Of a DNA stretch of 64,000 bases, positions 1-64,000 are shown one piece after another. Each line of letters begins with the position of its first letter. Position 1 is the stretch's first letter. The notes beneath the pieces were generated by a model. The model ran no database searches. It was given only the letters and a program-made list of their open reading frames with translations, and was not told the DNA's origin. The DNA is from Leptospiraceae bacterium. Lineage in GTDB: Bacteria > Spirochaetota > Leptospiria > Leptospirales > Leptonemataceae. The DNA lies in the NCBI GenBank assembly GCA_002717505.1, contig PBEB01000022.1, positions 57,561-121,560 of the forward strand. Direction: 5' to 3'. The translations under genes were made by a program, and so were the position numbers.

Positions 1-2
1 GC

Positions 3-1136
3 GTGGAGGATGCGATTGCCGAGGGAAAAGATAAGGGAAGCCTGAAGATCGCCATGCTTCAGACCGGTACATCGCGAAAGATGCTGGGAAGTCTGGGCGA
101 CTATGATCATGCGGCCTCTTCCATGAATCGCGTGGTGAATCAGTCTCTGGAGATCATTCAGAAAAGCGGCGCCTCCCTGGATCTTCTTATCCTTCCTGAG
201 TCGGCCATCCCCTATCATGGAATAACTCCTGGTCAAAAAGGATATTCTGTTACAATGCATGCCCTGATCTCCTTCATCTATGGTACGGCGCAAACTCCGC
301 TCCTATTCAATCAGCTTCAGACAGACAAGCAGACCCCCGGCCTGACTTATAACACCGCAACACTGATGGATCCGGAATATTCCCAGCAGCACTATCGCAA
401 GAGAGTCCTGATACCTTACGGAGAGTACCTGCCCTTTGAGCAATACTTTCCATGGCTTCGCAAGGTCTTCCCGGCTGCCGGTAACTACTCCCCGGAGAAC
501 CGAAACCAGAACCTGGTAATGGACATGAGCTATTATCCGGATCGGCCGCGACTGCAATTGCTTTCCGTTCAGGAGGCTGGCATAGGGAATCCAGAGACTC
601 TGTGGACCAATCCTGGGGATTCGCTGAGGGGAGGCGAAACGATATATACGAAATCTCTGGGGGAGCCTATTGCTGCCGGCGGAGATTACTCTTACCGGTC
701 TAACAGCATCGATCTTAAATTCGCATTATTGATCTGCTATGAAGATTTGATTCCGGAACTGGCCGTTAGTGCTTTTGCCGAGGAGAATCCAGACTTCATT
801 GTGAATATCAGTAATGATTCCTGGTTAAGCGATAAGCGTGCCATGCAACAGCATTACGGCGCTGCTCGCATTCGCTCCATAGAGACTGGCCGATTCCTAC
901 TTCGAGCCACATTGACAGGCATATCCGGAATTATGGATCCAGCGGGACGGGATTTTGTAGAACCCACGGACGTTGACTCCAGAGGAACATTACTGGAGCA
1001 GGTCCCGGTTCAGGGAAAGGTAGCCACATTGTATTCCTGGTTGGGTCCATGGGCATGGAGAACCCAGGTGCTACTACTGTTGCTAGCTCTCCTCGGAATC
1101 ACAATCCCAGCATTTCTAGCACAGAAAGAGAAATAG
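3..1136 (+). CDS. lnt: Apolipoprotein N-acyltransferase, C-terminal part (5' end outside window)
   Basis: The visible 377 codons hold the carbon-nitrogen hydrolase domain of Lnt and a final hydrophobic helix. Lnt puts the third acyl chain on the N-terminal cysteine of lipoproteins at the periplasmic face of the inner membrane. The catalytic triad can be placed: Glu66 (LPESA), Lys133 (YRKRVLIPYGEY) and Cys245 (LLICYED). The 'LIPYGEYLPFE' stretch is characteristic of Lnt and separates it from soluble nitrilases. The N-terminal membrane helices must lie upstream of the window, so the apparent GTG at base 3 is not the real start. An unusually long, polar stretch of about 75 residues (roughly 160-235) sits between Lys and Cys and may be a lineage-specific insertion. 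The 3' end overlaps the convergent oxidoreductase gene by 38 bases. Confidence 0.93.
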   Translation: MEDAIAEGKDKGSLKIAMLQTGTSRKMLGSLGDYDHAASSMNRVVNQSLEIIQKSGASLDLLILPESAIPYHGITPGQKGYSVTMHALISFIYGTAQTPLLFNQLQTDKQTPGLTYNTATLMDPEYSQQHYRKRVLIPYGEYLPFEQYFPWLRKVFPAAGNYSPENRNQNLVMDMSYYPDRPRLQLLSVQEAGIGNPETLWTNPGDSLRGGETIYTKSLGEPIAAGGDYSYRSNSIDLKFALLICYEDLIPELAVSAFAEENPDFIVNISNDSWLSDKRAMQQHYGAARIRSIETGRFLLRATLTGISGIMDPAGRDFVEPTDVDSRGTLLEQVPVQGKVATLYSWLGPWAWRTQVLLLLLALLGITIPAFLAQKEK

Positions 1137-2184
1137 AAGCCGCAGAAGTCAATCCCGGGCTTTCGATCCCGAGCAAGTGTATGCACCTGCCCTCTTTGCG
1201 AATATAGAAATCTCTGAACTCCTCCCCCTGCAAATAGAGCCGTGGGCGAAGGCCAGCGTAACCAGGACTGAGATCGTCCACAGAATAGCCGGTAAGGATT
1301 CGAGACAGCGACTCTGCAAAATCTTTAGCCGATTGAGTGATGCGATAATCCTCTTTAAACTCGGCCGCCACAGCATTGGGACCGGCATAGGCATCGCCTC
1401 CAGGATGGAACGTATAGTGAACACCAAGGGCTGTGGAGGTTGGATCCGGCAACGGGTAAACAAGCTTCTTTATTGAGTGAGCTTTGCGAAGACGATAGTA
1501 TTCCCCTCGCACAGGTCGGATCTCAATGCCCGTCAGGCCTGCCATAGCAGCAATGTCGTCGGAATAGAGCCCGGCTGTATTTACGATCCACGATGCATGT
1601 ACCTCTTCGCTGCGACTTTCGCTGTCCTGAAGTAGCACTGTGCCACCGCTTGAAGTCAGCGAAAGACCCGTAACCTTTCGACCATTCAGCCAATAGGTTC
1701 CCTGATCTTTCGCATCATTCTGAACTGAATGCAGGTAGGCAGCCGCATCACAAACACCGGTGTTAGGACTGACAATGGCAGCCTGGCCTCGCACTCCCGA
1801 GTATTCCTTTCCGGGGTCCTCAATAATTCGCAGGTCCCTGGCGCCGATATTCTCCGCATTCTGTTTCAATAGCTCAAGTCGACCAAGGGCTTCTGGAGAA
1901 TGGTCCGCCCCGGTGGTGATCAGTTTTCCGCAAATCTGATGGGGAAGCTTTGAGGACCGTAGATAATCCACGGTCAAGTCATGTCCGCGAAGACAGTGAA
2001 ATGCTTTCAGAGAATCCCGGGTATAGTAGATGCCTGCATGCAGAACGCCGGAGTTTCGCCCGGAAGTTGCGTCCCCGGGGTGATGGGACTGATCGCACAG
2101 GGCAACAGAAAGCCCGGCCTTACTGGCCCGAGATGCGATCCAGCTTCCGACAATACCACCTCCGATGATCAATAAATCAATCAA
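1099..2184 (-). CDS. lhgO: FAD-dependent oxidoreductase, L-2-hydroxyglutarate oxidase (LhgO/YgaF) type
   Basis: This is a 361-residue flavoprotein of the DAO family. The N-terminus carries the FAD-binding GGGIVGS glycine motif, followed by ATSGRNSGVLHAGIYY, a signature of the LhgO branch that oxidises L-2-hydroxyglutarate to 2-oxoglutarate and feeds electrons to the quinone pool. Substrate choice is inferred from that signature only. The start is TTG, supported by an AAGGAAA ribosome-binding site that overlaps the stop of the upstream UDP-xylose synthase gene 12 bases away, so the two are probably co-transcribed. The 3' end runs 38 bases into the convergent lnt gene. Another DAO-family oxidase remains possible. 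Confidence 0.82.
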   Translation of the reverse strand: MIDLLIIGGGIVGSWIASRASKAGLSVALCDQSHHPGDATSGRNSGVLHAGIYYTRDSLKAFHCLRGHDLTVDYLRSSKLPHQICGKLITTGADHSPEALGRLELLKQNAENIGARDLRIIEDPGKEYSGVRGQAAIVSPNTGVCDAAAYLHSVQNDAKDQGTYWLNGRKVTGLSLTSSGGTVLLQDSESRSEEVHASWIVNTAGLYSDDIAAMAGLTGIEIRPVRGEYYRLRKAHSIKKLVYPLPDPTSTALGVHYTFHPGGDAYAGPNAVAAEFKEDYRITQSAKDFAESLSRILTGYSVDDLSPGYAGLRPRLYLQGEEFRDFYIRKEGRCIHLLGIESPGLTSAASISLSVLEMLGL

Positions 2185-2196
2185 CGGAAGATTTCC

Positions 2197-3126
2197 TTAT
2201 AAATGCCGGAAGTATTCAATCGTTCGCCGCAGCCCTTCAGCCAGTGGAGCTGTTAATTCATAGTCGAATAGCTGACGTGCAAGGGTTAGATCGGGCCGAC
2301 GTCGGGTGGGATCGTCTTGCGGAAGCGGCTGGTTTACGACTCTGGACTGACTTCCCGTTAGCCGAATGACCTCTTGAGCCAGCTCCTGAACAGTAAATTC
2401 TCCATCGTTTCCGAGATTAACAGGACCTGTGTGGCCTTCATGTTTCATGAATTTCAGGATGCCATTGACCAGATCGTCTACGTAGCAGAAAGACCTGGTC
2501 TGGGTCCCGTCTCCGTAAATGGTAATGTCTTCTCCTTTCAGAGCCTGCACGATAAAGTTGGATACCACTCGTCCATCCGCTGGATCCATTCTGGGTCCAT
2601 AGGTATTGAAAATTCGAATAACCCGGATGTCCACTCCATGCATGCGATGATAATCGAAGCAAAGAGTCTCGGCGGCTCGCTTTCCTTCATCGTAGCAGGC
2701 ACGGATGCCAATGGGATTTACGCTGCCACGATAGGATTCGGGCTGGGGATGTACTTCAGGGTCGCCATAGACTTCGGAGGTGCTGGCCTGAAGCAGTCGA
2801 GCTCCGGTCCTTTTTGCCAGGCCAAGCAAGTTCATGGTGCCAAGCACCGATGTTTTCATGGTCTTTACGGGATTGGCCTGGTAATGCACCGGACTTGCCG
2901 GGCAGGCCATATTGTATATACGATCTACTTCAATGCGAATGGGTTCCGTGATGTCGTGCCGAATGAGTTCAAAGTTTCGGTTATTCAGCAAGTGGGCAAT
3001 GTTCCGACGTCGACCGGTGAAAAAATTGTCCAGGCAAATGACATAGTCTCCCTGTTCGAGGAGTCTTTCACATAGATGGGAACCAATAAATCCGGCACCG
3101 CCGGTAACAAGCACTGTATGGGACAT
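2197..3126 (-). CDS. UDP-glucuronate decarboxylase (UDP-xylose synthase), extended SDR
   Basis: The protein (309 residues) is an NAD-dependent extended short-chain dehydrogenase. It has the N-terminal [10 protein letters not shown] dinucleotide motif, a conserved [10 protein letters not shown] stretch, STSEVYGDP with the catalytic Ser, and the YDEGKR pair of catalytic Tyr and Lys. The combination of [20 protein letters not shown] and the length near 310 is typical of the UXS family, which turns UDP-glucuronate into UDP-xylose for surface polysaccharide. It lacks the formyltransferase domain of ArnA. It lies just upstream of the LhgO-type gene on the same strand. A generic dTDP-glucose dehydratase is less likely because of these motifs. 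Confidence 0.9.
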
Positions 3127-3214
3127 CCATTACAGGGTTAGATTTCAGACATCACAGGCAACCAGAAATCAATAGCGTCTATTCTGAGGCAATGCCATGG
3201 CACATTTCCAGGTG

Positions 3215-4093
3215 CTAGGAGAAGGATGAGTTTCGGTCAGCGGCTGCCAGCTCTTCCTGTGGCGTCTGCTCCCAGTGGCCCGGGTACGGCGGCACTGGAC
3301 CGGCATCCTGGGAAATATTAGAGCCCATTTCGTCCGGTCCGCCTTCAACGGCCGGGGCGAAGGGGATATCGCCAGCAGGGACAGCGTCCAGGTCAGGAGC
3401 CGCTTCTGGCTCCTCCGGTTCGGAGTAGTGGACCGCTTCCCGGACAGCAGGCGCCAGTACCAGGTAGGATTGCAGCAGAATGATTGCCGTCCAGACCACA
3501 GATACAGTGACAGCAGTGAATCCCACGGAGCCATCCTCCAGAGCATCCGACCCGAGATACGAGGCCAGGATGGCCGCATCGGTACTATCTACATCCCGGG
3601 TGAAATCGAAGAGATCGAACAGACTGTAGAATAGAAAGAAAACTCCAATGGCGGTGAGAGCCCCTCTGGCAGGCTTCTCTCCCAGACCAGCTATGACGAT
3701 AAATGCCAGACCATAACCAATGCCTGTGTAGAAAGCAGTGTCCAGGGGCGAAGTAAACAACCAGGAGAAATAGATCAGCAAAACAGCGAACACAATTAAG
3801 GAGGCTCGCTCCAGTCTTCCTACCAGCGATTGCCGCAGCAACACAGCCCCTGTGAGTGCACAGCCGATGTATCCCGCAGACACGGCAGCCACAAAGCCCA
3901 GATTGGAGAAATCGCCTGTAACCAGAGTTTTTCCGGACTCATTCCAGCTCACTTCTATTGAATCCAATCGTACACCTGCCGCCAGCGAAAGGAATCCATG
4001 CCACATTTCATGAACCAGGACAACAAGTAGCTTGACCGGTCGCAGGAGATTGGAATCCCAGAACAGGGTTAGTCCGAGGCCTATGGCCACCAT
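3215..4093 (-). CDS. M50-family (M50B-like) integral membrane metalloprotease
   Basis: This multi-spanning membrane protein has a metal-binding HEMWH (HExxH) motif at the end of its first hydrophobic segment, followed by the small-residue run GFLSLAAG, as in M50B-like site-2 protease relatives. About seven further hydrophobic segments follow, then a hydrophilic, proline- and acid-rich tail of about 60 residues. A clear second metal-ligand motif is not obvious, so protease activity is inferred. The start is uncertain. The frame is open to a TTG at 4177, which would overlap the divergent mnmC start, while an ATG at 4093 just before the first helix and a GTG at 4117 are alternatives. I use 4093. 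The substrate is unknown. Confidence 0.75.
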   Translation of the reverse strand: MVAIGLGLTLFWDSNLLRPVKLLVVLVHEMWHGFLSLAAGVRLDSIEVSWNESGKTLVTGDFSNLGFVAAVSAGYIGCALTGAVLLRQSLVGRLERASLIVFAVLLIYFSWLFTSPLDTAFYTGIGYGLAFIVIAGLGEKPARGALTAIGVFFLFYSLFDLFDFTRDVDSTDAAILASYLGSDALEDGSVGFTAVTVSVVWTAIILLQSYLVLAPAVREAVHYSEPEEPEAAPDLDAVPAGDIPFAPAVEGGPDEMGSNISQDAGPVPPYPGHWEQTPQEELAAADRNSSFS

Positions 4094-4138
4094 TAACAGG
4101 AAACGCTTCCCAGCCACATTGAGATTATCGGCAGATTC

Positions 4139-6142
4139 ATGATTCAGATCCAGGACGGAAAGGTCTTCAATTCCCAATTCCAGGATATCTACTTCAGTCA
4201 GGAGGATGGGGCGGCGGAATCTGATTATGTCTTTTTGAAGGGAAACGATCTTGAGGGTCGTTTCGCGGACCTTTCATTGCATGAAACCTTCGTTATTGGA
4301 GAGCTTGGATTTGGCACTGGATTGAATTTTGTTCTGGCCCGAAGGCTATTTTTAGAACGAGCTCCGGCAGAAGCGCGACTTCAGTATTATTCTTTTGAGA
4401 TCGATTTGCCCAGCTCCTCCCTGTGCCGAAGAAGCCTGTCATTATTTCCTGATCTAAGGTCCGATGCCTCGCTCCTTCGCAAAAAATTGCGAGGAGTGCT
4501 GCAGAAAAACACCGGGGTTCATACTCTCTTTTTCGATAATCGGGTGCGCCTCACGCTGATCCTGGGAGACGCCAGGGAAGAAATCCAAAAAATGATAATG
4601 AGCTGCGATGCATGGTTTCTGGATGGTTTCGCGCCGGCCAGGAATCCAGAAATGTGGCAGTCCGATCTTTTCTTCGAAATTGCAGCGAGAAGCAAGCCCG
4701 ATGCAAGCTTCTCCAGTTTTACGGCTGCCGGTGGAGTCCGCTCGGCGTTGATGGAGGCCGGGTTTAGTGTAGAACGAGTGCCCGGCTTTGGCAGAAAGAA
4801 GCACATGATTCGCGGTTCACTTACCGGGCAATCGTCTTCCAGAGAGTCAATGGAATCGTCTCGCGGAAAACAGGGTTTGGTGGCGACTCGGGCATCGTCA
4901 TCGAATAAAGCAAGCCCTGGCCCATTCCGGGCGTCGGTGTCTTTCTTGCCAGCTGGAACTGTCAATATAATCGGAGGTGGTTTGGCCGGTCTTGCCACTG
5001 CTCATGCATTGATTCAAAGAAATATACCGGTGCAGCTTTTTGAAGCCAGCACCGTTGCCAGTGGCGCATCCGGAAATCTTGCTGGAATGGCGGCAGCGAG
5101 CATAACGGCAGAACCAACATCGGGCAGTTTGATTGGTCTTCGCGCTCAGAGTATGTTCATATCCTGGCTCAGCGAACAGGAAGGATTCTGGAAGAAACCG
5201 GGAATGGTGCGAAAGCGGGAGGACTGGGAGAGATATTTGCGTGGGACAGATTCGCATCGATTGACAAACTCATTTCTTAGCCATAGCAGAAAAGAAACCA
5301 TGATCGGCTTCAGCGCTGCGGTAGAGCCCGCTACTCTCTGCCAATACTATCTGGAGCGTTGTCAGATGTCAGGAATCTTTCGGCTGTATCAAGGGCAGGA
5401 AGTGAGTCCGGATGATTTACAAAAGACCGGCGAAGAAAGCATCTGGGTGCTCTGTAACGCCATCGGTATCCAGGACTTTTATCAGGCTCGTTTTATTCCG
5501 CAAAAGCCGGTAAGAGGTCAGGTACTTCATTTACCTCTGGGACGTTCCCCTTATCGCTTTCCTGTTACGAATCAGCTCTACATGGTTCCTGTTCCCTCGA
5601 ACCCCGAGCTATGGGTCCTGGGGGCCACGTTTGATATGCATCTAAGCGATACTCATCGTTTACCGCAGCGGGATGAGTACCTTTTGTCCGAAATGCAGGA
5701 GCGATTGCCGGACTTTGCCAGAAGTCTTCCAGCAGATACCATCAGACAAATAGAGAATAGAGAACTCCAGGGCAGGGTGGGATTTCGCAGCCAGTCCAGA
5801 GACTATCTGCCGGTCTGCGGAGCTGTACCTGTTGCGAAGCAGTTTTTGAAGAAGTATGACAATCATTATACTCTTCCGGGAGAACAGAAGAAAGCAATAG
5901 ATTATGCGAAAATTAACCGGCAAGTTCAGAGACATCCCGGTTTGTATATTAATGCCTGCCACGGAAGTCGAGGGATAACTACATCTTTTCTATGCGCAGA
6001 AATCATCGCAGCTCAGATTGCCAAAGAAGGATGGCCCCTGGAGTCTTCGCTGGTGGACGCCATGGATCCCGTACGCTTCCTCTGGAAAACTGTGAAGCAA
6101 TCTCCCTCGAATCGACCGGACTGGGCGAGGGAAACCAATTGA
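4139..6142 (+). CDS. mnmC: Bifunctional tRNA mnm5s2U biosynthesis protein MnmC
   Basis: This two-domain enzyme of 667 residues performs the last two steps of wobble uridine-34 modification in tRNA. Residues 1-230 form the methyltransferase domain, with IYFSQEDGAAESDYVFL, the SAM-binding GELGFGTGLNF at 54-63 and FLDGFAPARNPEMW at 160-173. Residues 270-640 form the FAD oxidoreductase domain, with GGGLAGLATA from 279 and the ASGASGNLAGM signature. The FAD domain removes carboxymethyl from cmnm5U and the methyltransferase then methylates nm5U. The first codons match the usual N-terminus of the family, which supports the ATG at 4139 and argues for a shorter divergent M50 gene. Both domains look intact. 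Confidence 0.92.
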   Translation: MIQIQDGKVFNSQFQDIYFSQEDGAAESDYVFLKGNDLEGRFADLSLHETFVIGELGFGTGLNFVLARRLFLERAPAEARLQYYSFEIDLPSSSLCRRSLSLFPDLRSDASLLRKKLRGVLQKNTGVHTLFFDNRVRLTLILGDAREEIQKMIMSCDAWFLDGFAPARNPEMWQSDLFFEIAARSKPDASFSSFTAAGGVRSALMEAGFSVERVPGFGRKKHMIRGSLTGQSSSRESMESSRGKQGLVATRASSSNKASPGPFRASVSFLPAGTVNIIGGGLAGLATAHALIQRNIPVQLFEASTVASGASGNLAGMAAASITAEPTSGSLIGLRAQSMFISWLSEQEGFWKKPGMVRKREDWERYLRGTDSHRLTNSFLSHSRKETMIGFSAAVEPATLCQYYLERCQMSGIFRLYQGQEVSPDDLQKTGEESIWVLCNAIGIQDFYQARFIPQKPVRGQVLHLPLGRSPYRFPVTNQLYMVPVPSNPELWVLGATFDMHLSDTHRLPQRDEYLLSEMQERLPDFARSLPADTIRQIENRELQGRVGFRSQSRDYLPVCGAVPVAKQFLKKYDNHYTLPGEQKKAIDYAKINRQVQRHPGLYINACHGSRGITTSFLCAEIIAAQIAKEGWPLESSLVDAMDPVRFLWKTVKQSPSNRPDWARETN

Positions 6143-6191
6143 AGCTATCGGGATTGCTGAAACAATTGGTGGCCCTGAGTAGCAAGCGCCG

Positions 6192-7271
6192 TCATCTAGG
6201 CAGGCGATAGACTCCAATCAGCGGCAAATGATCACTAATGGACAGAGTATCTTCGTTTCGCACTCTGTAGGACTGCTGCTCAAGACCAGCGGAATAGAAG
6301 ATATAATCGATGGTTCGATCCGGGGCCTGGACGATATGACTATTCGGAAAGTGAGTATAAAAGTTAGACTGCTGCGGTCCGTTCAGAGCCTCTGCACCTA
6401 CACTGGAGTTGAACTCAGCAAATAGAGTCTGAATTTCGCTGTCCTCTTGATAGAACACTTGATCGTTCTTGTGTAATTGCGATCGATCCCATCCCGGAGG
6501 AAGCAAATTGAAGTCTCCTCCTATAATCCAGTCGTTGCCCTCTTCATTTAGTTTAAGAAGAAGATCTCTCACTTCCGATACCTGGCGCTCCATAATGTCT
6601 GTGCCCTGCGCAAAAGCATCCAGGTGCGTATTTAATACAACCAGCGGCTTTCGGTCTTCCACGGATATCCGGGACTCCAGAATCGCTCTCTTTAAATAGA
6701 ATTGCTGAGAAATCATATCCATGGGCATAATGCTTAGCTGGTGACGCCGGGCAGATTCCATGCGAAAGCGGCTTATTGTAAGAAGTTTCATTCCTACAGA
6801 ACCCATTACGTTCGGATCAGGCACGAAGTCCGCTTTCCAGTAATAAGCGCTGGTATGGCAGGGATAATCTGGGCCCAGTCCATCCATAATCTCTACGATC
6901 TGGTCCATGTAATTGGTAGACTTCGCATCCACATTTACCTCTTGAAGCAACAGTACGTCCGGTTTTTCGCTTTTTACAATCTCCAGGAATTCTGCAAGGG
7001 TCTTCTTCACTTCGGAGAATTCTGGTTCCTGGTCCTTTCCCGATCCGTCGGAGACGTCGTACCAGAAAACATAGCTCTTTCCAGCCATGTATTGAACATT
7101 CCAGTTCATTACTTTGACTTCCTGACCGGGCTGCAGATCCGGCGCATCCGCTGCACATTGGACTTTCATGTCTTCAATGGGTTCTGGGTGATAGGTGATC
7201 AAATTGATTGTTAGAACCAGCGCGCCCAATATACCCGCAAGGCTCAGTCCTGTAATTTTAAGAGCTTTCAT
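6192..7271 (-). CDS. Membrane-anchored endonuclease/exonuclease/phosphatase (EEP) family hydrolase
   Basis: An N-terminal hydrophobic segment (about residues 5-24) is followed by a periplasmic or surface EEP domain. The family's metal and catalytic motifs are all readable: MNWNVQY, LLLQEVN, NTHLD, GGDFN, DYIF and SDHLPL. EEP enzymes include DNases, inositol phosphatases and sphingomyelinases, and the motifs alone do not decide between them. I choose the ATG at 7271, directly before the membrane segment. A TTG at 7304 immediately after the PanE-type stop would add 11 residues. It is the last gene of the operon of the 612-residue protein, prmA and panE. Confidence 0.8.
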   Translation of the reverse strand: MKALKITGLSLAGILGALVLTINLITYHPEPIEDMKVQCAADAPDLQPGQEVKVMNWNVQYMAGKSYVFWYDVSDGSGKDQEPEFSEVKKTLAEFLEIVKSEKPDVLLLQEVNVDAKSTNYMDQIVEIMDGLGPDYPCHTSAYYWKADFVPDPNVMGSVGMKLLTISRFRMESARRHQLSIMPMDMISQQFYLKRAILESRISVEDRKPLVVLNTHLDAFAQGTDIMERQVSEVRDLLLKLNEEGNDWIIGGDFNLLPPGWDRSQLHKNDQVFYQEDSEIQTLFAEFNSSVGAEALNGPQQSNFYTHFPNSHIVQAPDRTIDYIFYSAGLEQQSYRVRNEDTLSISDHLPLIGVYRLPR

Positions 7272-7304
7272 GAGCCCCGAAGAATTGTGGATACGGGAAG
7301 CCAA

Positions 7305-8291
7305 TCAACCGTTTTTCATGTGTGCGCTTCGGATAAGCTGCACGATGGTAGAATTCACGGGTGCCTTCAAGCCATGGCTTTCGCTTCGTTCCACAATGAA
7401 TCCGTTCATGGCCATGATCTCCGTAGCTCGACCCTTCTGTATGTCGGCCAGCATACTCGGTTCATGTTCCGCTGTGGCCGGTATCAAAGTTTGCTGTAAA
7501 TGATCAAAGTAATCCTGAGCTGAAGCCCAGAAGAGAGGAGCCTTTTCCAGCGCGGCCAAGGCGAAGGCTTCATCCAAAATCTCCTTCATAAGTTCCAGCG
7601 CTGGCTCTACTCGGAGTTCACCGTAAGGCAATTTTAGAAGGGCACCCAGAGGATTTAGGCAACAGTTGTAGAGAAGCTTGGCCCATAGAAAGGAAATCAT
7701 TCGGTCACTGTATTCGAAAACGAGCGGGGTTTCAGAAAGTATATCTACAAGACTCCGTGCTGCCTCGGGGTAAACGGAATTGCTCTGCGAATCATTGGTC
7801 TCCAGCCAGCCAATCTTTCCGGGACCTCCATAGACGGTGATCCTGACATGTCCAGGGTCCGGAATATCGTATCCCGTGATCGTCATCCCGCTGAGGATGA
7901 TGGGTAGTTGCGTTATCCCGCCGGATGTAAGAGTCTCTCGAATGGTTTCCAGATTGCCCATTCCATTCTGGATATGGGCCCAGACCGGTCGCTCAGGATC
8001 TGGAATCGCCTGAATGAGCTCCTCTGTGGCTATACGAGTAGCCGGAGACTTTACAGTTATCAGAACCCAGTCCAGAGGCTTCTGAAGAAAAGGATGGTCC
8101 TTGAGTGCGCCCTCCTTGCATACCAAGGGCGTGTGCTGACTGGAGCCCAGTATTCCATCAATTGCCAGCCCATGATCCGCCATGGCATCCATATGGGCTC
8201 CTCTACCTACGAGAAGCACTTCATGATTGCGAGAAAGGTAGCCGCCAATGGCACTACCCACGGCCCCTGCTCCCATCACCAGGATTCTCAT
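7305..8291 (-). CDS. panE: 2-dehydropantoate 2-reductase (ketopantoate reductase) family protein
   Basis: The 328-residue protein begins with the NAD(P)-binding GAGAVGSAIGGYLS motif and reads through as a PanE/ApbA reductase: a Rossmann domain (to about residue 185), then a helical domain with FLWAKLLYNCCLNPLGAL, which contains the conserved Lys and Asn of the active site, and GHxxEIxxxNG-like residues near the C-terminus (GRATEIMAMNG). PanE reduces ketopantoate to pantoate in pantothenate synthesis, though paralogues with other 2-keto acids exist. Its ATG overlaps the stop of prmA by 4 bases, so the two are translationally coupled. Confidence 0.85.
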   Translation of the reverse strand: MRILVMGAGAVGSAIGGYLSRNHEVLLVGRGAHMDAMADHGLAIDGILGSSQHTPLVCKEGALKDHPFLQKPLDWVLITVKSPATRIATEELIQAIPDPERPVWAHIQNGMGNLETIRETLTSGGITQLPIILSGMTITGYDIPDPGHVRITVYGGPGKIGWLETNDSQSNSVYPEAARSLVDILSETPLVFEYSDRMISFLWAKLLYNCCLNPLGALLKLPYGELRVEPALELMKEILDEAFALAALEKAPLFWASAQDYFDHLQQTLIPATAEHEPSMLADIQKGRATEIMAMNGFIVERSESHGLKAPVNSTIVQLIRSAHMKNG

Positions 8292-9178
8292 GCAGATTTG
8301 TGGAACTCCATAACCAGCCAGCCATCATCTTCCATTTCGCTTTGAAGATTCCAGCCAGGGAAAGCATCGAGAAAGTCCTGCTTCTGCTCTACGATAATGC
8401 CAGATACAATGAGTCGTTGCCCGGGAAGGGTTGTGACAACGTCTTTCGCTGACAGAAAGACATTTAGAGTAATGTTGGCCAGAGTGAGGTCCGCATCGAA
8501 GGACATGATTTGAGGAAGCTCGAAGCCGCCTTTTAATACTTCCACAGAATCGTTGTTTTCGAAATTGAGATCAAGATTGGAATTCGTTGCGTGGACTGCA
8601 TTTCCATCTACATCGAATGCAAGGACCGTACTGGCTCCCATGCGAAGCGCCGCGATGGTAAGGATTCCGGAACCGCATCCTGCATCCAATACCTTCATAT
8701 TATCCAGGGGATTGTTTTCCATCCATCGCACCATCATCCGACTGGTTGCATGCAGTCCGGTGCCGAATGCCAGGCCGGGATCAAGGTAGATTCTCTTGCG
8801 AGCACCAAAGCGGGCATCGTCTTCTGTTCCTTTGAACCAGGAAGGTACTACCGCAAATCCTTCGCCCAGCACAAAGGGTCGGTAGTGCTCTTTATACGCT
8901 TCTTGATAGTCCGATTGCTCGATTGTATTCTCATCGAGGTAGTAACTCTCGATACCGCAGGCCAGAAGAACCGCTTCCAGATCCCATCGGCACTCAACGC
9001 ATTCTACCGGGAAATAGAGTACAAGGGTTGTCTGATCGCTGGCCGGTCGGTTCTCTTCGTAGAGTACCTCGTAATAGCCGGATAGATCCGGAATCAGGTT
9101 TTGATCCAGAAGTGCAGTCAATGCCTGGGCATCGTCCTGGCCAAGATGTAAGCTTATTTCATGGTAGGATGAACTCAA
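8288..9178 (-). CDS. prmA: Ribosomal protein L11 methyltransferase
   Basis: The protein has 296 residues, the normal length for PrmA. The N-terminal half is a substrate-binding domain. The C-terminal half has the SAM-binding VLDAGCGSGILTIAAL motif and the PrmA-specific DPGLAFGTGLHATS loop, followed by LANITLNVFL (the NPPY-like N-I motif of the family). It methylates ribosomal protein L11. The start codon overlaps the stop of the upstream 612-residue protein (ATGA), and the 3' end overlaps panE in the same way. Confidence 0.93.
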   Translation of the reverse strand: MSSSYHEISLHLGQDDAQALTALLDQNLIPDLSGYYEVLYEENRPASDQTTLVLYFPVECVECRWDLEAVLLACGIESYYLDENTIEQSDYQEAYKEHYRPFVLGEGFAVVPSWFKGTEDDARFGARKRIYLDPGLAFGTGLHATSRMMVRWMENNPLDNMKVLDAGCGSGILTIAALRMGASTVLAFDVDGNAVHATNSNLDLNFENNDSVEVLKGGFELPQIMSFDADLTLANITLNVFLSAKDVVTTLPGQRLIVSGIIVEQKQDFLDAFPGWNLQSEMEDDGWLVMEFHKSA

Positions 9179-11013
9179 GAGGGCAGGGCTCCGAAGGATT
9201 TTTCATAATCCTCGGTATTCATTTCGATGACACCGCCGTACAGATCACCGGACTCCAGTCTGTGGGCAAGAGCTTTTGCAAAGCAACTGGTTTCCATCAG
9301 AGCTTCTTTGACCTTCTTTCCATCCAGGCGCATGCCTTCATTCGGTTTCAGATCGAATTGCAAGGATTCATCGGGGTTGGAAAGAGTGGATCCGCCGGCT
9401 CGGAAATCCTCAATGATTTCGGTGAGTATCGTTTGCACTTCGTCCATGAAGTCTTTGATCTGAATTCTTGTTTGCCTGCCGCTCTGGCCCCGGCGCGAAT
9501 CATGGAAAGACACCTTTTTTGCATGCTCCACGTAGTTCCCCGCCTGCGCAGAGTCCTTTGCTGCGCGATGAAACTCCAGGCATTCATGAATGTAGGTTTT
9601 AAAGTAGTCGTAGGGCTGGCGTATCTTCTCCAGACAGTCGGACATTCGTTCTCGATAATCAATCTTAACGCCTCCGCGATAGGCCGTATGCAGTTTAATT
9701 TGAGGTGTTGTGAGTACTACACTGAATTCATCTTCGAATAATCTGAGAAACAAATAAGCGATGACCACTTTATCCTGGTTAGGAACCAGCTTCCATTCCC
9801 CCTTTGGGTCGTAGCGCTTGCGGAGCTCGTCCAGAGGAAAAGAGTTCATTAATTGCATTCCGTACTGTAGCTCTTTATGTTGCTGACCCTCGGGCCCTGA
9901 CGGAGCCTCCTCTTCGTTTTCAGTAACGTCTTCGCTACCTTCGGTTTCTGAGGTTTCATTTTGATCCTCAGATACACTGGCCTTTTCCTCTTCTGCTTCG
10001 CCGGATTCCGTTTTGCCCTCTTCTGTTTTTTCTTTCTGTGCAGAAGCCTGTTGCGAAGATTGCGCCTGAGTTCCAGCGGCAGCATCGGCTGCAGTGAGCT
10101 TACCCAGTTTTTCCGAATCCACAACGCCGATCATGTTTTCAAAAAGCCGGCTACCGGGCTCGGCCTTCTTCATTTCTGCTCTCTGCGCCAGTGCTACCAG
10201 CGAAGGATAGATCTGTTCCATCAAAGTACGCCAATCTCCACGGATCTTCTTTCGTTTTGCATCATACAGAGAGGCAGCTTTTTTCTGTACTCGTTGCTGG
10301 GTTCCGATGGCCAGCTCTGCCGCAACCTGAAATGCTTCGCTGTAAGGTCTCAAATAATAGAGCTTGCGGAGAAGCGCGAAAAGTGATGGTCGGATTGCAT
10401 CCAGCGGGACGCTTCGTTCCGGATAATCCTGATAATCGGATAATAACTCAGATAGCTCTTTTCGATCGTATAGTTTGGACGCTCGTTCCAGGATCTCAAC
10501 GTAGATAGGTCCGCTGCGGGAAAGTTCTTTTCGTACCTCTTTGGATACAGCTGGTTCCGTAAAAAGGAGTTCGTTGCCCAGGATGTTGCATTCCATCAAC
10601 GCTCTCTTACCTTCCAGATTGATCAATGAGAAGAAAGATGGCTTTACCATGTCCTGCCCATAGGGAGTCAGGCCCATGAACATACATCGCATCTTGATAC
10701 CCATGCGAGCGAAAAAGCCAGAGGCAGCTTTCTCTTCTGCTTCCAGTTCTTTCCGCAGTCGCGCCTGAGCTTCAAGTTCCTTCTTTCGATTTTCGCGGGC
10801 AATCTCAGATGGCATGCGAGTACCATCGCCTCCTCCTCCGGAGGATCGTCCGCGGGATCGATCTCTTTCTGGCTCTTCCTTCTTAAGGGCACGTTCTCCC
10901 AGGACCTGACCGCCGGATCCTTTGAATTGATCCAGCATCTTCTTGCGATCCTGGGCTCCCATGTTCTGGGCACCAATGGCTTTGCGAGTTCTATCGAACT
11001 CCATTTCGTCCAT
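9175..11013 (-). CDS. Conserved hypothetical protein, 612 residues, cytoplasmic, acid-rich insert
   Basis: I do not recognise this protein. From the ATG at 11013 it has about 612 residues, with no signal peptide. Residues 1-90 are highly charged and Gly/Arg-rich. Then come a globular part starting near FFARMGIKMRCMFMGLTPYG, a Lys/Glu-rich low-complexity linker (roughly residues 310-385, with runs of Glu, Ala and Ser) and a second globular part ending in FGALPS. The frame is open upstream to 11139, but that would cover the divergent nucleotidyltransferase start, and the MDEMEFDRTRK start has an AAGAG sequence ahead of it. It is the first gene of a four-gene operon with prmA, panE and the EEP hydrolase. 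Its composition recalls spirochaete cytoplasmic proteins of unknown role. Confidence 0.8.
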   Translation of the reverse strand: MDEMEFDRTRKAIGAQNMGAQDRKKMLDQFKGSGGQVLGERALKKEEPERDRSRGRSSGGGGDGTRMPSEIARENRKKELEAQARLRKELEAEEKAASGFFARMGIKMRCMFMGLTPYGQDMVKPSFFSLINLEGKRALMECNILGNELLFTEPAVSKEVRKELSRSGPIYVEILERASKLYDRKELSELLSDYQDYPERSVPLDAIRPSLFALLRKLYYLRPYSEAFQVAAELAIGTQQRVQKKAASLYDAKRKKIRGDWRTLMEQIYPSLVALAQRAEMKKAEPGSRLFENMIGVVDSEKLGKLTAADAAAGTQAQSSQQASAQKEKTEEGKTESGEAEEEKASVSEDQNETSETEGSEDVTENEEEAPSGPEGQQHKELQYGMQLMNSFPLDELRKRYDPKGEWKLVPNQDKVVIAYLFLRLFEDEFSVVLTTPQIKLHTAYRGGVKIDYRERMSDCLEKIRQPYDYFKTYIHECLEFHRAAKDSAQAGNYVEHAKKVSFHDSRRGQSGRQTRIQIKDFMDEVQTILTEIIEDFRAGGSTLSNPDESLQFDLKPNEGMRLDGKKVKEALMETSCFAKALAHRLESGDLYGGVIEMNTEDYEKSFGALPS

Positions 11014-11093
11014 GGCTCTTATACCGGTAGAATCAATGTACCAATCAATCAAAAAAAAGTGGCTGGAATGTCTTTGTCTCAGGGGATGGCTCC

Positions 11094-11459
11094 ATGGTGC
11101 AGCAAGAGAGCCTCGCTCTGGACGATTTGAAAAATGCATGTATCTCCGGCTGGGATCTGGTCAGGGGCGTGGTGCTTTTTGGCTCCAGAGCCCGTAACGA
11201 TGCCTCTCCAGGAGCGGACTGGGATCTGGGAATCGTCTACGCCGATGATTCAGATGAACCGGAGTTCAATGTTTCTGAAGACTGGGATCTCTTTCTATGG
11301 AAAGAATCCCGCTGGGAGGATGGATTTGCCCTTCAAGTGGAGATCGCAAAAGACGGAGTCATCATGCTGGACCCGGACGGCAAGCTTGCAGAGCGCTTTG
11401 AAAAGATTCGCGAATACATCCTACCGCACTGGGCCGGATACCTCAAGAAACTGGGTTAA
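11094..11459 (+). CDS. Minimal nucleotidyltransferase (MNT/NTP_transf_2) domain protein
   Basis: This 121-residue protein has the polymerase-beta-type nucleotidyltransferase signature: LFGSRARNDA (GSxxR) followed after a short loop by DWDLGIV, which supplies two metal-binding acidic residues. A third acidic candidate lies in the ALQVEIAKD strand. Stand-alone minimal nucleotidyltransferases of this size usually pair with a HEPN protein as a toxin-antitoxin unit, where the MNT AMPylates the HEPN RNase. No HEPN gene is visible beside it here, so it may act alone. The ATG has an AGGGGAT ribosome-binding site about 8 bases upstream. It is divergent from the 612-residue protein gene and separated from it by about 80 bases. 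Confidence 0.75.
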   Translation: MVQQESLALDDLKNACISGWDLVRGVVLFGSRARNDASPGADWDLGIVYADDSDEPEFNVSEDWDLFLWKESRWEDGFALQVEIAKDGVIMLDPDGKLAERFEKIREYILPHWAGYLKKLG

Positions 11460-11469
11460 TGCAAATAGA

Positions 11470-11610
11470 CTAATCCCGGGAGCCTTCGCGAGCGGTAACT
11501 TTTACTGCCTGGAAGTCTTCTTGAAGTCCATAGGTAACGCATTCTCGCAGCAGCCAGTTGGGTAATTCGGCGGAGTTCGCCAGAGAGTTCCGAATCAAGT
11601 AGAGATCCAT
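11470..11610 (-). CDS. Possible 46-residue protein downstream of uvrB
   Basis: A short reading frame starts at an ATG at 11608-11610, ten bases after the uvrB stop, with a GAGAAG sequence positioned as a ribosome-binding site. Its product (MDLYLIRNSLANSAELPN...) has a balanced composition, unlike a shadow frame, and it fills the gap between uvrB and the convergent nucleotidyltransferase gene. I cannot assign a function. The frame is open further upstream as a shadow inside uvrB, so only the ATG at 11610 makes sense as a start. Chance is a real alternative. Confidence 0.35.
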   Translation of the reverse strand: MDLYLIRNSLANSAELPNWLLRECVTYGLQEDFQAVKVTAREGSRD

Positions 11611-11620
11611 CTGCAGCTTC

Positions 11621-13792
11621 TCAGGATTTTTTCTTGGCCGCAGTCTTCTTCCTGGACGAGCCAGTGGTGGATTTTTTTCCCGCTGATTTCTTTCGGCTCT
11701 TCTTGGCCCCTTTTGCCCCACTGTTTGCGCTACCCCGCCCCGACGATCGGCTCTGGCCAGCTGTACTGAAAGGCAATACTCTGGTTTCGAAAGTCTCCAG
11801 CGCAGCTCCCGACTCCAGAAGTTGCATTGCATCTCGAATCATTGCGGCTTTTTCGAACTCCATGTTTCTGGCAGCAGAAAGCATTTCCTCTTTTAGATGC
11901 GCGATTTTGTCTCTCTTCGACATCTGCGGATCCAGAACTACCGTTTCCTTCAGGCGGGACAGCACTTCATCTTCTGTGGTATCTTCTTCCTGGCTTCGCT
12001 CGATGATATCCTGAATCTGCTTTCGAATGGTTGTGGGAGTTATTCCCATTTTCTGGTTGTATTCCTCTTGAATGGCGCGCCGGCGCAAGGTCTCGTCCAT
12101 CGCTTCCTTCATTGAAGGAGTGACTTTATCTGCGTAAAGTATGGCTTTGCCTTCTACATTGCGTGCCGCTCGGCCCATTGTCTGGATCAGGGAGCGAGTG
12201 TTTCTTAGAAATCCCTCCCTATCCGCATCCAGGATGGCCACCAGGGAAACTTCTGGCATGTCCAGACCTTCTCTGAGCAGATTCACACCTACCAGTACCT
12301 GGTACTTCCCTTTTCGCAGATCTCGAATGATTTCTACGCGCTCGATTGTATGGATTTCAGAATGCAGGTAAGCGACATCAATACCGATTTCGCGTAGATA
12401 GTCGGAAAGGTCTTCAGCCATCTTCTTCGTAAGTGTCGTGACGAGAGTTCGCTGATCCTTCTCGATTCGTTTCTTGATTTCTTGAACTAGATCCTCTATC
12501 TGTCCCTTAACTGGTCGAACATCAATATTCGGATCCAGCAGACCGGTGGGCCGAATCAATTGTTCCACTTGCCTCTGGCTTCGCTTGATTTCGTAATCCG
12601 CAGGAGTGGCGGAAACATACATGATCTTGTCTGCAATTCCTTCAAATTCCTTAAAGTTCAGTGGCCGGTTATCCAGAGCGGAGGGAAGGCGAAACCCGAA
12701 ATCTACCAGGGTTTGTTTTCGGGAGCGATCGCCTTCGTACATGCCACGAACCTGAGGAAGGGTTACATGGCTTTCATCTATGATAACCCAGAAATCCTCC
12801 GGAAAATAATCCAGCAAGCAGGCTGGGGGCTCTCCAGCTTCTCGGCCTGTTAAATGTCTGGAGTAGTTTTCAATGCCGTTGCAGTAACCCAGCTCACGGA
12901 GCATTTCCATGTCATATCTAGTTCGTTGCTGAATACGTTCCGCTTCTAGCGGCTTGCCCTCTTTTTGAAACTGAGCAACCTGCACCTCCAGTTCCTTTTC
13001 GATCTTTTCCAGAGCCTCTTTCAGCTTCGGTGGTGAAGTAATGAAGTGCTTCGCGGGATAGATCACTGCGCGCTGCAGAGAATCCAAAATCTTGCCAGTA
13101 ATGGGATCAAAATAGCTCAGGTTGTCGATTTCATCGCCAAACCATTCGATTCGAATGCCCTCGTTTCGATAGGCCGGGAAGATTTCCACAGTATCTCCTC
13201 GAACGCGAAAGTTTCCACGACTAAAATCCAGATCGTTCCTTTGATACTGGATGTGCAGCAATTGCCGAATTACATCGTTTCGCTCTATCGTCAGTCCCCG
13301 GTCCAACATAACCAGGCTGTGGCGGTACTCCTCCGGAGAGCCCAGACCATAGATGCATGATACAGAAGAAACGATGATTACATCCTTTCGTTCCAGAAGC
13401 GACGATGTAGCTCTGAGCCTTAACCGATCTATTTCATCGTTGATGGAGGCATCCTTCTCTATGTACGTGTCAGACGATGGAACGTAGGCCTCGGGTTGAT
13501 AATAGTCATAGTATGAAACAAAGTACTCTACAGCATTCTCTGGAAAGAACTCCCGGAATTCCTTATAGAGTTGTGCAGCCAGAGTTTTGTTATGCGTCAG
13601 GACGAGCGTCGGCTTTTGAATGTTTTCGACGAAGCCAGCCATTGTATACGTTTTGCCAGAACCGGTTACACCTACCAGGCAAAGTTGATCGTCACCCTGT
13701 GTGGCCGCTGAGGTTAATTCCTGGATGGCTCTGGGCTGATCGCCTGCGGGTTTATAGTCCGACACCAGGCGAAACCTGCGATTATCCGACAT
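11621..13792 (-). CDS. uvrB: Excinuclease ABC subunit B, with Lys/Ser-rich C-terminal tail
   Basis: UvrB verifies and holds the damaged strand in nucleotide excision repair and recruits UvrC. The protein shows the Walker A GVTGSGKT (41-48), the beta-hairpin region [22 protein letters not shown], and helicase motifs up to QTMGRAAR. The C-terminal UVR domain ([12 protein letters not shown] onward) binds UvrC. At 723 residues it is longer than usual. After the UVR domain comes a tail of about 45 residues made almost wholly of Ser, Gly, Lys, Arg and Ala, resembling histone-H1-like tails. The ATG overlaps the TAA of the upstream HATPase gene in a TAATG arrangement, so translation is probably coupled. 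Confidence 0.97.
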
Positions 13793-14415
13793 TAGCTGAC
13801 CTTCTTCCTGGCGGTAAAAACGGCCAGGTTCTCTGAATCCTTGATGTCGATGTCCAGATCATCGAATAATTTGGACATCACCATCATGCCTCGCATCAAT
13901 GTTAGCGAGCTATTGTATTTTCCCATTTCGATATCGCGCTCAATCTGTACTTCACGCAATCCGTTGCGGATTTCTATGCGAAAATCTCCGTTTTCGATGG
14001 AGTAATTAATTTCGATGGGATTATGATCATTATATTTAACGGCATTTTCCATCGCTTCGGTTGTGGCGATGGACATATCTACGATCATTTCTTCGCGGAC
14101 TGAGTTCAAGCGAAAGTAAGTCTCCAGCCTGGAACGCACCATTTGAATAGGCGAATCCTGCAAAAAACCTGATACCCGGTACCGCGTAATGGGCTTTGCG
14201 TTTTTAAGCGAAGAAAGAACGAATTCCTCAGAGATGCTGACATGCTTTTCCAGCAGGCCATCCGAAACCAATTGATTCAATGCTTCAAGTGTTTCGCTTT
14301 CCGAGGAGTCCAGGTTGTATTCGAAGCGTAGCCAGGATACGAAATCCCTGTGATTTCCCCAGCAGCCAGATTGAACCAATTCACGTAATGCACTGATTAC
14401 TGCTGGATTCGTCAT
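13792..14415 (-). CDS. HATPase-domain protein, anti-sigma-factor (RsbW/SpoIIAB) like
   Basis: From the ATG at 14415 the protein has 207 residues. The first 75 or so look helical and wing-like, with alternating charged residues. The rest resembles the serine-kinase-type GHKL domain of anti-sigma factors: an N-box ([11 protein letters not shown]) and a late GLxLMRGMM-type G2 region. The canonical DxGxG nucleotide-lid motif is not visible (the strand reads [10 protein letters not shown]), so ATP binding or kinase activity may be altered. It sits one base after the EamA transporter stop, and its TAA overlaps the uvrB ATG. A role in partner switching is inferred. No sigma factor or antagonist lies next to it. 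Confidence 0.68.
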
Positions 14416-14416
14416 T

Positions 14417-15307
14417 CTACTCTTTTTTCTCAGAGCGTCGAAAAAGGGCAAGAAAAAGATTTCCTGCGAATATGAGACCAGCCCCCAGGATGCCTGAAAA
14501 GCCCGGAATTTCTTGCAGCAGAAAAAATCCCGCCACCAGGGCAATGGGAATACGGAGGCTTGATACGATGCTTCCTGCTGTTGCGGAAAGGTACGCATAT
14601 GAGCGAGTAAGTGACCATTGACCCGCAATTCCAAGGCAGGCCGAGGCAAGTACAAATAAACCACCGGGCTTCAGCAATTGCGACAGCGATGAAACTGCCA
14701 GAGGAAAACTGGCCACAGATCCCAGAGCAAACATCCATAAGAGAATTTCTTCGGCTCGGGCCTGCATTGCTGCCCCACGAAGCGAAAGAATGGCGATGGC
14801 TGCCAGGAGTCCGGAGCCAATTCCCCATAGATCTGCTTTGGAGATGCTTCCGGTGTCTATGAGAGGATAGAGCACATACAGCGCAATTCCCGTGAGGCTA
14901 AATCCAAGAACCAGAAGCATTCGACTGTCGGGAATCTCTCGAAAGATAGGAATCGCCAGAATGGCAACGAAGGCAGGGTAGGTCATATTTAGAACGTTGG
15001 CAGTGCCTGCAGGACCAGTAGCTACCGCTTCATAAAAGAAGAGCAGAGCCAGTGTATTGAAAATAGCTCTGAGATATACAGGCAGCGGTACTTTCCATCG
15101 AAATGTTAAGCCAGCTTTGCGAAATAGAAAGAGAGCAAAGAAGAATCCCAGCAAATATCGAACAAAAGCAAACAATTCAGACGCCAGGTCAGCATCGTAC
15201 AGTGCTCCCAGGCGAACAAAGAACGTGGCAAAGTAGAAACTCAAAGCGCTGAATGCATTAAGCAGAATGCCGTAGAGCTGTCGTCGATGGTAAATAGATT
15301 GACTCAT
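14417..15307 (-). CDS. EamA/DMT superfamily transporter
   Basis: This is a roughly 296-residue integral membrane protein with ten hydrophobic segments in two repeated halves, as in the EamA (drug/metabolite transporter) family. The first half starts near YGILLNAFSALSFYFATFF and the second near LWGIGSGLLAAIAILSLRG. Conserved features include the GTANVLNMTYPAFVAI stretch of helix 4 in the first repeat. The ATG at 15307 is preceded by GGAG about 6 bases upstream, which supports it over more distant starts that would cover the divergent amidase gene. The substrate cannot be read from sequence. It precedes the HATPase gene by one base. Confidence 0.85.
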   Translation of the reverse strand: MSQSIYHRRQLYGILLNAFSALSFYFATFFVRLGALYDADLASELFAFVRYLLGFFFALFLFRKAGLTFRWKVPLPVYLRAIFNTLALLFFYEAVATGPAGTANVLNMTYPAFVAILAIPIFREIPDSRMLLVLGFSLTGIALYVLYPLIDTGSISKADLWGIGSGLLAAIAILSLRGAAMQARAEEILLWMFALGSVASFPLAVSSLSQLLKPGGLFVLASACLGIAGQWSLTRSYAYLSATAGSIVSSLRIPIALVAGFFLLQEIPGFSGILGAGLIFAGNLFLALFRRSEKKE

Positions 15308-15335
15308 GATCGCTCCGAGACGAACAGGAAGAATC

Positions 15336-16052
15336 ATGGCGATTCTGAAGGTAAGCATTTTTCAAAAGAATCTCACCGAAGGCCTGAATCTTTCCCTACA
15401 TAAGAAGCTTGCAGCGCTCAAATCTGATTTTCTGGTATTTCCGGAATACTTCGCAGTGGACGGTTCAATCAAAGACCACAGGTCTCTGGCGGATAGAACC
15501 AAGTTTGCTCTGGACTGGCTCGGCAAGCTGAGCGAGGCATATAAGGGAGTGATTATTGGCGGAACGGTAATACGGGAAGTAGACGGACAATACTTTAATG
15601 CCATGCCAGTGTTCTACGAAGGACAATTGGTGGACTGGTATCACAAGCGATATCTTACCGATAACGAATCTCCAGTACTTACTCCAGGACAGGAGCCTGG
15701 AATCTTCATTCTGGGCGGACATCGCTTCGGTGTGCTTATTTGCGCGGATGTATTGAAGCCAGAGTATGTAACGGAACTTGCGCAGCAAGACGTTCGTCTG
15801 ATATTTACAGTAATGAATTCGCCTTACAAAGATGAATCAGTGGATGAAAAGCATGCCCGGGATGAAAAACTTTACTGTGGTCCTGCACGGGAGCAGGGAT
15901 TGACGATCATCAAATGCTGCTCTGCGGGAAATATCTTTGGACGTCGCCTGCAAGGGCGCTCTCTGGCCGTTACGCCATCGGGCATTAGCTGGCGAGTTGC
16001 GCCGGATGAAGAAGAAAAAGAGATTCTGAAGACTGTTGTATTGAACGCCTAA
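15336..16052 (+). CDS. Carbon-nitrogen hydrolase (nitrilase superfamily amidase)
   Basis: This soluble protein of 238 residues carries the nitrilase-superfamily triad: Glu37 (VFPEYFA), Lys104 (WYHKRYL) and Cys136 (VLICADV). No signal peptide or transmembrane segment is present, so it is cytoplasmic. The family hydrolyses amides or nitriles; the substrate is unknown. The ATG at 15336 has an AGGAAGA ribosome-binding site. The start codons of this gene and of the divergent EamA gene lie only 28 bases apart, so the promoters must overlap each other or the neighbouring coding regions. Confidence 0.85.
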   Translation: MAILKVSIFQKNLTEGLNLSLHKKLAALKSDFLVFPEYFAVDGSIKDHRSLADRTKFALDWLGKLSEAYKGVIIGGTVIREVDGQYFNAMPVFYEGQLVDWYHKRYLTDNESPVLTPGQEPGIFILGGHRFGVLICADVLKPEYVTELAQQDVRLIFTVMNSPYKDESVDEKHARDEKLYCGPAREQGLTIIKCCSAGNIFGRRLQGRSLAVTPSGISWRVAPDEEEKEILKTVVLNA

Positions 16053-16234
16053 CAATTCGTTAGAGCCATCGATCGGTTAAGCCTCCTCTCTTGTATCCGC
16101 CGTGATTCGAGTCAGGGGCTTTTCTGTTTTATTTCCCGGAAATTCCCTTCTATCACAAATAATCTCCTGGTATCTGCGATGCGGTCGGTCTGGAGCGGTC
16201 CACAGAAATTGCGAATCGAATTGGGCACGATAAT
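16053..16234. other. Convergent intergenic gap, no gene seen
   Basis: This 182-base stretch lies between the 3' ends of the amidase and the delta' subunit gene. It contains a small TAAC/GTTA palindrome just after the amidase stop and an AAGCCTC...GGGGCTT imperfect pair with a long loop, followed by TTTTCTGTTTT. This could be a weak terminator for the plus-strand gene. I see no coding signal or tRNA. Confidence 0.4.
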
Positions 16235-17155
16235 TCAGTGACCAAATAGGATGCGACCCAGTCGGGCAAAAAACCTTGAAAGATGATAATGAGTCATGCC
16301 GGCCATGCGTTTATGCAGGCCCGCTTTTAGCTCAAATACCGCTTCTGCAATAGCAGGAAAGTCCGGCAATCGTTCGCTGGATTTCAAGATCATAAGCCCG
16401 ATTAGATCCAGCACCTCTTCATAGCTTCGGTCCAGATGAGTTTTCCATCCCTGAAAATTCTTCTCAAGGGCCACGTAGGTTTCCAGTTCATTCAAGCCCA
16501 TGGGATGGCCCAGCCCATCCTCGATTTTTTCCTTTAACTTGATGAAGCTCTCGTCCAGGATCAGGTTCGATAGTTCCAGGCTACCCCCCATCAGATCCAG
16601 AATGTAAGGGTCCGATTGGCCGGTAATATCTGCCATAGTGGATGCAGGAATCAATTGGAAGGGAATGCAAACACCGCGGCTTATAATCGTTTCTTTTAGT
16701 AGCTCCAGATCTTCCACCATCAAAATGAACCGGGAGTGATCCGGTGGCTCCTCCAGAGTCTTTAGCAAGGCCGTTTCTGCTTCGTTTTGAATCAAGTCTG
16801 CTCGCGGCATCAGGATAAACCGTCGCTGACCTTTGAAAGGCGGGTACATGAGTCGCGTCCGGATGAGCCAGCGAACCGTAAATGGGGCTGGTTGCTTTTC
16901 ATCTCCAATGAGTACTCGTTCCTCTGGAAAGAGGATATAATCCGGATGCTCCTGTCGCGCAAAAAGTCTGCAAGAAGGACATTGACCGCAGCCATTTCCA
17001 ATGTCACAGAGTGAACACTGAATAAACCATTCCGCAGCGCTGAATTTGCCCACCCCGGCAGGGCCGTGTAGTATTAAAAGTGGAGGTGCTGGCTTGCTTA
17101 GATAATGGTCCAGCATGGACCGGGCGATGCTCTGACCTTTCAGCTGGAAGCTCAT
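16235..17155 (-). CDS. holB: DNA polymerase III delta' subunit-like clamp-loader ATPase
   Basis: The 306-residue protein has a Walker A-like GPAGVGKFSAA, a four-cysteine zinc motif (CDIGNGCGQCPSC), an AETALLKTLEEPP sensor region and an SRG in the place of the SRC motif. This arrangement is that of clamp-loader subunits. The degenerate SRC and missing clear Walker B acidic box favour the delta' subunit over the gamma/tau ATPase. It would help load the beta clamp during replication. It stands alone on the minus strand, with no tmk or tatD next to it. The ATG at 17155 has no strong ribosome-binding site. Confidence 0.82.
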   Translation of the reverse strand: MSFQLKGQSIARSMLDHYLSKPAPPLLILHGPAGVGKFSAAEWFIQCSLCDIGNGCGQCPSCRLFARQEHPDYILFPEERVLIGDEKQPAPFTVRWLIRTRLMYPPFKGQRRFILMPRADLIQNEAETALLKTLEEPPDHSRFILMVEDLELLKETIISRGVCIPFQLIPASTMADITGQSDPYILDLMGGSLELSNLILDESFIKLKEKIEDGLGHPMGLNELETYVALEKNFQGWKTHLDRSYEEVLDLIGLMILKSSERLPDFPAIAEAVFELKAGLHKRMAGMTHYHLSRFFARLGRILFGH

Positions 17156-17214
17156 AGGCCCAGAGATAGATAGGCGATTGTAACCGCAATTCTTACAAAA
17201 AATGCTGGAATAAG

Positions 17215-17247
17215 AAAAAACCCGGCCTCCTCATGTGAAGGGCCGGG
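17215..17247 (-). terminator. Intrinsic terminator (minus strand)
   Basis: On the minus strand CCCGGCC (17241-17247) pairs with GGCCGGG (17221-17227) around a 13-base loop and is followed directly by TTTTTT (17220-17215). No protein gene ends here on the minus strand. This is the main reason to suspect a non-coding transcript to its right. Confidence 0.8.
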
Positions 17248-17365
17248 CTGCATCTGAACACACTCTTTCCCGATCTGTCGCCGACTTTTCATCGGCGCGG
17301 ATACTCGCCTGTTGCGAGTAATGAGTGAACGGATACCTTTTAATCTCCCCCTTAAAAGAATCCGT
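17215..17365 (-). ncRNA. Candidate structured small RNA with intrinsic terminator
   Basis: Read on the minus strand, four helices follow one another. Hairpin 1 pairs 17360-17365 with 17329-17334 and 17352-17358 with 17337-17343 around a GGGGGAGA loop. A closing helix (17323-17327 with 17261-17265, GAGTG/CACTC on the plus strand) encloses hairpin 2 (17314-17320 with 17302-17308, 7 bp) and hairpin 3 (17292-17297 with 17279-17284, 6 bp). The last is a 7-bp GC-rich terminator hairpin (17241-17247 with 17221-17227) followed by six T on the minus strand. No open frame is credible here. It does not match the consensus of tmRNA, RNase P RNA, SRP RNA or 6S RNA as far as I can judge. A cis-acting role for holB, about 60 bases downstream, is possible but unlikely. 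Confidence 0.5.
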
Positions 17366-17874
17366 CAATAGTAATGCACGGCGTGTACCAGGTAGAAGCC
17401 GACGGGGCAAAAAAACCGTCTATCCACGAGTTTGGGGTCTTTTTTTTACGAATCTGGCATGGAAATGTAAATGGTGCCCGGTAAAAACACATCCCATGCT
17501 TGCTCAGGGGCTCATTGGTGCTTCGAAATCTCCGATGCAGCTGTCTCGAAATCCCGGCCAATTGCCAGAAAGCACAAAAAATAGACACCCCCCGCTTCGT
17601 GTCGGCCTAAAAGTAGTCGAGGCACAAAAATTATGCGTTGCGCCTGGGAGGTTCCCTCAACCCGGTTGTCTTTTGAAGACCATCCAGGGCTCAGCGGAGG
17701 AGGAGTGAAAGGTCCGCGGTTACGGTTTTGCCTGGAATCTACAAGAATCCTTCCCTGGGGCATCGAAATTCGAAAAGTCATAAGCGAAAGTTGGGTTCGC
17801 CCGGGCATGGGCATCGTAGTAAAAATTCCCAATCATAGAACTGGATGAAAAGAAGGCCAGTTCAAGGATTCTAT
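17366..17874. other. Intergenic region without a supported gene
   Basis: About 500 bases with no credible coding frame on either strand; the short open frames have odd composition and no ribosome-binding sites. It contains several A/T runs, a GACGG/CCGTC hairpin at 17401-17420, and a second weak terminator-like element on the minus strand (GACAC/GTGTC, 17584-17603, followed by TATTTTTT). These may belong to further small RNAs or to the 5' region of the candidate RNA. Confidence 0.5.
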
Positions 17875-17902
17875 TTGACCGAAAGGGTGATACAAATAGA
17901 TT
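17875..17902 (+). promoter_or_regulatory. Putative sigma-70 promoter for the exported protein at 17910
   Basis: TTGACC (17875-17880), a 16-base spacer and TAGATT (17897-17902) resemble -35 and -10 boxes. The ATG of the next gene is at 17910, so a transcript from here would start at or within a base or two of the ATG and lack a leader. No Shine-Dalgarno sequence is visible before that ATG, which fits. Confidence 0.45.
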
Positions 17903-17909
17903 CCGCTTC

Positions 17910-18509
17910 ATGCGAAAATATAGATTCCTTGCAGTGGTTGCCATTCTGGCCATTTGTTCGGCGACTTACTGCAAGTCCGGTGACGAAGAGCCATCCGATG
18001 ATCAAGAGTTATTGAATCTTCTGGATGTAAATGTGGCCAATGGTATATTCTGGGTTGGCAAGACGAGTCAGAATAGCTGTAACGCGGGGGATGCAGCAAC
18101 TACGGCGACGGTCTGTTTTAATCAAACCACCCTGGAGAATACATATCTTTCAGGGGAGACAACAAATATTAATCTCTATCTTCCATCAGGTAATCCGCCT
18201 GCAGGGACCGTGAGTATTCTGGTGCCTCATCCAGACAACTCCTCGCTGAATACCTTTGATATTGCAGTGAGCGGCGACCTCTCAGGTGGTTACGAAACAG
18301 GCAACGGTGTGAGTCGTGTGCTAACACTTTCGGCCACCGGGGCTACAACAGCCAGCAATTCTACAGTTCAGGTTCAAATGGTAAGCTTTCGGGCTCAGCA
18401 AACCGAGAACACGGTGGAAGGAACCATCGTAGTGCGATTTGTTCGGGCCAGTTCTAGCAATCCGAGCTACGACGTTGAATACAGCTTCTCCATGGACAGG
18501 CAGTACTGA
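17910..18509 (+). CDS. Exported protein, probable lipoprotein, unknown function
   Basis: The 199-residue product begins with a charged MRKYR and a hydrophobic core ending in ICSATYC, a loose spirochaete-type lipobox with Cys21 as the likely lipidated residue. The mature part is rich in Thr, Ser, Asn and Gly, predicted beta-rich, with one extra Cys pair (NSCNAGD and TVCFNQ). I recognise no family. The stop overlaps a possible ATG of the next gene, and the real start of the barrel gene lies 17 bases downstream, so the two form an operon. Its job may be linked to that outer-membrane protein. Confidence 0.75.
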   Translation: MRKYRFLAVVAILAICSATYCKSGDEEPSDDQELLNLLDVNVANGIFWVGKTSQNSCNAGDAATTATVCFNQTTLENTYLSGETTNINLYLPSGNPPAGTVSILVPHPDNSSLNTFDIAVSGDLSGGYETGNGVSRVLTLSATGATTASNSTVQVQMVSFRAQQTENTVEGTIVVRFVRASSSNPSYDVEYSFSMDRQY

Positions 18510-18526
18510 TGGAAGGGGAAAAAAGA

Positions 18527-19939
18527 ATGAAAAAGATGCGAAATCTAAGAATTATTACAGTCCTGCTTTCCCTTGCACTTGCAGCACCGGCGATGGCGGA
18601 AGCGGATCCTACCGGCTGGGCGATTCAGCCCCTACCTCTGGTCAGCGCCAGCTCTGACGATGGGTTCGGCTATGGTCTACGTGTTTACGGTACCTACAAA
18701 GATGCAAAGGCTGAGCCCTATAAATACCAGATTTACGGGCAGTACTATGCGACGACTCGTGGTTACGAATTCCATGAGCTTTCTATCGACGCAGTGGACT
18801 TTCTGGATTCTTCCTTCCGAATTATTACCCGGATCGGAGTGGAAAGAACACTGAATGCACAGTGGTATGGCACAGGCAACTATCAGGACATTCAGCGACA
18901 GAAGAAGATCAAGAACGGAGAAATTCCAATCAACGAAAACGTGCGATTGGATCCGACTACCGGTCAGCCCTTGCGCGACCTTTACACTTTCGAAGAATAC
19001 AGCGACTCGGTCTACTCTCTGAATACACGGGCTCTTTTAGGGCCAGGGGCCGGAGATTTCTTGAACCCCGGTAGAAAGCTTCTGAAGCAAACCCAGGGTA
19101 AGTACTTCTATTACGACCGAATTCGACCTTTTCTGATGATGTCCACAGAGCAATGGATGGGTGATACAAACTTCAAATGGTTTGTCGGACTGCGCGGCCA
19201 GAGCTACAAAATCCAATCCTACGCAGGCGATTACGAAGGCGGGGACAAATTGCCTAATTCCAGAACTCTGATCGATATCGAGAAACCTCTGGGGTACGAT
19301 GCCACCGAAAATAATCGATATGTGAACGGTGTTCGAGGAGCGCTGATATATGATTCCCGACCCAGGAAGCGTGAAATCAATCCCAACGCAGGGATTTTCG
19401 CCGACATCCACATTGAAGGCGTAGGTAAAGGAACGGGAAGCAACTATTCCTTCATGCGATACACTGCAGCATGGAGACAGTACATCGAGCTAATGCCAGG
19501 ATTCTTTAATCCGCAGGACCGGGAGCTAGTTTTCGCATATCGCATTCTCGGGCAGAAAACCACGGGCGATGTTCCTTTCTATGAAATGGGCCGCATTTAC
19601 ACATCTCGCGAAAACGCTGAAGGTCTGGGTGGCAACGGAGGTCTGAGAGGGTATCCCGCCAACCAGTTTGTAGACCGAGTAATGGGTATGGCTAACTTTG
19701 AGATGCGTCTAACAACATTCAGTGTGGATGCTCTGGGTGGGATTGATTTCATTTTCCTTGGCTACTATGACCTGGGACGTGTAGCTCCCACCAATCGTGA
19801 GATGACTCTCAAGGGTTTGCACCGGGCTTACGGCGGTGGTGTTCGTTTACTATGGCAAGAAAATGTTGTGATCAACATTTCCTACGGCCGGTCTCAATAT
19901 GAGTCCAATTTTAACTTTGGATTCAACCACATGTTCTAA
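18527..19939 (+). CDS. Outer-membrane beta-barrel protein, Omp85/BamA-TamA C-terminal (surface antigen) type
   Basis: The 470-residue protein starts with a cleavable signal peptide (LLSLALAAPAMAEA). The mature part is a beta barrel with aromatic-rich alternating strands, a GGLRGYPANQFV motif (the LRGY signature of Omp85-family barrels) and a C-terminal Phe. POTRA domains are not evident, so this is a short family member like the patatin-associated or 'BamA/TamA family' barrels and not BamA itself. The ATG at 18527 is preceded by a strong AAGGGG ribosome-binding site. It follows a lipoprotein gene in the same operon, and a strong terminator closes the unit. Confidence 0.85.
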   Translation: MKKMRNLRIITVLLSLALAAPAMAEADPTGWAIQPLPLVSASSDDGFGYGLRVYGTYKDAKAEPYKYQIYGQYYATTRGYEFHELSIDAVDFLDSSFRIITRIGVERTLNAQWYGTGNYQDIQRQKKIKNGEIPINENVRLDPTTGQPLRDLYTFEEYSDSVYSLNTRALLGPGAGDFLNPGRKLLKQTQGKYFYYDRIRPFLMMSTEQWMGDTNFKWFVGLRGQSYKIQSYAGDYEGGDKLPNSRTLIDIEKPLGYDATENNRYVNGVRGALIYDSRPRKREINPNAGIFADIHIEGVGKGTGSNYSFMRYTAAWRQYIELMPGFFNPQDRELVFAYRILGQKTTGDVPFYEMGRIYTSRENAEGLGGNGGLRGYPANQFVDRVMGMANFEMRLTTFSVDALGGIDFIFLGYYDLGRVAPTNREMTLKGLHRAYGGGVRLLWQENVVINISYGRSQYESNFNFGFNHMF

Positions 19940-19986
19940 GAATCCACCGGAGGATTCGGAATGAGGGGGCTTCGGCCCCTTTTTTC
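19940..19986 (+). terminator. Tandem hairpins ending in a strong intrinsic terminator
   Basis: Just after the barrel gene, GAATCC (19940-19945) pairs with GGATTC (19952-19957). Next, AGGGGGC-TTCG-GCCCCT (from 19965) forms a tight tetraloop hairpin followed by TTTTTTCG. The second hairpin is a textbook terminator for the lipoprotein and barrel operon. Confidence 0.88.
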
Positions 19987-20106
19987 GTTTGGGTCCGGTG
20001 TGCCGCGCCGTGTCCCCTAATTCTGCTTCAATTGATCTTGAAATTCGGGCCAGCCATGAACTACTTGGGCAGGGATTCCCTCTAAGTCTTTGCAGGCAGG
20101 TTTATT

Positions 20107-20691
20107 ATGCATCTAGCGCCCAATTCACGAATTCAGATCTGGATTATTACTGTACTTTTGCTCGGAACAACCATGTGCCGAACCTCCGCGCCCGCCGGAT
20201 CCACGTCTGCACAGGAAACCTCCAGCGAGGTTACCCCCGGGGCAGGGGCTAACGAGACCGACTCTAAAGAAAGGGAGCTGGAAAGTGCAGGTGATGGAGA
20301 GCGCGGCGTGGAAGTTGTGGAAAAGCCGGGCATCTATGTTTTCCACTATCCTGAAACGTTGCAACTGGAAGATCCCTATGAGAATTACTTGAGCAAGCGA
20401 AGGGTCTTCGATGATCGCCTGGGTGCAGAAATCAGAGCATTGCTTGCCGAAGAAGCAGGCTACACACCGGAATACAAAGCCAGATGTCTGCCCGTTTATG
20501 ATTACGGGATCGTTCTTGTGTCCGAAGATAATCGGCAAACCTATCTGTTTTCTTTTCGCTGCAATACCATGCATTACAAGGAGAAGAAGCTCTGGAAGGA
20601 TTTTACGCCGATCCGCACCAGGCTCTATACCTTGCTTCAATATCAGGTGAATGACAATACATCTGCTCTAATCGATTCTCGAGAGTATTGA
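20107..20691 (+). CDS. Putative lipoprotein, unknown function
   Basis: The 194-residue protein has a signal sequence ending in LLLGTTMC, a spirochaete-type lipobox with Cys24 as the lipidation site. A disordered Ser/Thr/Glu/Gly-rich linker (to about residue 75) leads to a globular C-terminal part with YVFHYPETLQLEDPYENYL and two further Cys. I do not recognise the family. It ends two bases before the CsgG-like gene, so they are co-transcribed and may work together at the envelope. Confidence 0.75.
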   Translation: MHLAPNSRIQIWIITVLLLGTTMCRTSAPAGSTSAQETSSEVTPGAGANETDSKERELESAGDGERGVEVVEKPGIYVFHYPETLQLEDPYENYLSKRRVFDDRLGAEIRALLAEEAGYTPEYKARCLPVYDYGIVLVSEDNRQTYLFSFRCNTMHYKEKKLWKDFTPIRTRLYTLLQYQVNDNTSALIDSREY

Positions 20692-20692
20692 G

Positions 20693-21829
20693 ATGTTGAA
20701 TCGGAATATCATCCCTTCGTCGGTGCCGCTGGCCGAATTCCTGCGAACCCCTGTGGCAATCCTATTCATCTTGATTGCGTTTTCTGGATTGCTTTTGCTC
20801 GGTGCTTGCAAGATTCCTCAACGTCCGGACAAACCATCGCCGGCATCGCACAAAGAGGAAGGAACCCGGGAGTCCGTTAACAATACTACGGAGCCTGATG
20901 TTGCTCCGACAGCCGACCCGGGCGACAAGGCGAACCATGTAATTGAATCCAGGAGGGGTGCTGTGGCTATACTTCCCTTTCGCACTTCCCAGAACTCTGA
21001 AAAAGGTATAAGTCTGTCCTCTCGCCTGATGGCCCGGCTTCAGGGAATGAATCAATTTCAAATAATTGAACGACTGGACCTGGAGAGCATTAAAAACCAG
21101 CTGCTCATAGGTCAGTCCGGTCTGGTGGATAGTGGAAGCGCGGCGAAAATCGGCCGGCTGGTGGGTGCCAGGTATCTGGTCCTGGGCGAATGGACTGATA
21201 CTGTAAACGGACAGGGGAAAGCATCTTACAGGCTGGTGGTGGCTGAATCCGGTCGACTCATCGGGTCCGGCATTGCCATCGGAACCGAGGAGGAAATCCT
21301 TCAGCGTTTCCAGGCCAGCCTGGCTCGCCAGCTAGCAATTTATCAGAGTCTGGACAACCCGGGCAGCCCATATTCAATCTTGCTGCAATTGAATCGTGAA
21401 GATCATGAATATCGCATGGGGGATCGAGTTGAGATCAACTTTGAAATTAAGCGTCATGCGAATTCTGCCCCTTCTCTGGTATACGTCCAGCTCTATGCGA
21501 TTGATTCCGACGGTGTCATGACCATGATCTATCCGAATCGCTTCAGCGGTATCAAAGCTTTAAATGTGAATCAGAAGTATAGCTTTCCTGGAAGAGAGGA
21601 TCCCTTTGAGTGGAAGGTTGTGCCACCTGCCGGTACAGAAACCATTCAGGCCTTTGTAACTACGAAACCCGTGGATCCGTTTGAGGCCACCGATAAGATG
21701 GAGGATGGCTTCGTCCGTGTAAGCACCCGAGGTCATCAGCCCGAAACCTACTCAGGCATCGTCACTGTGCTCAAGGAGGAAGAAGGCTGGAGTGCAGATA
21801 CAGTAACGTTTGAGATTGTAGATCAATGA
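20693..21829 (+). CDS. Lipoprotein with CsgG-like N-terminal and DUF4384-like C-terminal domains
   Basis: This 378-residue lipoprotein has a lipobox LLLLGAC (Cys39). After a disordered linker, residues 90-215 read like the CsgG/FlgO-type fold: VAILPFRTS, then FQIIERLDLESIKNQLLIGQSG, then KIGRLVGARYLVLGEW. These motifs are typical of curli-secretion-channel relatives. Residues 225-378 look like DUF4384, with YRMGDRVEINFEI, LYAIDSDGVMTMIYPN and the FPG turn. This domain combination is found in other bacteria in envelope and stress-linked operons. Curli genes are absent here, so a direct role in curli secretion is not indicated. Confidence 0.75.
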   Translation: MLNRNIIPSSVPLAEFLRTPVAILFILIAFSGLLLLGACKIPQRPDKPSPASHKEEGTRESVNNTTEPDVAPTADPGDKANHVIESRRGAVAILPFRTSQNSEKGISLSSRLMARLQGMNQFQIIERLDLESIKNQLLIGQSGLVDSGSAAKIGRLVGARYLVLGEWTDTVNGQGKASYRLVVAESGRLIGSGIAIGTEEEILQRFQASLARQLAIYQSLDNPGSPYSILLQLNREDHEYRMGDRVEINFEIKRHANSAPSLVYVQLYAIDSDGVMTMIYPNRFSGIKALNVNQKYSFPGREDPFEWKVVPPAGTETIQAFVTTKPVDPFEATDKMEDGFVRVSTRGHQPETYSGIVTVLKEEEGWSADTVTFEIVDQ

Positions 21830-21881
21830 ACTGAATCGCCACCCCTTGCATGGTGTCAGAGTACCGGTTTGCCTAACCCAA

Positions 21882-22427
21882 TCAATGGTTCCATTTGATG
21901 GAACATCCCATGCTGGGAAAATCCTTTTCCGGGCCACTTCCCTGGCCCATATCGCGTAGTAGCGCTAGTTCCAGACTGTTTTCCTTCACTGCATCCGGGT
22001 TTTGCCAGTTGTCGTTGATTCGCCCATGGTAGGAAAGCTTACCATTGTGAAACAGGTAAGGATCAGGAGTGCATACAGCTCCATAATCGCTGGCTACGGA
22101 TTGATCCTCATCAAACAGATAAGGAAACTGAATTCCATTTTCCTCTGCGAAAGGCTTCATTCGTTCGAACCCATCCTCGGGATAGGATGGGTTGCTGTTC
22201 GGGTTTATCGCTACGATTTGTAGTGATTCGCTGTAGCGCTCCTGCAAATCTTTCAGCAAGGGCCAGGCGGCTATCGCGTAGGGGCAATGGTTGCAGGTGA
22301 ATACGATGAGTAGATGAGGGTTCTTGATTAGATCTGCTGAGTTAACCAATGCTCCATTCACATCCTTCAATTCGAAAGATGGGGCCGGAGTTCCCTTTTC
22401 CATCTGATTGGATTCCAGTAATGCCAT
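21882..22427 (-). CDS. Thioredoxin-like redoxin (AhpC/TSA-type fold)
   Basis: The protein of about 181 residues begins GTPAPSFELKDVNGALV, the usual start of AhpC/TSA-type redoxins. It has a CNHCPY active site (Cys45, Cys48), where other thioredoxins have CxxC followed by a proline-type residue. Further on are KPFAEENGIQFPYLFDED and the cis-Pro-containing VCTPDPYLF. This variant is common in 'thioredoxin family protein' entries near 180 residues, with no signal peptide. The start could be the ATG at 22427 or 22403; the open frame continues further, but that would cover the divergent ArsC-like start. The role is probably thiol redox balance. Confidence 0.82.
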   Translation of the reverse strand: MALLESNQMEKGTPAPSFELKDVNGALVNSADLIKNPHLLIVFTCNHCPYAIAAWPLLKDLQERYSESLQIVAINPNSNPSYPEDGFERMKPFAEENGIQFPYLFDEDQSVASDYGAVCTPDPYLFHNGKLSYHGRINDNWQNPDAVKENSLELALLRDMGQGSGPEKDFPSMGCSIKWNH

Positions 22428-22476
22428 AAATTCAAAAAAGGTTGATTGCCAGGAGCCGAAAAGGACTTTTCCCGGC

Positions 22477-22830
22477 ATGATCAAATTCTACGGATACAAG
22501 AAATGTTCAACGTCTCGCAAGGCTGAGAAATACCTCACGGATAAAGGCATAAAATATGATTTTGTGGACATTACAGAGAATCCGCCCAATCAGAGTACGC
22601 TCAAACAAGTGGCTCAATCTTCAGATACTCCGGCGAAGAAGATGTTCAACACAAGCGGTCAGCAATATCGAGAGCTGGGAATTAAGGATAAGCTTCCCTC
22701 TTTGAAAGACGGAGACATCTTTAAGATGCTTGCTTCGAACGGAAAACTGATCAAGCGCCCTGTGGTTACTGATGGAAAGAAAGGCACTGTGGGATTCTCC
22801 GAAGAAAGCTACCAGAAAACCTGGAAGTGA
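22477..22830 (+). CDS. ArsC/Spx-family thioredoxin-fold protein
   Basis: This small protein of 117 residues begins with FYGYKKCSTSRKAEKYL. Cys10 sits in the C-x-T-S-R-K active site of the arsenate-reductase-like (YffB/ArsC/Spx) family. The C-terminal IKRPVVTDGKK matches the family's LIKRPI motif. Whether it reduces arsenate, or acts as an Spx-like or glutathione-dependent thiol protein, cannot be told. No ars genes are nearby. The open frame continues upstream to 22408, but the ATG at 22477 gives the family's normal N-terminus. It is divergent from the redoxin gene. Confidence 0.82.
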   Translation: MIKFYGYKKCSTSRKAEKYLTDKGIKYDFVDITENPPNQSTLKQVAQSSDTPAKKMFNTSGQQYRELGIKDKLPSLKDGDIFKMLASNGKLIKRPVVTDGKKGTVGFSEESYQKTWK

Positions 22831-22868
22831 ATTGACAGGCTCCGTAACTGGAGCGATCTGACCCTGTT

Positions 22869-22941
22869 GCCCAGGTAGCTCAGTCGGTAGAGCAGTGGAC
22901 TGAAAATCCACGTGTCGGTGGTTCGATCCCGCCCCTGGGCA
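22869..22941 (+). tRNA. tRNA-Phe (anticodon GAA)
   Basis: A full cloverleaf can be drawn: the acceptor GCCCAGG/CCTGGGC, a D arm GCTC...GAGC, an anticodon arm GTGGA-CTGAAAA-TCCAC with anticodon GAA, and a T arm with GGTTCGATCCC. The discriminator base is A. The CCA end is not encoded (the next bases are CAC), so it must be added by a nucleotidyltransferase. Confidence 0.96.
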
Positions 22942-22953
22942 CACATCTTTTGG

Positions 22954-23187
22954 TCATCCGGCCCCCTGACTCCAGAATTCTTCAAACTCTTCCTCTGATG
23001 ACGCGGCGCATCTTTCTGGTGCGAAGAGCTTCTTCACCGGGGGTTTGGGGTATGTGGACACCTCTCCGGCATCGGGAATGGCGGTGAGCATCCGCAGGAT
23101 TTCATCCTCTCCCTGGATTTCATACATAGTGTAGCTCATGCCTTTGCCCGGCACAATTTGCTCAGTCTTCAGATATTTCTTTTCCAT
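22954..23187 (-). CDS. Small hypothetical protein, 77 residues
   Basis: The frame begins at an ATG with a good AAGGA ribosome-binding site six bases upstream, and it fills the gap between tRNA-Phe and the divergent response regulator. The product ([16 protein letters not shown]...) is soluble, with an acidic C-terminus ([10 protein letters not shown]) and one Cys. I recognise no domain. The ribosome-binding site and natural composition argue that it is real. Confidence 0.6.
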
Positions 23188-23274
23188 TCTTTATCCTTTT
23201 CTTGTTCGTTCGGAGAATTCTTTTCTTGCGTGGACCCCCGGCCTATTTACAGTCCGGACCTGGGGGACCATTTC

Positions 23275-23763
23275 ATGAATAAAGGCTACATAGTCTGTGT
23301 TGACGATGAAATCTCTGTTCTGGATACGTTGCGAGAGCAACTCCGACAGTATTTCGAACAAAGCCATGAAATCGAAGTAGCGGCCAGCGCAGAAGAGGCC
23401 CTGGAACTCATCGAAGATATTAAAGAATCCGGCGGATTGGTCGAGGTGATAATAACCGATCAAGTAATGCCCGGGATGAAGGGAGATCAATTTCTTGAGA
23501 AGATCCACAGGGAATTCCCGGATACCATCAAGATCCTGCTCACCGGCCAGGCCGGACTGGATAATGCGATCCATGCCATCAATCGGGGAGGTCTGAACCG
23601 CTATGTGGAAAAGCCCTGGAACATGGAAGAGCTCCAGAAGGATATCAAAGAGCTCATTGAAAAGTATCAGCAGCAGGTGGAGAATCAGCGGCTTATTGCT
23701 CAGCTTGAATCGCGGATTACCGCCCTGGAAGATGAAAATCGTTCGCTCAAAGACGGAGAATAG
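23275..23763 (+). CDS. CheY-like response regulator with C-terminal coiled coil
   Basis: The 162-residue protein is a receiver domain (residues 3-125) plus a coiled-coil tail. Acidic pocket residues Asp10 and Asp11, phospho-acceptor Asp62 (IITDQVMPG), Thr90 (ILLTGQAG) and Lys113 (YVEKPW) are all present. The [22 protein letters not shown] pattern is of the type found in RpfG-like receivers, although no HD-GYP or DNA-binding output domain follows. The tail ([20 protein letters not shown]) looks like a dimerisation or docking helix. The ATG at 23275 has a GGGGGA sequence 8 bases upstream. No kinase is adjacent. Confidence 0.88.
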
Positions 23764-24994
23764 ATCCCGGCCCACTCGGCATGCACTGTTGCACACTTTC
23801 GGAATCGCACCTCGCCGCATAATCCTCCAGCTCTTCGTGACGAGTCTGGTACTATCAACCTTTCAGTCAACTCTGGCCGAGCAGAAGCCGGAAGAACCAA
23901 AGCCAGAACCCGCGGAAACCTCTCCAAGGCCGGCCACTACCGAGAAGGAGCCGGCCCCTGAAGGCAAGAAAGAGGAAGCTGAAAGTCCAGAGAAAAAGGC
24001 CAGGCGCGAAGAAGAACTCAAGCTCCTAAAACAGCAGATGCTCTTTGCTCCATCAACAGAACGTCGCCAGGCCATTCACCAGGTAGAGCGGCTTGAAAAG
24101 GAATCCGAGCAGAAGTATTTCCTGGATACACTACGTAAGCTTGCCCTGGAAGATATGGATCCGCTGGTCCGCGAAGCGTCCGTGCGTCTGCTCGCAGATA
24201 TCAAAGACAAGGATTCCGGGGACACGTTTCTTAAAGCTCTGGAGGATAACATTCGTCCGGTGATGCGCGAGGCATTGCGGGGCATTGCAAGGATCGAGCT
24301 GAAGAGCGCAGAGGCGCGCATATTCGAGCTCCTCAAAAAAGAAGAATTCAAAGAGAACGATAATGTAACGGTAGGGATGATTCGCACATTGGCCGACCTG
24401 GACAGCCAGATTGCCGCTGACTTTCTCACCGAGGTCTATGCGAAGGACGACACAAACCTGGAAATCCAGCGAGCCATTCTCCTCTATTACGGGAATGCGG
24501 AAGTGAAGTCAAAAAAGGATTGGCTTACAGAAATCCTGACAGACAAGAACGAAGACATCGTGTCCCGCTCCTACGCTGCCAATGCGCTGGGTAAAATCAA
24601 GTCTCCAGACTCAGTAGAGCCTTTAAAAAGCGTCTTACAGGAAATTCGAGACCTCAGAAGTAGCCGCGAACGTGCTCGTCACAACCCTTTGAAACAACAG
24701 GCCATTCTGGCATTGATTCGCCTGGACGATAAATCCATTTTGCCAGAACTCAAGGCAGCGGCCCTGGATGATGATGCTTCGGTGCGCTTACGAGCGGTTA
24801 AACAGATTGGTCAGTTAAAGATAGAAGAGTTTCGTGATATGCTGGAATACAAAGCGAAGCATGAACCCAGTCGATCGGTTAAGAAAGCGGCTCAAGAAGC
24901 TCTGGATATTATGGATGGCAAGAAAGAAGCTGAAGGAGATGAAGACTCACCAGAAGCTTCAGAAGACCCAAAGGAAACGGAGAAATCCGAGTAG
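23732..24994 (+). CDS. Exported HEAT-repeat protein
   Basis: This 420-residue protein has an N-terminal hydrophobic segment ([20 protein letters not shown]), a Pro/Glu/Lys-rich linker and then a long array of HEAT-like helical repeats. The pattern 'DxDxxVRxxAxxxLxxIKD' recurs, for example [17 protein letters not shown] and [16 protein letters not shown]. The C-terminal tail is acidic. HEAT arrays are scaffolds for protein binding, here probably in the periplasm. The start is uncertain: an ATG at 23732 overlaps the response regulator in another frame by 32 bases and has GGAAG immediately ahead. It is followed after two bases by an exported unknown protein. Confidence 0.75.
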
Positions 24995-24996
24995 TC

Positions 24997-25851
24997 ATGA
25001 ACAGCCTCTGGCCTACCTGCTTTGCAGTTAGCCTGCATCGCAAATTGTCCGGTGGAGTTGCATTGATTTTGATTATACTTCTGGGACCTGCGCAAGCCAT
25101 CGAATCCCGGACGCCACAGAGCATGGCCGAATATCGGGCCCTTATGGGAAGTGGCCGATCCGTGACAATGAATCTTCGCTTTCGCGGAATTCGCACAGTA
25201 GATACCGGGCAATCCATTGAGGACCGCTTTGTCTTTCGAAGCAAGGACGGAGTGCTATTTTATATCAAACTGGACTGGAACCATCAGCTTGCTCTAGATC
25301 AGATAAGGAGCGGAAGCGAACTGGCCCCGTTTCGATACAATTTCTTCTATGAGCTGGGAATCAGCATTGAAAGGCAAACAGACAAAGGTCTTCTCATCGT
25401 TCGGGCAACACCGGCAGAAGTCTGGGAACTAAGACTTGCCCGGGAAATTCCTCCTTACACCGGCGATATTACCGAACAGGACCTTCGCATTCGCGAGCTC
25501 ATAGAAAACGTGCGCCAGAACCAACAGCCTCCTGGTCAGTACAAGCTCTTCTTTTCCAGAAGAGAGACTTTGCATCTGATTTTTTATGATATGGAAGGTC
25601 AGGAAGTTCGATTTCAGTACAGGAAAGATCGCTGGGAAACCGATGAGCTCAAAAAGGTTCGCTTTTTGATACCAGGTTCTGCCTATCTGGTTTCAGGGCC
25701 TCTGCGGGGTTTGATGATAAATGAGAAAAGTGTGCCGGTAACCGATCAGAGATTTCAAGAAACTATAGAGAGTCGCAACCTGGAAGAGTACTATCTCTGG
25801 TTCGAATTTGAATCCGCCAGACCACTTCGCACAGAGCAAATCCTTTATTAA
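24997..25851 (+). CDS. Exported protein of unknown function, 284 residues
   Basis: The protein starts with a signal peptide (LSGGVALILIILLGPAQA) and continues as a soluble, charged, mixed alpha/beta protein. I recognise no domain. Notable stretches are YRALMGSGRSVTMNLRFRGI and FYDMEGQEVRFQYRKDRW. It lies two bases after the HEAT-repeat gene and five bases before another exported unknown, so the three probably form an envelope operon downstream of the response regulator. Confidence 0.7.
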   Translation: MNSLWPTCFAVSLHRKLSGGVALILIILLGPAQAIESRTPQSMAEYRALMGSGRSVTMNLRFRGIRTVDTGQSIEDRFVFRSKDGVLFYIKLDWNHQLALDQIRSGSELAPFRYNFFYELGISIERQTDKGLLIVRATPAEVWELRLAREIPPYTGDITEQDLRIRELIENVRQNQQPPGQYKLFFSRRETLHLIFYDMEGQEVRFQYRKDRWETDELKKVRFLIPGSAYLVSGPLRGLMINEKSVPVTDQRFQETIESRNLEEYYLWFEFESARPLRTEQILY

Positions 25852-25856
25852 TAGCA

Positions 25857-26516
25857 ATGATGGCAACTTGTTCAAAAAGTTCCCCGTCCGGTTCTGTTGC
25901 CTGCCATCCGCTTAAGCCGCGAAGCGATACTCAAACTCTGGAAACGGAAGCGATTTCAGTCCGCAATTCCTACGTTTGCAATGGCGGATTCAGAAAACGC
26001 TCAAAGAGCCGCTGGCATCTGGCCTTGGTGACCTCTCTGGCGACCGTTCTGCTGATTTATGGAAGCACTCCTTTGCTTTCGAAGGAGAATTTGCTACGAG
26101 AGGGTGAGCCTTTTTCCCACTACCGGATTTATTTCCAGTTCAAAGCTCCAGTTCCATTGCGATATGAAATTCTACCCTATGGAAATGCAAAGTTACTTCA
26201 GGCCCAGGACTCTCAAGAACGATTGGTCATTCTGTCACGAACCATGCGCATGACTCAAAACATCCCCTCTGGAGATTTTTTACGGCCGCCGGGATGTGCG
26301 AAGACTCCTGATTTCGGATCAATGAACGGTCGGCTGCGTTGCGAGTCCATCGAGCAAGGCGTTCCGCTGGTGCGACTGATTGTCTGGGAAAAGACGGCCG
26401 GGCTCCTGCATTTACTGACGGCCACCGTTCAGAAAGAAGACCTATCTTTACTGGATGATCTGGAAAGGACTCTAGAGCCTCAACCAGCATTCTACTATCC
26501 TGACGATGGGTTATGA
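25857..26516 (+). CDS. Membrane-anchored or exported protein of unknown function, 219 residues
   Basis: An N-terminal polar stretch of about 50 residues precedes one hydrophobic segment (HLALVTSLATVLLIYG, about 54-69), then a soluble domain of about 150 residues with two Cys (PPGCAKTP and RLRCES). The long polar N-terminus is unusual for a signal peptide, so either it is a type II membrane protein or the true start lies nearer the hydrophobic segment. No family is recognised. It is probably co-transcribed with the two upstream exported proteins. Confidence 0.6.
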   Translation: MMATCSKSSPSGSVACHPLKPRSDTQTLETEAISVRNSYVCNGGFRKRSKSRWHLALVTSLATVLLIYGSTPLLSKENLLREGEPFSHYRIYFQFKAPVPLRYEILPYGNAKLLQAQDSQERLVILSRTMRMTQNIPSGDFLRPPGCAKTPDFGSMNGRLRCESIEQGVPLVRLIVWEKTAGLLHLLTATVQKEDLSLLDDLERTLEPQPAFYYPDDGL

Positions 26517-26542
26517 ATACCAGCAGTGATACGAAGGGATCA

Positions 26543-26746
26543 TTAAGCTTCGTCCGAAGCGCAACCTGACGTAAACCGGTCCGGATTGGGCTGCCCGCGT
26601 AAACACCAGGTCCGCTTTTCAAGCTTCTCTACAATGAGCTCAGACGGGTTTGTGAGCGGAGCTCCTCCCGGTGGATGGCGGCCAAAGGATGCCATAAGAT
26701 TGGCGTCAGAGGACCTGGAATCCCCCGGAATTCGTATTTTTCTCAT
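26543..26746 (-). CDS. Possible small protein, 67 residues
   Basis: This short frame, divergent from prfB, starts at an ATG at 26746 (or at 26812, overlapping prfB). The product (MRKIRIPGDSRSSDANLM...) contains a reasonably protein-like stretch, NPSELIVEKLEKRTWCL. No ribosome-binding site is visible and I recognise no family. It fills most of the 276-base gap between the exported protein and prfB, which otherwise holds nothing I can name. Confidence 0.25.
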   Translation of the reverse strand: MRKIRIPGDSRSSDANLMASFGRHPPGGAPLTNPSELIVEKLEKRTWCLRGQPNPDRFTSGCASDEA

Positions 26747-26792
26747 TTGATTCTGTCTTGCTTTCAAGGGCCGTCTTGCTTTCCTGGAAGTG

Positions 26793-27968
26793 ATGTCCAC
26801 CAGCACTGACATATACGAGTTCCGGAACCGGGAGGAACTACTGAAAAGCGCCCGAGATCTGAAAGAGGATTTTCAAGCACGTTGGCAGAAGAATGGAATT
26901 GAGGGTCAGCTTGCAGAAATGCAGGATATGGAAGATCTTATGACCCAGCCGGACTTCTGGGATGATCCAGACAAAGCCAGGGAAATGTCTCAGAGAAAAT
27001 CCGCCCTGGAAAAGAAGCTTATTCCCTGGAAGGACTTGAACCGGGACCTGGAAGACTTTCCAGACCTTGTTGAACTAACCATCGAAGAGATGGATGATAC
27101 CGACCAGGCGCTGGCGCAGCTTTCCAGAGAATATGCTACAATTGAAGAAAGATTTGAGGATGTTCAGCTAGCTGAAGCATTGCTCGGCAAAGATGACCAG
27201 CTAAATGCAATCGTCACTATTTCCTCCGGTGCCGGCGGTACAGAGAGTCAGGATTGGGCCCAGATGCTTCTTCGCATGTACACTCGATGGTTTGATCGAA
27301 AAGGCTTTGGATATGAAACTCTGGACTTGCAGGATGGGGAAGAAGCTGGCATTAAGAGTGCTTCGCTTCTGGTGAAAGGTGAGTCGGCCTTTGGCTATCT
27401 TAAATCAGAAAACGGAGTGCACCGTCTGGTTCGCATTTCTCCGTTCGATTCAAACAAGCGTAGACACACTTCCTTTGCTTCTGTGCATGTGGCCCCGGAA
27501 ATCGATGATGAAATCGAGGTAAACGTTGAAGAAAAGGATCTGCGGGTAGATACTTACCGGGCCAGCGGGGCCGGTGGTCAGCACATCAATAAAACGGACT
27601 CCGCAATTCGAATTACCCACATTCCTACCGGAGTAGTGGTTCAATGTCAGCAGGAGCGCTCTCAGCATAAGAACCGGGACAAAGCGATGAAGATGCTTCG
27701 GTCACGTCTCTATGAGCTGGAGCGCGAAAAAAGAGAAGAGGATGCGGAAAGCCGAGCAGGCGAAAAGCGCGATGTATCCTGGGGAAACCAGATTCGCAGC
27801 TATGTGTTTCATCCTTACAAAATGGTCAAAGACTTGCGAACTGGATTTGAGACATCGGATCCGGAGTCCATAATGAATGGTGAGCTGGACGATATGGTGA
27901 AATCGTATCTGAAGGGCGTGGCCAGCGGTGGCAGCCTTAAAGTGACTGTGAATCCAGATATAGAATGA
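26793..27968 (+). CDS. prfB: Peptide chain release factor 2
   Basis: RF2 ends translation at UGA and UAA codons. The tripeptide anticodon SPF (RISPFDS, counting about residue 216-218) and the catalytic GGQ (GAGGQHINKTDSA) are both present and in normal context, as is HRLVRISPF. The frame is continuous from the N-terminus: the part that aligns with the usual frameshift zone (before QPDFWDDP) has no in-frame stop and no CTTTGA slippery site, so this prfB does not use the programmed +1 frameshift. The start is the ATG at 26793 (a GTG at 26790 is just before it), with GGAAG very close upstream. The 3' end overlaps the convergent PBP gene by 32 bases. Confidence 0.96.
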   Translation: MSTSTDIYEFRNREELLKSARDLKEDFQARWQKNGIEGQLAEMQDMEDLMTQPDFWDDPDKAREMSQRKSALEKKLIPWKDLNRDLEDFPDLVELTIEEMDDTDQALAQLSREYATIEERFEDVQLAEALLGKDDQLNAIVTISSGAGGTESQDWAQMLLRMYTRWFDRKGFGYETLDLQDGEEAGIKSASLLVKGESAFGYLKSENGVHRLVRISPFDSNKRRHTSFASVHVAPEIDDEIEVNVEEKDLRVDTYRASGAGGQHINKTDSAIRITHIPTGVVVQCQQERSQHKNRDKAMKMLRSRLYELEREKREEDAESRAGEKRDVSWGNQIRSYVFHPYKMVKDLRTGFETSDPESIMNGELDDMVKSYLKGVASGGSLKVTVNPDIE

Positions 27969-29775
27969 TCTTATTCACTCGTTCCATGGGCGTGCCGGGA
28001 GGCGGCTCCTGTTTAAAGACGGTGCCGCTGCCGCTGAACTGAACCGGTGTCTTGTATTCTTTGCCGATTAATTCCAGAGCCTGTATGGCGCTCATTCCGC
28101 GAAAGTCCGCTAATCGATCTTCTGCCACTGAAGAAGGATGGCCCGGAGTTGTTTCAAATCGATGGGCGCGATAGGTCTGGCGTGGCGCTCGAATTATAGG
28201 TAGGATGCTTTCCACGAATTTCTTGAATACCGGGGCAGCCAGCGAGCCGCCGGCCCACTGACCGGAAACATCATCGTAGAGAATGAGTCCTATATACTCA
28301 GGATTCTCCGCCGGAAACATTCCCAGAAATGATACTGCATATCGATCGGTGTATCCGGAGGCAGAAGATTTCTGTCCAGTGCCAGTCTTTCCAATAATTT
28401 GAATTTCGCTCAGATTGGCAGCCCGCCCGGTGCCAGCCTTCACCACAAGACGCATCATATGTCTGACCCGGGCCAGTTGTTCGGGCTGAAAGGGGGTTAC
28501 ATCAACGGCCGTCTTGCTTTCTTCTACTGATCGGCCATCTTCGGTGACAATTCGCTTCACGATTCTTGGATGGACCAGGCTTCCATCGTTGCCAATGACG
28601 CTGGCGGCTCGCAATAGCTGAATCGGAGTTACACTGAATCCCTGCCCAATGGGATAATAGAAACGTGTACTTTTCACCCAGTTTTCCGGGGCAGGTAGAT
28701 ATCCTTCGGTTTCGCCGGAACCTTCTGGCAGGATTCCGGTTCGGTCCCCCAGTCCCAGGGCTTTCATTTTGCGATAGAGTTCTTCTCTGGGAACTCTTTG
28801 CATTGCCTTGATCATCCCGACGTTACAGGACTCTCTTATGATTTCTTCAAGGGTCAGGGAGCCATGAGCATGGGTATGACCCCCCCTAAGGCATCGCACG
28901 CTGCCCGTTTCGAAATCATACTTTCCGTTGCATACGTATCTTTTCCCGGGTGTATAGGTTTTGCTGCTGAGCAGGATGGCGGTCATCAGGACCTTCACAG
29001 TAGATCCCGGTTCGTAGTTCAAACGGATGGCCCAGTTACCTCTTTCGCTTGCAGAATAGCGATTGTATCTGTTTGGATCAAAGTCTGGCAGGTTGGCCAT
29101 AGCAAGGATTTCGCCTGTGGGAATGTGCATGAAGAGTCCCACAGCCCTCTTCGCATCCGATTTTTCGAAACCTTCTTTTAGCGCCTCTTCCAGACGAAAT
29201 TGAATCAAGCTATCTATTGTCAGATAAAGCGATGGTCCTCGCGGTTCCCCGTAGGATTCCAGAAGCACGTCGTTGTAGTCTCTTTCGATTCCTTCCAGAG
29301 CGCTGGACGCATCCTGACCTACGAAGCCCAGCAGATTGGCAGCCAGATCCGCCGACGGGTAGACTCTGCGATATTCGAAATCCCTGTGGATGCCGGGAAT
29401 CTGCAATTCCATCAATCGTTCAGCGGCAAAATTATCCACCTGACGTTCCAGAAGAAAGTACTTACGGTCCCGATAAAGATAGAACCTTCGCAGGATCTCC
29501 GCTTCTTCCATATCAATAAAGCGGGCTACCTGAGCGGCGGTAAACTCCGGATCCACTACCTCTTCCGGTGCGATGCCGATGGTGCTGGCTTCTTCGGTAA
29601 GTGCCAGGGTAATGCCTCGCCGATCCAGGATTGGTCCTCGCACCGTTTGCAGGGATTCATTTTCCCTCCAGCCTCGCCCCTCCCAGACCAGGAAGGCCAC
29701 GCGACCAAGAACGATACCCAGGGCCAGACTGACCATCACGGCAAACAGGGTAATCCTGAACTGGGCGCGCTCCAT
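27937..29775 (-). CDS. Penicillin-binding protein (FtsI/PBP2 type transpeptidase) with PASTA domain
   Basis: This class B penicillin-binding protein has 612 residues. An N-terminal transmembrane anchor (about 10-30) is followed by a dimerisation domain with RGPILDRRG, then the transpeptidase domain with the Ser258-x-x-Lys261 (STVK), Ser316-x-Asn318 (SCN) and KTG (463-465) motifs. A C-terminal PASTA domain (about 552-608, DFRGMSAIQALELI...) follows. It cross-links peptidoglycan during division or elongation. FtsI proteins of this length with one PASTA domain occur in several phyla, but the gene is not in a dcw cluster here, so I leave the symbol open. The nearest upstream gene on this strand is lepB. 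Confidence 0.92.
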   Translation of the reverse strand: MERAQFRITLFAVMVSLALGIVLGRVAFLVWEGRGWRENESLQTVRGPILDRRGITLALTEEASTIGIAPEEVVDPEFTAAQVARFIDMEEAEILRRFYLYRDRKYFLLERQVDNFAAERLMELQIPGIHRDFEYRRVYPSADLAANLLGFVGQDASSALEGIERDYNDVLLESYGEPRGPSLYLTIDSLIQFRLEEALKEGFEKSDAKRAVGLFMHIPTGEILAMANLPDFDPNRYNRYSASERGNWAIRLNYEPGSTVKVLMTAILLSSKTYTPGKRYVCNGKYDFETGSVRCLRGGHTHAHGSLTLEEIIRESCNVGMIKAMQRVPREELYRKMKALGLGDRTGILPEGSGETEGYLPAPENWVKSTRFYYPIGQGFSVTPIQLLRAASVIGNDGSLVHPRIVKRIVTEDGRSVEESKTAVDVTPFQPEQLARVRHMMRLVVKAGTGRAANLSEIQIIGKTGTGQKSSASGYTDRYAVSFLGMFPAENPEYIGLILYDDVSGQWAGGSLAAPVFKKFVESILPIIRAPRQTYRAHRFETTPGHPSSVAEDRLADFRGMSAIQALELIGKEYKTPVQFSGSGTVFKQEPPPGTPMERVNKIILYLDSQSL

Positions 29776-29826
29776 AGACCCAGGCTGGCATCGCGTAGAA
29801 TTTTGGGTACAAAAATTCCGATTCGT

Positions 29827-30771
29827 TCAATCAGAAAGACCGGTACCCGCAAACCCAACAACGTAGCTTAATGGGATGAATCCTACAATCCGAGAATCTC
29901 TGGAATAACTGCGATTATCTCCAAGGACAAGGATGCTTCCCGGAGGCACTGTTCCCGATGAAGGTAGTCCATTCATGGCTGCATAAATGGCCTCCACGCC
30001 CAGGGCGCGTACGGCGGGATTTACCTGAGCCAGAGGCGGCTGGTATCCCTCGGGCTGGGCGTAAGTCGGAGGAGGCCGGAAGGCCGATGATGACGAATTC
30101 CCGGAATGGCCAGAGCCTGGAGCCTTTGCATCGACCCATGGCGGATAGGACTCCGCCGCTCCATTGATCCTGATTTCGCCATTTCGCAATTCGTAGCTGT
30201 CACCAGGCAGTGCCACCAGCCTTTTGATCCACAGAGGACTATGGCATTTTTCCGGTGTTGGATATCGATAGATGACGATTTGCCCTCTGTGAAGCTCCGG
30301 TTTCACAATTTGCGGCCGCCAGCTCAAAGGCACCGAAAGATCCAGAACTCCCGTTTTGCGAATCCAGAATGACTCTCCATTTTCCAGGGTGGGTTCCATG
30401 CTCTCACCATGCACCTGGACCCGCTCAAAAGCCAGAGATCGAATATGTAGTACCAGAAGTGCAAGAGCCAGGGCAGGCAGGGCTACTCTCTTCCAGGATG
30501 CCATGGATGCACTGATTCGGTCTGACCTGAAATGAAACAAGAACCATATCCATGGACCTAGCAGAATCAGTGCCCAGGCCAATAGAAAGAGCGGTATGCA
30601 ATGTTTCAGGGAGGCGGCAGCGGGCTGCCCTCCGAGTAATTGTATGACCTCGTTGGCAGTGAAAACAGCGCCATATAGATATATAGGAAGCAATGAAAAT
30701 GGTTTTACAGAGAAACCATCAGGCCACACCTTGCCCCGATCCACTTGTTTTTCCCGATCCGAACGGTTCAT
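29827..30771 (-). CDS. lepB: Signal peptidase I
   Basis: The serine-lysine protease cleaves signal peptides at the outer face of the inner membrane. Box B, HGESMEPTL, places the nucleophile at Ser124. Box D, KRLVALPGD, gives the general base Lys183. Box E, LGDNRSYSRDSR, is also present. Two or three hydrophobic segments precede the catalytic domain (about 25-45, 57-80, 95-112). An extra Pro/Gly/Ser-rich stretch (about 205-260) lies between boxes D and E and is probably a surface loop. Its ATG shares the CATG palindrome with the divergent start of the XPB-N-like gene. It lies upstream of the PBP gene on the same strand. Confidence 0.93.
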   Translation of the reverse strand: MNRSDREKQVDRGKVWPDGFSVKPFSLLPIYLYGAVFTANEVIQLLGGQPAAASLKHCIPLFLLAWALILLGPWIWFLFHFRSDRISASMASWKRVALPALALALLVLHIRSLAFERVQVHGESMEPTLENGESFWIRKTGVLDLSVPLSWRPQIVKPELHRGQIVIYRYPTPEKCHSPLWIKRLVALPGDSYELRNGEIRINGAAESYPPWVDAKAPGSGHSGNSSSSAFRPPPTYAQPEGYQPPLAQVNPAVRALGVEAIYAAMNGLPSSGTVPPGSILVLGDNRSYSRDSRIVGFIPLSYVVGFAGTGLSD

Positions 30772-32746
30772 GTCATCCGAAGAAAACGTACTAGAATCCG
30801 AATTGTCCAGAATGGAGCTCGGCGCCCTTAAGCGAGTTGCTCAGGTCTGGAATGTACCCAAACTGGGTAAAGATAAAAAAACGGTCATCAAGAATATCAT
30901 CCAGACCATGCAGGATGATTTCTATCTGAAAGGAGTGCTGGAAAAACTCAGCGCCACTCAGGTAACGATCTACACCTCATTACTCAAAAGTAAAACCAAG
31001 GTTCTAACCCTGGGAGAGATCTCGCGAAAAATCTCCATGCCTCCGGTGAACGCTGAGATGGAACTTGGTGTGCTCAAGCGATACTTCCTGGTGTATCAGC
31101 GAAAGAATCGTGAGCGTTTGACCAACAATCTGGATCGGTACTACTTCTACCCGGAAAGCGGCGATCGGGTCTTGATGGAGACCAATGAGAAGGGCCTGAA
31201 ATTCAAACCCTCTCTGCCGCAGGTGCTCCAGAGTCGGGATGCGCTATCACCTACATGGAAAAAGGTGCTGGGCAATCAGTCCGTCACCAGGGCGGCCGAG
31301 AAAGAAAACCTCGATGAAATCATAGAAAAACTGTCAGAGCTGGACACAAACGTTCTTCTGGAATGCTTTCTTCAGGGCGGAATCCTGGAGATCTCTCGAG
31401 CTCGGGAATTTGTGGCCGAAAAGAAAGGAAAGTGGGAACAGGTTGTAGAGAGTCTCCACGATCTGGGCCTGCTCATAGATGACTATTATATAGATGAGCG
31501 ATTTATCCGGCTTCTGGTATGTCCCCTGGAGGTCTTCCAGTATCTCCAGGATTATCCTCTGGTGCCACAGGCCAAAAAGGGTACGCGCAAACGTCAGGAA
31601 AAGGTCGTAAGCAACGATCTGGATTTCTACACGAACATCAAGAAGATGATCGTGTACATAAGTCGTAAAGGCTTGAACCTGGCCAAATCTGGCAAAATCA
31701 AACAAGTGGATCTGAAGGAGACTGAGAACAGGCTTCTGCGACCGGACATCTCCCTGTTTCTCGAAAAGAGTCAGATCTATCAAATCGAGCTTCTTCTGCC
31801 CGTAATGAGGCTTCTAGACATTGTTCGCGTAAAGAAGGATGATGCTGTTCTTCGAAACAACTATGATGAAATCCTGAAGAAAGACCTGTTCGAATTGATG
31901 AAACAGGTTATCCAGGAAATCGGACAGTCCAGAAATCGAGTGGTTCGCTATGAAGATGTCTTTGAATCGCTATATGTGCCATTTTTTCTGAAGCCCATCT
32001 TCGACGAATGTGTGGAGTTTATCAAGAAGCGAAACCGAGTTATGTACACGGTGGTCATGGCTTCGCTGATTCGAGAGAAGCTCGTTCTCTCCAAGAAGTT
32101 CAAGATCAAGGATTTCCAGCAGGATCTTATAGAGCTTCGAAAGGAGCTCACTTCCGGGCTGTTTTTTCTGCAGTTACTCGGATTGATCAAAGTTGAGTAT
32201 CCTGACCGCTGGATCGAAATCTCTGCACTGGGAAGCCATTATTTCAATGCAGAACCTCTGAAAAAGGAAGATGATGCTGGCGGCATTATCATCAACCCGG
32301 ACCTGAGCCTCATCGCAATACCGGAACATATAACACTGGAAAGCCTGTCCCTGTTAAAGATGTTCGCAGAGCTGAAGAGTTTCGATAACGTTTATACCTT
32401 CCAGATCACAAGGGAGTCCTTTCAGGAAGGTTTGCTTCTTCGAGCCCGGAAAGAGGACTTTCTCGATTTCCTTAATCGGGCTTCGCAGAATGAACTGCCG
32501 CAAAACCTGCTGTTTTCCATCGAAGACTGGTCTAACAATCTCCCTCTGGTTACCATAACCGATGAATGCGTGGTTGTGCAGACCGAGGATCCCAATCATA
32601 TGGAGCTACTTCTGGGTCAGATCAGCGGCAAAAAAATTGTGCTTCAGAAAATCAGCCCAACCACCATTCTGATTGATCCAGAAAAAATTTACGAAACCAT
32701 CAGTTACTCGGAGAAGTTGAACCTGATTGTTAAGCTTATTCGATAG
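30770..32746 (+). CDS. Large protein with XPB/Ssl2-N-terminal-like (Helicase_C_3) domain
   Basis: The 658-residue protein is soluble, charged and helix-rich. The C-terminal third (roughly residues 510-650) resembles the helicase-associated XPB/Ssl2 N-terminal domain: IIINPDLSLIAIPEH, LLKMFAELKSFDNVYTFQITRESF, then NELPQNLLFSIEDW. No helicase ATPase motifs are present, so it is not itself a helicase. The N-terminal part (LGALKRVAQVWNVPKLGK) looks like a SAP- or winged-helix-type DNA-binding region. The start at 30770 overlaps the divergent lepB start; an ATG at 30812 is an alternative. Proteins with this domain are annotated 'helicase-associated' in other bacteria; the actual role is unknown. 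Confidence 0.65.
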   Translation: MSSEENVLESELSRMELGALKRVAQVWNVPKLGKDKKTVIKNIIQTMQDDFYLKGVLEKLSATQVTIYTSLLKSKTKVLTLGEISRKISMPPVNAEMELGVLKRYFLVYQRKNRERLTNNLDRYYFYPESGDRVLMETNEKGLKFKPSLPQVLQSRDALSPTWKKVLGNQSVTRAAEKENLDEIIEKLSELDTNVLLECFLQGGILEISRAREFVAEKKGKWEQVVESLHDLGLLIDDYYIDERFIRLLVCPLEVFQYLQDYPLVPQAKKGTRKRQEKVVSNDLDFYTNIKKMIVYISRKGLNLAKSGKIKQVDLKETENRLLRPDISLFLEKSQIYQIELLLPVMRLLDIVRVKKDDAVLRNNYDEILKKDLFELMKQVIQEIGQSRNRVVRYEDVFESLYVPFFLKPIFDECVEFIKKRNRVMYTVVMASLIREKLVLSKKFKIKDFQQDLIELRKELTSGLFFLQLLGLIKVEYPDRWIEISALGSHYFNAEPLKKEDDAGGIIINPDLSLIAIPEHITLESLSLLKMFAELKSFDNVYTFQITRESFQEGLLLRARKEDFLDFLNRASQNELPQNLLFSIEDWSNNLPLVTITDECVVVQTEDPNHMELLLGQISGKKIVLQKISPTTILIDPEKIYETISYSEKLNLIVKLIR

Positions 32747-32794
32747 CCGCATGGGCAGCCCGGCTGTTCAGTGGGTTTTTCCAACGGAACCGTT

Positions 32795-33349
32795 ATGAAA
32801 TCAGAAAAGAAAATAGCAAACCCTGCAGGAATCGTAGGGAAAGCTATTGCTCCAGTCCTTCTGTTTCTGTGCATCGTGGCTGCATCACATTGTGATCGCA
32901 AGAGTAATGAAATCCGGACAGGAAATGTGCGAATCGTTGAAGGAGGGGAAAGCTTTCCTCTGGAGATTCCGCCGGAGTTCAAGTATCCAGGCTCTGAAAT
33001 TGTATTTGCCTCAACATTTGAGGGCAGTAGCTTCTGGACCCGGCCTGAGACCACTGCAAGTCTACGCACCGATGACTCCCTGAATGCAGTGGCGAACTAC
33101 TATAGACAGTCTATTGAGCAAAGTGGCTGGACAATCATTCAAAGTAGAAAGAATCCAGAAGCTGTGTTATTCATGGCTGAATCCGGTTACAAGAATCTGC
33201 TTACCATTATCATTCGACCTGAGCTGGCTCAGGACGCGGAGCGATCAGAAGAAGAGGCCCTGACTTCGGAGCAAACGGATCAGGCAATGGCCGAAGTCTC
33301 CGGCCCGACCCGAGTTAAGCTCTATCTGAAGCAAAGCGGAGTAGACTGA
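32795..33349 (+). CDS. Putative lipoprotein, unknown function
   Basis: This 184-residue protein has a signal sequence with the lipobox-like IVAASHC, putting the lipidated Cys at about residue 33. The mature part includes IPPEFKYPGSEIVFASTFEGSSFWTRPETTAS and NYYRQSIEQSGWTIIQ, a pattern seen in small envelope proteins of unknown role that bind or sense ligands. The ATG at 32795 has GGAA seven bases upstream and is preferred to the GTG at 32771. It follows the XPB-N-like gene by 48 bases and precedes the AI-2E family permease. Confidence 0.7.
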   Translation: MKSEKKIANPAGIVGKAIAPVLLFLCIVAASHCDRKSNEIRTGNVRIVEGGESFPLEIPPEFKYPGSEIVFASTFEGSSFWTRPETTASLRTDDSLNAVANYYRQSIEQSGWTIIQSRKNPEAVLFMAESGYKNLLTIIIRPELAQDAERSEEEALTSEQTDQAMAEVSGPTRVKLYLKQSGVD

Positions 33350-33353
33350 GAGG

Positions 33354-33389
33354 CCCTGCATACAGGGATTAGCCGGCGGATTCCCGGCT
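33354..33389 (+). promoter_or_regulatory. Two tandem hairpins upstream of the AI-2E family gene
   Basis: CCCTG (33354-33358) pairs with CAGGG (33363-33367) around a four-base loop. AGCCGG (33371-33376) pairs with CCGGCT (33384-33389). They lie in the 62-base gap before the permease, with GGGGAGG following. There is no T run, so these are not terminators; a role in mRNA stability or translation is a guess. Confidence 0.3.
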
Positions 33390-33411
33390 GAGGGGAGGTT
33401 ACCCGAAGCCC

Positions 33412-34608
33412 ATGCAAGATCCAGAAAAAGAAAGGCAGATTCGAACTGTACCTCGCCGAGTAATCATGCCCTACCTGGGCGGCATTATCATCGTAGGGGC
33501 CGCCCTGATGGTATTGATCGTATATCGTTCCTATGCCTGGTCCGGTTTCCTCGCATTGCTCTTTTACGCAGGATTCCATCGTCCCCATTACTGGGTTCTG
33601 GAGAAGGTTGGTCAGCGCCGCACTCTGGCAGCCACGATCTCCACTCTTGTGGTAATTGCGATTCTGGTAGGTCCAGTTTCCATACTCACTCGACTTCTCA
33701 TACTTCAAGCCATCGACTTACTGAATGGTATCAAGGCCTTCTTGATTTCGGACTGGGCCCTGGAACTGGCCTATAGATTTCCCGGGATTGTTTCATGGAT
33801 TACGGATGATCCCTTTTTCTGGGTAGAATTAGAAGCGACCTACATTCAAATGCTGGATCAATACAGCTCCTATCTGGATCCGGATCGGATTGGCAACCTG
33901 GTGGGAGGAGCCTATTCCTTTGTGCTCGGTGGAATGAGCTTCACCCTGGGATTCGCAGTGAATCTGATCTTTGGCTTCATCTTGCTATTCTTCCTCTTTA
34001 AGGATGCGCCTCTTTTCTATCGCGGTCTTGAATCAGCTCTGCCTTTTCCTCCTTCGTTGCTCCGTAGCTTCGTGGATCGGATGAAAGCCACAATTTCAGC
34101 GGTGCTCGTGGGAAACGTTTTTGTTTCTATACTTCAAGGTGTCGCCCTGGGAATCGGATTTGCAATCTGCGGTGTACCGAATGCACTTCTTTATGGATCC
34201 ATTGCAGTAGTCTTCTCGATTATTCCTGTCATCGGCACTTCGCCGGTCTGGCTCCCCGCTTCTCTCTATCTGGCTTTCATTGAAGAGAGCTACGGCCTGG
34301 CCATCTTTCTTGCACTCTACGGTCTGGGCATGTTTCTGTTTCTCGAAAACATCCTGAAGCCAAAGATCCTGGACCGCCGCCTGGGCATTCATCCGATGTT
34401 TCTTTTCTTTTCCATCATCGGGGGCTTGAAGGAGTTTGGTATTTCTGGAATTTTTCTTGGCCCTCTCTTTGTTGCTCTGTTTGTAACTCTATGGAAAATC
34501 TACCATATATGGGATACCACCGAGGACGAGGAGAGAAAGCTGCAAGAGGCGGGCAAGGATCCGGCACAGGAAGTTTCCGCCAGTCTGGAAGAGGCTAACG
34601 ATGGATAA
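33412..34608 (+). CDS. AI-2E family (PerM/YdgG type) membrane permease
   Basis: The 398-residue membrane protein has about eight hydrophobic segments in the arrangement of the AI-2E exporter family (Pfam AI-2E_transport): two near the N-terminus, a soluble loop at about 125-180, then a cluster with GFILLFFLFKD, ALGIGFAICGVPNALLYGSIAVVFSIIPVIG and LENILKPKILDRRLGIHP. Those last motifs are characteristic. Members export autoinducer-2 or ions, or have unknown substrates. The C-terminal tail is hydrophilic. It overlaps the xseA start by 8 bases. Confidence 0.9.
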   Translation: MQDPEKERQIRTVPRRVIMPYLGGIIIVGAALMVLIVYRSYAWSGFLALLFYAGFHRPHYWVLEKVGQRRTLAATISTLVVIAILVGPVSILTRLLILQAIDLLNGIKAFLISDWALELAYRFPGIVSWITDDPFFWVELEATYIQMLDQYSSYLDPDRIGNLVGGAYSFVLGGMSFTLGFAVNLIFGFILLFFLFKDAPLFYRGLESALPFPPSLLRSFVDRMKATISAVLVGNVFVSILQGVALGIGFAICGVPNALLYGSIAVVFSIIPVIGTSPVWLPASLYLAFIEESYGLAIFLALYGLGMFLFLENILKPKILDRRLGIHPMFLFFSIIGGLKEFGISGIFLGPLFVALFVTLWKIYHIWDTTEDEERKLQEAGKDPAQEVSASLEEANDG

Positions 34609-35917
34609 TCTCGCTCGCATCGACACAGTGCAAAACAGCGGAATGGATGTCTGGTCCGTTAGTCGCTTAAATCAGACTATTTCGCAGATTCTTCAGAGTG
34701 AGTCTGCCATCCAGGGGATCTGGCTAGAAGGCGAAATCTTTAATCTTACATACCATAATAGCGGACATATCTATTTCTCTTTGAAGGACCAGAAGTCCAC
34801 GGTTAACTGCACCTTTTTCAAAGGAGCGAATCAGAAGCTCAAAGGCCTTCGCCTTCAGGTAGGTATGCAGATCATGGCCTACGGTGGAGTCAGCGTCTAC
34901 CAGCCCAGGGGGAACTATCAATTCAACGTTCAGAGGGTAACCCTGGCAGGGGAAGGTGAACTCAGGCTGCGAATCGAGCAGCTAAAGAAAAAGCTCCACC
35001 AGGAAGGGTTATTCAGTCCCGAAAAAAAGCGACCTCTACCCTTTCTTCCACTGACCATTGGAGTAGCCACTGCTTCCACCGGTGCAGCCATTCAGGACAT
35101 TATTCGAGTTTCCAGGTATCGCTTTCCAGAAATCAATATTTTGCTGGCTCCCTGCGTTGTTCAAGGGGAAGGAGCGGTTTCCAGTATTGTATCTGCGATC
35201 CAGGCATTGAACGATCCATCCCTTGATGTGGATGTTATCATCGCCGGGCGGGGCGGCGGTTCCTTCGAAGATTTGATGGCATTCAACGAAGAGCCGGTGG
35301 TTCGAGCCTTTGCTGATTCCAGGGTCCCCATCGTTTCTGCTGTCGGTCATGAAATTGATTCGCCTCTGACAGATCTGGCGGCTGATGTTTACGCCCCCAC
35401 TCCCAGCGCCGCCGCTGAAAAAGTTGTGCCTGTGAGACAGGATCTGGAGCAGATGCTGGATGATTCGGACTACAGGATGGCCAATGCACTTTCGCAAAGA
35501 CTGCGAAATGTCAAGGATCGGGTGATACGAGTATCTACCTCCGGAGTCTATGAAAATCCAATGGCCATTCTAAAGCACCCTGCAGAAACCCTGCAATGGC
35601 AGCTTCGCGAACTTCAGTCCAGTATGCAAAACATCCATGTTCAGTCCCTGCGAAGTCTCGAGCGATTTTCGCATCTTCCCATGCTCTACCAGAGAGAGCT
35701 GGACAGGCATTCCAGTAACTACTCATTGTTATCTGAGCGACTGGACAATTTCAGTCCTCTGGCCACCTTGAAACGAGGATTCTCTGTTGTTCGAGACAGG
35801 AATGGAAAGGTAATTCGCAAAGGTACAGAATTGAAAAAGGGTGAGGAGGTAGAATTGCTTTTTGCAGAAGGCAAGGCAAAGGCTACTGTGCAGAGCTCTG
35901 AGGCATCCTGGCATTAG
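34601..35917 (+). CDS. xseA: Exodeoxyribonuclease VII large subunit
   Basis: The 438-residue protein has the N-terminal OB fold (WLEGEIFNLTYHNSGHIYFSLKD) and the catalytic domain signatures VATASTGAAIQDI, IIAGRGGGSFEDLMAFNEE, VSAVGHEIDSPLTDLAADVYAPTPSAAAE. It degrades single-stranded DNA, normally together with the small subunit XseB. No xseB is visible beside it. The start at 34601 overlaps the upstream permease by 8 bases; an internal ATG at 34643 (MDVWSVSRLN) is closer to the usual start. Confidence 0.95.
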   Translation: MDNLARIDTVQNSGMDVWSVSRLNQTISQILQSESAIQGIWLEGEIFNLTYHNSGHIYFSLKDQKSTVNCTFFKGANQKLKGLRLQVGMQIMAYGGVSVYQPRGNYQFNVQRVTLAGEGELRLRIEQLKKKLHQEGLFSPEKKRPLPFLPLTIGVATASTGAAIQDIIRVSRYRFPEINILLAPCVVQGEGAVSSIVSAIQALNDPSLDVDVIIAGRGGGSFEDLMAFNEEPVVRAFADSRVPIVSAVGHEIDSPLTDLAADVYAPTPSAAAEKVVPVRQDLEQMLDDSDYRMANALSQRLRNVKDRVIRVSTSGVYENPMAILKHPAETLQWQLRELQSSMQNIHVQSLRSLERFSHLPMLYQRELDRHSSNYSLLSERLDNFSPLATLKRGFSVVRDRNGKVIRKGTELKKGEEVELLFAEGKAKATVQSSEASWH

Positions 35918-36067
35918 GAGAGCAGGAGTGCATCCAGTCCGTCCGGTGAGGTCAGGGAGCAGAAACGTCAGATCTGTTTTGAATCGCCAGCCCCGGAATT
36001 TGATTTTCGAGTATTAGAGTTCCCTCAATCCGAATCCTGGAGCGGTAAAGAGCTGGCGGAGCTCGGT

Positions 36068-36304
36068 TTAAATGGCGCTGGCTAGAGGTATATAATCTCG
36101 GTTTTCTTTGTTGTAGAGTTCTACATCCAGAGAGCGAATGAAAGCAGCCGGGTCCGAGAATATTCGAGTTTTCAGTTTTCGAACATTATGCTTTCTTCCG
36201 GTGTATACATCATAGAAGAGAAAACCAAAAAGATCCTCTCCCATCTCCACCCGGACCATATGACCGGCCCGAGCTCCGGTAGTATTTTTCAGCCAGATGG
36301 ACAT
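36068..36304 (-). CDS. Small conserved-looking hypothetical protein, 78 residues
   Basis: The product has a natural composition and a folded-looking sequence: MVRVEMGEDLFGFLFYDVYTGRK then KLKTRIFSDPAAFIRSLDVELYN. No domain is recognised and there is no signal peptide or Cys. It is divergent from queE, with about 46 bases between the two starts, and it is the only candidate gene between xseA and queE. The ribosome-binding site is weak. Confidence 0.55.
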   Translation of the reverse strand: MSIWLKNTTGARAGHMVRVEMGEDLFGFLFYDVYTGRKHNVRKLKTRIFSDPAAFIRSLDVELYNKENRDYIPLASAI

Positions 36305-36350
36305 GCCAGTCGCACCATCCTGGAGATTTATTCAGGTACAAGCATTTTTT

Positions 36351-37106
36351 ATGATCGAATCAAAAAAACATACCGATAATGCCGACTCTGGCGCAGATCA
36401 GGGGATTGAGCCGTCAGTACGCGCGAAAGCATTGCAGCAAGACGAGCCAGGTTCCGCTGAAGCAGGGAAATTCTTAAAAATATCAGAGACCTACTCCACT
36501 CTGCAGGGAGAGGGATCTCATTCCGGTCTGCCCTGCTATTTCATACGACTGGCTGTCTGCGATATTCGCTGTAGTTGGTGCGATACACCGGACTCCTGGA
36601 CCGGGGGCCAGTGGAACTCTCTGGAAGAAATAATGGAGGATGTTCCCGAGCATATCGGGCTGGTGCAGATCACCGGAGGTGAGCCGTTACTTCAAATAAA
36701 AAGGCTTTCTATTCTGATGCACCGGTTGCACGAAATGGGAAAGAAGATCCTGCTGGAAACGGGCGGTCATCGTAGCCTGGAAAGCGTCCCTGCCTTCGTG
36801 CATATTGTAATGGATATAAAGCTACCATCCTCCGGAGAGACAGCGCACGATTTTGCTTCGAACCTTTCCTATCTGAAACCGGACGATGAAATCAAGTTCG
36901 TAATTGCCGACGAAACGGACTTTCAGGCTGCTCTGGGCTGGATACAACGCTACGATCTAACCCGGCGCTTTCAGGTCCTGATATCGCCCTTAGCCGGTCT
37001 GGATCTGAAGAAGCTTGCACAGTGGGTGCTGGACTCAAAACTGACAATGAGGCTCCAACTACAGTTGCACAAATACATCTGGGGGCCCGACGCTCGCATG
37101 GTCTAG
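36351..37106 (+). CDS. queE: 7-carboxy-7-deazaguanine synthase
   Basis: QueE is a radical SAM enzyme that makes the 7-deazaguanine core from QueD's product. The signature LQGEGSHSGLPCYFIRLAVC is followed by CDIRCSWCDTPDSW, whose three cysteines (about Cys70, 74 and 77) bind the 4Fe-4S cluster. QITGGEPLLQ and LLETGGH complete the family pattern. An extra N-terminal stretch of about 40 residues precedes the core. The start is probably the ATG at 36351; the frame is open to 36297. The stop is followed after two bases by queD. Confidence 0.93.
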   Translation: MIESKKHTDNADSGADQGIEPSVRAKALQQDEPGSAEAGKFLKISETYSTLQGEGSHSGLPCYFIRLAVCDIRCSWCDTPDSWTGGQWNSLEEIMEDVPEHIGLVQITGGEPLLQIKRLSILMHRLHEMGKKILLETGGHRSLESVPAFVHIVMDIKLPSSGETAHDFASNLSYLKPDDEIKFVIADETDFQAALGWIQRYDLTRRFQVLISPLAGLDLKKLAQWVLDSKLTMRLQLQLHKYIWGPDARMV

Positions 37107-37108
37107 GA

Positions 37109-37489
37109 ATGAGTCAGGAAGTGGAAATAGTAAAGAAGTACCGGTTTGAAGCGGCCCATTTTCTTCCAAACGTTCCGGAAGGCCACAAATGCCGAAGAAT
37201 GCATGGCCATTCCTTTCGTTTTGAATTGGTGCTGCGTGGCCCGGTGGATCCCCATACAGGCTGGTTGATTGACTTTGGCGATATCAGCAAAGTAGTGAAG
37301 CCCCTGATAGAGAATCATCTAGATCATTATTTGCTGAACGATGTGGAAGGTCTCGAAAACCCCACAAGCGAACAGATCTCCATCTGGCTGTGGAATCGCA
37401 TTAAGCCCCATCTGTCCGATCTGGCAGAAATCGTTGTTCATGAAACCTGCACAGCCCGGTGCATTTACCGGGGGCCCGGAGAAGGCTAA
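37109..37489 (+). CDS. queD: 6-carboxy-5,6,7,8-tetrahydropterin synthase
   Basis: The 126-residue protein is of the QueD/PTPS family. The zinc-binding histidines and catalytic Cys are readable: FEAAHFLP (His), KCRRMHGHSFRF (Cys and the HGH pair). The C-terminal VVHETCTARCIY carries the conserved Glu and the ETxxxxxxY pattern. It converts dihydroneopterin triphosphate to CPH4, the substrate of QueE. The start ATG at 37109 lies two bases after the queE stop. Confidence 0.93.
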   Translation: MSQEVEIVKKYRFEAAHFLPNVPEGHKCRRMHGHSFRFELVLRGPVDPHTGWLIDFGDISKVVKPLIENHLDHYLLNDVEGLENPTSEQISIWLWNRIKPHLSDLAEIVVHETCTARCIYRGPGEG

Positions 37490-38218
37490 TTGGATCCTGC
37501 CGCGACGAATCAGGCTAGCGAGAGCAGCACGTCTCGAGAGCAAGATGGTTGTGTAGTGCTTCTGAGCGGAGGACTGGATTCAGCAACCACTCTTTATCAC
37601 GCTCTTTCACGCGGGCTCCGGGCCTACGCATTATCTTTCGACTATGGCCAGAGGCACAGTGTGGAGCTTGAGAGCGCGCGGAGGATCGCGGCGGCTACGG
37701 GAGTAGAACACGCTATCATATCCCTTGACACTCAGATTTTTCAGAAAAGTGCACTAACCGATGTTTCCATCGATATTCCCCAGGATCGGGATGAACGGTC
37801 CATGTCATCCAGTATCCCGGTAACTTACGTTCCAGGTCGTAACATTCTTTTTCTCAGCTTTGGAGTCTCTTACTGCGAAAGCCGAAATCTCGGTTCGATT
37901 TTCATTGGTGCCAACGCAGTGGATTACTCCGGTTATCCAGATTGCCGACCGGAGTTCATTCAGGCTTTTCAATCTATGGCCAGTATCGGAACCAGAGCTG
38001 GGGATGAGGGGCATCCAATCAAAATTGAAGCTCCGCTAATTCATATGACCAAGGCTCAGATTATCTCCCTTGGTCTTGAGCTGGGAGTGGATTATTCTCT
38101 GACCTCAAGTTGTTATCAGCCGGCTGATAAAGGTAAGCCCTGCGGTCGATGCGATAGCTGCATACTCAGGGCCCACGGATTTGCTGCCGCTGGAGTGCCT
38201 GACCCCCTTACAGCTTGA
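37490..38218 (+). CDS. queC: 7-cyano-7-deazaguanine synthase (preQ0 synthase)
   Basis: This ATP-dependent enzyme turns carboxydeazaguanine into preQ0. The PP-loop LLSGGLDSATT, the FDYGQRHSVE motif and the C-terminal zinc site (SCYQPADKGKPCGRCDSC) are all present. It has 242 residues, as expected. The TTG start at 37490 directly follows the queD TAA and has an AGAAGG ribosome-binding site. With queE and queD it forms a compact operon for the queuosine (or DNA deazaguanine) pathway. No queF, tgt or dpd genes are nearby, so the end product here cannot be told. Confidence 0.95.
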   Translation: MDPAATNQASESSTSREQDGCVVLLSGGLDSATTLYHALSRGLRAYALSFDYGQRHSVELESARRIAAATGVEHAIISLDTQIFQKSALTDVSIDIPQDRDERSMSSSIPVTYVPGRNILFLSFGVSYCESRNLGSIFIGANAVDYSGYPDCRPEFIQAFQSMASIGTRAGDEGHPIKIEAPLIHMTKAQIISLGLELGVDYSLTSSCYQPADKGKPCGRCDSCILRAHGFAAAGVPDPLTA

Positions 38219-38248
38219 CAGCAATTTCAGCCACCGCTCACTGATCGT

Positions 38249-38992
38249 ATGTCTTCTGTTCTTGGTGTAATCCCTGCACGTTTTGGCAGTACCCGTTTTC
38301 CGGGTAAGGTACTGGCAAAGATCGGCTCCTGGCCCATGGTTCGTTACGTTTACGAAGCGGCCAAACAATGTAAGACCCTGGATCGTCTCGTAATAGCAAC
38401 AGACGATGAGCGAGTGCGGGATGCCGTTCAGGATTTTGGTGCCGAATGCCTGATGACTCAGGATACACATAAGAGTGGTACCGATCGCCTGGCCGAGGTT
38501 GCGGATTTCTACAAGGATTACGATATTCTCGTTAACATTCAGGGGGATGAACCAGGAATCGAGCCGGAGCTAATCGATGGAGTTGTGCAGCTCAAGCAGG
38601 ATCATCCGGAATGGGAGGTGGCTACGGCGGCCCGCCCGTTCCAGGCCAATGAAGACCCACTGCAACCTAACCGAGTTAAAGTGGCCCTGAGCCGTAAACA
38701 AAAGGCCCTGTATTTTTCCAGATCTCTGATTCCATTCCCCCGAAACAAAACATCCCAGACCGTTTACCTTCATCTAGGGATCTATGCCTATCAGCGAGAT
38801 TTTCTCTTAAGATTTCACACTTTGCCCCAGTCATTGCTGGAAGATACGGAGTCCCTGGAGCAACTTAGGGTTTTGGAAAACGACTACAGTATGGGGGTCT
38901 TTCTGGTGGACGGTTCCCTTCCGGGCGTCGATACTGAAGAAGACCTGGCCAACATTACAGGTATCTTCAAGCAGAAGGGCATGTTGCATTGA
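38249..38992 (+). CDS. kdsB: CMP-KDO synthetase (3-deoxy-manno-octulosonate cytidylyltransferase)
   Basis: This 247-residue nucleotidyltransferase activates KDO for the LPS core, an indication of an LPS outer membrane. It has the N-terminal IPARFGSTRFPGKVLA, ATDDERV, MTQDTHKSGTDRLAEV and VNIQGDEPGIEPELID motifs, all typical of KdsB. HLGIYAYQRDFLLRF and the EDTESLEQLRVLE stretch end the family pattern (usually ExLEQLR). It starts 30 bases after queC and its stop overlaps the TTG start of the next gene. Confidence 0.95.
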   Translation: MSSVLGVIPARFGSTRFPGKVLAKIGSWPMVRYVYEAAKQCKTLDRLVIATDDERVRDAVQDFGAECLMTQDTHKSGTDRLAEVADFYKDYDILVNIQGDEPGIEPELIDGVVQLKQDHPEWEVATAARPFQANEDPLQPNRVKVALSRKQKALYFSRSLIPFPRNKTSQTVYLHLGIYAYQRDFLLRFHTLPQSLLEDTESLEQLRVLENDYSMGVFLVDGSLPGVDTEEDLANITGIFKQKGMLH

Positions 38993-40197
38993 CCGTACGG
39001 GAGATCCTTCAAGACATTGTTGAGCATATAAGAAAAGCCAACAATTCCAAGGATGGTGAACGAATCCCCACCTCCGATGATCTTGTACGAAAGCTTGCCG
39101 CTGAATATGCTCTGGAGAAGGATACCATCCGATACTATCTGCGTGTCCTTTCGGATGCGCATTATATAATTACAATTCATTTCGTTGAAGCCGATGAGCG
39201 GCTCATGATCAGTGGCGTGAACGGTTACGTTGTTGCCGAACCCGGGCTGCTGGAAGAAGTAAAAAACTACGCTTATCGTCTCCTGGAACAAACCTACGAG
39301 GCTCAGTTTTATCGGCGAAAGCAGGCTACTCTCATCATTCGCGAGATGATGACGGACGTGAAGCGCTATAATAACACTCCTCTTGGAAAAACCCTTAATG
39401 CTGCATTGATGCTTCAGCAGTATGATTCTGTTATCGAAAGCCATCAGGGGGAGTTTTCGGACCAATGGAAGTCTTCTCGGCTGGCTGAGCTGGTTCCTGG
39501 ACTGAACCAGGATCCCGGAGCCGGAGCAACTCCTCCCCTGGTTACCGACGACGATTCATTTGTTGCTCCAGAGATAGAAAGTCATAGGGCGATTGATTCG
39601 GAAGCTTACAGGGGCCTTGAGAAAATGGACCTGTCCGGCTCCTGGGGAAAGGCTGTGAACAAGTATGGAGTTAACTTCTTGCTTCGCATACATCTGCGAA
39701 AATACGAATTTGATCGAATTCGCAAGCTCATCAAACAGAAAAAGATCGCCCGGTACGATGATCTTCGCTTTATTCGAGATTCCGTTCGTAAAATGGAGGA
39801 TCGCAAATTCGACGATCCGATGCTGCAATACTACCATAACGATATGACTGAGCTTCGGCGCCTGGCTCAGATCAAGCTGAATCAAATTACTATGGCCCGC
39901 CAGCAAGCCGGAGTGACAGGTGACGAAATGCAGGCCCCTGCAAGAACATCACCTTCTCCGACTTTTACACAGGAAGTTCCGCTACCAGATTTATCATCAC
40001 CGCAGGAGCCAGATTACGGAAATGCGGCGGACTCCGGTGGCGACTATTCCGTGGAGAGTCTGCCAGATCTAGACGCAGTGGCCTCAGGAGACGATATGGC
40101 ATCCGCTACTTTGCCGGATTCCGTTGCCGATGCCCCGGTACCTCCAGATCTGGATCCCGGCGAACCGGCCCCAGGCACGGATGACGAGGATTACTAG
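38989..40197 (+). CDS. Unknown protein with N-terminal winged-helix-like region and acidic Pro-rich tail
   Basis: The 402-residue product starts with a TTG that overlaps the kdsB TGA, so translation is probably coupled. Residues 25-60 (RIPTSDDLVRKLAAEYALEKDTIRYYLRVLSDA) resemble the helix-turn-helix of GntR-type winged helices: conditions, recognition helix, then a strand with YIITIHF. The middle part is charged and helical. The last 90 residues are disordered and rich in Pro, Ser, Ala and Asp. I recognise no complete family, and the role could be DNA binding or protein interaction. Confidence 0.65.
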   Translation: MTVREILQDIVEHIRKANNSKDGERIPTSDDLVRKLAAEYALEKDTIRYYLRVLSDAHYIITIHFVEADERLMISGVNGYVVAEPGLLEEVKNYAYRLLEQTYEAQFYRRKQATLIIREMMTDVKRYNNTPLGKTLNAALMLQQYDSVIESHQGEFSDQWKSSRLAELVPGLNQDPGAGATPPLVTDDDSFVAPEIESHRAIDSEAYRGLEKMDLSGSWGKAVNKYGVNFLLRIHLRKYEFDRIRKLIKQKKIARYDDLRFIRDSVRKMEDRKFDDPMLQYYHNDMTELRRLAQIKLNQITMARQQAGVTGDEMQAPARTSPSPTFTQEVPLPDLSSPQEPDYGNAADSGGDYSVESLPDLDAVASGDDMASATLPDSVADAPVPPDLDPGEPAPGTDDEDY

Positions 40198-40251
40198 ATT
40201 AAGTATCCTCTAACGGATGGAGCGTGTCGGAATGAACTGCCCGGGGCAGGC

Positions 40252-41103
40252 CTATTCCTTGCCTTTCTTAACTCGCTGTTTTAGCAGTTCATCAATCTTC
40301 GTAGGATCCACTGCACCTCTATGTGGACTGAGGCTTTCGCCTCCATCCATAATGTAGATAGAGCCGGTAATCCATTTTCCTGCATCCGATGCCATGAAAA
40401 CAGCCAGGTTGCCGATTTCCTCCGGATGTCCGGAACGCCCCAGAGGAATTGTGGCCTCCCATTGATCAAAGCTTCCGCCCATTTCAAAAGCTTTAGAAAC
40501 TCCTTCGGTGATAATGGGGCCTGGAGCAATCGCATTCACGCGGATACCTTTATGGGCCCACTCCAGAGCCAGGGTCTTGGTTAAAGCATCGATGCCGGAT
40601 TTCGCAGCCGTTGCCGGGGCCATGCCCACCCAGCCATTATGATGAAGTGTCATGGAGACGCTGATGATCACACCTCCATTATCCTTCATATACTTATGGG
40701 CGGCTCGGGAGCAGTAAAAGGTACCATTCAGGTCGATGTCAATGACAGCATGCCATAATTTATCTCTTAATTTATGGGCCGGAAAATAGAAGTTACCCGC
40801 AGCGTTGTTGATCAGAATGTCGATCTTTCCCATCTGGTCTGCAGCTTCTGCAAACATCCGGTTTACATCGGAAGACTCTGCCACGTTGAGGGGCAGTCCA
40901 ATCGCTTTGATACCGAATTCGCTGGCCAATTTCTGGGCTTCCTCTTCACATCGCTCTTTTCTGCGAGAAGCGATGACCAGGTCCGCTCCAGCCATAGCCA
41001 GTCGGCGGGCTATTCCGTTTCCGATTCCGGAGGAGCCACCGGTAACGACGGCGACTTTCCCCTTTAGTAGGTCTTTTGAAAAAACATTAGTAGGTGCATC
41101 CAT
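40252..41103 (-). CDS. Short-chain dehydrogenase, 2,4-dienoyl-CoA reductase-like
   Basis: The 283-residue SDR has the TGGSSGIG cofactor motif (21-28) and NNAAGNFYFPA, a signature shared with mitochondrial and peroxisomal 2,4-dienoyl-CoA reductases. The usual catalytic Tyr of the YxxxK motif is missing (the position is Ala164), while Ser148 or Ser150 and Lys168 remain, as known for this subfamily, in which other residues replace the Tyr. It would use NADPH to reduce dienoyl-CoA in the breakdown of unsaturated fatty acids. The gene lies between an unknown protein and an MDR reductase, on the same strand as the latter. Confidence 0.82.
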   Translation of the reverse strand: MDAPTNVFSKDLLKGKVAVVTGGSSGIGNGIARRLAMAGADLVIASRRKERCEEEAQKLASEFGIKAIGLPLNVAESSDVNRMFAEAADQMGKIDILINNAAGNFYFPAHKLRDKLWHAVIDIDLNGTFYCSRAAHKYMKDNGGVIISVSMTLHHNGWVGMAPATAAKSGIDALTKTLALEWAHKGIRVNAIAPGPIITEGVSKAFEMGGSFDQWEATIPLGRSGHPEEIGNLAVFMASDAGKWITGSIYIMDGGESLSPHRGAVDPTKIDELLKQRVKKGKE

Positions 41104-41143
41104 TCAGGCAAGTTGACTGAAAAATCAATCAATGCAAGCCTTT

Positions 41144-42193
41144 TCAGGGTAGCTCCAGGAGCACTTTCCCTTTGTTGCTGCCCTGTTTGAAATACTCCAG
41201 AGCTTTAGGGGCCTCTTGAAATGGAAAGACTCGGTCAATATGGGGCGCTTTCCATTTGATTTGCATCATATCCTCGTAAAGATTCTTGAGTCGGTCTACC
41301 TGCGAGTAGAGCCAGATCAAATTAAATCCCATTACACTGCGATTCGAGCTGATCATGTCCAGTGGATCGATGCGGTCCCTTTTTATATACTGCAAAGCCA
41401 ATCGGGCATAGTTTCGTTTGTTTCCCTGAGGCATAAAATTCGCAGATCCGTAGTACACCAGGCGGCCCGCTGGATTCAATTTCTTGAACAGTGGCTTGAA
41501 ATAAGGAGCTCCAATGGCATCGAAGACTATGTCAAAACCAGTGCGATTAAATCTCTTTAACTTATGATCCAGCTCCAGGGCAAAACCGCTTTTCGTGCGC
41601 ACAATCACCTGGTCTCTGGGAAGGCCGATTTCTTTGGCCAGAAAATCCAGCTTGCTGTCGGAGCCCACGGAAACAATGGGTAGCACCCCAAAATGATGGC
41701 AGACCTGAATCGCATGTAACCCCACTCCACCAGCGCCGGAATGAATGAATACCGTGCCATCTTTACCCAGCCGCGAAATGGCTCCCTGATCTTCCAGACC
41801 ATAGTAAGCGGTGAGGGCCTGAACCGGAAAGGAGGCGGCTTGCGCTTGAGACCATTTGGTTGGAACCTTTCGAAGGTATCGAACATCCGCATTGATATGC
41901 GAAGAGTAGCCGCCAAAACGAGTAAGTCCCATGACGCGATCACCTTTCTTGAAGCCGGTTCGACCTCCTCCTGCTATGGATTCAATGGTGCCGGAGTATT
42001 CCAGGCCAGGAATAAAGCTTCCTTTTGGGGTAGCGCTGTACATCCCCAGCACTGCGAACACATCGGCCAGGTTCAGACCACAGTATTCAACGCGTACTCG
42101 AGCCTGCCCTGCCTCGGGATCTGGCAGAGGTATCTCGCGAAGTTTGAGCTTCTCCAGATTTCCCGCTGATTTTTGTATCCAAGCATGAGCCAT
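41144..42193 (-). CDS. Medium-chain reductase/dehydrogenase (quinone oxidoreductase/VAT1-like)
   Basis: This 349-residue MDR protein has the N-terminal GroES-like domain with LREIPLPDP and RVEYCGLNLADVFAVLGMY (no zinc-binding Cys cluster), and a Rossmann domain with HSGAGGVGLHAIQVCHHFG. The absence of structural zinc ligands and the YSG...GLNxAD stretch places it with quinone oxidoreductases, VAT-1-like or trans-2-enoyl-CoA reductases. The substrate is unknown. It lies 40 bases upstream of the dienoyl-CoA reductase-like gene; they may function together in lipid metabolism. Confidence 0.85.
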   Translation of the reverse strand: MAHAWIQKSAGNLEKLKLREIPLPDPEAGQARVRVEYCGLNLADVFAVLGMYSATPKGSFIPGLEYSGTIESIAGGGRTGFKKGDRVMGLTRFGGYSSHINADVRYLRKVPTKWSQAQAASFPVQALTAYYGLEDQGAISRLGKDGTVFIHSGAGGVGLHAIQVCHHFGVLPIVSVGSDSKLDFLAKEIGLPRDQVIVRTKSGFALELDHKLKRFNRTGFDIVFDAIGAPYFKPLFKKLNPAGRLVYYGSANFMPQGNKRNYARLALQYIKRDRIDPLDMISSNRSVMGFNLIWLYSQVDRLKNLYEDMMQIKWKAPHIDRVFPFQEAPKALEYFKQGSNKGKVLLELP

Positions 42194-42268
42194 GAGTCAT
42201 TTTTCCTTCAGACCTTTCACTGGCAAGTTCAGCCCTCTCCCTTTTCTGGAATCGTTCCGGTTTCGTTA

Positions 42269-43303
42269 CTACCCGCGAATTACCAGGTAACCCAGATATG
42301 TGAAAAACAGAATCAGCAGAAGAATACCGTGAAGGCGATTCAAGCGCCATTTCTTTCCGAGCAAGAGAAGCAACAGTATCATTAGATGGCCACCGGCATT
42401 TACGGAAGCATCCTCCAGTTGCGGCCGACCCATGGGAATATCTGAAATACAGGCCGTAATACCCAGGATAAAGAATCCGTTAAATATGTTCGATCCCACT
42501 ACGTTTCCCACAGCTAGGTCCGATTTTCCGCGATAGGCAGCCACAGCGCTGGTAGCCAGCTCCGGAAGCGAAGTGCCTGCCGCCACAATCGTAAGCCCAA
42601 TCAGACCTTCGGAAAGCTGAAAGGTGCGGGCCAGCGCTACAGCTCCTTCCACGATCCAGGCGCCGCCCAGAGCAAGCCCGATGAGGCCCAGCGCACTTAA
42701 CAGGATTGAGATGCCCAGGGGGCTCTGAGGTTCGGTATCGCTAGAAGTAGCTTCCGAAGCTCCTCTCGCGGCGAGATCTGAGTTATCCCCTTGCTTTGTC
42801 GTATAACGCTCGAGCTCAGATGGGCTCAACAACGCAGGTTCCACATGGGCCGTTTCATAGCTGTAATAGAGAAAAATAACAAAGAAACCCAGAAGAAAGA
42901 TCCCTTCTGAGCGGCCGATGGACGAGAATGTGATACCATCCGAAAGGTCCAGCGAAGCCGTCAAGATCATGAGGCCGGCAAGTAATGCGAAAGGGAGTTC
43001 TTTCCTGACTGTGTTTTCATGCACCTGCAAAGGGTGAATCAGCGCTGCCAGACCTAGAATGAGAAAGAGATTAAAAATGTTGGAGCCCAGGATGTTTCCA
43101 GCTGCCAGGGCTGTGCGGCCTTCCAGCGCGGAAACAACGTTTACGATTAGTTCGGGAGAGCTGGTTCCGAAAGCGACGATGGTCAGCCCGATAACAAGTT
43201 CAGAAACATGAAAACGCCTGGCTATGCCCGACGCTCCGCGCACCAGAGATTCAGCTCCGGCCAGCAGAAACAAAAGCCCGGGAAGTATTAGAAGGATGGT
43301 CAT
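42269..43303 (-). CDS. Calcium/sodium antiporter (CaCA family, YrbG type)
   Basis: The membrane protein (344 residues from the ATG at 43303) has two homologous halves of five segments each. Each half carries the alpha repeat: GLTIVAFGTSSPELIVNVVSA with GNILGSNIFNLFLILG, and GLTIVAAGTSLPELATSAVAA with GNVVGSNIFNGFFILG. The GTS-x-PE and GSN-x-FN motifs hold the ion-binding residues. It exchanges Na+ and Ca2+ across the inner membrane. A charged loop of about 60 residues splits the halves. The 190-base gap upstream shows nothing recognisable. Confidence 0.94.
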   Translation of the reverse strand: MTILLILPGLLFLLAGAESLVRGASGIARRFHVSELVIGLTIVAFGTSSPELIVNVVSALEGRTALAAGNILGSNIFNLFLILGLAALIHPLQVHENTVRKELPFALLAGLMILTASLDLSDGITFSSIGRSEGIFLLGFFVIFLYYSYETAHVEPALLSPSELERYTTKQGDNSDLAARGASEATSSDTEPQSPLGISILLSALGLIGLALGGAWIVEGAVALARTFQLSEGLIGLTIVAAGTSLPELATSAVAAYRGKSDLAVGNVVGSNIFNGFFILGITACISDIPMGRPQLEDASVNAGGHLMILLLLLLGKKWRLNRLHGILLLILFFTYLGYLVIRG

Positions 43304-43493
43304 ATTCGCCGCATCCAGCACCCGCCGGTGCAAGAGTCAATTCTGATTCAAAGTCGGTCTCGGGAAAGTTCATGGTCTCGAGGCTTCCCGGCGGCTTAGA
43401 TGAAATCAGTGCTGGATTGAACGATCAAAACGAAACTCGGTATCAAAGGAACAGTCTGAAGCTCTGGATTGGTATCGCAATCGGGAATTTGAG

Positions 43494-44357
43494 TCAAGAA
43501 AGGGTTGTGGCCAGGGCCTGCAAGTTGGTCAGAACTGGAGCCAGAACCAGAGCAGGTAGCAGGTTTAGCACTTTGATGTTTCTTAATTCAAGAATTTCCA
43601 GAGCCAGGCCCAGTAGCAGAAGACCGCCCACACCGTTCAGGTTGGCCAGCGTTGCATCGTCCAGGAAAGGAGCCACATAGACAGCGGCAAGGGTGAGCGA
43701 GCTTTGAAAGATGAACAGCGGAATCGCCACCAGGCCGATGATCGCGCCAAATGCCGAAGCAAGAGCAATGGATGATATGCCATCCAGCGTAGACTTGGCC
43801 AGAAGAAGATCCGAGCCTTTACCCATGCCTTCCTGCAGGCATCCCAGAACCGTCATGCTTCCCACGCAAAAGAGTAAGAATGCGTTGATTACTCCATGCA
43901 TTGGATGTCTTGATTCGACCGGAGTGGAAATTTGACCACGGTGATCTTTGCGCAATTCGGTCCGATGTGCTTCAGAGTTTAGATCCTCTGCTCCAGGATT
44001 CTCCTTCTCTCCTGTTTGGTCAGAAGGATTGCTGGATGGGCTTGCGACTTCATTCGTACTCTGAGATTCCGCATCGGTCTTGCTTGAAACGTTGGTGTAT
44101 CGCTCTACGAGGTTTCTCAGCCTTTGATCCAGCTCAATGGCGGAGCCCAGAATTCCACCGATCAAAATCGACAGCAGGGCCAGCAGAGGTTCTTTGATTT
44201 CCAGTGAAAGCTTCAATCCGAGAAAAAGAGTAAATAGACCAATGCCAACGAAGAGCGTACGCGTAATCCTCTCCGGTAGCCGCTTGCCAAGCGTGGCTCC
44301 CAGCGCGACTCCCAGCAGAACAGCCAGAGTGTTAACAATAGTGCCCTGAAGAATCAC
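43494..44357 (-). CDS. DUF554 family membrane protein (YqgA-like)
   Basis: The 287-residue protein has six or seven hydrophobic segments. The start GTIVNTLAVLLGVALGATLGKRLPERI and the internal FCVGSMTVLGCLQEG, LDGISSIALASAFG motifs are those of DUF554, transporters of unknown substrate. It is unusual in having a hydrophilic insert of about 60 residues (roughly 92-150, rich in Ser, Asn, Glu and Asp) in the middle, where family members have only a short loop. Its start codon overlaps the stop of the carbonic anhydrase gene by 4 bases. Confidence 0.88.
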   Translation of the reverse strand: MILQGTIVNTLAVLLGVALGATLGKRLPERITRTLFVGIGLFTLFLGLKLSLEIKEPLLALLSILIGGILGSAIELDQRLRNLVERYTNVSSKTDAESQSTNEVASPSSNPSDQTGEKENPGAEDLNSEAHRTELRKDHRGQISTPVESRHPMHGVINAFLLFCVGSMTVLGCLQEGMGKGSDLLLAKSTLDGISSIALASAFGAIIGLVAIPLFIFQSSLTLAAVYVAPFLDDATLANLNGVGGLLLLGLALEILELRNIKVLNLLPALVLAPVLTNLQALATTLS

Positions 44358-44983
44358 TCAATTAAAGAAAGCTCTTCGCTTTTGTCTACGGAATTGACCG
44401 TTACGTTCAGATCCTTCAGCATTCCATCTCGTATCTGATAAAACCATCCATGAAGAGCAGGAAATTCACCATTGGCCCATTTCTGTCGAATAAATGAGAC
44501 CTTGGATAAATTGTACACCTGCTGCCGAACGTTTACCATGGCCATGGCATCGCTTCGCTGCAGGGGATCCGTTATCTTATCCAGCTCTTCTTTGTGGTAG
44601 CGATACACATCTTTGATATGATTCAACCAGTTATCCAGAAAGCCAAAGGTATTTTCTGACATGGCCGCCTCGATTCCACCACAGGAGGAGTGGCCGCAAA
44701 CTATGATATGCCGAACCTTGAGGTATTCTACCGCGTAGTAGATTACGCTTAGCAGATTTACATCAGAGTGGATCACCAGGTTTGCGATGTTACGATGAAC
44801 AAAAATGGATCCAGGCATTGAGCCAGTAATCTCTGTGGCCGGCACCCGGCTGTCAGAGCAACCAATCCAGAGAAATCGAGGACTCTGCCCCTGGGCAAGT
44901 TTTTCGAAGAAAGAAGGATCAGCCTTCTTAACGTCTCCCAGCCATCGCAGGTTTCCTTCCAGTAACTCTTTGTAGGTCTCCAT
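44354..44983 (-). CDS. Beta-class carbonic anhydrase
   Basis: The 209-residue enzyme interconverts CO2 and bicarbonate. Zinc ligands are Cys42, His98 and Cys101 (GCSDSRVP and CGHSSCGG); the Asp44-Arg46 dyad next to Cys42 is intact, as is FVHRNIANLV. The ATG at 44983 is preceded by a strong GGGAGA ribosome-binding site, so I prefer it to a start at 45007. The coupling to DUF554 (ATGA overlap) suggests a possible link between bicarbonate or an anion and that membrane protein, which is an inference. Confidence 0.95.
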   Translation of the reverse strand: METYKELLEGNLRWLGDVKKADPSFFEKLAQGQSPRFLWIGCSDSRVPATEITGSMPGSIFVHRNIANLVIHSDVNLLSVIYYAVEYLKVRHIIVCGHSSCGGIEAAMSENTFGFLDNWLNHIKDVYRYHKEELDKITDPLQRSDAMAMVNVRQQVYNLSKVSFIRQKWANGEFPALHGWFYQIRDGMLKDLNVTVNSVDKSEELSLIE

Positions 44984-45078
44984 TCTCTCCCAGCTTCCTG
45001 GGCTCAACCTGAGACGAAAGCTTTTTTCCCGGGATCCTTTACCGAGTCCCCGGGGTTCCAGCAGATAGTAGGGCTTTT

Positions 45079-46020
45079 CTAGTGTGCCTTGAGTCCGGAT
45101 AGGCTATGAATGTTGGATTTTTCGAATGAATAAACCATCATGTCACCCTGGTTGAGGAACTTCACGGTCTTGTCCGCCATGGTCTTGGTCCAACGATAGA
45201 AGGGGCCCATTCCGTTGTAGGCAGTGAAACCGGATCCGTATGTAATATGTTTTCCGGCTCGAAGGCCATGCCTGCCAGCAAGGCTCTCAAGGGTAGACAG
45301 AGAAAAATAGAACAGGTGCTCCGGGACGTTCAAGAACCGCCATGCCGGTCCCTGCATTCTGGAAAGGAAACCCCAGCGGCAAGTTGAGAGGATGAGCCTG
45401 CCTCCGGGTCGGAGCATGGTGCTGATCTTCTTTAATGCTGCTGAAGGACTCCGTAGGTGTTCTATAGAAGCCCAGAGGGTGATAACGTCGTAGGGCTCCG
45501 AAGGCTGGAATTGCAGAAAATCCTGAATATGGATGTTCAAGCCAAGTTGCTCGATACCTGCTTTGGCCGCCGCTTCGCTTAGTTCGATGCCCTCTGAATG
45601 CCAGCCCCGGTTTCGCATATAATCCACAAAGTACCCGGCTGCGCATCCAACATCCAGAGATCGCCTGCTTTCTGCATCACAGCTCGCTTCGAATTCAAAG
45701 AAACCTATGTCCTTGAGATTCATGGTCCAGACTTTCTCCAGCTGCTTTCGCATGGCCTGGGAGAAATAATTGTCGTACCCTCGGTCCGTCCGATTTTCGA
45801 AATAGTGTGCTCCATAGCATTCTTCCAGCTCAGCATCTGTAGGTCTGGGCAAGGTCTGGACCAGGCCACAGCTTATGCACTGGTAGATGCCGTACTCTTT
45901 TCCGCGTGCGGATGCTTTGGAGAACAGGTACTGAAAGGAGTCCTCTGAGCAGGAGTCGCATTGTTCCCGGCCTTCTATTGGAGTCTGTTTTTGAATTGCC
46001 TGCACGATTGATTTATTCAT
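45079..46020 (-). CDS. SAM-dependent methyltransferase with N-terminal zinc-ribbon
   Basis: The protein of about 313 residues begins with a zinc-binding motif pair (CDSCSED and CISCGLVQ), followed by the Rossmann fold of class I methyltransferases: SLDVGCAAGYFVDYM and, further on, ITLWASIEHLRSPSAALK, RPGGRLILSTC. This arrangement (CxxC ribbon, then a methyltransferase with VGCGxG) is common in enzymes near polysaccharide or secondary metabolite genes, but no such cluster is here. The frame is open upstream to 46380, but a start at 46020 or 46026 fits the divergent ferredoxin gene, 12 bases away. Confidence 0.8.
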   Translation of the reverse strand: MNKSIVQAIQKQTPIEGREQCDSCSEDSFQYLFSKASARGKEYGIYQCISCGLVQTLPRPTDAELEECYGAHYFENRTDRGYDNYFSQAMRKQLEKVWTMNLKDIGFFEFEASCDAESRRSLDVGCAAGYFVDYMRNRGWHSEGIELSEAAAKAGIEQLGLNIHIQDFLQFQPSEPYDVITLWASIEHLRSPSAALKKISTMLRPGGRLILSTCRWGFLSRMQGPAWRFLNVPEHLFYFSLSTLESLAGRHGLRAGKHITYGSGFTAYNGMGPFYRWTKTMADKTVKFLNQGDMMVYSFEKSNIHSLSGLKAH

Positions 46021-46032
46021 CGTCATCACAGT

Positions 46033-46671
46033 ATGGACCGAAAGGACTTTTTCAGTCGCGGAATGAAGGACCTGACGCGGAAAGCGTACAGGACTCCTCC
46101 CGGACAGTGGCTGGATAAGAATCTGCAGGCGATGTCCAATCTTCTGAGCCCGGCCTGGGGGTTCGGAATCTCCTCCGAGAAAAGTGCTCCCGAGGAACCG
46201 CAAAAAACAGCGAAGAACCGAGGTCTTCCACGTCCTCCCGGAGCATTGCCGGATCCGAAAGCGTTTCAGAGCAAATGCACTGCCTGCGGAGATTGTATCG
46301 TAGCCTGTCCTTATGGAGCGATCTTCAGTCTGCCCCATGTTCATGGTCCGGTGATCGATCCCAACCACATTGCCTGTCATCTTTGTGAGGACTATCCATG
46401 TATTGAGTCCTGTGAAGAGGAAGCTCTGCTACCGCTGGGCGACAATGTGCTGCCCGGCTTTGGATTGGCAGAGCTGAATGAGGATGCCTGTCTGAATACT
46501 CATCGCAAGAAAGGACAGAGAAAATGTAAGGAATGCCTGGAACGGTGTCCCGTAGAGGGAGCCATCAGACACGACAGCGCAGGGATTCCCGAGATCCTGG
46601 ATTGCACTGGCTGTGGGATTTGTGTCGAGAACTGTCCCACCGGTGCCTTGAGTGTAAACTGGAATCCATAA
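46033..46671 (+). CDS. 4Fe-4S polyferredoxin (NapF/NapG-like)
   Basis: The 212-residue protein contains four Cys-rich groups: CTACGDCIVACPYGAI, CHLCEDYPCIESC, CKECLERCP and CTGCGICVENCP. These could hold four 4Fe-4S clusters, as in the NapF/NapG/MauM-type electron carriers. There is no signal peptide or twin-arginine motif, which favours the cytoplasmic NapF side. No molybdoenzyme or other redox partner lies nearby. The start may be the ATG at 46033 or 46063. Confidence 0.88.
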   Translation: MDRKDFFSRGMKDLTRKAYRTPPGQWLDKNLQAMSNLLSPAWGFGISSEKSAPEEPQKTAKNRGLPRPPGALPDPKAFQSKCTACGDCIVACPYGAIFSLPHVHGPVIDPNHIACHLCEDYPCIESCEEEALLPLGDNVLPGFGLAELNEDACLNTHRKKGQRKCKECLERCPVEGAIRHDSAGIPEILDCTGCGICVENCPTGALSVNWNP

Positions 46672-46707
46672 TACCCGGTTAAGCAATTAGCAAGCAGGCT
46701 ACCTGTT

Positions 46708-46735
46708 CGGACATTGAGCTTGACAGTCCGGACAT
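46708..46735 (+). promoter_or_regulatory. Direct repeats CGGACAT around a -35-like TTGACA upstream of plsC
   Basis: CGGACAT occurs at 46708-46714 and again at 46729-46735, with 21 bases between their starts, about two helical turns. A consensus -35 TTGACA (46720-46725) lies between them. No good -10 box follows at the normal distance, so the promoter reading is weak. The repeats could be a regulator site. Confidence 0.3.
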
Positions 46736-46753
46736 GCCCACCCACCGTATGGC

Positions 46754-47515
46754 GTGGCTCGAGTTAAAAAAGGCGGTTTGTTTTTTTCCCTATTTGTATG
46801 GATAGGCGTGGTTCTGGTAACCCTCTTCTATGGCCTCCTGGTGATGCCATTCGTCCTGTTTCGCGCATCTCACATTATTCACTGGTATGCCACTATGTGG
46901 GGACGAACCTTGCTCAAGCTTTCCTTTTCCCGGGTCACTGTAATGGGCAAAGAGAAGATCTATCGGGAAGGTCCTGTGATCTTTTTGAGTAATCATCAGA
47001 GCATGTTCGACATCGGAGTTTTCTATCACATCCTGGATGTAGCTGTTCAGTTTCGCTGGATGGCCAAAGCATCGCTCTTCAAGATTCCCATCGTTGGCTG
47101 GGCCATGAAGGCAGGTGGGTATATTCCCGTGGAACGCGATGATCGAAGGAAAGCTCTGCAATCGATGTTCAATGCTGCGGACCAGATTCGGCAGGGAAAA
47201 AGCGTTATCATCTTTCCGGAGGGAACTCGCGGAACCCCTGAAGGGAAGCTCCTGAAGTTCAAGAAAGGCGGATTCATTCTGGCGAAGAAGGCAAACGTTA
47301 CATTACAGCCGGTGACGATCTGGGGAGCACATGAAATCATGCCACCGCAACGAGACAAGAGATTGCAGCGATTGAATCGAGGCCATATTCAAGTGACCGT
47401 TCATGATCCCATCAGTCCTGAAGAATATCAAGACCTGAGTGTTGATCAGCTTTCGGATCTGATTCGCGCAAAAATCGAAGAATCCACTGCTCTGGAAGGA
47501 ATCTCAGGAGGCTGA
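46754..47515 (+). CDS. plsC: 1-acyl-sn-glycerol-3-phosphate acyltransferase
   Basis: The enzyme converts lysophosphatidic acid to phosphatidic acid. The HX4D motif (SNHQSMFD) and the FPEGTRG motif are both in place, after one or two N-terminal hydrophobic segments (about 10-35). At 253 residues it has normal length. The start is a GTG at 46754 without an obvious ribosome-binding site; the ATG at 46749 is in another frame. It precedes the hybrid kinase gene by 3 bases, so the two are probably co-transcribed. Confidence 0.92.
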   Translation: MARVKKGGLFFSLFVWIGVVLVTLFYGLLVMPFVLFRASHIIHWYATMWGRTLLKLSFSRVTVMGKEKIYREGPVIFLSNHQSMFDIGVFYHILDVAVQFRWMAKASLFKIPIVGWAMKAGGYIPVERDDRRKALQSMFNAADQIRQGKSVIIFPEGTRGTPEGKLLKFKKGGFILAKKANVTLQPVTIWGAHEIMPPQRDKRLQRLNRGHIQVTVHDPISPEEYQDLSVDQLSDLIRAKIEESTALEGISGG

Positions 47516-47518
47516 TTC

Positions 47519-50500
47519 ATGTCCAGGGCCCCGAGGGCGCTCATACTCTGTTTTCCTCTCTGGATCCTCGTCAGTACTCCGTCCTGTCAACCCGCCACTA
47601 ATTTCCATCGCATCGTTCTGGATTCGGCTCCAGTCTATGTTCAATCTGGATTTGAAGGTCTGCCCGCCGACCTCAAGCAAGGCTTTCAAGGAAGAATCTA
47701 CGCTTCTTTTCCGATTGCTCCTCTGAAGGATTTTCCGGGAGGCGAGCCCGGAGAAATTGTAGGCTTTACCGTAACGATCCCCTTTCACCTATCTTCGCAA
47801 CATTACGAAGACCTTGTGTCGCCTGCATTGTTCTTTCCGGGCCTGGGGGAGAATTTCATTATCTACGTGAATGGGCACGAAGTCGCGAACGAGGTGCACA
47901 TCCAGGGAGGAGAGATTCAAAAACGCAGGACTGAGCTTTCATACACCGTGCCTGTGCAACGTAACTTTCTGCAGAAAGGCGAAAACCTCCTGACTATTCG
48001 GCTGCTGGGTCAGTCACCACCGGATGGCGAGCCATCGCCGGTTCCAGGATTGTTCTATGATAGAGGCTATTTTCTGGGAGAGTCCGCGGATGCTATTTCC
48101 AGCAGTACAGATACGTTTAACCTTGTCCTCGTCTCGCTCTACCTGGCCTTCGGAATCTATTTTCTTTTCATATTCGCACGACGCCCCCAGGAACTGTACG
48201 GACTGTACTTTTTTCTTTTCACGCTTGGCACCTTTGGGTTCTACTTCTTTCGCACGCGAATCGCCTATGATTTGATCGCAGACACTGAGCATTTAACCAG
48301 GTGGGAGAATGCATCTATCTTTATGCTGCCCGGCATTCTAATGCTTTTTCTAATTACCTATCTTCGACATCGTCATCCGATTCCTATCTGGGGCTGGATG
48401 GTGGGCGGAATCAACGTTCTATTCTCTGCACTGGCATTGATTGTGCCATTTGCACATGTCTCCTTCCTGGTAGAAACCTGGCGACTTCTAACAATCCCTT
48501 TAATGGTCTGGCTTCCCGTATTTCACCTGGTATGTATTCGTAGAGGTGACCGCGATGCTGGTAAGTTCCTGGCGGCTCTGGTCCTCTTGCTTTCAGCCGC
48601 CATTTTCGATCTCATTAATAGCATCTATCATCTTGTATCTATGGAGCCTACGTTTCGCTGGGGATTCTTTGGCTACGCCAGTCTCCTTGTAACTATCATG
48701 GGTAACCGGTTTCTGGTTTCTCTAAGAACTGCGGAAGAGCTTAACAATCTCCTGGAAGCGGCTCGGGTAGAATTGGAAGAGGCAGCACGGATGAGAGATA
48801 CGTTCGTCGCTGCGGCCTCCCATGAGATTCGCACTCCCGTCCATGGTATTCTGGGCATATCTCGAATTCTCCTGCTGGAAAATCAACCAGGGGGACAGAG
48901 CATCAGCCCTTCGCTGCGCCATTCGCTGGAGTTGATTCGAGAAAGCGCCCTTCGGCTTACTAGGCTGGTGGATGATTTTGTGGATCATAGCCGACTGAAG
49001 GAAGGGCAACTCAAGATCAACCGAACGGCCGTACGACTGCATCCGGTGGTGGAATACTGCATCGCTTCCCTGCGGAACCAGCTGGATCATTCTGTGGAGC
49101 TGATAAATGAAGTACCGGAAGATGTGGAGCCTCTCTATGCCGATGAGCTGCGACTACAGCAGATTTTGATCAACCTTTTGAGCAATGCCATAAAGTTTAC
49201 CCGGGAAGGAACGATCAGCGTTCGGGCCACAGTGATTGATGGGGCTATCGATATTAGTGTGATGGATACGGGTATTGGCATTCCTCCGGATAAGCAGGAG
49301 GATATATTCAAGCCATTTAATCAGGCGAACGCTTCCATCGCACGTAGCTACGGTGGAACCGGTCTGGGCCTCTATATAGTCAGACGTCTCGTAGAGCTGC
49401 ACGATGGATCTCTCACCCTGCAAAGTCGACCGGGTCGCGGATCCGAATTTCGTATTCGATTACCGCTGTATGACTTTATGACCCAGGAGCAATTACCGGA
49501 AATGGAGAATCCGGAGCGGGGCCGTGCTTTAAAGCAATTTCAGCTTCTGGAAGAGGTAACCCGGGATAGTGCCTCCGCGTTTGAAAAGGAAGAAAAGCGT
49601 CCTACAGTAGTAGTGGTGGATGATGAACGAATCAATGCCGCCGTACTGAGAGGGATTCTGGAACCCGCAGGATTTGAGCTGGTACCATTCAAGAATGCAA
49701 GGGATGCCATCTACTATTTCCAGGCCGGGGGAAAAGCGGACCTGGCAATCCTGGATCTCATGCTTGGTGGTATGTCCGGAATCGATTTGTGTCTGTGGAT
49801 CCGAGAGTCCTATTCTTCCATTGATCTTCCGGTGTTGATTCTTACAGCGCATGGGGATAATGATCGCATGGTGGAGGGTTTCGCTGCTGGCGCCAACGAC
49901 TATCTGGACAAGCCAGTGGATCCGGTGGAACTCCTTGCCCGGGTGCGAACTCTCGTAGATCTACGGTTCTCCTCCAGGGAAAAGTCCGAACTACTTAGCT
50001 ATCGACAGGAATTGCAGATCGCGCGAAAAATTCATATGGAACTGCTACCGTCCAGATTGCCCACGCTCGAGAAGTTGAATACGACAGCACGTTATCTGCC
50101 TCGAGGTGACCTCGGGGGCGACTACTATGATGTTCAACTGGTGGAAAATGGCGCAGTGGCCCTTCTGGCCGATGTGACGGGGCACGGAATAGCGGCAGCT
50201 CTGGGCGCGGCAATGATTCGAGTAGCCTTTCTATTGCAACGCGAAAGCTGGAAATCTCCGGAAGAAGTCCTCTATGGTGTGAATCGAATTCTGCTGGATG
50301 CTGGTAGCACTCAGCTTGTAACCGGGCTTTGCGCTTATGTCGATTTAGAGGCTAATGTTCTGCACCTGGCCAGAGCCGGACATCTACCTGGAGCTCTACT
50401 GAGGCAGGACGGATCTCTGGAGACTCTTTTTCCCAGGGGCCGAGTTATGGGCTGGCTCAGGGATTTGAAGCTCCAGCCCGTCCAGTACCCGTTTCAGCCG

Positions 50501-50758
50501 GGAGACCGATTGTTCCTTTTCACCGATGGAGTAACCGAGCTTCGGAATTCTTCCGGCGAATTCATGGGTGAGGAGAGAATTCTAGAGTTCTTGAAAAAGA
50601 ATTCCAACCTGCCATCAGAACAGCTTTCCGATGCCTTGATGGATTTTGTGCACAACTGGCAGACAGAGCCGGAGGACGATATCGCAGTTCTTGTGCTCGA
50701 ATACACATCCTCCGGTATCCTGATGGAGATGGCCAGCAGCACAGATGAATCCAGGTGA
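47519..50758 (+). CDS. 7TMR-DISM hybrid histidine kinase with receiver and C-terminal PP2C/SpoIIE phosphatase
   Basis: The 1079-residue protein combines five modules. A lipobox-like PSC (Cys23) precedes a periplasmic 7TMR-DISMED2-type domain (about 30-190) and seven hydrophobic segments (about 200-400). A histidine kinase follows: His435 in AASHEIRTP, N-box LLSNAIKF, DTGIGIPP, GGTGLGL. The receiver (about 693-812) has Asp701-Asp702, phospho-acceptor Asp746 and Lys798. The C-terminal PP2C phosphatase (about 845-1063) has GDLGGDYYD, LADVTGHGIAAAL and LFTDGVTE metal motifs. All catalytic residues look intact. Kinase-REC-PP2C fusions suggest phosphorelay control of an anti-sigma antagonist. The gene is immediately downstream of plsC. 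Confidence 0.93.
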   Translation: MSRAPRALILCFPLWILVSTPSCQPATNFHRIVLDSAPVYVQSGFEGLPADLKQGFQGRIYASFPIAPLKDFPGGEPGEIVGFTVTIPFHLSSQHYEDLVSPALFFPGLGENFIIYVNGHEVANEVHIQGGEIQKRRTELSYTVPVQRNFLQKGENLLTIRLLGQSPPDGEPSPVPGLFYDRGYFLGESADAISSSTDTFNLVLVSLYLAFGIYFLFIFARRPQELYGLYFFLFTLGTFGFYFFRTRIAYDLIADTEHLTRWENASIFMLPGILMLFLITYLRHRHPIPIWGWMVGGINVLFSALALIVPFAHVSFLVETWRLLTIPLMVWLPVFHLVCIRRGDRDAGKFLAALVLLLSAAIFDLINSIYHLVSMEPTFRWGFFGYASLLVTIMGNRFLVSLRTAEELNNLLEAARVELEEAARMRDTFVAAASHEIRTPVHGILGISRILLLENQPGGQSISPSLRHSLELIRESALRLTRLVDDFVDHSRLKEGQLKINRTAVRLHPVVEYCIASLRNQLDHSVELINEVPEDVEPLYADELRLQQILINLLSNAIKFTREGTISVRATVIDGAIDISVMDTGIGIPPDKQEDIFKPFNQANASIARSYGGTGLGLYIVRRLVELHDGSLTLQSRPGRGSEFRIRLPLYDFMTQEQLPEMENPERGRALKQFQLLEEVTRDSASAFEKEEKRPTVVVVDDERINAAVLRGILEPAGFELVPFKNARDAIYYFQAGGKADLAILDLMLGGMSGIDLCLWIRESYSSIDLPVLILTAHGDNDRMVEGFAAGANDYLDKPVDPVELLARVRTLVDLRFSSREKSELLSYRQELQIARKIHMELLPSRLPTLEKLNTTARYLPRGDLGGDYYDVQLVENGAVALLADVTGHGIAAALGAAMIRVAFLLQRESWKSPEEVLYGVNRILLDAGSTQLVTGLCAYVDLEANVLHLARAGHLPGALLRQDGSLETLFPRGRVMGWLRDLKLQPVQYPFQPGDRLFLFTDGVTELRNSSGEFMGEERILEFLKKNSNLPSEQLSDALMDFVHNWQTEPEDDIAVLVLEYTSSGILMEMASSTDESR

Positions 50759-50775
50759 AAAGTGAGCTTGATTCC

Positions 50776-51357
50776 TTATTGGCTGTTCCGACGCTTTTTT
50801 TCATTTTCCCATTCTGCCCATAGAGAAGGCAGGCGGCGTTCAAACCATTCATAGAAGCCGGCCAATTCTTCTACCATTCGCCGATTCTCCGAGCCCGGTT
50901 CTGTATAGTGGATCGCCTCTGTCATCATGGTTTTGAAATCCTGCACCGTATTCAGTCTTTTGGCAAACATGGAGTTCAAAGCATCGGTCTTAATGCGAAA
51001 GTAGTCCTGCCTTTGCCCACGTTGGCCGGTCTTTTCAATAATGCCACGATCAATTAGAAACCTGGTCATGGTGGAAACAGATCCGCGGGAGGCGTGGAGT
51101 AGGCTGAGAATCTCTGAAGTGGATACCAGTTCACCAGGGGCCGTAAGTATTAGAGCGAAGATTCGCCCTGCCATTCTTGGCAGCCCGTCGCGCTCAAAGA
51201 AGATGCCCATCCTTTCAAGATATTCCAACCTGTCCCGGCTCAGCGACTGGGCCCTTCTCGGCTTCTCAAGATCATGGATCCCCCCAGATTCGCGCTGGGG
51301 GCCTGTGTTCCTTTTTTTTGATTTCTGGCTCACATCGATCCCCGCTAAAAATGCCAC
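50776..51357 (-). CDS. GbsR/MarR-family transcriptional regulator
   Basis: This 193-residue protein contains a winged helix. FFERDGLPRMAGRIFALILT is typical of GbsR-type regulators, and the helix-turn-helix is STSEILSLLHASRGSVSTMTRFLIDRGII. The C-terminal helical part (about 120-190) would form the dimer or ligand-binding region. The start is a GTG at 51357, inside the 3' end of the outer-membrane protein gene (13-base overlap), so it is the last gene of the export operon and probably regulates it. A candidate operator lies before the first gene at 57071-57101. Confidence 0.82.
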   Translation of the reverse strand: MAFLAGIDVSQKSKKRNTGPQRESGGIHDLEKPRRAQSLSRDRLEYLERMGIFFERDGLPRMAGRIFALILTAPGELVSTSEILSLLHASRGSVSTMTRFLIDRGIIEKTGQRGQRQDYFRIKTDALNSMFAKRLNTVQDFKTMMTEAIHYTEPGSENRRMVEELAGFYEWFERRLPSLWAEWENEKKRRNSQ

Positions 51358-52850
51358 CGCATGTAAAGAAATGCCTGGGGAGGAGCCCCCTGAAACTCTG
51401 CTTCCTCTGGGTGCGAACCCAGGCTGTAAAGCCTTGCGCCAGCAACGATGATGATTTCATTGCTGGCATTAAAAGAAAACTGGGGACCATAAAGCACGCT
51501 GCCTCCTTCCGGATCCCAGATGGCAAAGAGGTCCCCTGTGATGAGCTCGGTGATGTTGTAACCCACCGAAGCCTGCACAAGGTAGGGATTTCTGGTCAGG
51601 ATTCGACCCTTCGTGCGAAAGAAGCTCTCATCGCTTAACTCTGGATCACTCTGGTTAGAAGCCACCTCCAGCTCTTTCTGCTGCTGTTCCGGAATATAAG
51701 GATCCTCTCCGTAAGGTCTCGAGTTATAAAAGAATTCCAGGTTAGTTCGAAGCTCCCCCCAGAAAGCATAGCTGGCTCCCAGGACGAACTGGTGTGTATC
51801 TTCCTGGGCCAGGTAGTCGGTATGAAACTTCTCGTCTTCCTGTCTTCCAAGGTAAGCAAAGCGAAAACCGGCATCCCAGATCGTAATATTCAGTTCCGTA
51901 CCCCAGACGTAGCTACGATGTTGTCTGCCGCCGAGAAAAACCATATCTAGATTTCCGAAGGTTCCCTTGTATCTAATGATTGCTGTAGAGTCCTGAGATC
52001 GCAGACGACCTAAATCGCGCTCATCGGAGCGAGTGTAAGGTGCGATCACAAGTTGAATGGAGTCGTAGGAGTTAAAAAAGTAGCTGGTATTGATGGCATC
52101 TGCGCCGGGCACATCCTCCAGGTCCTGAATCAGTGGGCCAACAGGTGTTATCAAATCCATTGGGTTCAGTAATCTGCCTTCGCCCCAGGATATCGCCTGC
52201 CGTCCAAGTGTTAGATGGAAATCTGCCCCTTTGTAGGCAGCATTGAATCGATGAATGTCTCCGCGAATCAGGTAATCTCCATGGTCCTGTATGGTTTCCA
52301 TGGAAAGAAGTCGATTGCGAATTCGGGAAGCATAAAGAGGTGCGAAAGCGGGGGACTGAGGATGGTTCGTAAACAGAAAGTCTCCGTTTCCGCTGAGTTC
52401 AGCCTGGAAAGGACCCTCATCGTACTCTGCTCGCAGTCTCAATCGACTCCCTGAAGTAATATCGGTGTACTTCTTGTCCAGTGGGTAAAACGGTTTTAAA
52501 CCTTGAATGCTCTGCCGAAAGAACCCTCCCAAGTGATATGGATTATCGAATTCGCTAAGGTCAAAGTCGGAGTCATCGGATCCAGAGTCATCGGATCCAG
52601 AGTCATCGGATCCAGAGTCATCCTGTTGAGCTGACTCGTTCTCAGTGCTGTCATTCTTTTGATTATTGTTTGCATCCAGGTCGGGAGGTGTTTGCGCCAG
52701 GGAAGGCATAGAAATAAAGATTAAAAAAACTGCAGTGCCGAACGTCCAGCGCAGCGACGATAGTCTGAATCCTCCGTGGCGCGGTCCTGCATCATCGCGA
52801 ACTCCGAATAGGTTACAGGACAGAATGGAAATTGTTGGGATACGTAGCAT
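51345..52850 (-). CDS. Outer-membrane beta-barrel protein (alginate export/DUF1302-like) with acidic repeat
   Basis: The 501-residue protein has a long N-terminal signal region (hydrophobic core FGTAVFLIFISMPSLAQ), then a disordered stretch of Asp, Ser, Gly and Gln with three to four copies of DDSGS. From about residue 105 come alternating aromatic strands of a beta barrel, with LGRQAISWGEGRLLNPMDLITP, a pattern known from DUF1302-like and alginate-export-like outer-membrane proteins. The protein ends in Phe (MRWHF). It lies downstream of the ABC ATPase in the same operon. The true start may be further in, at a Met, as the first 35 residues are atypical. Confidence 0.75.
   Translation of the reverse strand: MLRIPTISILSCNLFGVRDDAGPRHGGFRLSSLRWTFGTAVFLIFISMPSLAQTPPDLDANNNQKNDSTENESAQQDDSGSDDSGSDDSGSDDSDFDLSEFDNPYHLGGFFRQSIQGLKPFYPLDKKYTDITSGSRLRLRAEYDEGPFQAELSGNGDFLFTNHPQSPAFAPLYASRIRNRLLSMETIQDHGDYLIRGDIHRFNAAYKGADFHLTLGRQAISWGEGRLLNPMDLITPVGPLIQDLEDVPGADAINTSYFFNSYDSIQLVIAPYTRSDERDLGRLRSQDSTAIIRYKGTFGNLDMVFLGGRQHRSYVWGTELNITIWDAGFRFAYLGRQEDEKFHTDYLAQEDTHQFVLGASYAFWGELRTNLEFFYNSRPYGEDPYIPEQQQKELEVASNQSDPELSDESFFRTKGRILTRNPYLVQASVGYNITELITGDLFAIWDPEGGSVLYGPQFSFNASNEIIIVAGARLYSLGSHPEEAEFQGAPPQAFLYMRWHF
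52570..52624. repeat. Tandem 15-bp repeat inside the outer-membrane protein gene
   Basis: Three perfect copies of a 15-base unit (GAGTCATCGGATCCA on the plus strand) plus a partial fourth start at 52570. They encode the DDSGS pentapeptide. As the unit is a multiple of three, copy-number change alters length, not frame. Confidence 0.9.
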
Positions 52851-52909
52851 AGATTTCCCGAATGCCCGACTTTGGGAGTTTTCGCAGCAAAAAGCCCTGG
52901 CCTCTGTTT

Positions 52910-53611
52910 TCAGGTTTTGTTTTCATCCTTTTCGATCTTTCCATCCCTGAGATGGATCAATCGCCTGGCGCTCTTGATCACTCTTTCATCATGAGTGCTG
53001 AACAAAAACGTTGTGCTGGTTTCATTGCACATCTGAAGCATCAGTTCGATCAATTTCTCTGCGTTGTGGGTATCCAGATTGGCGGTAGGTTCATCGGCCA
53101 GAACAACCTCGGGTTCTCCGATCAATGCTCGGGCCACGGCCACCCTCTGCTGTTGGCCTCCAGATAATTGGTCGGGAAAGCGATGCATTAGGTCCTGCAT
53201 GTCCATACGATCGGCCAGCTTGAGGATTTTCTCCTTGCGCTGCTGAGCATTCATACCTTGAAGCAACAGTATATACTCTACGTTTTCGTAAGCGGTGAGA
53301 ACAGGAACCAGGTTATACGCCTGAAAAACAAAGCCAATGTTCTGCAATCGAAAATCGCTAAGCTTGTTTCCCGTCAGACCGGTAATATCCTGACCGTCGA
53401 TGGATACTTTCCCTTCGGAGGGCTTGTCCAGGGCCCCCATACAATTGAGAAGGGTGCTCTTTCCCGAGCCAGAGGGCCCTACCAGAGCGCCGAATTCCCC
53501 GCGATTGAATGTAAGACTAATGGAAGAAAGAGCATGGACGATGGTCTCGCCCTGTACGTAGTCTCTGCTTAAATTCTCAACTTCAATATAACTTGTGCTT
53601 ACTGCGTTCAT
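52910..53611 (-). CDS. ABC transporter ATP-binding protein, LolD/MacB type
   Basis: The 233-residue ATPase has Walker [10 protein letters not shown], a Q-loop ([12 protein letters not shown]), the signature [15 protein letters not shown], Walker B VVLADEPT and the H-loop STHD. The [14 protein letters not shown] stretch is typical of the LolD/MacB group, which works with FtsX-type permeases. It lies between the two permease genes upstream and the barrel protein downstream; both spacings are below 70 bases. It would power release or transport of a lipid or lipoprotein at the inner membrane. Confidence 0.93.
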
Positions 53612-53678
53612 ATAAATCCTCGGATCCGTTCCAATACTTAATGCGAACCTTTGTCTCGTAATGGCATCTCTCTTGAGC

Positions 53679-54989
53679 TCAATGTCTTCCCCCGATGGCT
53701 TCCACTGGCTGAATTGCCGTGGCCTTAAAGGCCGGATATATAGAAGCGAGGATGCTCATCCCTATGGCCACATAGAAACCCAGCGAAATGTCATCCGCGG
53801 AAATCCGGGGATAAACCACGGTGCTCATTGAACCGATCATTTCGATGCCTCCAGCGAAGCTACCCAGCGGAATTCCGGTGATGGCAAGTAAAGCTACCAG
53901 GCCTCCACCTGCGATAAGCCCGGTGATAGAACCGGCCATTGCCAGAATTACAGATTCCATAATGATAGAGGCCACAATGAAGGATTTTCTTGTACCTATG
54001 GCCATCTGGATTCCGATTTCACGGGTTCGCTCGAAGACACTCATTAGAACCGAGTTCAACAGAGTTAACGCAAAACCGGACATCAATACTCCGTAGATGA
54101 TTCCCTTGATATCGTCTATGTAGTTGAGCATCGTTTCTATTTGAGGCTGTAGCTGAAAAAAGGATAGAATTTCAAAAGCGGTGGAGCCAGTCTCGGCGTG
54201 CAGACCCGGGTTCAGGGAGTCCTCGAGAAAAACATCCAGCTCTCTGGAATGCGAAAGATCCTGGGTTAGAAATGTGATATTGCTAATTTCGCTGGTGCCC
54301 TCTTGATAGAGATTGCTCAGCGCGCTTCTGTGCACCAGAACTGTGTGCCGGTCCACCCCGGTCATGGGGGATTCGAATAATCCTACAATCTCAGCTCTGA
54401 CAGATACTGATTCCGAGTTATGGTTTCCCAGAGTTAGAATAACATAGTCCCCCAGTTCCAGTTCCATGCGATTTGCATTCACTTTTCCGATGAGGCAGGG
54501 GATGATACCCGTAGAGTCTGTCTCAAGGCTTTCTGAAAGATATTGTCCGTCGATGATCCATTCGTCAAAGGAACTAACTTCCCTTTCTTTTGCCGGGTCC
54601 ACGCCGGTTATGATTACGCCCTCTTGATAGGATCCAATGCGAAGAAGCCCCTCGCGTTCGAATCTGGGTGCCAGGTGAACGGGCTGAAGGGAATCAGGAT
54701 ATTGTAGCGACTCCGCCTGCTCCAGAATGGACTGCGCTTCCGGAAGCCGCCTATCAATCTTTCTTTCCTGTTCGAACCCTGCTGGTCGGATCTGCACATG
54801 GCCCATTCCTGACTGAACGCCGCCTCGAATCATGGAATCCACCATTCCGTTGGAAAAACCCATGCTGAACAGTACCCCGGTCATCCCCACTGTTGCCGTG
54901 CTGACAACCAGAAGCGATCGGCGTTTATGTCTAAGAGCGCTTCGCCAGGCGAATACCGCGAGAAACTTTAATCGATCAAGAAGGTTCAT
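53679..54989 (-). CDS. ABC transporter permease, FtsX/LolE type (second permease)
   Basis: The 436-residue protein has one N-terminal hydrophobic segment (after RHKRRSLLVVSTATVGM), a large periplasmic domain (about 45-285) and three C-terminal segments, with RTREIGIQMAIGTRKSFI before the second. This is the MacB/LolCE (FtsX) topology. The start ATG overlaps the stop of the other permease gene by 4 bases. Together they would form a heterodimer energised by the adjacent ATPase. Confidence 0.9.
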   Translation of the reverse strand: MNLLDRLKFLAVFAWRSALRHKRRSLLVVSTATVGMTGVLFSMGFSNGMVDSMIRGGVQSGMGHVQIRPAGFEQERKIDRRLPEAQSILEQAESLQYPDSLQPVHLAPRFEREGLLRIGSYQEGVIITGVDPAKEREVSSFDEWIIDGQYLSESLETDSTGIIPCLIGKVNANRMELELGDYVILTLGNHNSESVSVRAEIVGLFESPMTGVDRHTVLVHRSALSNLYQEGTSEISNITFLTQDLSHSRELDVFLEDSLNPGLHAETGSTAFEILSFFQLQPQIETMLNYIDDIKGIIYGVLMSGFALTLLNSVLMSVFERTREIGIQMAIGTRKSFIVASIIMESVILAMAGSITGLIAGGGLVALLAITGIPLGSFAGGIEMIGSMSTVVYPRISADDISLGFYVAIGMSILASIYPAFKATAIQPVEAIGGRH

Positions 54990-56296
54990 AGCGTTCCAAT
55001 AACCTCCACCGGGTTTAACCGTGGTATCTTTCGGATGGCCAGAAAGGAAAGGGCAAGCGATGGTAGAATCAATGTAAGGAGAGCAATGTAGGTTTCCTGA
55101 AAGCTGACGATGGCACGTATTGTTACAACGCTTCCCATTTCCTGTATTGCCTCACCGAGTTCGCCCCCCAGGATTACAGGGTTTAACTCCAGGTAATAGC
55201 CGAATCCCATACCAATGAGGAGACCGGGGATGGCTCCCCACACCAGAAGCAGAAACACTTCCAGCATAACGACTCTTATCAAATGACTTCCGCGAGTACC
55301 AATTGCCATCAATATACCAAACTCGCGCTTCCTTTCATGAAGAGACATCTCCACGGTAGTCATGACCCCTGAAGCCATAATCAAAATCAAGAAGGCCAGA
55401 GTTATCTCATTCCCAATCTGATCCAAGAGTAGATACTGGACCAGGTCCTGATTGAGCTCATCCCAGTAAAGCACCACAGGATCGTAAGTTTTTGCGTACT
55501 CTGGCGGTAACTCGGTTTCCGGTACCGGAAATTTGTCGCTCAGGTCATCGTAGACATCCTCGGCAACCAGTGGATTGCTGGTACCCAGAACTATGGAAGT
55601 GTAGCGCACGATTCCCTGTTCTGGATTTCCTGGTGCGAACAGCTCTCTGGCTGTGCGAAGGTCGGTCCAGAGATAGTTGCCATCCAGTTCCGGATTGCCC
55701 GTCTTGATAATCCCCTGCACGCGAACCAGGGCCGCACCGGTGGAACCATCGAATCGCGAACCAACGATTGAGAGTATGGAGCCTACGTCGGCTTCCAGGT
55801 TGTCGGCCAGTCTTTTCCCTATGATTGCTTGATAGACCAGCACTCCTTCATCGTTTTCCTCGGGTTCGAAATTCTCTTCCAGATATCTTCCCTGAACAAT
55901 GCGAGTGTGAAGAGTGCTTACCTGCTTTTCCTTCTCCGGTTCGCCGCCCTGGACCTGCACAAAAGCACTGTGCTCTTCTCTGGCTACCAGGCCGCCGGAG
56001 GCGATGCGTGGACTGATGGCCTGTACATCCGGATGATTTAGCTTTTTCTCCAGATCATCCGTATAGTCCACTGCGCGATCCAATCTACGTCGACTCTCCA
56101 CCCATCCGTAGGCGGCGACCTGCAAGTATCCTGTAGTCAATTCTACAACCTGGTCGATGTTTTCCTGATGCGTGCCAAAAGTTAAGAATCGCATAAAGGA
56201 AGTCAGGGCCACAGACAGAGCTATGGATACCATGGTGATGTAGGTTCTGCGCTTGTTGCGAAACAGATTTCTGAAAGCCAGTCGGAATATGCCCAC
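54986..56296 (-). CDS. ABC transporter permease, FtsX/LolE type (first permease)
   Basis: The protein has 436 residues, the same length as its partner, with the N-terminal segment after RNLFRNKRRTYITMVSIALS, a periplasmic domain (about 45-295) and C-terminal segments with HERKREFGILMAIGTRGSHLI. That ErkReFGxLxAIG stretch is diagnostic for LolC/E-type permeases. The gene is 9 bases downstream of the LolA-like gene and overlaps the next permease by 4 bases. Confidence 0.9.
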   Translation of the reverse strand: MGIFRLAFRNLFRNKRRTYITMVSIALSVALTSFMRFLTFGTHQENIDQVVELTTGYLQVAAYGWVESRRRLDRAVDYTDDLEKKLNHPDVQAISPRIASGGLVAREEHSAFVQVQGGEPEKEKQVSTLHTRIVQGRYLEENFEPEENDEGVLVYQAIIGKRLADNLEADVGSILSIVGSRFDGSTGAALVRVQGIIKTGNPELDGNYLWTDLRTARELFAPGNPEQGIVRYTSIVLGTSNPLVAEDVYDDLSDKFPVPETELPPEYAKTYDPVVLYWDELNQDLVQYLLLDQIGNEITLAFLILIMASGVMTTVEMSLHERKREFGILMAIGTRGSHLIRVVMLEVFLLLVWGAIPGLLIGMGFGYYLELNPVILGGELGEAIQEMGSVVTIRAIVSFQETYIALLTLILPSLALSFLAIRKIPRLNPVEVIGTL

Positions 56297-56305
56297 GAAG
56301 AACTC

Positions 56306-57049
56306 CTACTTTCGCAGATTCGATTTGCTGAATATATAGGCCGGGATGCCGGTATTAAACTTAAGCTGATGAAAGATCAAGGTGGTTCGCGAGACCTCTC
56401 TGCCATTCTCCAGGGAAATCATTTGATATCGCGTCGGAATGGTCCGGCCTCCCATATTCTGGATTCGATCGTAGAGCATCTTTTTTTTCAACCTGCCTTT
56501 ATGATCATAGAAATCTTGCTGCACTGGCAGGTAGTCCGATTTTCTCACTTTCAATACGATGCGAGACCAGACAACGGCAGCGCTGGGTTTAGGGATCATT
56601 TCTATGGTGTATTCGCTTCCATCTTTGCTCAGAAATTTATGCGTATAGTCGTCCACTACGCTGGTAGCTCGGAGGAGATCATCGTTGGTGAAATCCGAGC
56701 CCATCCAGCTGTCCTGTAATAGGGAGCCTTCAATCTTGATCTCCTTGTTGATGCTGGGAACGTACTGCCACATATTGTTTTTCACCTTCAGAAAGGCAGT
56801 ACCTCGGTCCCTTTCGGGCTTCAGAACGCGAATAAAGCCCCGGTCGGTACTGGACTCATCCCAGATTTGCATTAGAAGGCTTCTGTGAACGCGGTCCCGA
56901 TCGATCTGAAGCTCCATCATCCCCTGGGAGGTATTTCCCCGGGTCTTCTGGTCCATTTGATCCACAACATCTCGAGCACTGGGTTCGGCATGTAAGCCAG
57001 CGGAAGCCGTGATAATAAGGAATGGCAGAAGGATCCGTTTGCGTATCAT
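56306..57049 (-). CDS. Outer-membrane lipoprotein-sorting (LolA-like) protein
   Basis: The 247-residue protein has a cleavable signal peptide (LLPFLIITASAGLHA). The mature part has VVDQMDQKTRGNTSQGMMEL, RVLKPERDRGTAFLKVKNNMWQYVPSINKEIKI and the WMGSDFTNDDLLR stretch, all characteristic of the COG2834 'outer membrane lipoprotein-sorting protein' group. The fold resembles LolA, a periplasmic carrier with a hydrophobic cavity. Members next to FtsX-type permeases are thought to shuttle a lipid or lipoprotein. It is the first gene of the operon, with a promoter and palindrome directly upstream. Confidence 0.85.
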   Translation of the reverse strand: MIRKRILLPFLIITASAGLHAEPSARDVVDQMDQKTRGNTSQGMMELQIDRDRVHRSLLMQIWDESSTDRGFIRVLKPERDRGTAFLKVKNNMWQYVPSINKEIKIEGSLLQDSWMGSDFTNDDLLRATSVVDDYTHKFLSKDGSEYTIEMIPKPSAAVVWSRIVLKVRKSDYLPVQQDFYDHKGRLKKKMLYDRIQNMGGRTIPTRYQMISLENGREVSRTTLIFHQLKFNTGIPAYIFSKSNLRK

Positions 57050-57070
57050 AAGTGTTGCTCCGTGATTTCA

Positions 57071-57118
57071 GGTTTCGGAAGTTTCAGTATTGATTGAAAC
57101 CTTGAGGCGGACTGTCAA
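57071..57118 (-). promoter_or_regulatory. Candidate promoter and operator of the export operon
   Basis: On the minus strand a consensus TTGACA (plus-strand TGTCAA at 57113-57118) is followed by nested inverted repeats. GTTTCA (57081-57086) pairs with TGAAAC (57095-57100), and GGTTTC (57071-57076) pairs with GAAACC (57096-57101). The palindrome covers the expected -10 and start region, about 20 to 50 bases before the first ATG, where a repressor such as the operon's own GbsR/MarR protein could act. The -10 box itself is poor. Confidence 0.5.
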
Positions 57119-57262
57119 AGGATTATTGGGGCCCATGGCATTTTTCTGAATTATCGAATGGTTCTAACACCGGGACCGAATAACGGGTCCGACACCTGGA
57201 GAAGGAGGCTGGGTCCTTATCTGCGCAACATCTACGCAACTTCCGCACTCATCATTAACAAT

Positions 57263-60200
57263 CTACTTCTTTTGTCGATCCAGCAAGCGGCTGAAATCCT
57301 CGGAATCCAGAGGGGGACTGAAATAGAACCCCTGAATAGAATGCACACCCAGGCCTTCCAGTTTATCCAGCGAATGCGGATCTTCTACACCCTCAGCAAC
57401 CATGGTCAGTCCCAGTGCGGATGCCATGCCTGTAATAGCCTGAAGTATGCGGTAACCTTCTCCCGTATGAATTCGTTGCACAAAGGCCCGATCGATTTTG
57501 ATCTCATCCACGGGCATTTCATGAAGCTGAGCGAGAGTGGAATAGCCGGTTCCGAAGTCATCGATGGCCAGTCGAAATCCAGCCTGGTGAAGATCCAGAA
57601 GATGCGCTGTGGCATTCTCTACTTCCAGCATGGCGATGGACTCGGTGATTTCCAGAACCACTTCCGAAGTACTGAGACCGGCCTCTTCTACCATCTTGAG
57701 CAGAGTGCTTGCCAGGTCTCGGCTGAATAGCTGGCGTCTGGAAATGTTTACCGAAAGCTCAAGGTTAAACCCTCTGGATTTAAGACCGGAATGATAGAAC
57801 AGTGCCTTTTCCAGTACGGTCCTTCCCAGGTCGGAAATCAGACCCATACTTTCGGCTAGCGGAATGAATGAGTCAGGGCCTACTTTTCCCAGGCCATTGG
57901 TATTGGGCCATCGCGCCAGAGCTTCCATACCCACAATTCGATGCGTGCCAGATTCGACTATGGGCTGAAAGAATGGTTCGATCAATCGGTTCTCAATGGC
58001 ATCCACAAGATGATTGCGAATGGAAAGCTGGTGCTGATAGAAAGCCTTCTTCGGTAGATCGCTGGCAAACTTGTAGTTGAATCGTCCCTGCTTCTTCGCG
58101 TAGTTCAGGGCCCGGTCTGCCTGACCAATAATCTCATCAAGGCTTCCTCCATCGTCTGGAAAAAGAGCAACTCCGGCGCTACAGGTTACATGAACTTTCT
58201 CTGTCTCCACCTCCATGGGAAGGCGAATCAACTCCATAAGCAAAGTGGCCAGGCCCCGAACTTTCTCTGCATCCTTCACTCGATCGATGAGAAAAACGAA
58301 CTGATCGCCTCCCCATCTATAAAGTCCGTTCTTCAGTTCCGGGATGGCTCGCAGCTTCTCAGCAAACAAGGCGAGTACCCGGTCACCCATCTTATGGCCC
58401 AGGATTTCGTTTATGTTGAAGAAATGATCCAGGTCGATGAGACCAACCGCTACTTTATGGCCTTCGGATTCTGCCTGCAGCAATGCCTTTTGTACATCCT
58501 CTTCCATCCGAGTACGATTCGCAAGACCGGTGAGGTTATCATGGTATGCGGCAAAGTGTCTCTGCTTTTCAGAAATGTAGTCCAGTGTAGTGTCTCGAAT
58601 TAGGCCTCGAATGGCTGTCTGGTTCCGTTCCCGGTAGGCGATGAATTTTCCTTCAAACCAGCTCATTCCGGTCTCAGCCGATAACACCGGGAATCTCAGA
58701 CGTACCCTGCTTCTTCCTTTCAACAGGGAAGAAAGACTGGAGGCCAGCATCTCACGAAAATCCTTATGAATAAGAGAAGGCAGGGAAATTGGAGAGTTGT
58801 CTTCCGGAAGCTGACCAAAGAATTTTTCGAACGGCTCATTGGCATTGATGACATTGAAGCCTATATCCAGCTCTATTACAGCCTCTTCTAGTAGAGATAG
58901 CGTTGTCAGATGAGATTTGCGTTCTCTGTCCGCGCGAACGGTGTCTGTAATATCTCGAACAACGCCTACGACCATGGATTGATCGGCATCTTCCACAAGC
59001 CGGGTGGATATTTCCACGGGCAGCACCGTTCCATTTCTTCTATGGAAATTCATACGAAGCCGTCCGCTTCTATAGCGCCGCTGCAGGAGAAAATAATCGA
59101 ACAGACGTTTGACTCGCTTCTGTTCGGCCTCTGCAAATATGTTGGTATAAGGTCTTCCCAGAAATTGCTCCCGGGGGAGCCCCAGGATTTCTTCGCATTG
59201 CAGATTGGCTTCCAGGACTGAGCCGGAACGCAATTCTGCCAGGAAGATCGCATCATTTGCACCTTCGAAGATAACTCCGTACTTCGCTTCGGTGAGTAAT
59301 CGATCGGTTATGTCCCGGGCAATCAATTGCATTCGGCCATCCGGCAGGCGCACGGAAGAGACCTCGCAGGTTCTGGGCTGATTGATGCTGCGAAATCGAA
59401 CCCTTTGAAGAGATATGTCTCCGCTCTCAGAGAGAAATTCCGAATCCTGTACGAAGCTCTGAATCGGTTGATCGATTACTGAAGCCTCTGGCTGGCCCAG
59501 CATCTTAAGTGCAGAAGGATTGAGTTCCATCACATGGCCGCGGTCATCCAGAACAAAGATGCCATCGGCGGCCTTTTCTCTCAGTAATCGAGAGTTTCTT
59601 TCACTGTCTTCCAGACGTTTTCGCGCTTGCTGTCGCTCGAGCTCCGCTGCCGCTCTTACAGAAATCAGTTTGAGGATAGAGAATACGAATTCGGGATCTT
59701 CTAGAGGCTCTCGGGAGTAAACCAGAAGCAATCCATTGGGCTGACCGGATGTATCCTGTAGCAGCACACCAGCTGCTGATCGAAACCCATTGTTCTCCAG
59801 GCATGGATGTTGATTCGGTTGTTGTGCAGCATCGGCAATCAGACAATAGCCATCGTGAATTACTGGCGCTGCCACTGTTCCCTTCAGCTGGATATCCTGG
59901 CCTTCGCCGGCCTCTCCATCTTGAAATATGGACACAGCCCGAAAAGACTGTATTGTACTGAGGTCCTCTGTTGGCGCAAGGCTGCCAAGCAATGCGCCGG
60001 TGACGCCCAGATGTCGACACAGGGATCGAGTTAGTTCAGCGAAATACAGACTGCCAGTGCGGGAAGCAATTTCGGTTACCAGAGAAAGGGAGCGATCAGT
60101 CTGGCCGCGGTTCCGGGCCTTCATGATCGCTATTACGGCCGGTCCTTCTTCGGTGGGAAAGGCTGAGTTATGGGACTCTACGGCAACGCTGGTTCCATTT

Positions 60201-60466
60201 CTTCTTTGAAGACGAAAATTCAGAGAGAAGATCTGACCGAAGGGCAGGGTGGGAATCGTCTTTTCAATGACTCCGGGCATCTGGCCATCCATGGAATCGG
60301 ATACCGTGCTGCCAATGAGCTCCTCACGGCTTTCCGCTCCGTATAACTCTACGGCCGCTTCGTTGGCGTACAGAATCTCCCAGTCCCGGTGGATTATGAT
60401 CGCGCCAGGAACCAGATTCAGTATTTCATCGATGGAATAGTTCTTTCTTAATCGTTTCCAGGTCAT
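57263..60466 (-). CDS. PAS/GAF sensor protein with degenerate GGDEF and intact EAL domains
   Basis: The 1067-residue protein is soluble and without membrane segments. In order it has PAS (about 10-120), a GAF-like domain (about 130-280), three more PAS domains (about 292-390, 395-510, 520-635), GGDEF (about 640-800) and EAL (about 815-1063). The diguanylate cyclase signature reads GGDQF (719-723), lacking the Glu of GGDEF, so cyclase activity is doubtful. The EAL domain keeps E848-A-L, the NIS Asn907, Glu942, DDFGTGYS and EGVE, so it probably degrades cyclic di-GMP. The GGDEF part may bind GTP to regulate it. It is the last gene before the 280-base gap to the crotonase gene. Confidence 0.93.
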   Translation of the reverse strand: MTWKRLRKNYSIDEILNLVPGAIIIHRDWEILYANEAAVELYGAESREELIGSTVSDSMDGQMPGVIEKTIPTLPFGQIFSLNFRLQRRNGTSVAVESHNSAFPTEEGPAVIAIMKARNRGQTDRSLSLVTEIASRTGSLYFAELTRSLCRHLGVTGALLGSLAPTEDLSTIQSFRAVSIFQDGEAGEGQDIQLKGTVAAPVIHDGYCLIADAAQQPNQHPCLENNGFRSAAGVLLQDTSGQPNGLLLVYSREPLEDPEFVFSILKLISVRAAAELERQQARKRLEDSERNSRLLREKAADGIFVLDDRGHVMELNPSALKMLGQPEASVIDQPIQSFVQDSEFLSESGDISLQRVRFRSINQPRTCEVSSVRLPDGRMQLIARDITDRLLTEAKYGVIFEGANDAIFLAELRSGSVLEANLQCEEILGLPREQFLGRPYTNIFAEAEQKRVKRLFDYFLLQRRYRSGRLRMNFHRRNGTVLPVEISTRLVEDADQSMVVGVVRDITDTVRADRERKSHLTTLSLLEEAVIELDIGFNVINANEPFEKFFGQLPEDNSPISLPSLIHKDFREMLASSLSSLLKGRSRVRLRFPVLSAETGMSWFEGKFIAYRERNQTAIRGLIRDTTLDYISEKQRHFAAYHDNLTGLANRTRMEEDVQKALLQAESEGHKVAVGLIDLDHFFNINEILGHKMGDRVLALFAEKLRAIPELKNGLYRWGGDQFVFLIDRVKDAEKVRGLATLLMELIRLPMEVETEKVHVTCSAGVALFPDDGGSLDEIIGQADRALNYAKKQGRFNYKFASDLPKKAFYQHQLSIRNHLVDAIENRLIEPFFQPIVESGTHRIVGMEALARWPNTNGLGKVGPDSFIPLAESMGLISDLGRTVLEKALFYHSGLKSRGFNLELSVNISRRQLFSRDLASTLLKMVEEAGLSTSEVVLEITESIAMLEVENATAHLLDLHQAGFRLAIDDFGTGYSTLAQLHEMPVDEIKIDRAFVQRIHTGEGYRILQAITGMASALGLTMVAEGVEDPHSLDKLEGLGVHSIQGFYFSPPLDSEDFSRLLDRQKK

Positions 60467-60746
60467 GCGCCAGGGTATGGGGAGAAGCTCTTTTTTTTTC
60501 GCCCTCGAATCCTTTCTTTATGCTTCTCAGTTCGCTCCTTCAGGCTTCCGTGCCAGGAGCCGCAACAGTTCCGCGGGTCTTTTTCTCTCTATGTTCGGGC
60601 CGCTATGTTCAGTTCGCTACTCGGTTCGTAGCTTTTCTTTCTATATTCTATGTTTTTCCGTCTTAGCGTTCGATATGTCCCGGAATCCCAAGCTTTCCAC
60701 TCATGGCTGGCGGATCCGGAGACTGTCATGCTCTTCTACAACTCGA

Positions 60747-61529
60747 TTATTGGCCGGCGCTGAAATCCGGCTCTTTCTTTTCTTTGAATGCAGTGAGTCC
60801 GATTTTGGGCTCCGGGCGTGAAAAGATCTGGCTGAATTCGTTGATCTCTCTTTCCAGTGCGGCTGAAAGCGGTTGCTCAAGACCGCTATGAACCAGCCAG
60901 CGTGCAATTTTCTGTGCTTCCGGGCCTTTCTTTCCTGTGATGGTGCTCATCATCTTTTCTGCCGTGGGCAATAATTCTGGTAGCGTTACTACCTGGTTGA
61001 CCAGGCCAATTTGAAGAGCCCGATCTGCCTTTACCTGGGTTCCGGTGAGAATTACCTCCAGGGCAAGGGCCGGTCCTACCAGGCGAGAAAGTCTTTGAGT
61101 ACCACCGAACCCGGGAATAATGCCCAGGCCCGTTTCCGGAAGACCCATCTTTGCATTTTCAGAAGCGATGCGCATATCGCAGGACAGAGCCAGTTCCAGG
61201 CCACCACCCAGGGCAAAGCCGTTGATGGCAGCGATGGTGATCAGATCGGAGCCTGAAATAGCGTTCATAGTCTTATGGCCCTTGCGGGCGAACGCTTCGG
61301 CCTGCTCCGGATTGAAACTTGCCATTTGTCCGATGTCGGCTCCAGCACAGAAGGCTTTCTCTCCGGTACCTGTTATGATCAGACCCCGGATGTCTTTGTC
61401 GGAGTTCAGACTCTCCAGGTGCTCATGGATTTCGGACAGAATGTCCTCGTTCAGTGCATTTAGAGCATCCGGCCGATTAATGGTTAAAAGTGCGTATTGA
61501 TTTTTTTTATCGAGACTGGTCAGGGCCAT
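60747..61529 (-). CDS. Enoyl-CoA hydratase/isomerase (crotonase) family enzyme
   Basis: The 260-residue protein has the crotonase oxyanion-hole motifs AFCAGADIGQM and NGFALGGGLELALSCD. Both catalytic glutamates are in place (GGGLE and LPETGLGIIPGFGGTQRL), so it is probably a real hydratase and not a diverged family member. It converts trans-2-enoyl-CoA to 3-hydroxyacyl-CoA in fatty-acid oxidation or butanoate metabolism. It stands alone, with the PAS/GGDEF/EAL gene downstream and a 149-base gap to the divergent aldolase gene. Confidence 0.92.
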   Translation of the reverse strand: MALTSLDKKNQYALLTINRPDALNALNEDILSEIHEHLESLNSDKDIRGLIITGTGEKAFCAGADIGQMASFNPEQAEAFARKGHKTMNAISGSDLITIAAINGFALGGGLELALSCDMRIASENAKMGLPETGLGIIPGFGGTQRLSRLVGPALALEVILTGTQVKADRALQIGLVNQVVTLPELLPTAEKMMSTITGKKGPEAQKIARWLVHSGLEQPLSAALEREINEFSQIFSRPEPKIGLTAFKEKKEPDFSAGQ

Positions 61530-61678
61530 GCGATCAGAATTCTTGCGCCATCCTCCATGCCCATAAAAAAATGATTACAGAGGCATTTTTGTTTGCGCTT
61601 TTCACTAGAAGGACATAATCACGAGTTCAGTTTGTTCGGGGCCAGCCGATAAGATGGAGTAGGTCTCAGGTATCACGT

Positions 61679-62467
61679 ATGGATGCGAAGCACAAAGATT
61701 CAGAAGCCAGACTAAGGGCTACACTGCATCGATTAAAGGATTCTCACGGGTTGGTTGCCATAAAGACGGGAACGGAAGTGGAAGATATGTCCTTTTCCGA
61801 GATTTCCATGTTGCGGCGCATAACAGACCAGCTCTTACCACTGCATGTCAAGATAGGTGGACCCGAAGCCAGAAACGATATTCGCAACCTGTTGCAGATC
61901 GGAGTGGATGGAATCATTGCACCGATGATTGAATCCTCTTATGCACTGAAAAATTTTATCCAGACACTCAGGGAATTGTGCACAGCGGATCAGTATGCTT
62001 CTCTGGAAAAAGGTATAAACCTGGAAACAGTGACGGCCTTTCAAAATATGGATGCCATTCTGACTTCACCGGCCCGAAAAGAGCTACGGCAAGTAACCGC
62101 TGCTCGTACAGACCTTTCTGGTAGCATGGACCGCTCACCGGACGATCCCGAGGTCCTGGAAGCCTGTTCCTTAATTGTAGCCCGATGTCAGGAATATGAA
62201 CTCAGAACCAGCGTCGGCGGCGCCGTTCATCCAGGAATCATTGAAACCCTGGTCCATCGTATTGCACCGGACACCATCAATACTCGCCATATGGTAATTT
62301 CCCGGGCTGCATTGCGAGAGGATGCCACGGGCCATCTTACCCGATGTCTTGAGTTTGAATTGGAGCTATATCGTTACCTTGCTACCATTCCGGGTATTCG
62401 CCAGGAAGCCTACTCCAATCGAGTGCAGCTCCTGTCAGCCAGGATGAAAAAGGCTCTGCGTACATGA
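61679..62467 (+). CDS. HpcH/HpaI aldolase/citrate lyase-like TIM-barrel protein
   Basis: This 262-residue protein reads like the HpcH/HpaI aldolase family: LVAIKTGTEVEDMSF, then LHVKIGGPEARNDIRNLLQIGVDGIIAPMIESSYALKNFI (a KIGG/APM-ES pattern), then GINLETVTAFQNMDAI. These features fit the phosphoenolpyruvate- or pyruvate-using metal-dependent aldolases. The reaction cannot be told. The start of the next gene overlaps its stop (ATGA), so it is translated together with a sodium:solute symporter, which may import its substrate. Confidence 0.68.
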   Translation: MDAKHKDSEARLRATLHRLKDSHGLVAIKTGTEVEDMSFSEISMLRRITDQLLPLHVKIGGPEARNDIRNLLQIGVDGIIAPMIESSYALKNFIQTLRELCTADQYASLEKGINLETVTAFQNMDAILTSPARKELRQVTAARTDLSGSMDRSPDDPEVLEACSLIVARCQEYELRTSVGGAVHPGIIETLVHRIAPDTINTRHMVISRAALREDATGHLTRCLEFELELYRYLATIPGIRQEAYSNRVQLLSARMKKALRT

Positions 62468-63999
62468 CAGAAGTACATTGGCTTGATCTTTCTCTTATTA
62501 TAGCCTATCTGGTAGGTCTCATCGCATTCGGTATTTACATCTCTCGCGGTGTAAAAACAGGAACCGATTACTTCCTGGCCGGAAAAAGTCTACCTTTCTG
62601 GGTCATTGGAATGTCCATCATCGGAACCAACATCGGCTCCAATGACTATGTTGGATCGGCGGGAAATGCCTACAGCATTGGACTGGCTCAGGCCAACTTT
62701 GAATGGATCGGGGCCATCCCTGCGATGATTCTGGGTGCATTTCTTTTTCTTCCCTATTACTGGAGAGCCGGTGTCTATTCTATACCGGAATATCTGGGCA
62801 AGCGATACGATGAAAGGACTCGATTCTTGAGTGCTATAATATTCACTGCCTTCTCTTTTGTGATTGTCGGTGTCTTTCTCTGGGCCACTACACTGATGCT
62901 GCATACCTATCTGGGTTGGCCTCACTGGCTGGGCATCCTTGTTACCGGCGTGGTGGTAGGCTTTTATACGGTTACCGGCGGCCTCAAAGCCGTAACCTAT
63001 TCCGATACAATTCAACTGGTCATAATGTTTGCAGGATCTCTGGGAGTGGCCTATTTCGGGATCGAACAGGCCGGCGGAGTGGATGCATTCTTCACAAAGT
63101 TACAGACCGAACATCCAGAGAAATTGAAGGTCTTCTTACCTGCTGATCATCCGGATTTCCCCTGGCCCGGGGTCTTACTTGGGCTGGCTCTGGTACTATC
63201 CCCTGCATATTGGTGTGCGAACCAGGCTGTGCTACAGCGAACACTGGCTGCCAGATCGCAGTGGGATAGTCAGGCATCTATGCTCTTCGCCGCGTTTGCC
63301 AAGACTTTCATTCCTCTTTTGATTATACTTCCTGGATTTCTTGTTTTGGTCCTCAGTGCCGAACCACTGGCAGACAAAGATCAGGCTCTGCCCTGGATCA
63401 TAAAGAACGTCCTCCCTCCCGGACTGTCTGGAATCCTGTTTGTTGCGTTTATCGCTGCTCTTCAGTCTTCCGTGGATTCTACTCTTAACTCAGCTTCTAC
63501 AATGTTTACGAGAGACATCTACGGTGTGTGGAAAAACAGCTTTCGCCGAAAAACTCAGACAGAAAGCGAGGAGGAGATCAACGAGCGGGAATCCCATGAG
63601 CTTAAACTTGGTCGCTGGGTGACTTTTGCCGGACTGGTCTTTGGGATGGCTTTCGCTCCAGTCACAGGTCAGTTCGGCGGAATCTACACATTCATTCAAG
63701 AGTCACTGGCTCTGTTTCAGGGGCCAATTCTGGCCATTCTCGTTCTGGGAATTCTCAGTCGCAGACCGACGCCTACCGGTGGATTTCTGGCACTACTCAC
63801 AGGGCTTGTCATAGCGGCCTTCCTGCGACTGGTTCTGGACTGGAATATGCTGTATGTGGCCTTTGGTAGTTTTGTCTTTAGCGGACTGTTTTTGTTTTTA
63901 GCTCGCTGGTTCACTGCACCTCCAGCTCCCGATCATATTCAGGGCTTAACTTTGCGTTCTGTTATTCCGTCAGATAAAAACGGGGGTCAGAATGATTGA
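62464..63999 (+). CDS. Sodium:solute symporter (SSS family)
   Basis: The 511-residue protein has about thirteen or fourteen hydrophobic segments in the SSS arrangement. The N-terminal YFLAGKSLPFWVIGMSIIGTNIGSNDYVGSAGNAY stretch (helix 1, with the sodium site) and TVTGGLKAVTYSDTIQ are signatures, as are AALQSSVDSTLNSASTMFTRDIY further on. Sugars, vitamins, sialic acid or amino acids are possible substrates; the pattern is nearest to SGLT-like sugar transporters. The gene is complete and ends one base before the window edge. It overlaps the aldolase-like gene by 4 bases. Confidence 0.92.
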   Translation: MTEVHWLDLSLIIAYLVGLIAFGIYISRGVKTGTDYFLAGKSLPFWVIGMSIIGTNIGSNDYVGSAGNAYSIGLAQANFEWIGAIPAMILGAFLFLPYYWRAGVYSIPEYLGKRYDERTRFLSAIIFTAFSFVIVGVFLWATTLMLHTYLGWPHWLGILVTGVVVGFYTVTGGLKAVTYSDTIQLVIMFAGSLGVAYFGIEQAGGVDAFFTKLQTEHPEKLKVFLPADHPDFPWPGVLLGLALVLSPAYWCANQAVLQRTLAARSQWDSQASMLFAAFAKTFIPLLIILPGFLVLVLSAEPLADKDQALPWIIKNVLPPGLSGILFVAFIAALQSSVDSTLNSASTMFTRDIYGVWKNSFRRKTQTESEEEINERESHELKLGRWVTFAGLVFGMAFAPVTGQFGGIYTFIQESLALFQGPILAILVLGILSRRPTPTGGFLALLTGLVIAAFLRLVLDWNMLYVAFGSFVFSGLFLFLARWFTAPPAPDHIQGLTLRSVIPSDKNGGQND

Positions 64000-64000
64000 T

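Follow-up and report, generated by a model that had tools for sequence, protein, structure and literature searches.

GlmY of enterobacteria and CrcZ and NrsZ of Pseudomonas are sigma-54 RNAs, and a C/U-rich seed is common among the small RNAs of enterobacteria. Qrr of Vibrio is described as another sigma-54-dependent small RNA (PMC10162802). In E. coli, the cfa mRNA is reported to be acted on by several small RNAs, namely RydC, CpxQ, ArrS, GcvB and OxyS (PMC6755755, PMC12691595). For the spirochete Leptospira interrogans, the reported sigma-54 regulon comprises amtB and two lipoprotein genes, with EbpA and EbpB as activators (PMC12655853). Post-transcriptional control in Leptospira relatives is little charted, and the host group of the locus described here consists mostly of uncultured spirochetes. 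The accessible part of a study of transcription start sites and small RNAs in L. interrogans (PMC5243855) names no RNA of the kind described here, and the words RpoN, sigma, holB and nitrogen do not occur in the main text of a small RNA study in L. borgpetersenii (PMC13224635). None of the literature matches listed concerned a sigma-54 RNA in this spirochete group.

Here, we analysed a stretch of 64,000 nucleotides (the window) from a Leptospiraceae bacterium (contig PBEB01000022.1; genome G000), and we consider it reasonably probable that the minus strand at 17366-17215 specifies a structured and conserved small RNA, about 150 nt long, that is driven by sigma-54 and an enhancer as part of an environmental response and acts in trans by pairing with C/U-rich mRNAs. 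Like Qrr, GlmY/GlmZ, CrcZ and NrsZ, this candidate would be a stand-alone RNA gene; a -24/-12 element, sites for an enhancer-binding protein further upstream and an intrinsic terminator are all predicted for it. Unlike them, it belongs to a different phylum, adjoins holB and finds no match in Rfam by sequence or by structure, and it is G-rich, in contrast to the C/U-rich seed of the enterobacterial RNAs. The window's relatives resemble L. interrogans in having sigma-54 together with more than one enhancer-binding protein; the reported sigma-54 targets of L. interrogans are protein genes, and in the window's family neither the 20 glnA loci nor the eight amtB upstream stretches read have the paired dyads. 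We regard the locus as a candidate for a real, conserved RNA gene, of a new family and of a kind already known.

The candidate RNA element and its conservation in the genus

The preliminary description had proposed a structured small RNA on the minus strand, and this is supported as the best reading of the element by a conservation stronger than that of holB, a sigma-54 element, an intrinsic terminator and the lack of a conserved ORF (Table 1). The gap of 754 bases in which it was placed proved exact, running from the start of holB (17155, minus strand) to an ORF start at 17910 (plus strand). When the minus strand of 17375-17205 was folded, the energy was -66.3 kcal/mol, whereas shuffled sequences averaged -45.4 (z = -5.1), and none of the 200 shuffles was equally stable. 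The fold contains the GGGGGAGA loop, the CACUC/GAGUG helix around two hairpins and the terminator with its U run, all as originally described; in hairpin 1 the purine-rich loop was correctly recognized, but the computed stem has 15 base pairs rather than 13. The element had also been called free of open reading frames, and no conserved ORF is indeed present, yet a 59-aa TTG frame (17231-17410, minus strand) spans most of it, and two further ORFs of at least 50 aa clip its 5' end. One-base indels that separate the species put the 59-aa frame out of register. A peptide starting from the GUG after GGGAAAGA was considered and rejected, as the frames beyond it differ among genera when compared by eye. 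On the other side of the gap, the ORF at 17910-18509, which has no family match, precedes a gene for an Omp85-family outer membrane protein (18509-19939; NF047779, E 4e-93).

Table 1. Positions of the RNA element, its control region and related features (window coordinates unless a locus is given)
Feature	Position	Strand	Description
Small RNA	17215..17366	(-)	predicted start ~17364 (+/-2), predicted end at the U run; fold z, identity, model match
Hairpin 1	17328..17366	(-)	15 pairs; loop GGGGGAGA at 17351-17344
Multiloop with CACUC/GAGUG closing helix	17261..17327	(-)	two hairpins inside: 17320-17302, 17300-17270
Conserved strand GGGAAAGAGUGUGUUCAGAUGC	17250..17270	(-)	invariant in 4 species; AGAGUG part also in other genera
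Intrinsic terminator	17215..17249	(-)	GC-rich hairpin and U run
Sigma-54 -24/-12 element TGGTACACGCCGTGCA (GG-N10-GC)	17375..17390	(-)	9/11 consensus letters
Upstream dyad 1 CGCATAATTTTTGTGCC	17621..17637	(-)	predicted enhancer-binding-protein site; -247 from sigma-54 element
Upstream dyad 2 TGTCTATTTTTTGTGCT	17571..17587	(-)	-197 from sigma-54 element, 50 bp from dyad 1
holB, DNA polymerase III delta-prime subunit	16235..17155	(-)	next gene downstream of RNA; PF13177, E 1.8e-25
G016 copy candidate	L154:387-558 (G016:C300)		away from holB; sigma-54 element, two dyads, terminator
cfa complement of hairpin 1	L079:1436-1456 (G002)		codons 9-15 of cfa

Rfam at the gathering score gave no family at the element and only a tRNA in the 64-kb window, and at E values up to 10 it gave two weak matches at the element, both far under their cut-offs. 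ARAGORN found tRNA-Phe only in the window, and a search of eight related loci against Rfam at E up to 1 gave one match, which scored 27.3 bits where the cut-off is 55. The preliminary description could not match the element to tmRNA, SRP RNA, RNase P RNA or 6S RNA either. 6S RNA (RF00013) had no match in the window, and the genome's own 6S match lies at G000:C74:81015-81162; tmRNA, SRP RNA, RNase P RNA and other Rfam families gave none above the gathering score at the element. A CsrA sponge of the CsrB/RsmZ type, which carries many GGA motifs in loops, was rejected because just two GGA sites are conserved in the genus.

At E up to 1, BLAST searches of 61 genomes produced matches in 31 of them, and near-full-length matches were found only in the genome carrying the window and in three of its four genus mates (91, 95 and 98% identity), each of the three directly 5' of holB. 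The fourth genus mate, G003 (78% complete), has neither the RNA nor a holB match, its sole HolB-like match being weak. When the window's genome was compared with the other three, identity was 90-99% in the RNA body and 85-100% in the terminator, against 69-81% in the 5' part of holB and 36-43% in the upstream 210 bases. The RNA element is thus conserved more strongly than the adjacent holB in the genus, and with 91-98% identity set against these values its conservation is not a matter of chance. The preliminary description had proposed a covariation test. Of 50 pairs compared across the four sequences, 44 were invariant, two changed on one side and four departed by unpaired cells; changes on both sides were found in none of the 50, since the RNA is nearly invariant among the four sequences. 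The fold fits the four sequences and is not proven by covariation. Many of the variable columns fall in hairpin loops and in the tip of the terminator hairpin, which differs in G001. A model built from the genus alone (R1) matched the element in its own genome (G000:C22:74775-74926), and over 30 genomes of the order it gave the four genus members and a weak match in G012 (E 0.0046), which was rejected as it reads as a terminator-like hairpin.

Sigma-54 element and paired upstream dyads

The preliminary finding included neither the sigma-54 control region nor the relatives in other genera. In all four genus species, the GG and GC of the element are kept at N10 spacing while the intervening bases vary, and it scores 9/11 in three species and 8/11 in G004. 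Since the element alone is not rare, with 16 sites of at least 9/11 on the two strands of the 64-kb window, we argue for it from its place and conservation. With the C counted as -12, transcription is predicted to begin near 17364, which is at the 5' arm of hairpin 1. A scan for sigma-70 promoters gave two sites, neither in front of the RNA. The sigma-54 gene rpoN is present in 31 of the 33 genomes examined, including the one carrying the window.

Both upstream dyads are AT-centred and have the form TGCA-N9-TGCA, which we take to resemble an NtrC site. We scored them with matrices of sites chosen by eye, from which the sites of the tested group were omitted. With the matrix from other genera, dyad 1 was the top place (13.9 bits, a score reached in 1 of 200 shuffles) and dyad 2 the second best (7.9 bits), and these ranks were the same in all four genus species, with the dyads always 50 bp apart. 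The dyad was the top place of the matrix in nine of ten loci; shuffles scored as high in 0-4 of 200 cases in those nine and in 21 of 200 in G016. The genus and G019 show a clear partner dyad 50-53 bp away (53 in G019); the partner is weak in L. illini (0.8 bits), G021 (1.3) and G005 (-0.2), and G011 lacks it. We tested 45 sigma-54-like sites across 400 kb of L. illini for a dyad at -300 to -140, and the best reached 10.3 compared with 14.8 at the RNA locus. At 17408-17448, with the dyads on one side and the sigma-54 element on the other, the window has a second series of A and T stretches (GGGGCAAAAAAACCG ... GGGGTCTTTTTTTT, plus strand), which are unconserved in the genus alignment.

Close to rpoN, the window's genome encodes a receiver/AAA+/Fis-type regulator together with a HAMP-type histidine kinase, and the two would form an NtrX/NtrY-like pair. 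The regulator scored 440.7 bits against the NtrC cut-off of 558.6, which was passed in none of 22 genomes, and it may be one activator candidate for the RNA. All eight genomes looked at have another receiver-type regulator, whose C-terminal helices are very similar; for G000 (88% complete) it is not listed at the cut-off used. We then considered nitrogen control through an activator of amtB and glnA. Among 20 glnA loci (L172-L191), a sigma-54-like element lies upstream in 16, the window's own genome not being one of them, and single dyads were seen in four, with no 50-bp dyad pair; upstream of amtB, no dyads were found at the matching place (30 loci scanned, eight read). Because the dyad pair is absent from the glnA and amtB stretches read, nitrogen control through such an activator is unsupported and a nitrogen role is not implied. 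Sigma-54-like elements without paired dyads do occur upstream of several amtB genes (L123, L125, L132, L135, L138, L144), and a TTTTTAAGCA run is common to three of these stretches (L132, L135, L138).

Counterparts in other genera

A holB match was found in 19 family genomes, 18 of which have sequence upstream of it (304 bases only in G014; none in G012). In nine of the 18, holB is preceded by a sigma-54 element, a candidate RNA that contains AGAGUG or AGAGAG, and a terminator; these are the four of the genus, Leptonema illini 3055T (G009; locus G009:C1:3475258-3475391, minus strand), G011, G021, G005 and G019. The RNA of L. illini would be about 110 nt long and start some 12 nt beyond the GC of its sigma-54 element. 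Three g3 genomes lack the sigma-54 element and show AGGAAGAGTG with a terminator, and six loci (G008, G010, G014, G015, G016, G017) have no such RNA before holB. A scan of 17 family loci found AGAGTG or AGAGAG ahead of holB in 12. A similar layout, with a dyad, a sigma-54 element, an RNA containing a G-run and the AGAGUG strand, and a terminator, is seen before holB in L. illini and in a second genus; it appears in reduced form in a third genus and probably sits elsewhere than holB in a fourth. The sigma-54 element has all 11 of 11 consensus letters in L. illini (TGGCACAGGGTTTGCT) and G005, and a G-run is found near the RNA start in L. illini (GAGGGGAAA) and in three of the four g2 genomes, being absent in G011.

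A profile from other genera recovered the L. illini locus at full length (E 5.4e-7) amid a 400 kb decoy, and model R1 gave 10.3 bits (E 0.33) at the syntenic place. Leave-one-group-out profiles did not place g1, g2, g8 or G016 above the decoys. Among the other genera, only L. illini is thus recovered from sequence alone, and because sequence profiles fail beyond it, the family claim there rests on position, promoter and dyads. The copy in G016:C300, away from holB, is graded as probable because its score with model R2 is just 13.4 bits. Its dyads lie at -213 and -161, 52 bp apart; a AAAGAGUGUUCA-like run occurs twice, a sigma-54 element and a terminator are present, and the locus adjoins a 396-aa ORF that we read by eye as a cysteine-synthase-like protein.

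Model R2 was scanned over 48 genomes of the class and then over 22 of the family, with 60 and 132 first-look candidates scored per genome; as these were part of the first-look candidates, absence from other genomes is not firm. A match in G031 was rejected, since a coding frame underlies it and the spacing of its GG and GC is 11, and weak matches in G011:C12, G005:C13, G013, G014, G017, G019:C3, G021:C3, G022 and G032 were not counted as members; L159 and L205-L208 were scanned for the sigma-54 element and the others were judged from alignments. The named control region offers a handle for seeking further family members, and the sigma-54 element, the tandem dyads and a counterpart in the culturable L. 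illini make RNA-mediated sigma-54 control directly testable in these spirochetes.

Possible modes of action and candidate targets

We suggest that an enhancer-binding protein would occupy the two upstream sites 50 bp apart, that sigma-54 RNA polymerase would then transcribe the structured RNA of about 150 nt, and that its G-rich loop and purine-rich strand would pair in trans with C/U-rich mRNAs, with Hfq presumably helping the RNA to act. What can be read directly at the locus is the predicted fold, its conservation, the GG-N10-GC spacing, the two dyads, the terminator and the similar layout beside holB in other genera. The position of the RNA on the holB strand, just 5' of the gene, in the genus and in G009, G011, G021, G005 and G019 would also suit a cis-acting leader, in which the sigma-54 transcript is an attenuator before holB and a ligand or protein decides on passage of the terminator, and the multiloop with its invariant joining strands may look aptamer-like. 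We consider such a leader unlikely. All the loci examined fold with a strong hairpin at the terminator, no competing antiterminator appears in the minimum-energy or centroid fold, and the probable G016 copy sits apart from holB.

The same purine-rich segments could instead sequester CsrA, Hfq or a similar RNA-binding protein through the loop GGGGGAGA and the strand GGGAAAGAG. Both carry GGA motifs, and A-rich runs precede AGAGUG in other genera; but the genus conserves only those two GGA sites, and in L. illini and G021 the 3' site is replaced by GGUAG(AG), so that the strand GGUAGAG lacks GGA, and we regard titration of this kind as quite improbable. It is very improbable that the element has no function as RNA and owes its conservation to DNA-level elements, such as protein sites or a terminator common to the neighbouring genes. 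The absence of covariation in all 50 pairs would agree with this, whereas several genera show promoter, predicted start, body and terminator in the expected succession and consistently spaced, and the variable columns of the genus are often those of hairpin loops and terminator tip.

With regard to pairing in trans, it is plausible that the GGGGGAGA loop binds C-rich sites, as had been proposed from its Shine-Dalgarno-like sequence. Besides the RNA itself, a single match at E <0.01 was found in the 61 genomes, a perfect 21-nt complement in the cfa gene of G002 (E 0.0013). At the matching codons, cfa of G000 and G004 keeps ATTTCCCCC, giving nine pairs with the loop, and that of G003 has ATCTCCCCG; cfa starts with a shorter C-rich core than in G002 are found in L086, L087 and L088. 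The calculated RNA-cfa duplexes were -44.3 kcal/mol in G002, -31.1 in G000, -29.4 in G004, -25.0 in G003 and -17.5 in G001; for comparison, 21 of 2128 window segments reach -31.1, 68 reach -29.4 and 508 reach -25.0 kcal/mol. Synonymous shuffles of cfa did as well in 0 of 500 cases for G002, 20 for G000, 105 for G004 and 98 for G003, so that the pairing, strong in G002 and moderate in G000, exceeds the shuffles in these two and not in G004 and G003. As the complement is lost in G001 and absent outside the genus, cfa was rejected as a conserved target and is a weak candidate, the one that can be named. The RNA would share with the cfa-acting RNAs of E. coli a candidate target in the same gene family; it differs in being unrelated to them, in its possible site within cfa codons 9-15 and in the weak support for its pairing.

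A wider reading, which we put forward as doubtful, is that an environmental signal governs membrane lipid modification through a family-wide sigma-54 RNA of Leptonema-type spirochetes. The G-rich hairpin of this RNA would open to pair over up to 21 nt with the coding start of cfa, further C-rich targets would be reached as well, and the RNA would define the first regulon of its kind, under sigma-54 and enhancer control, in spirochetes. L. interrogans is reported to have an Hfq-like gene (PMC5243855). The window's genome has two Hfq paralogs, at G000:C46:24834-25022 and G000:C26:14750-14929, of which one is a strong match at 103.5 bits and the other is divergent at 56 bits, and Hfq is present in 21 of 22 family genomes, most of which have two paralogs.
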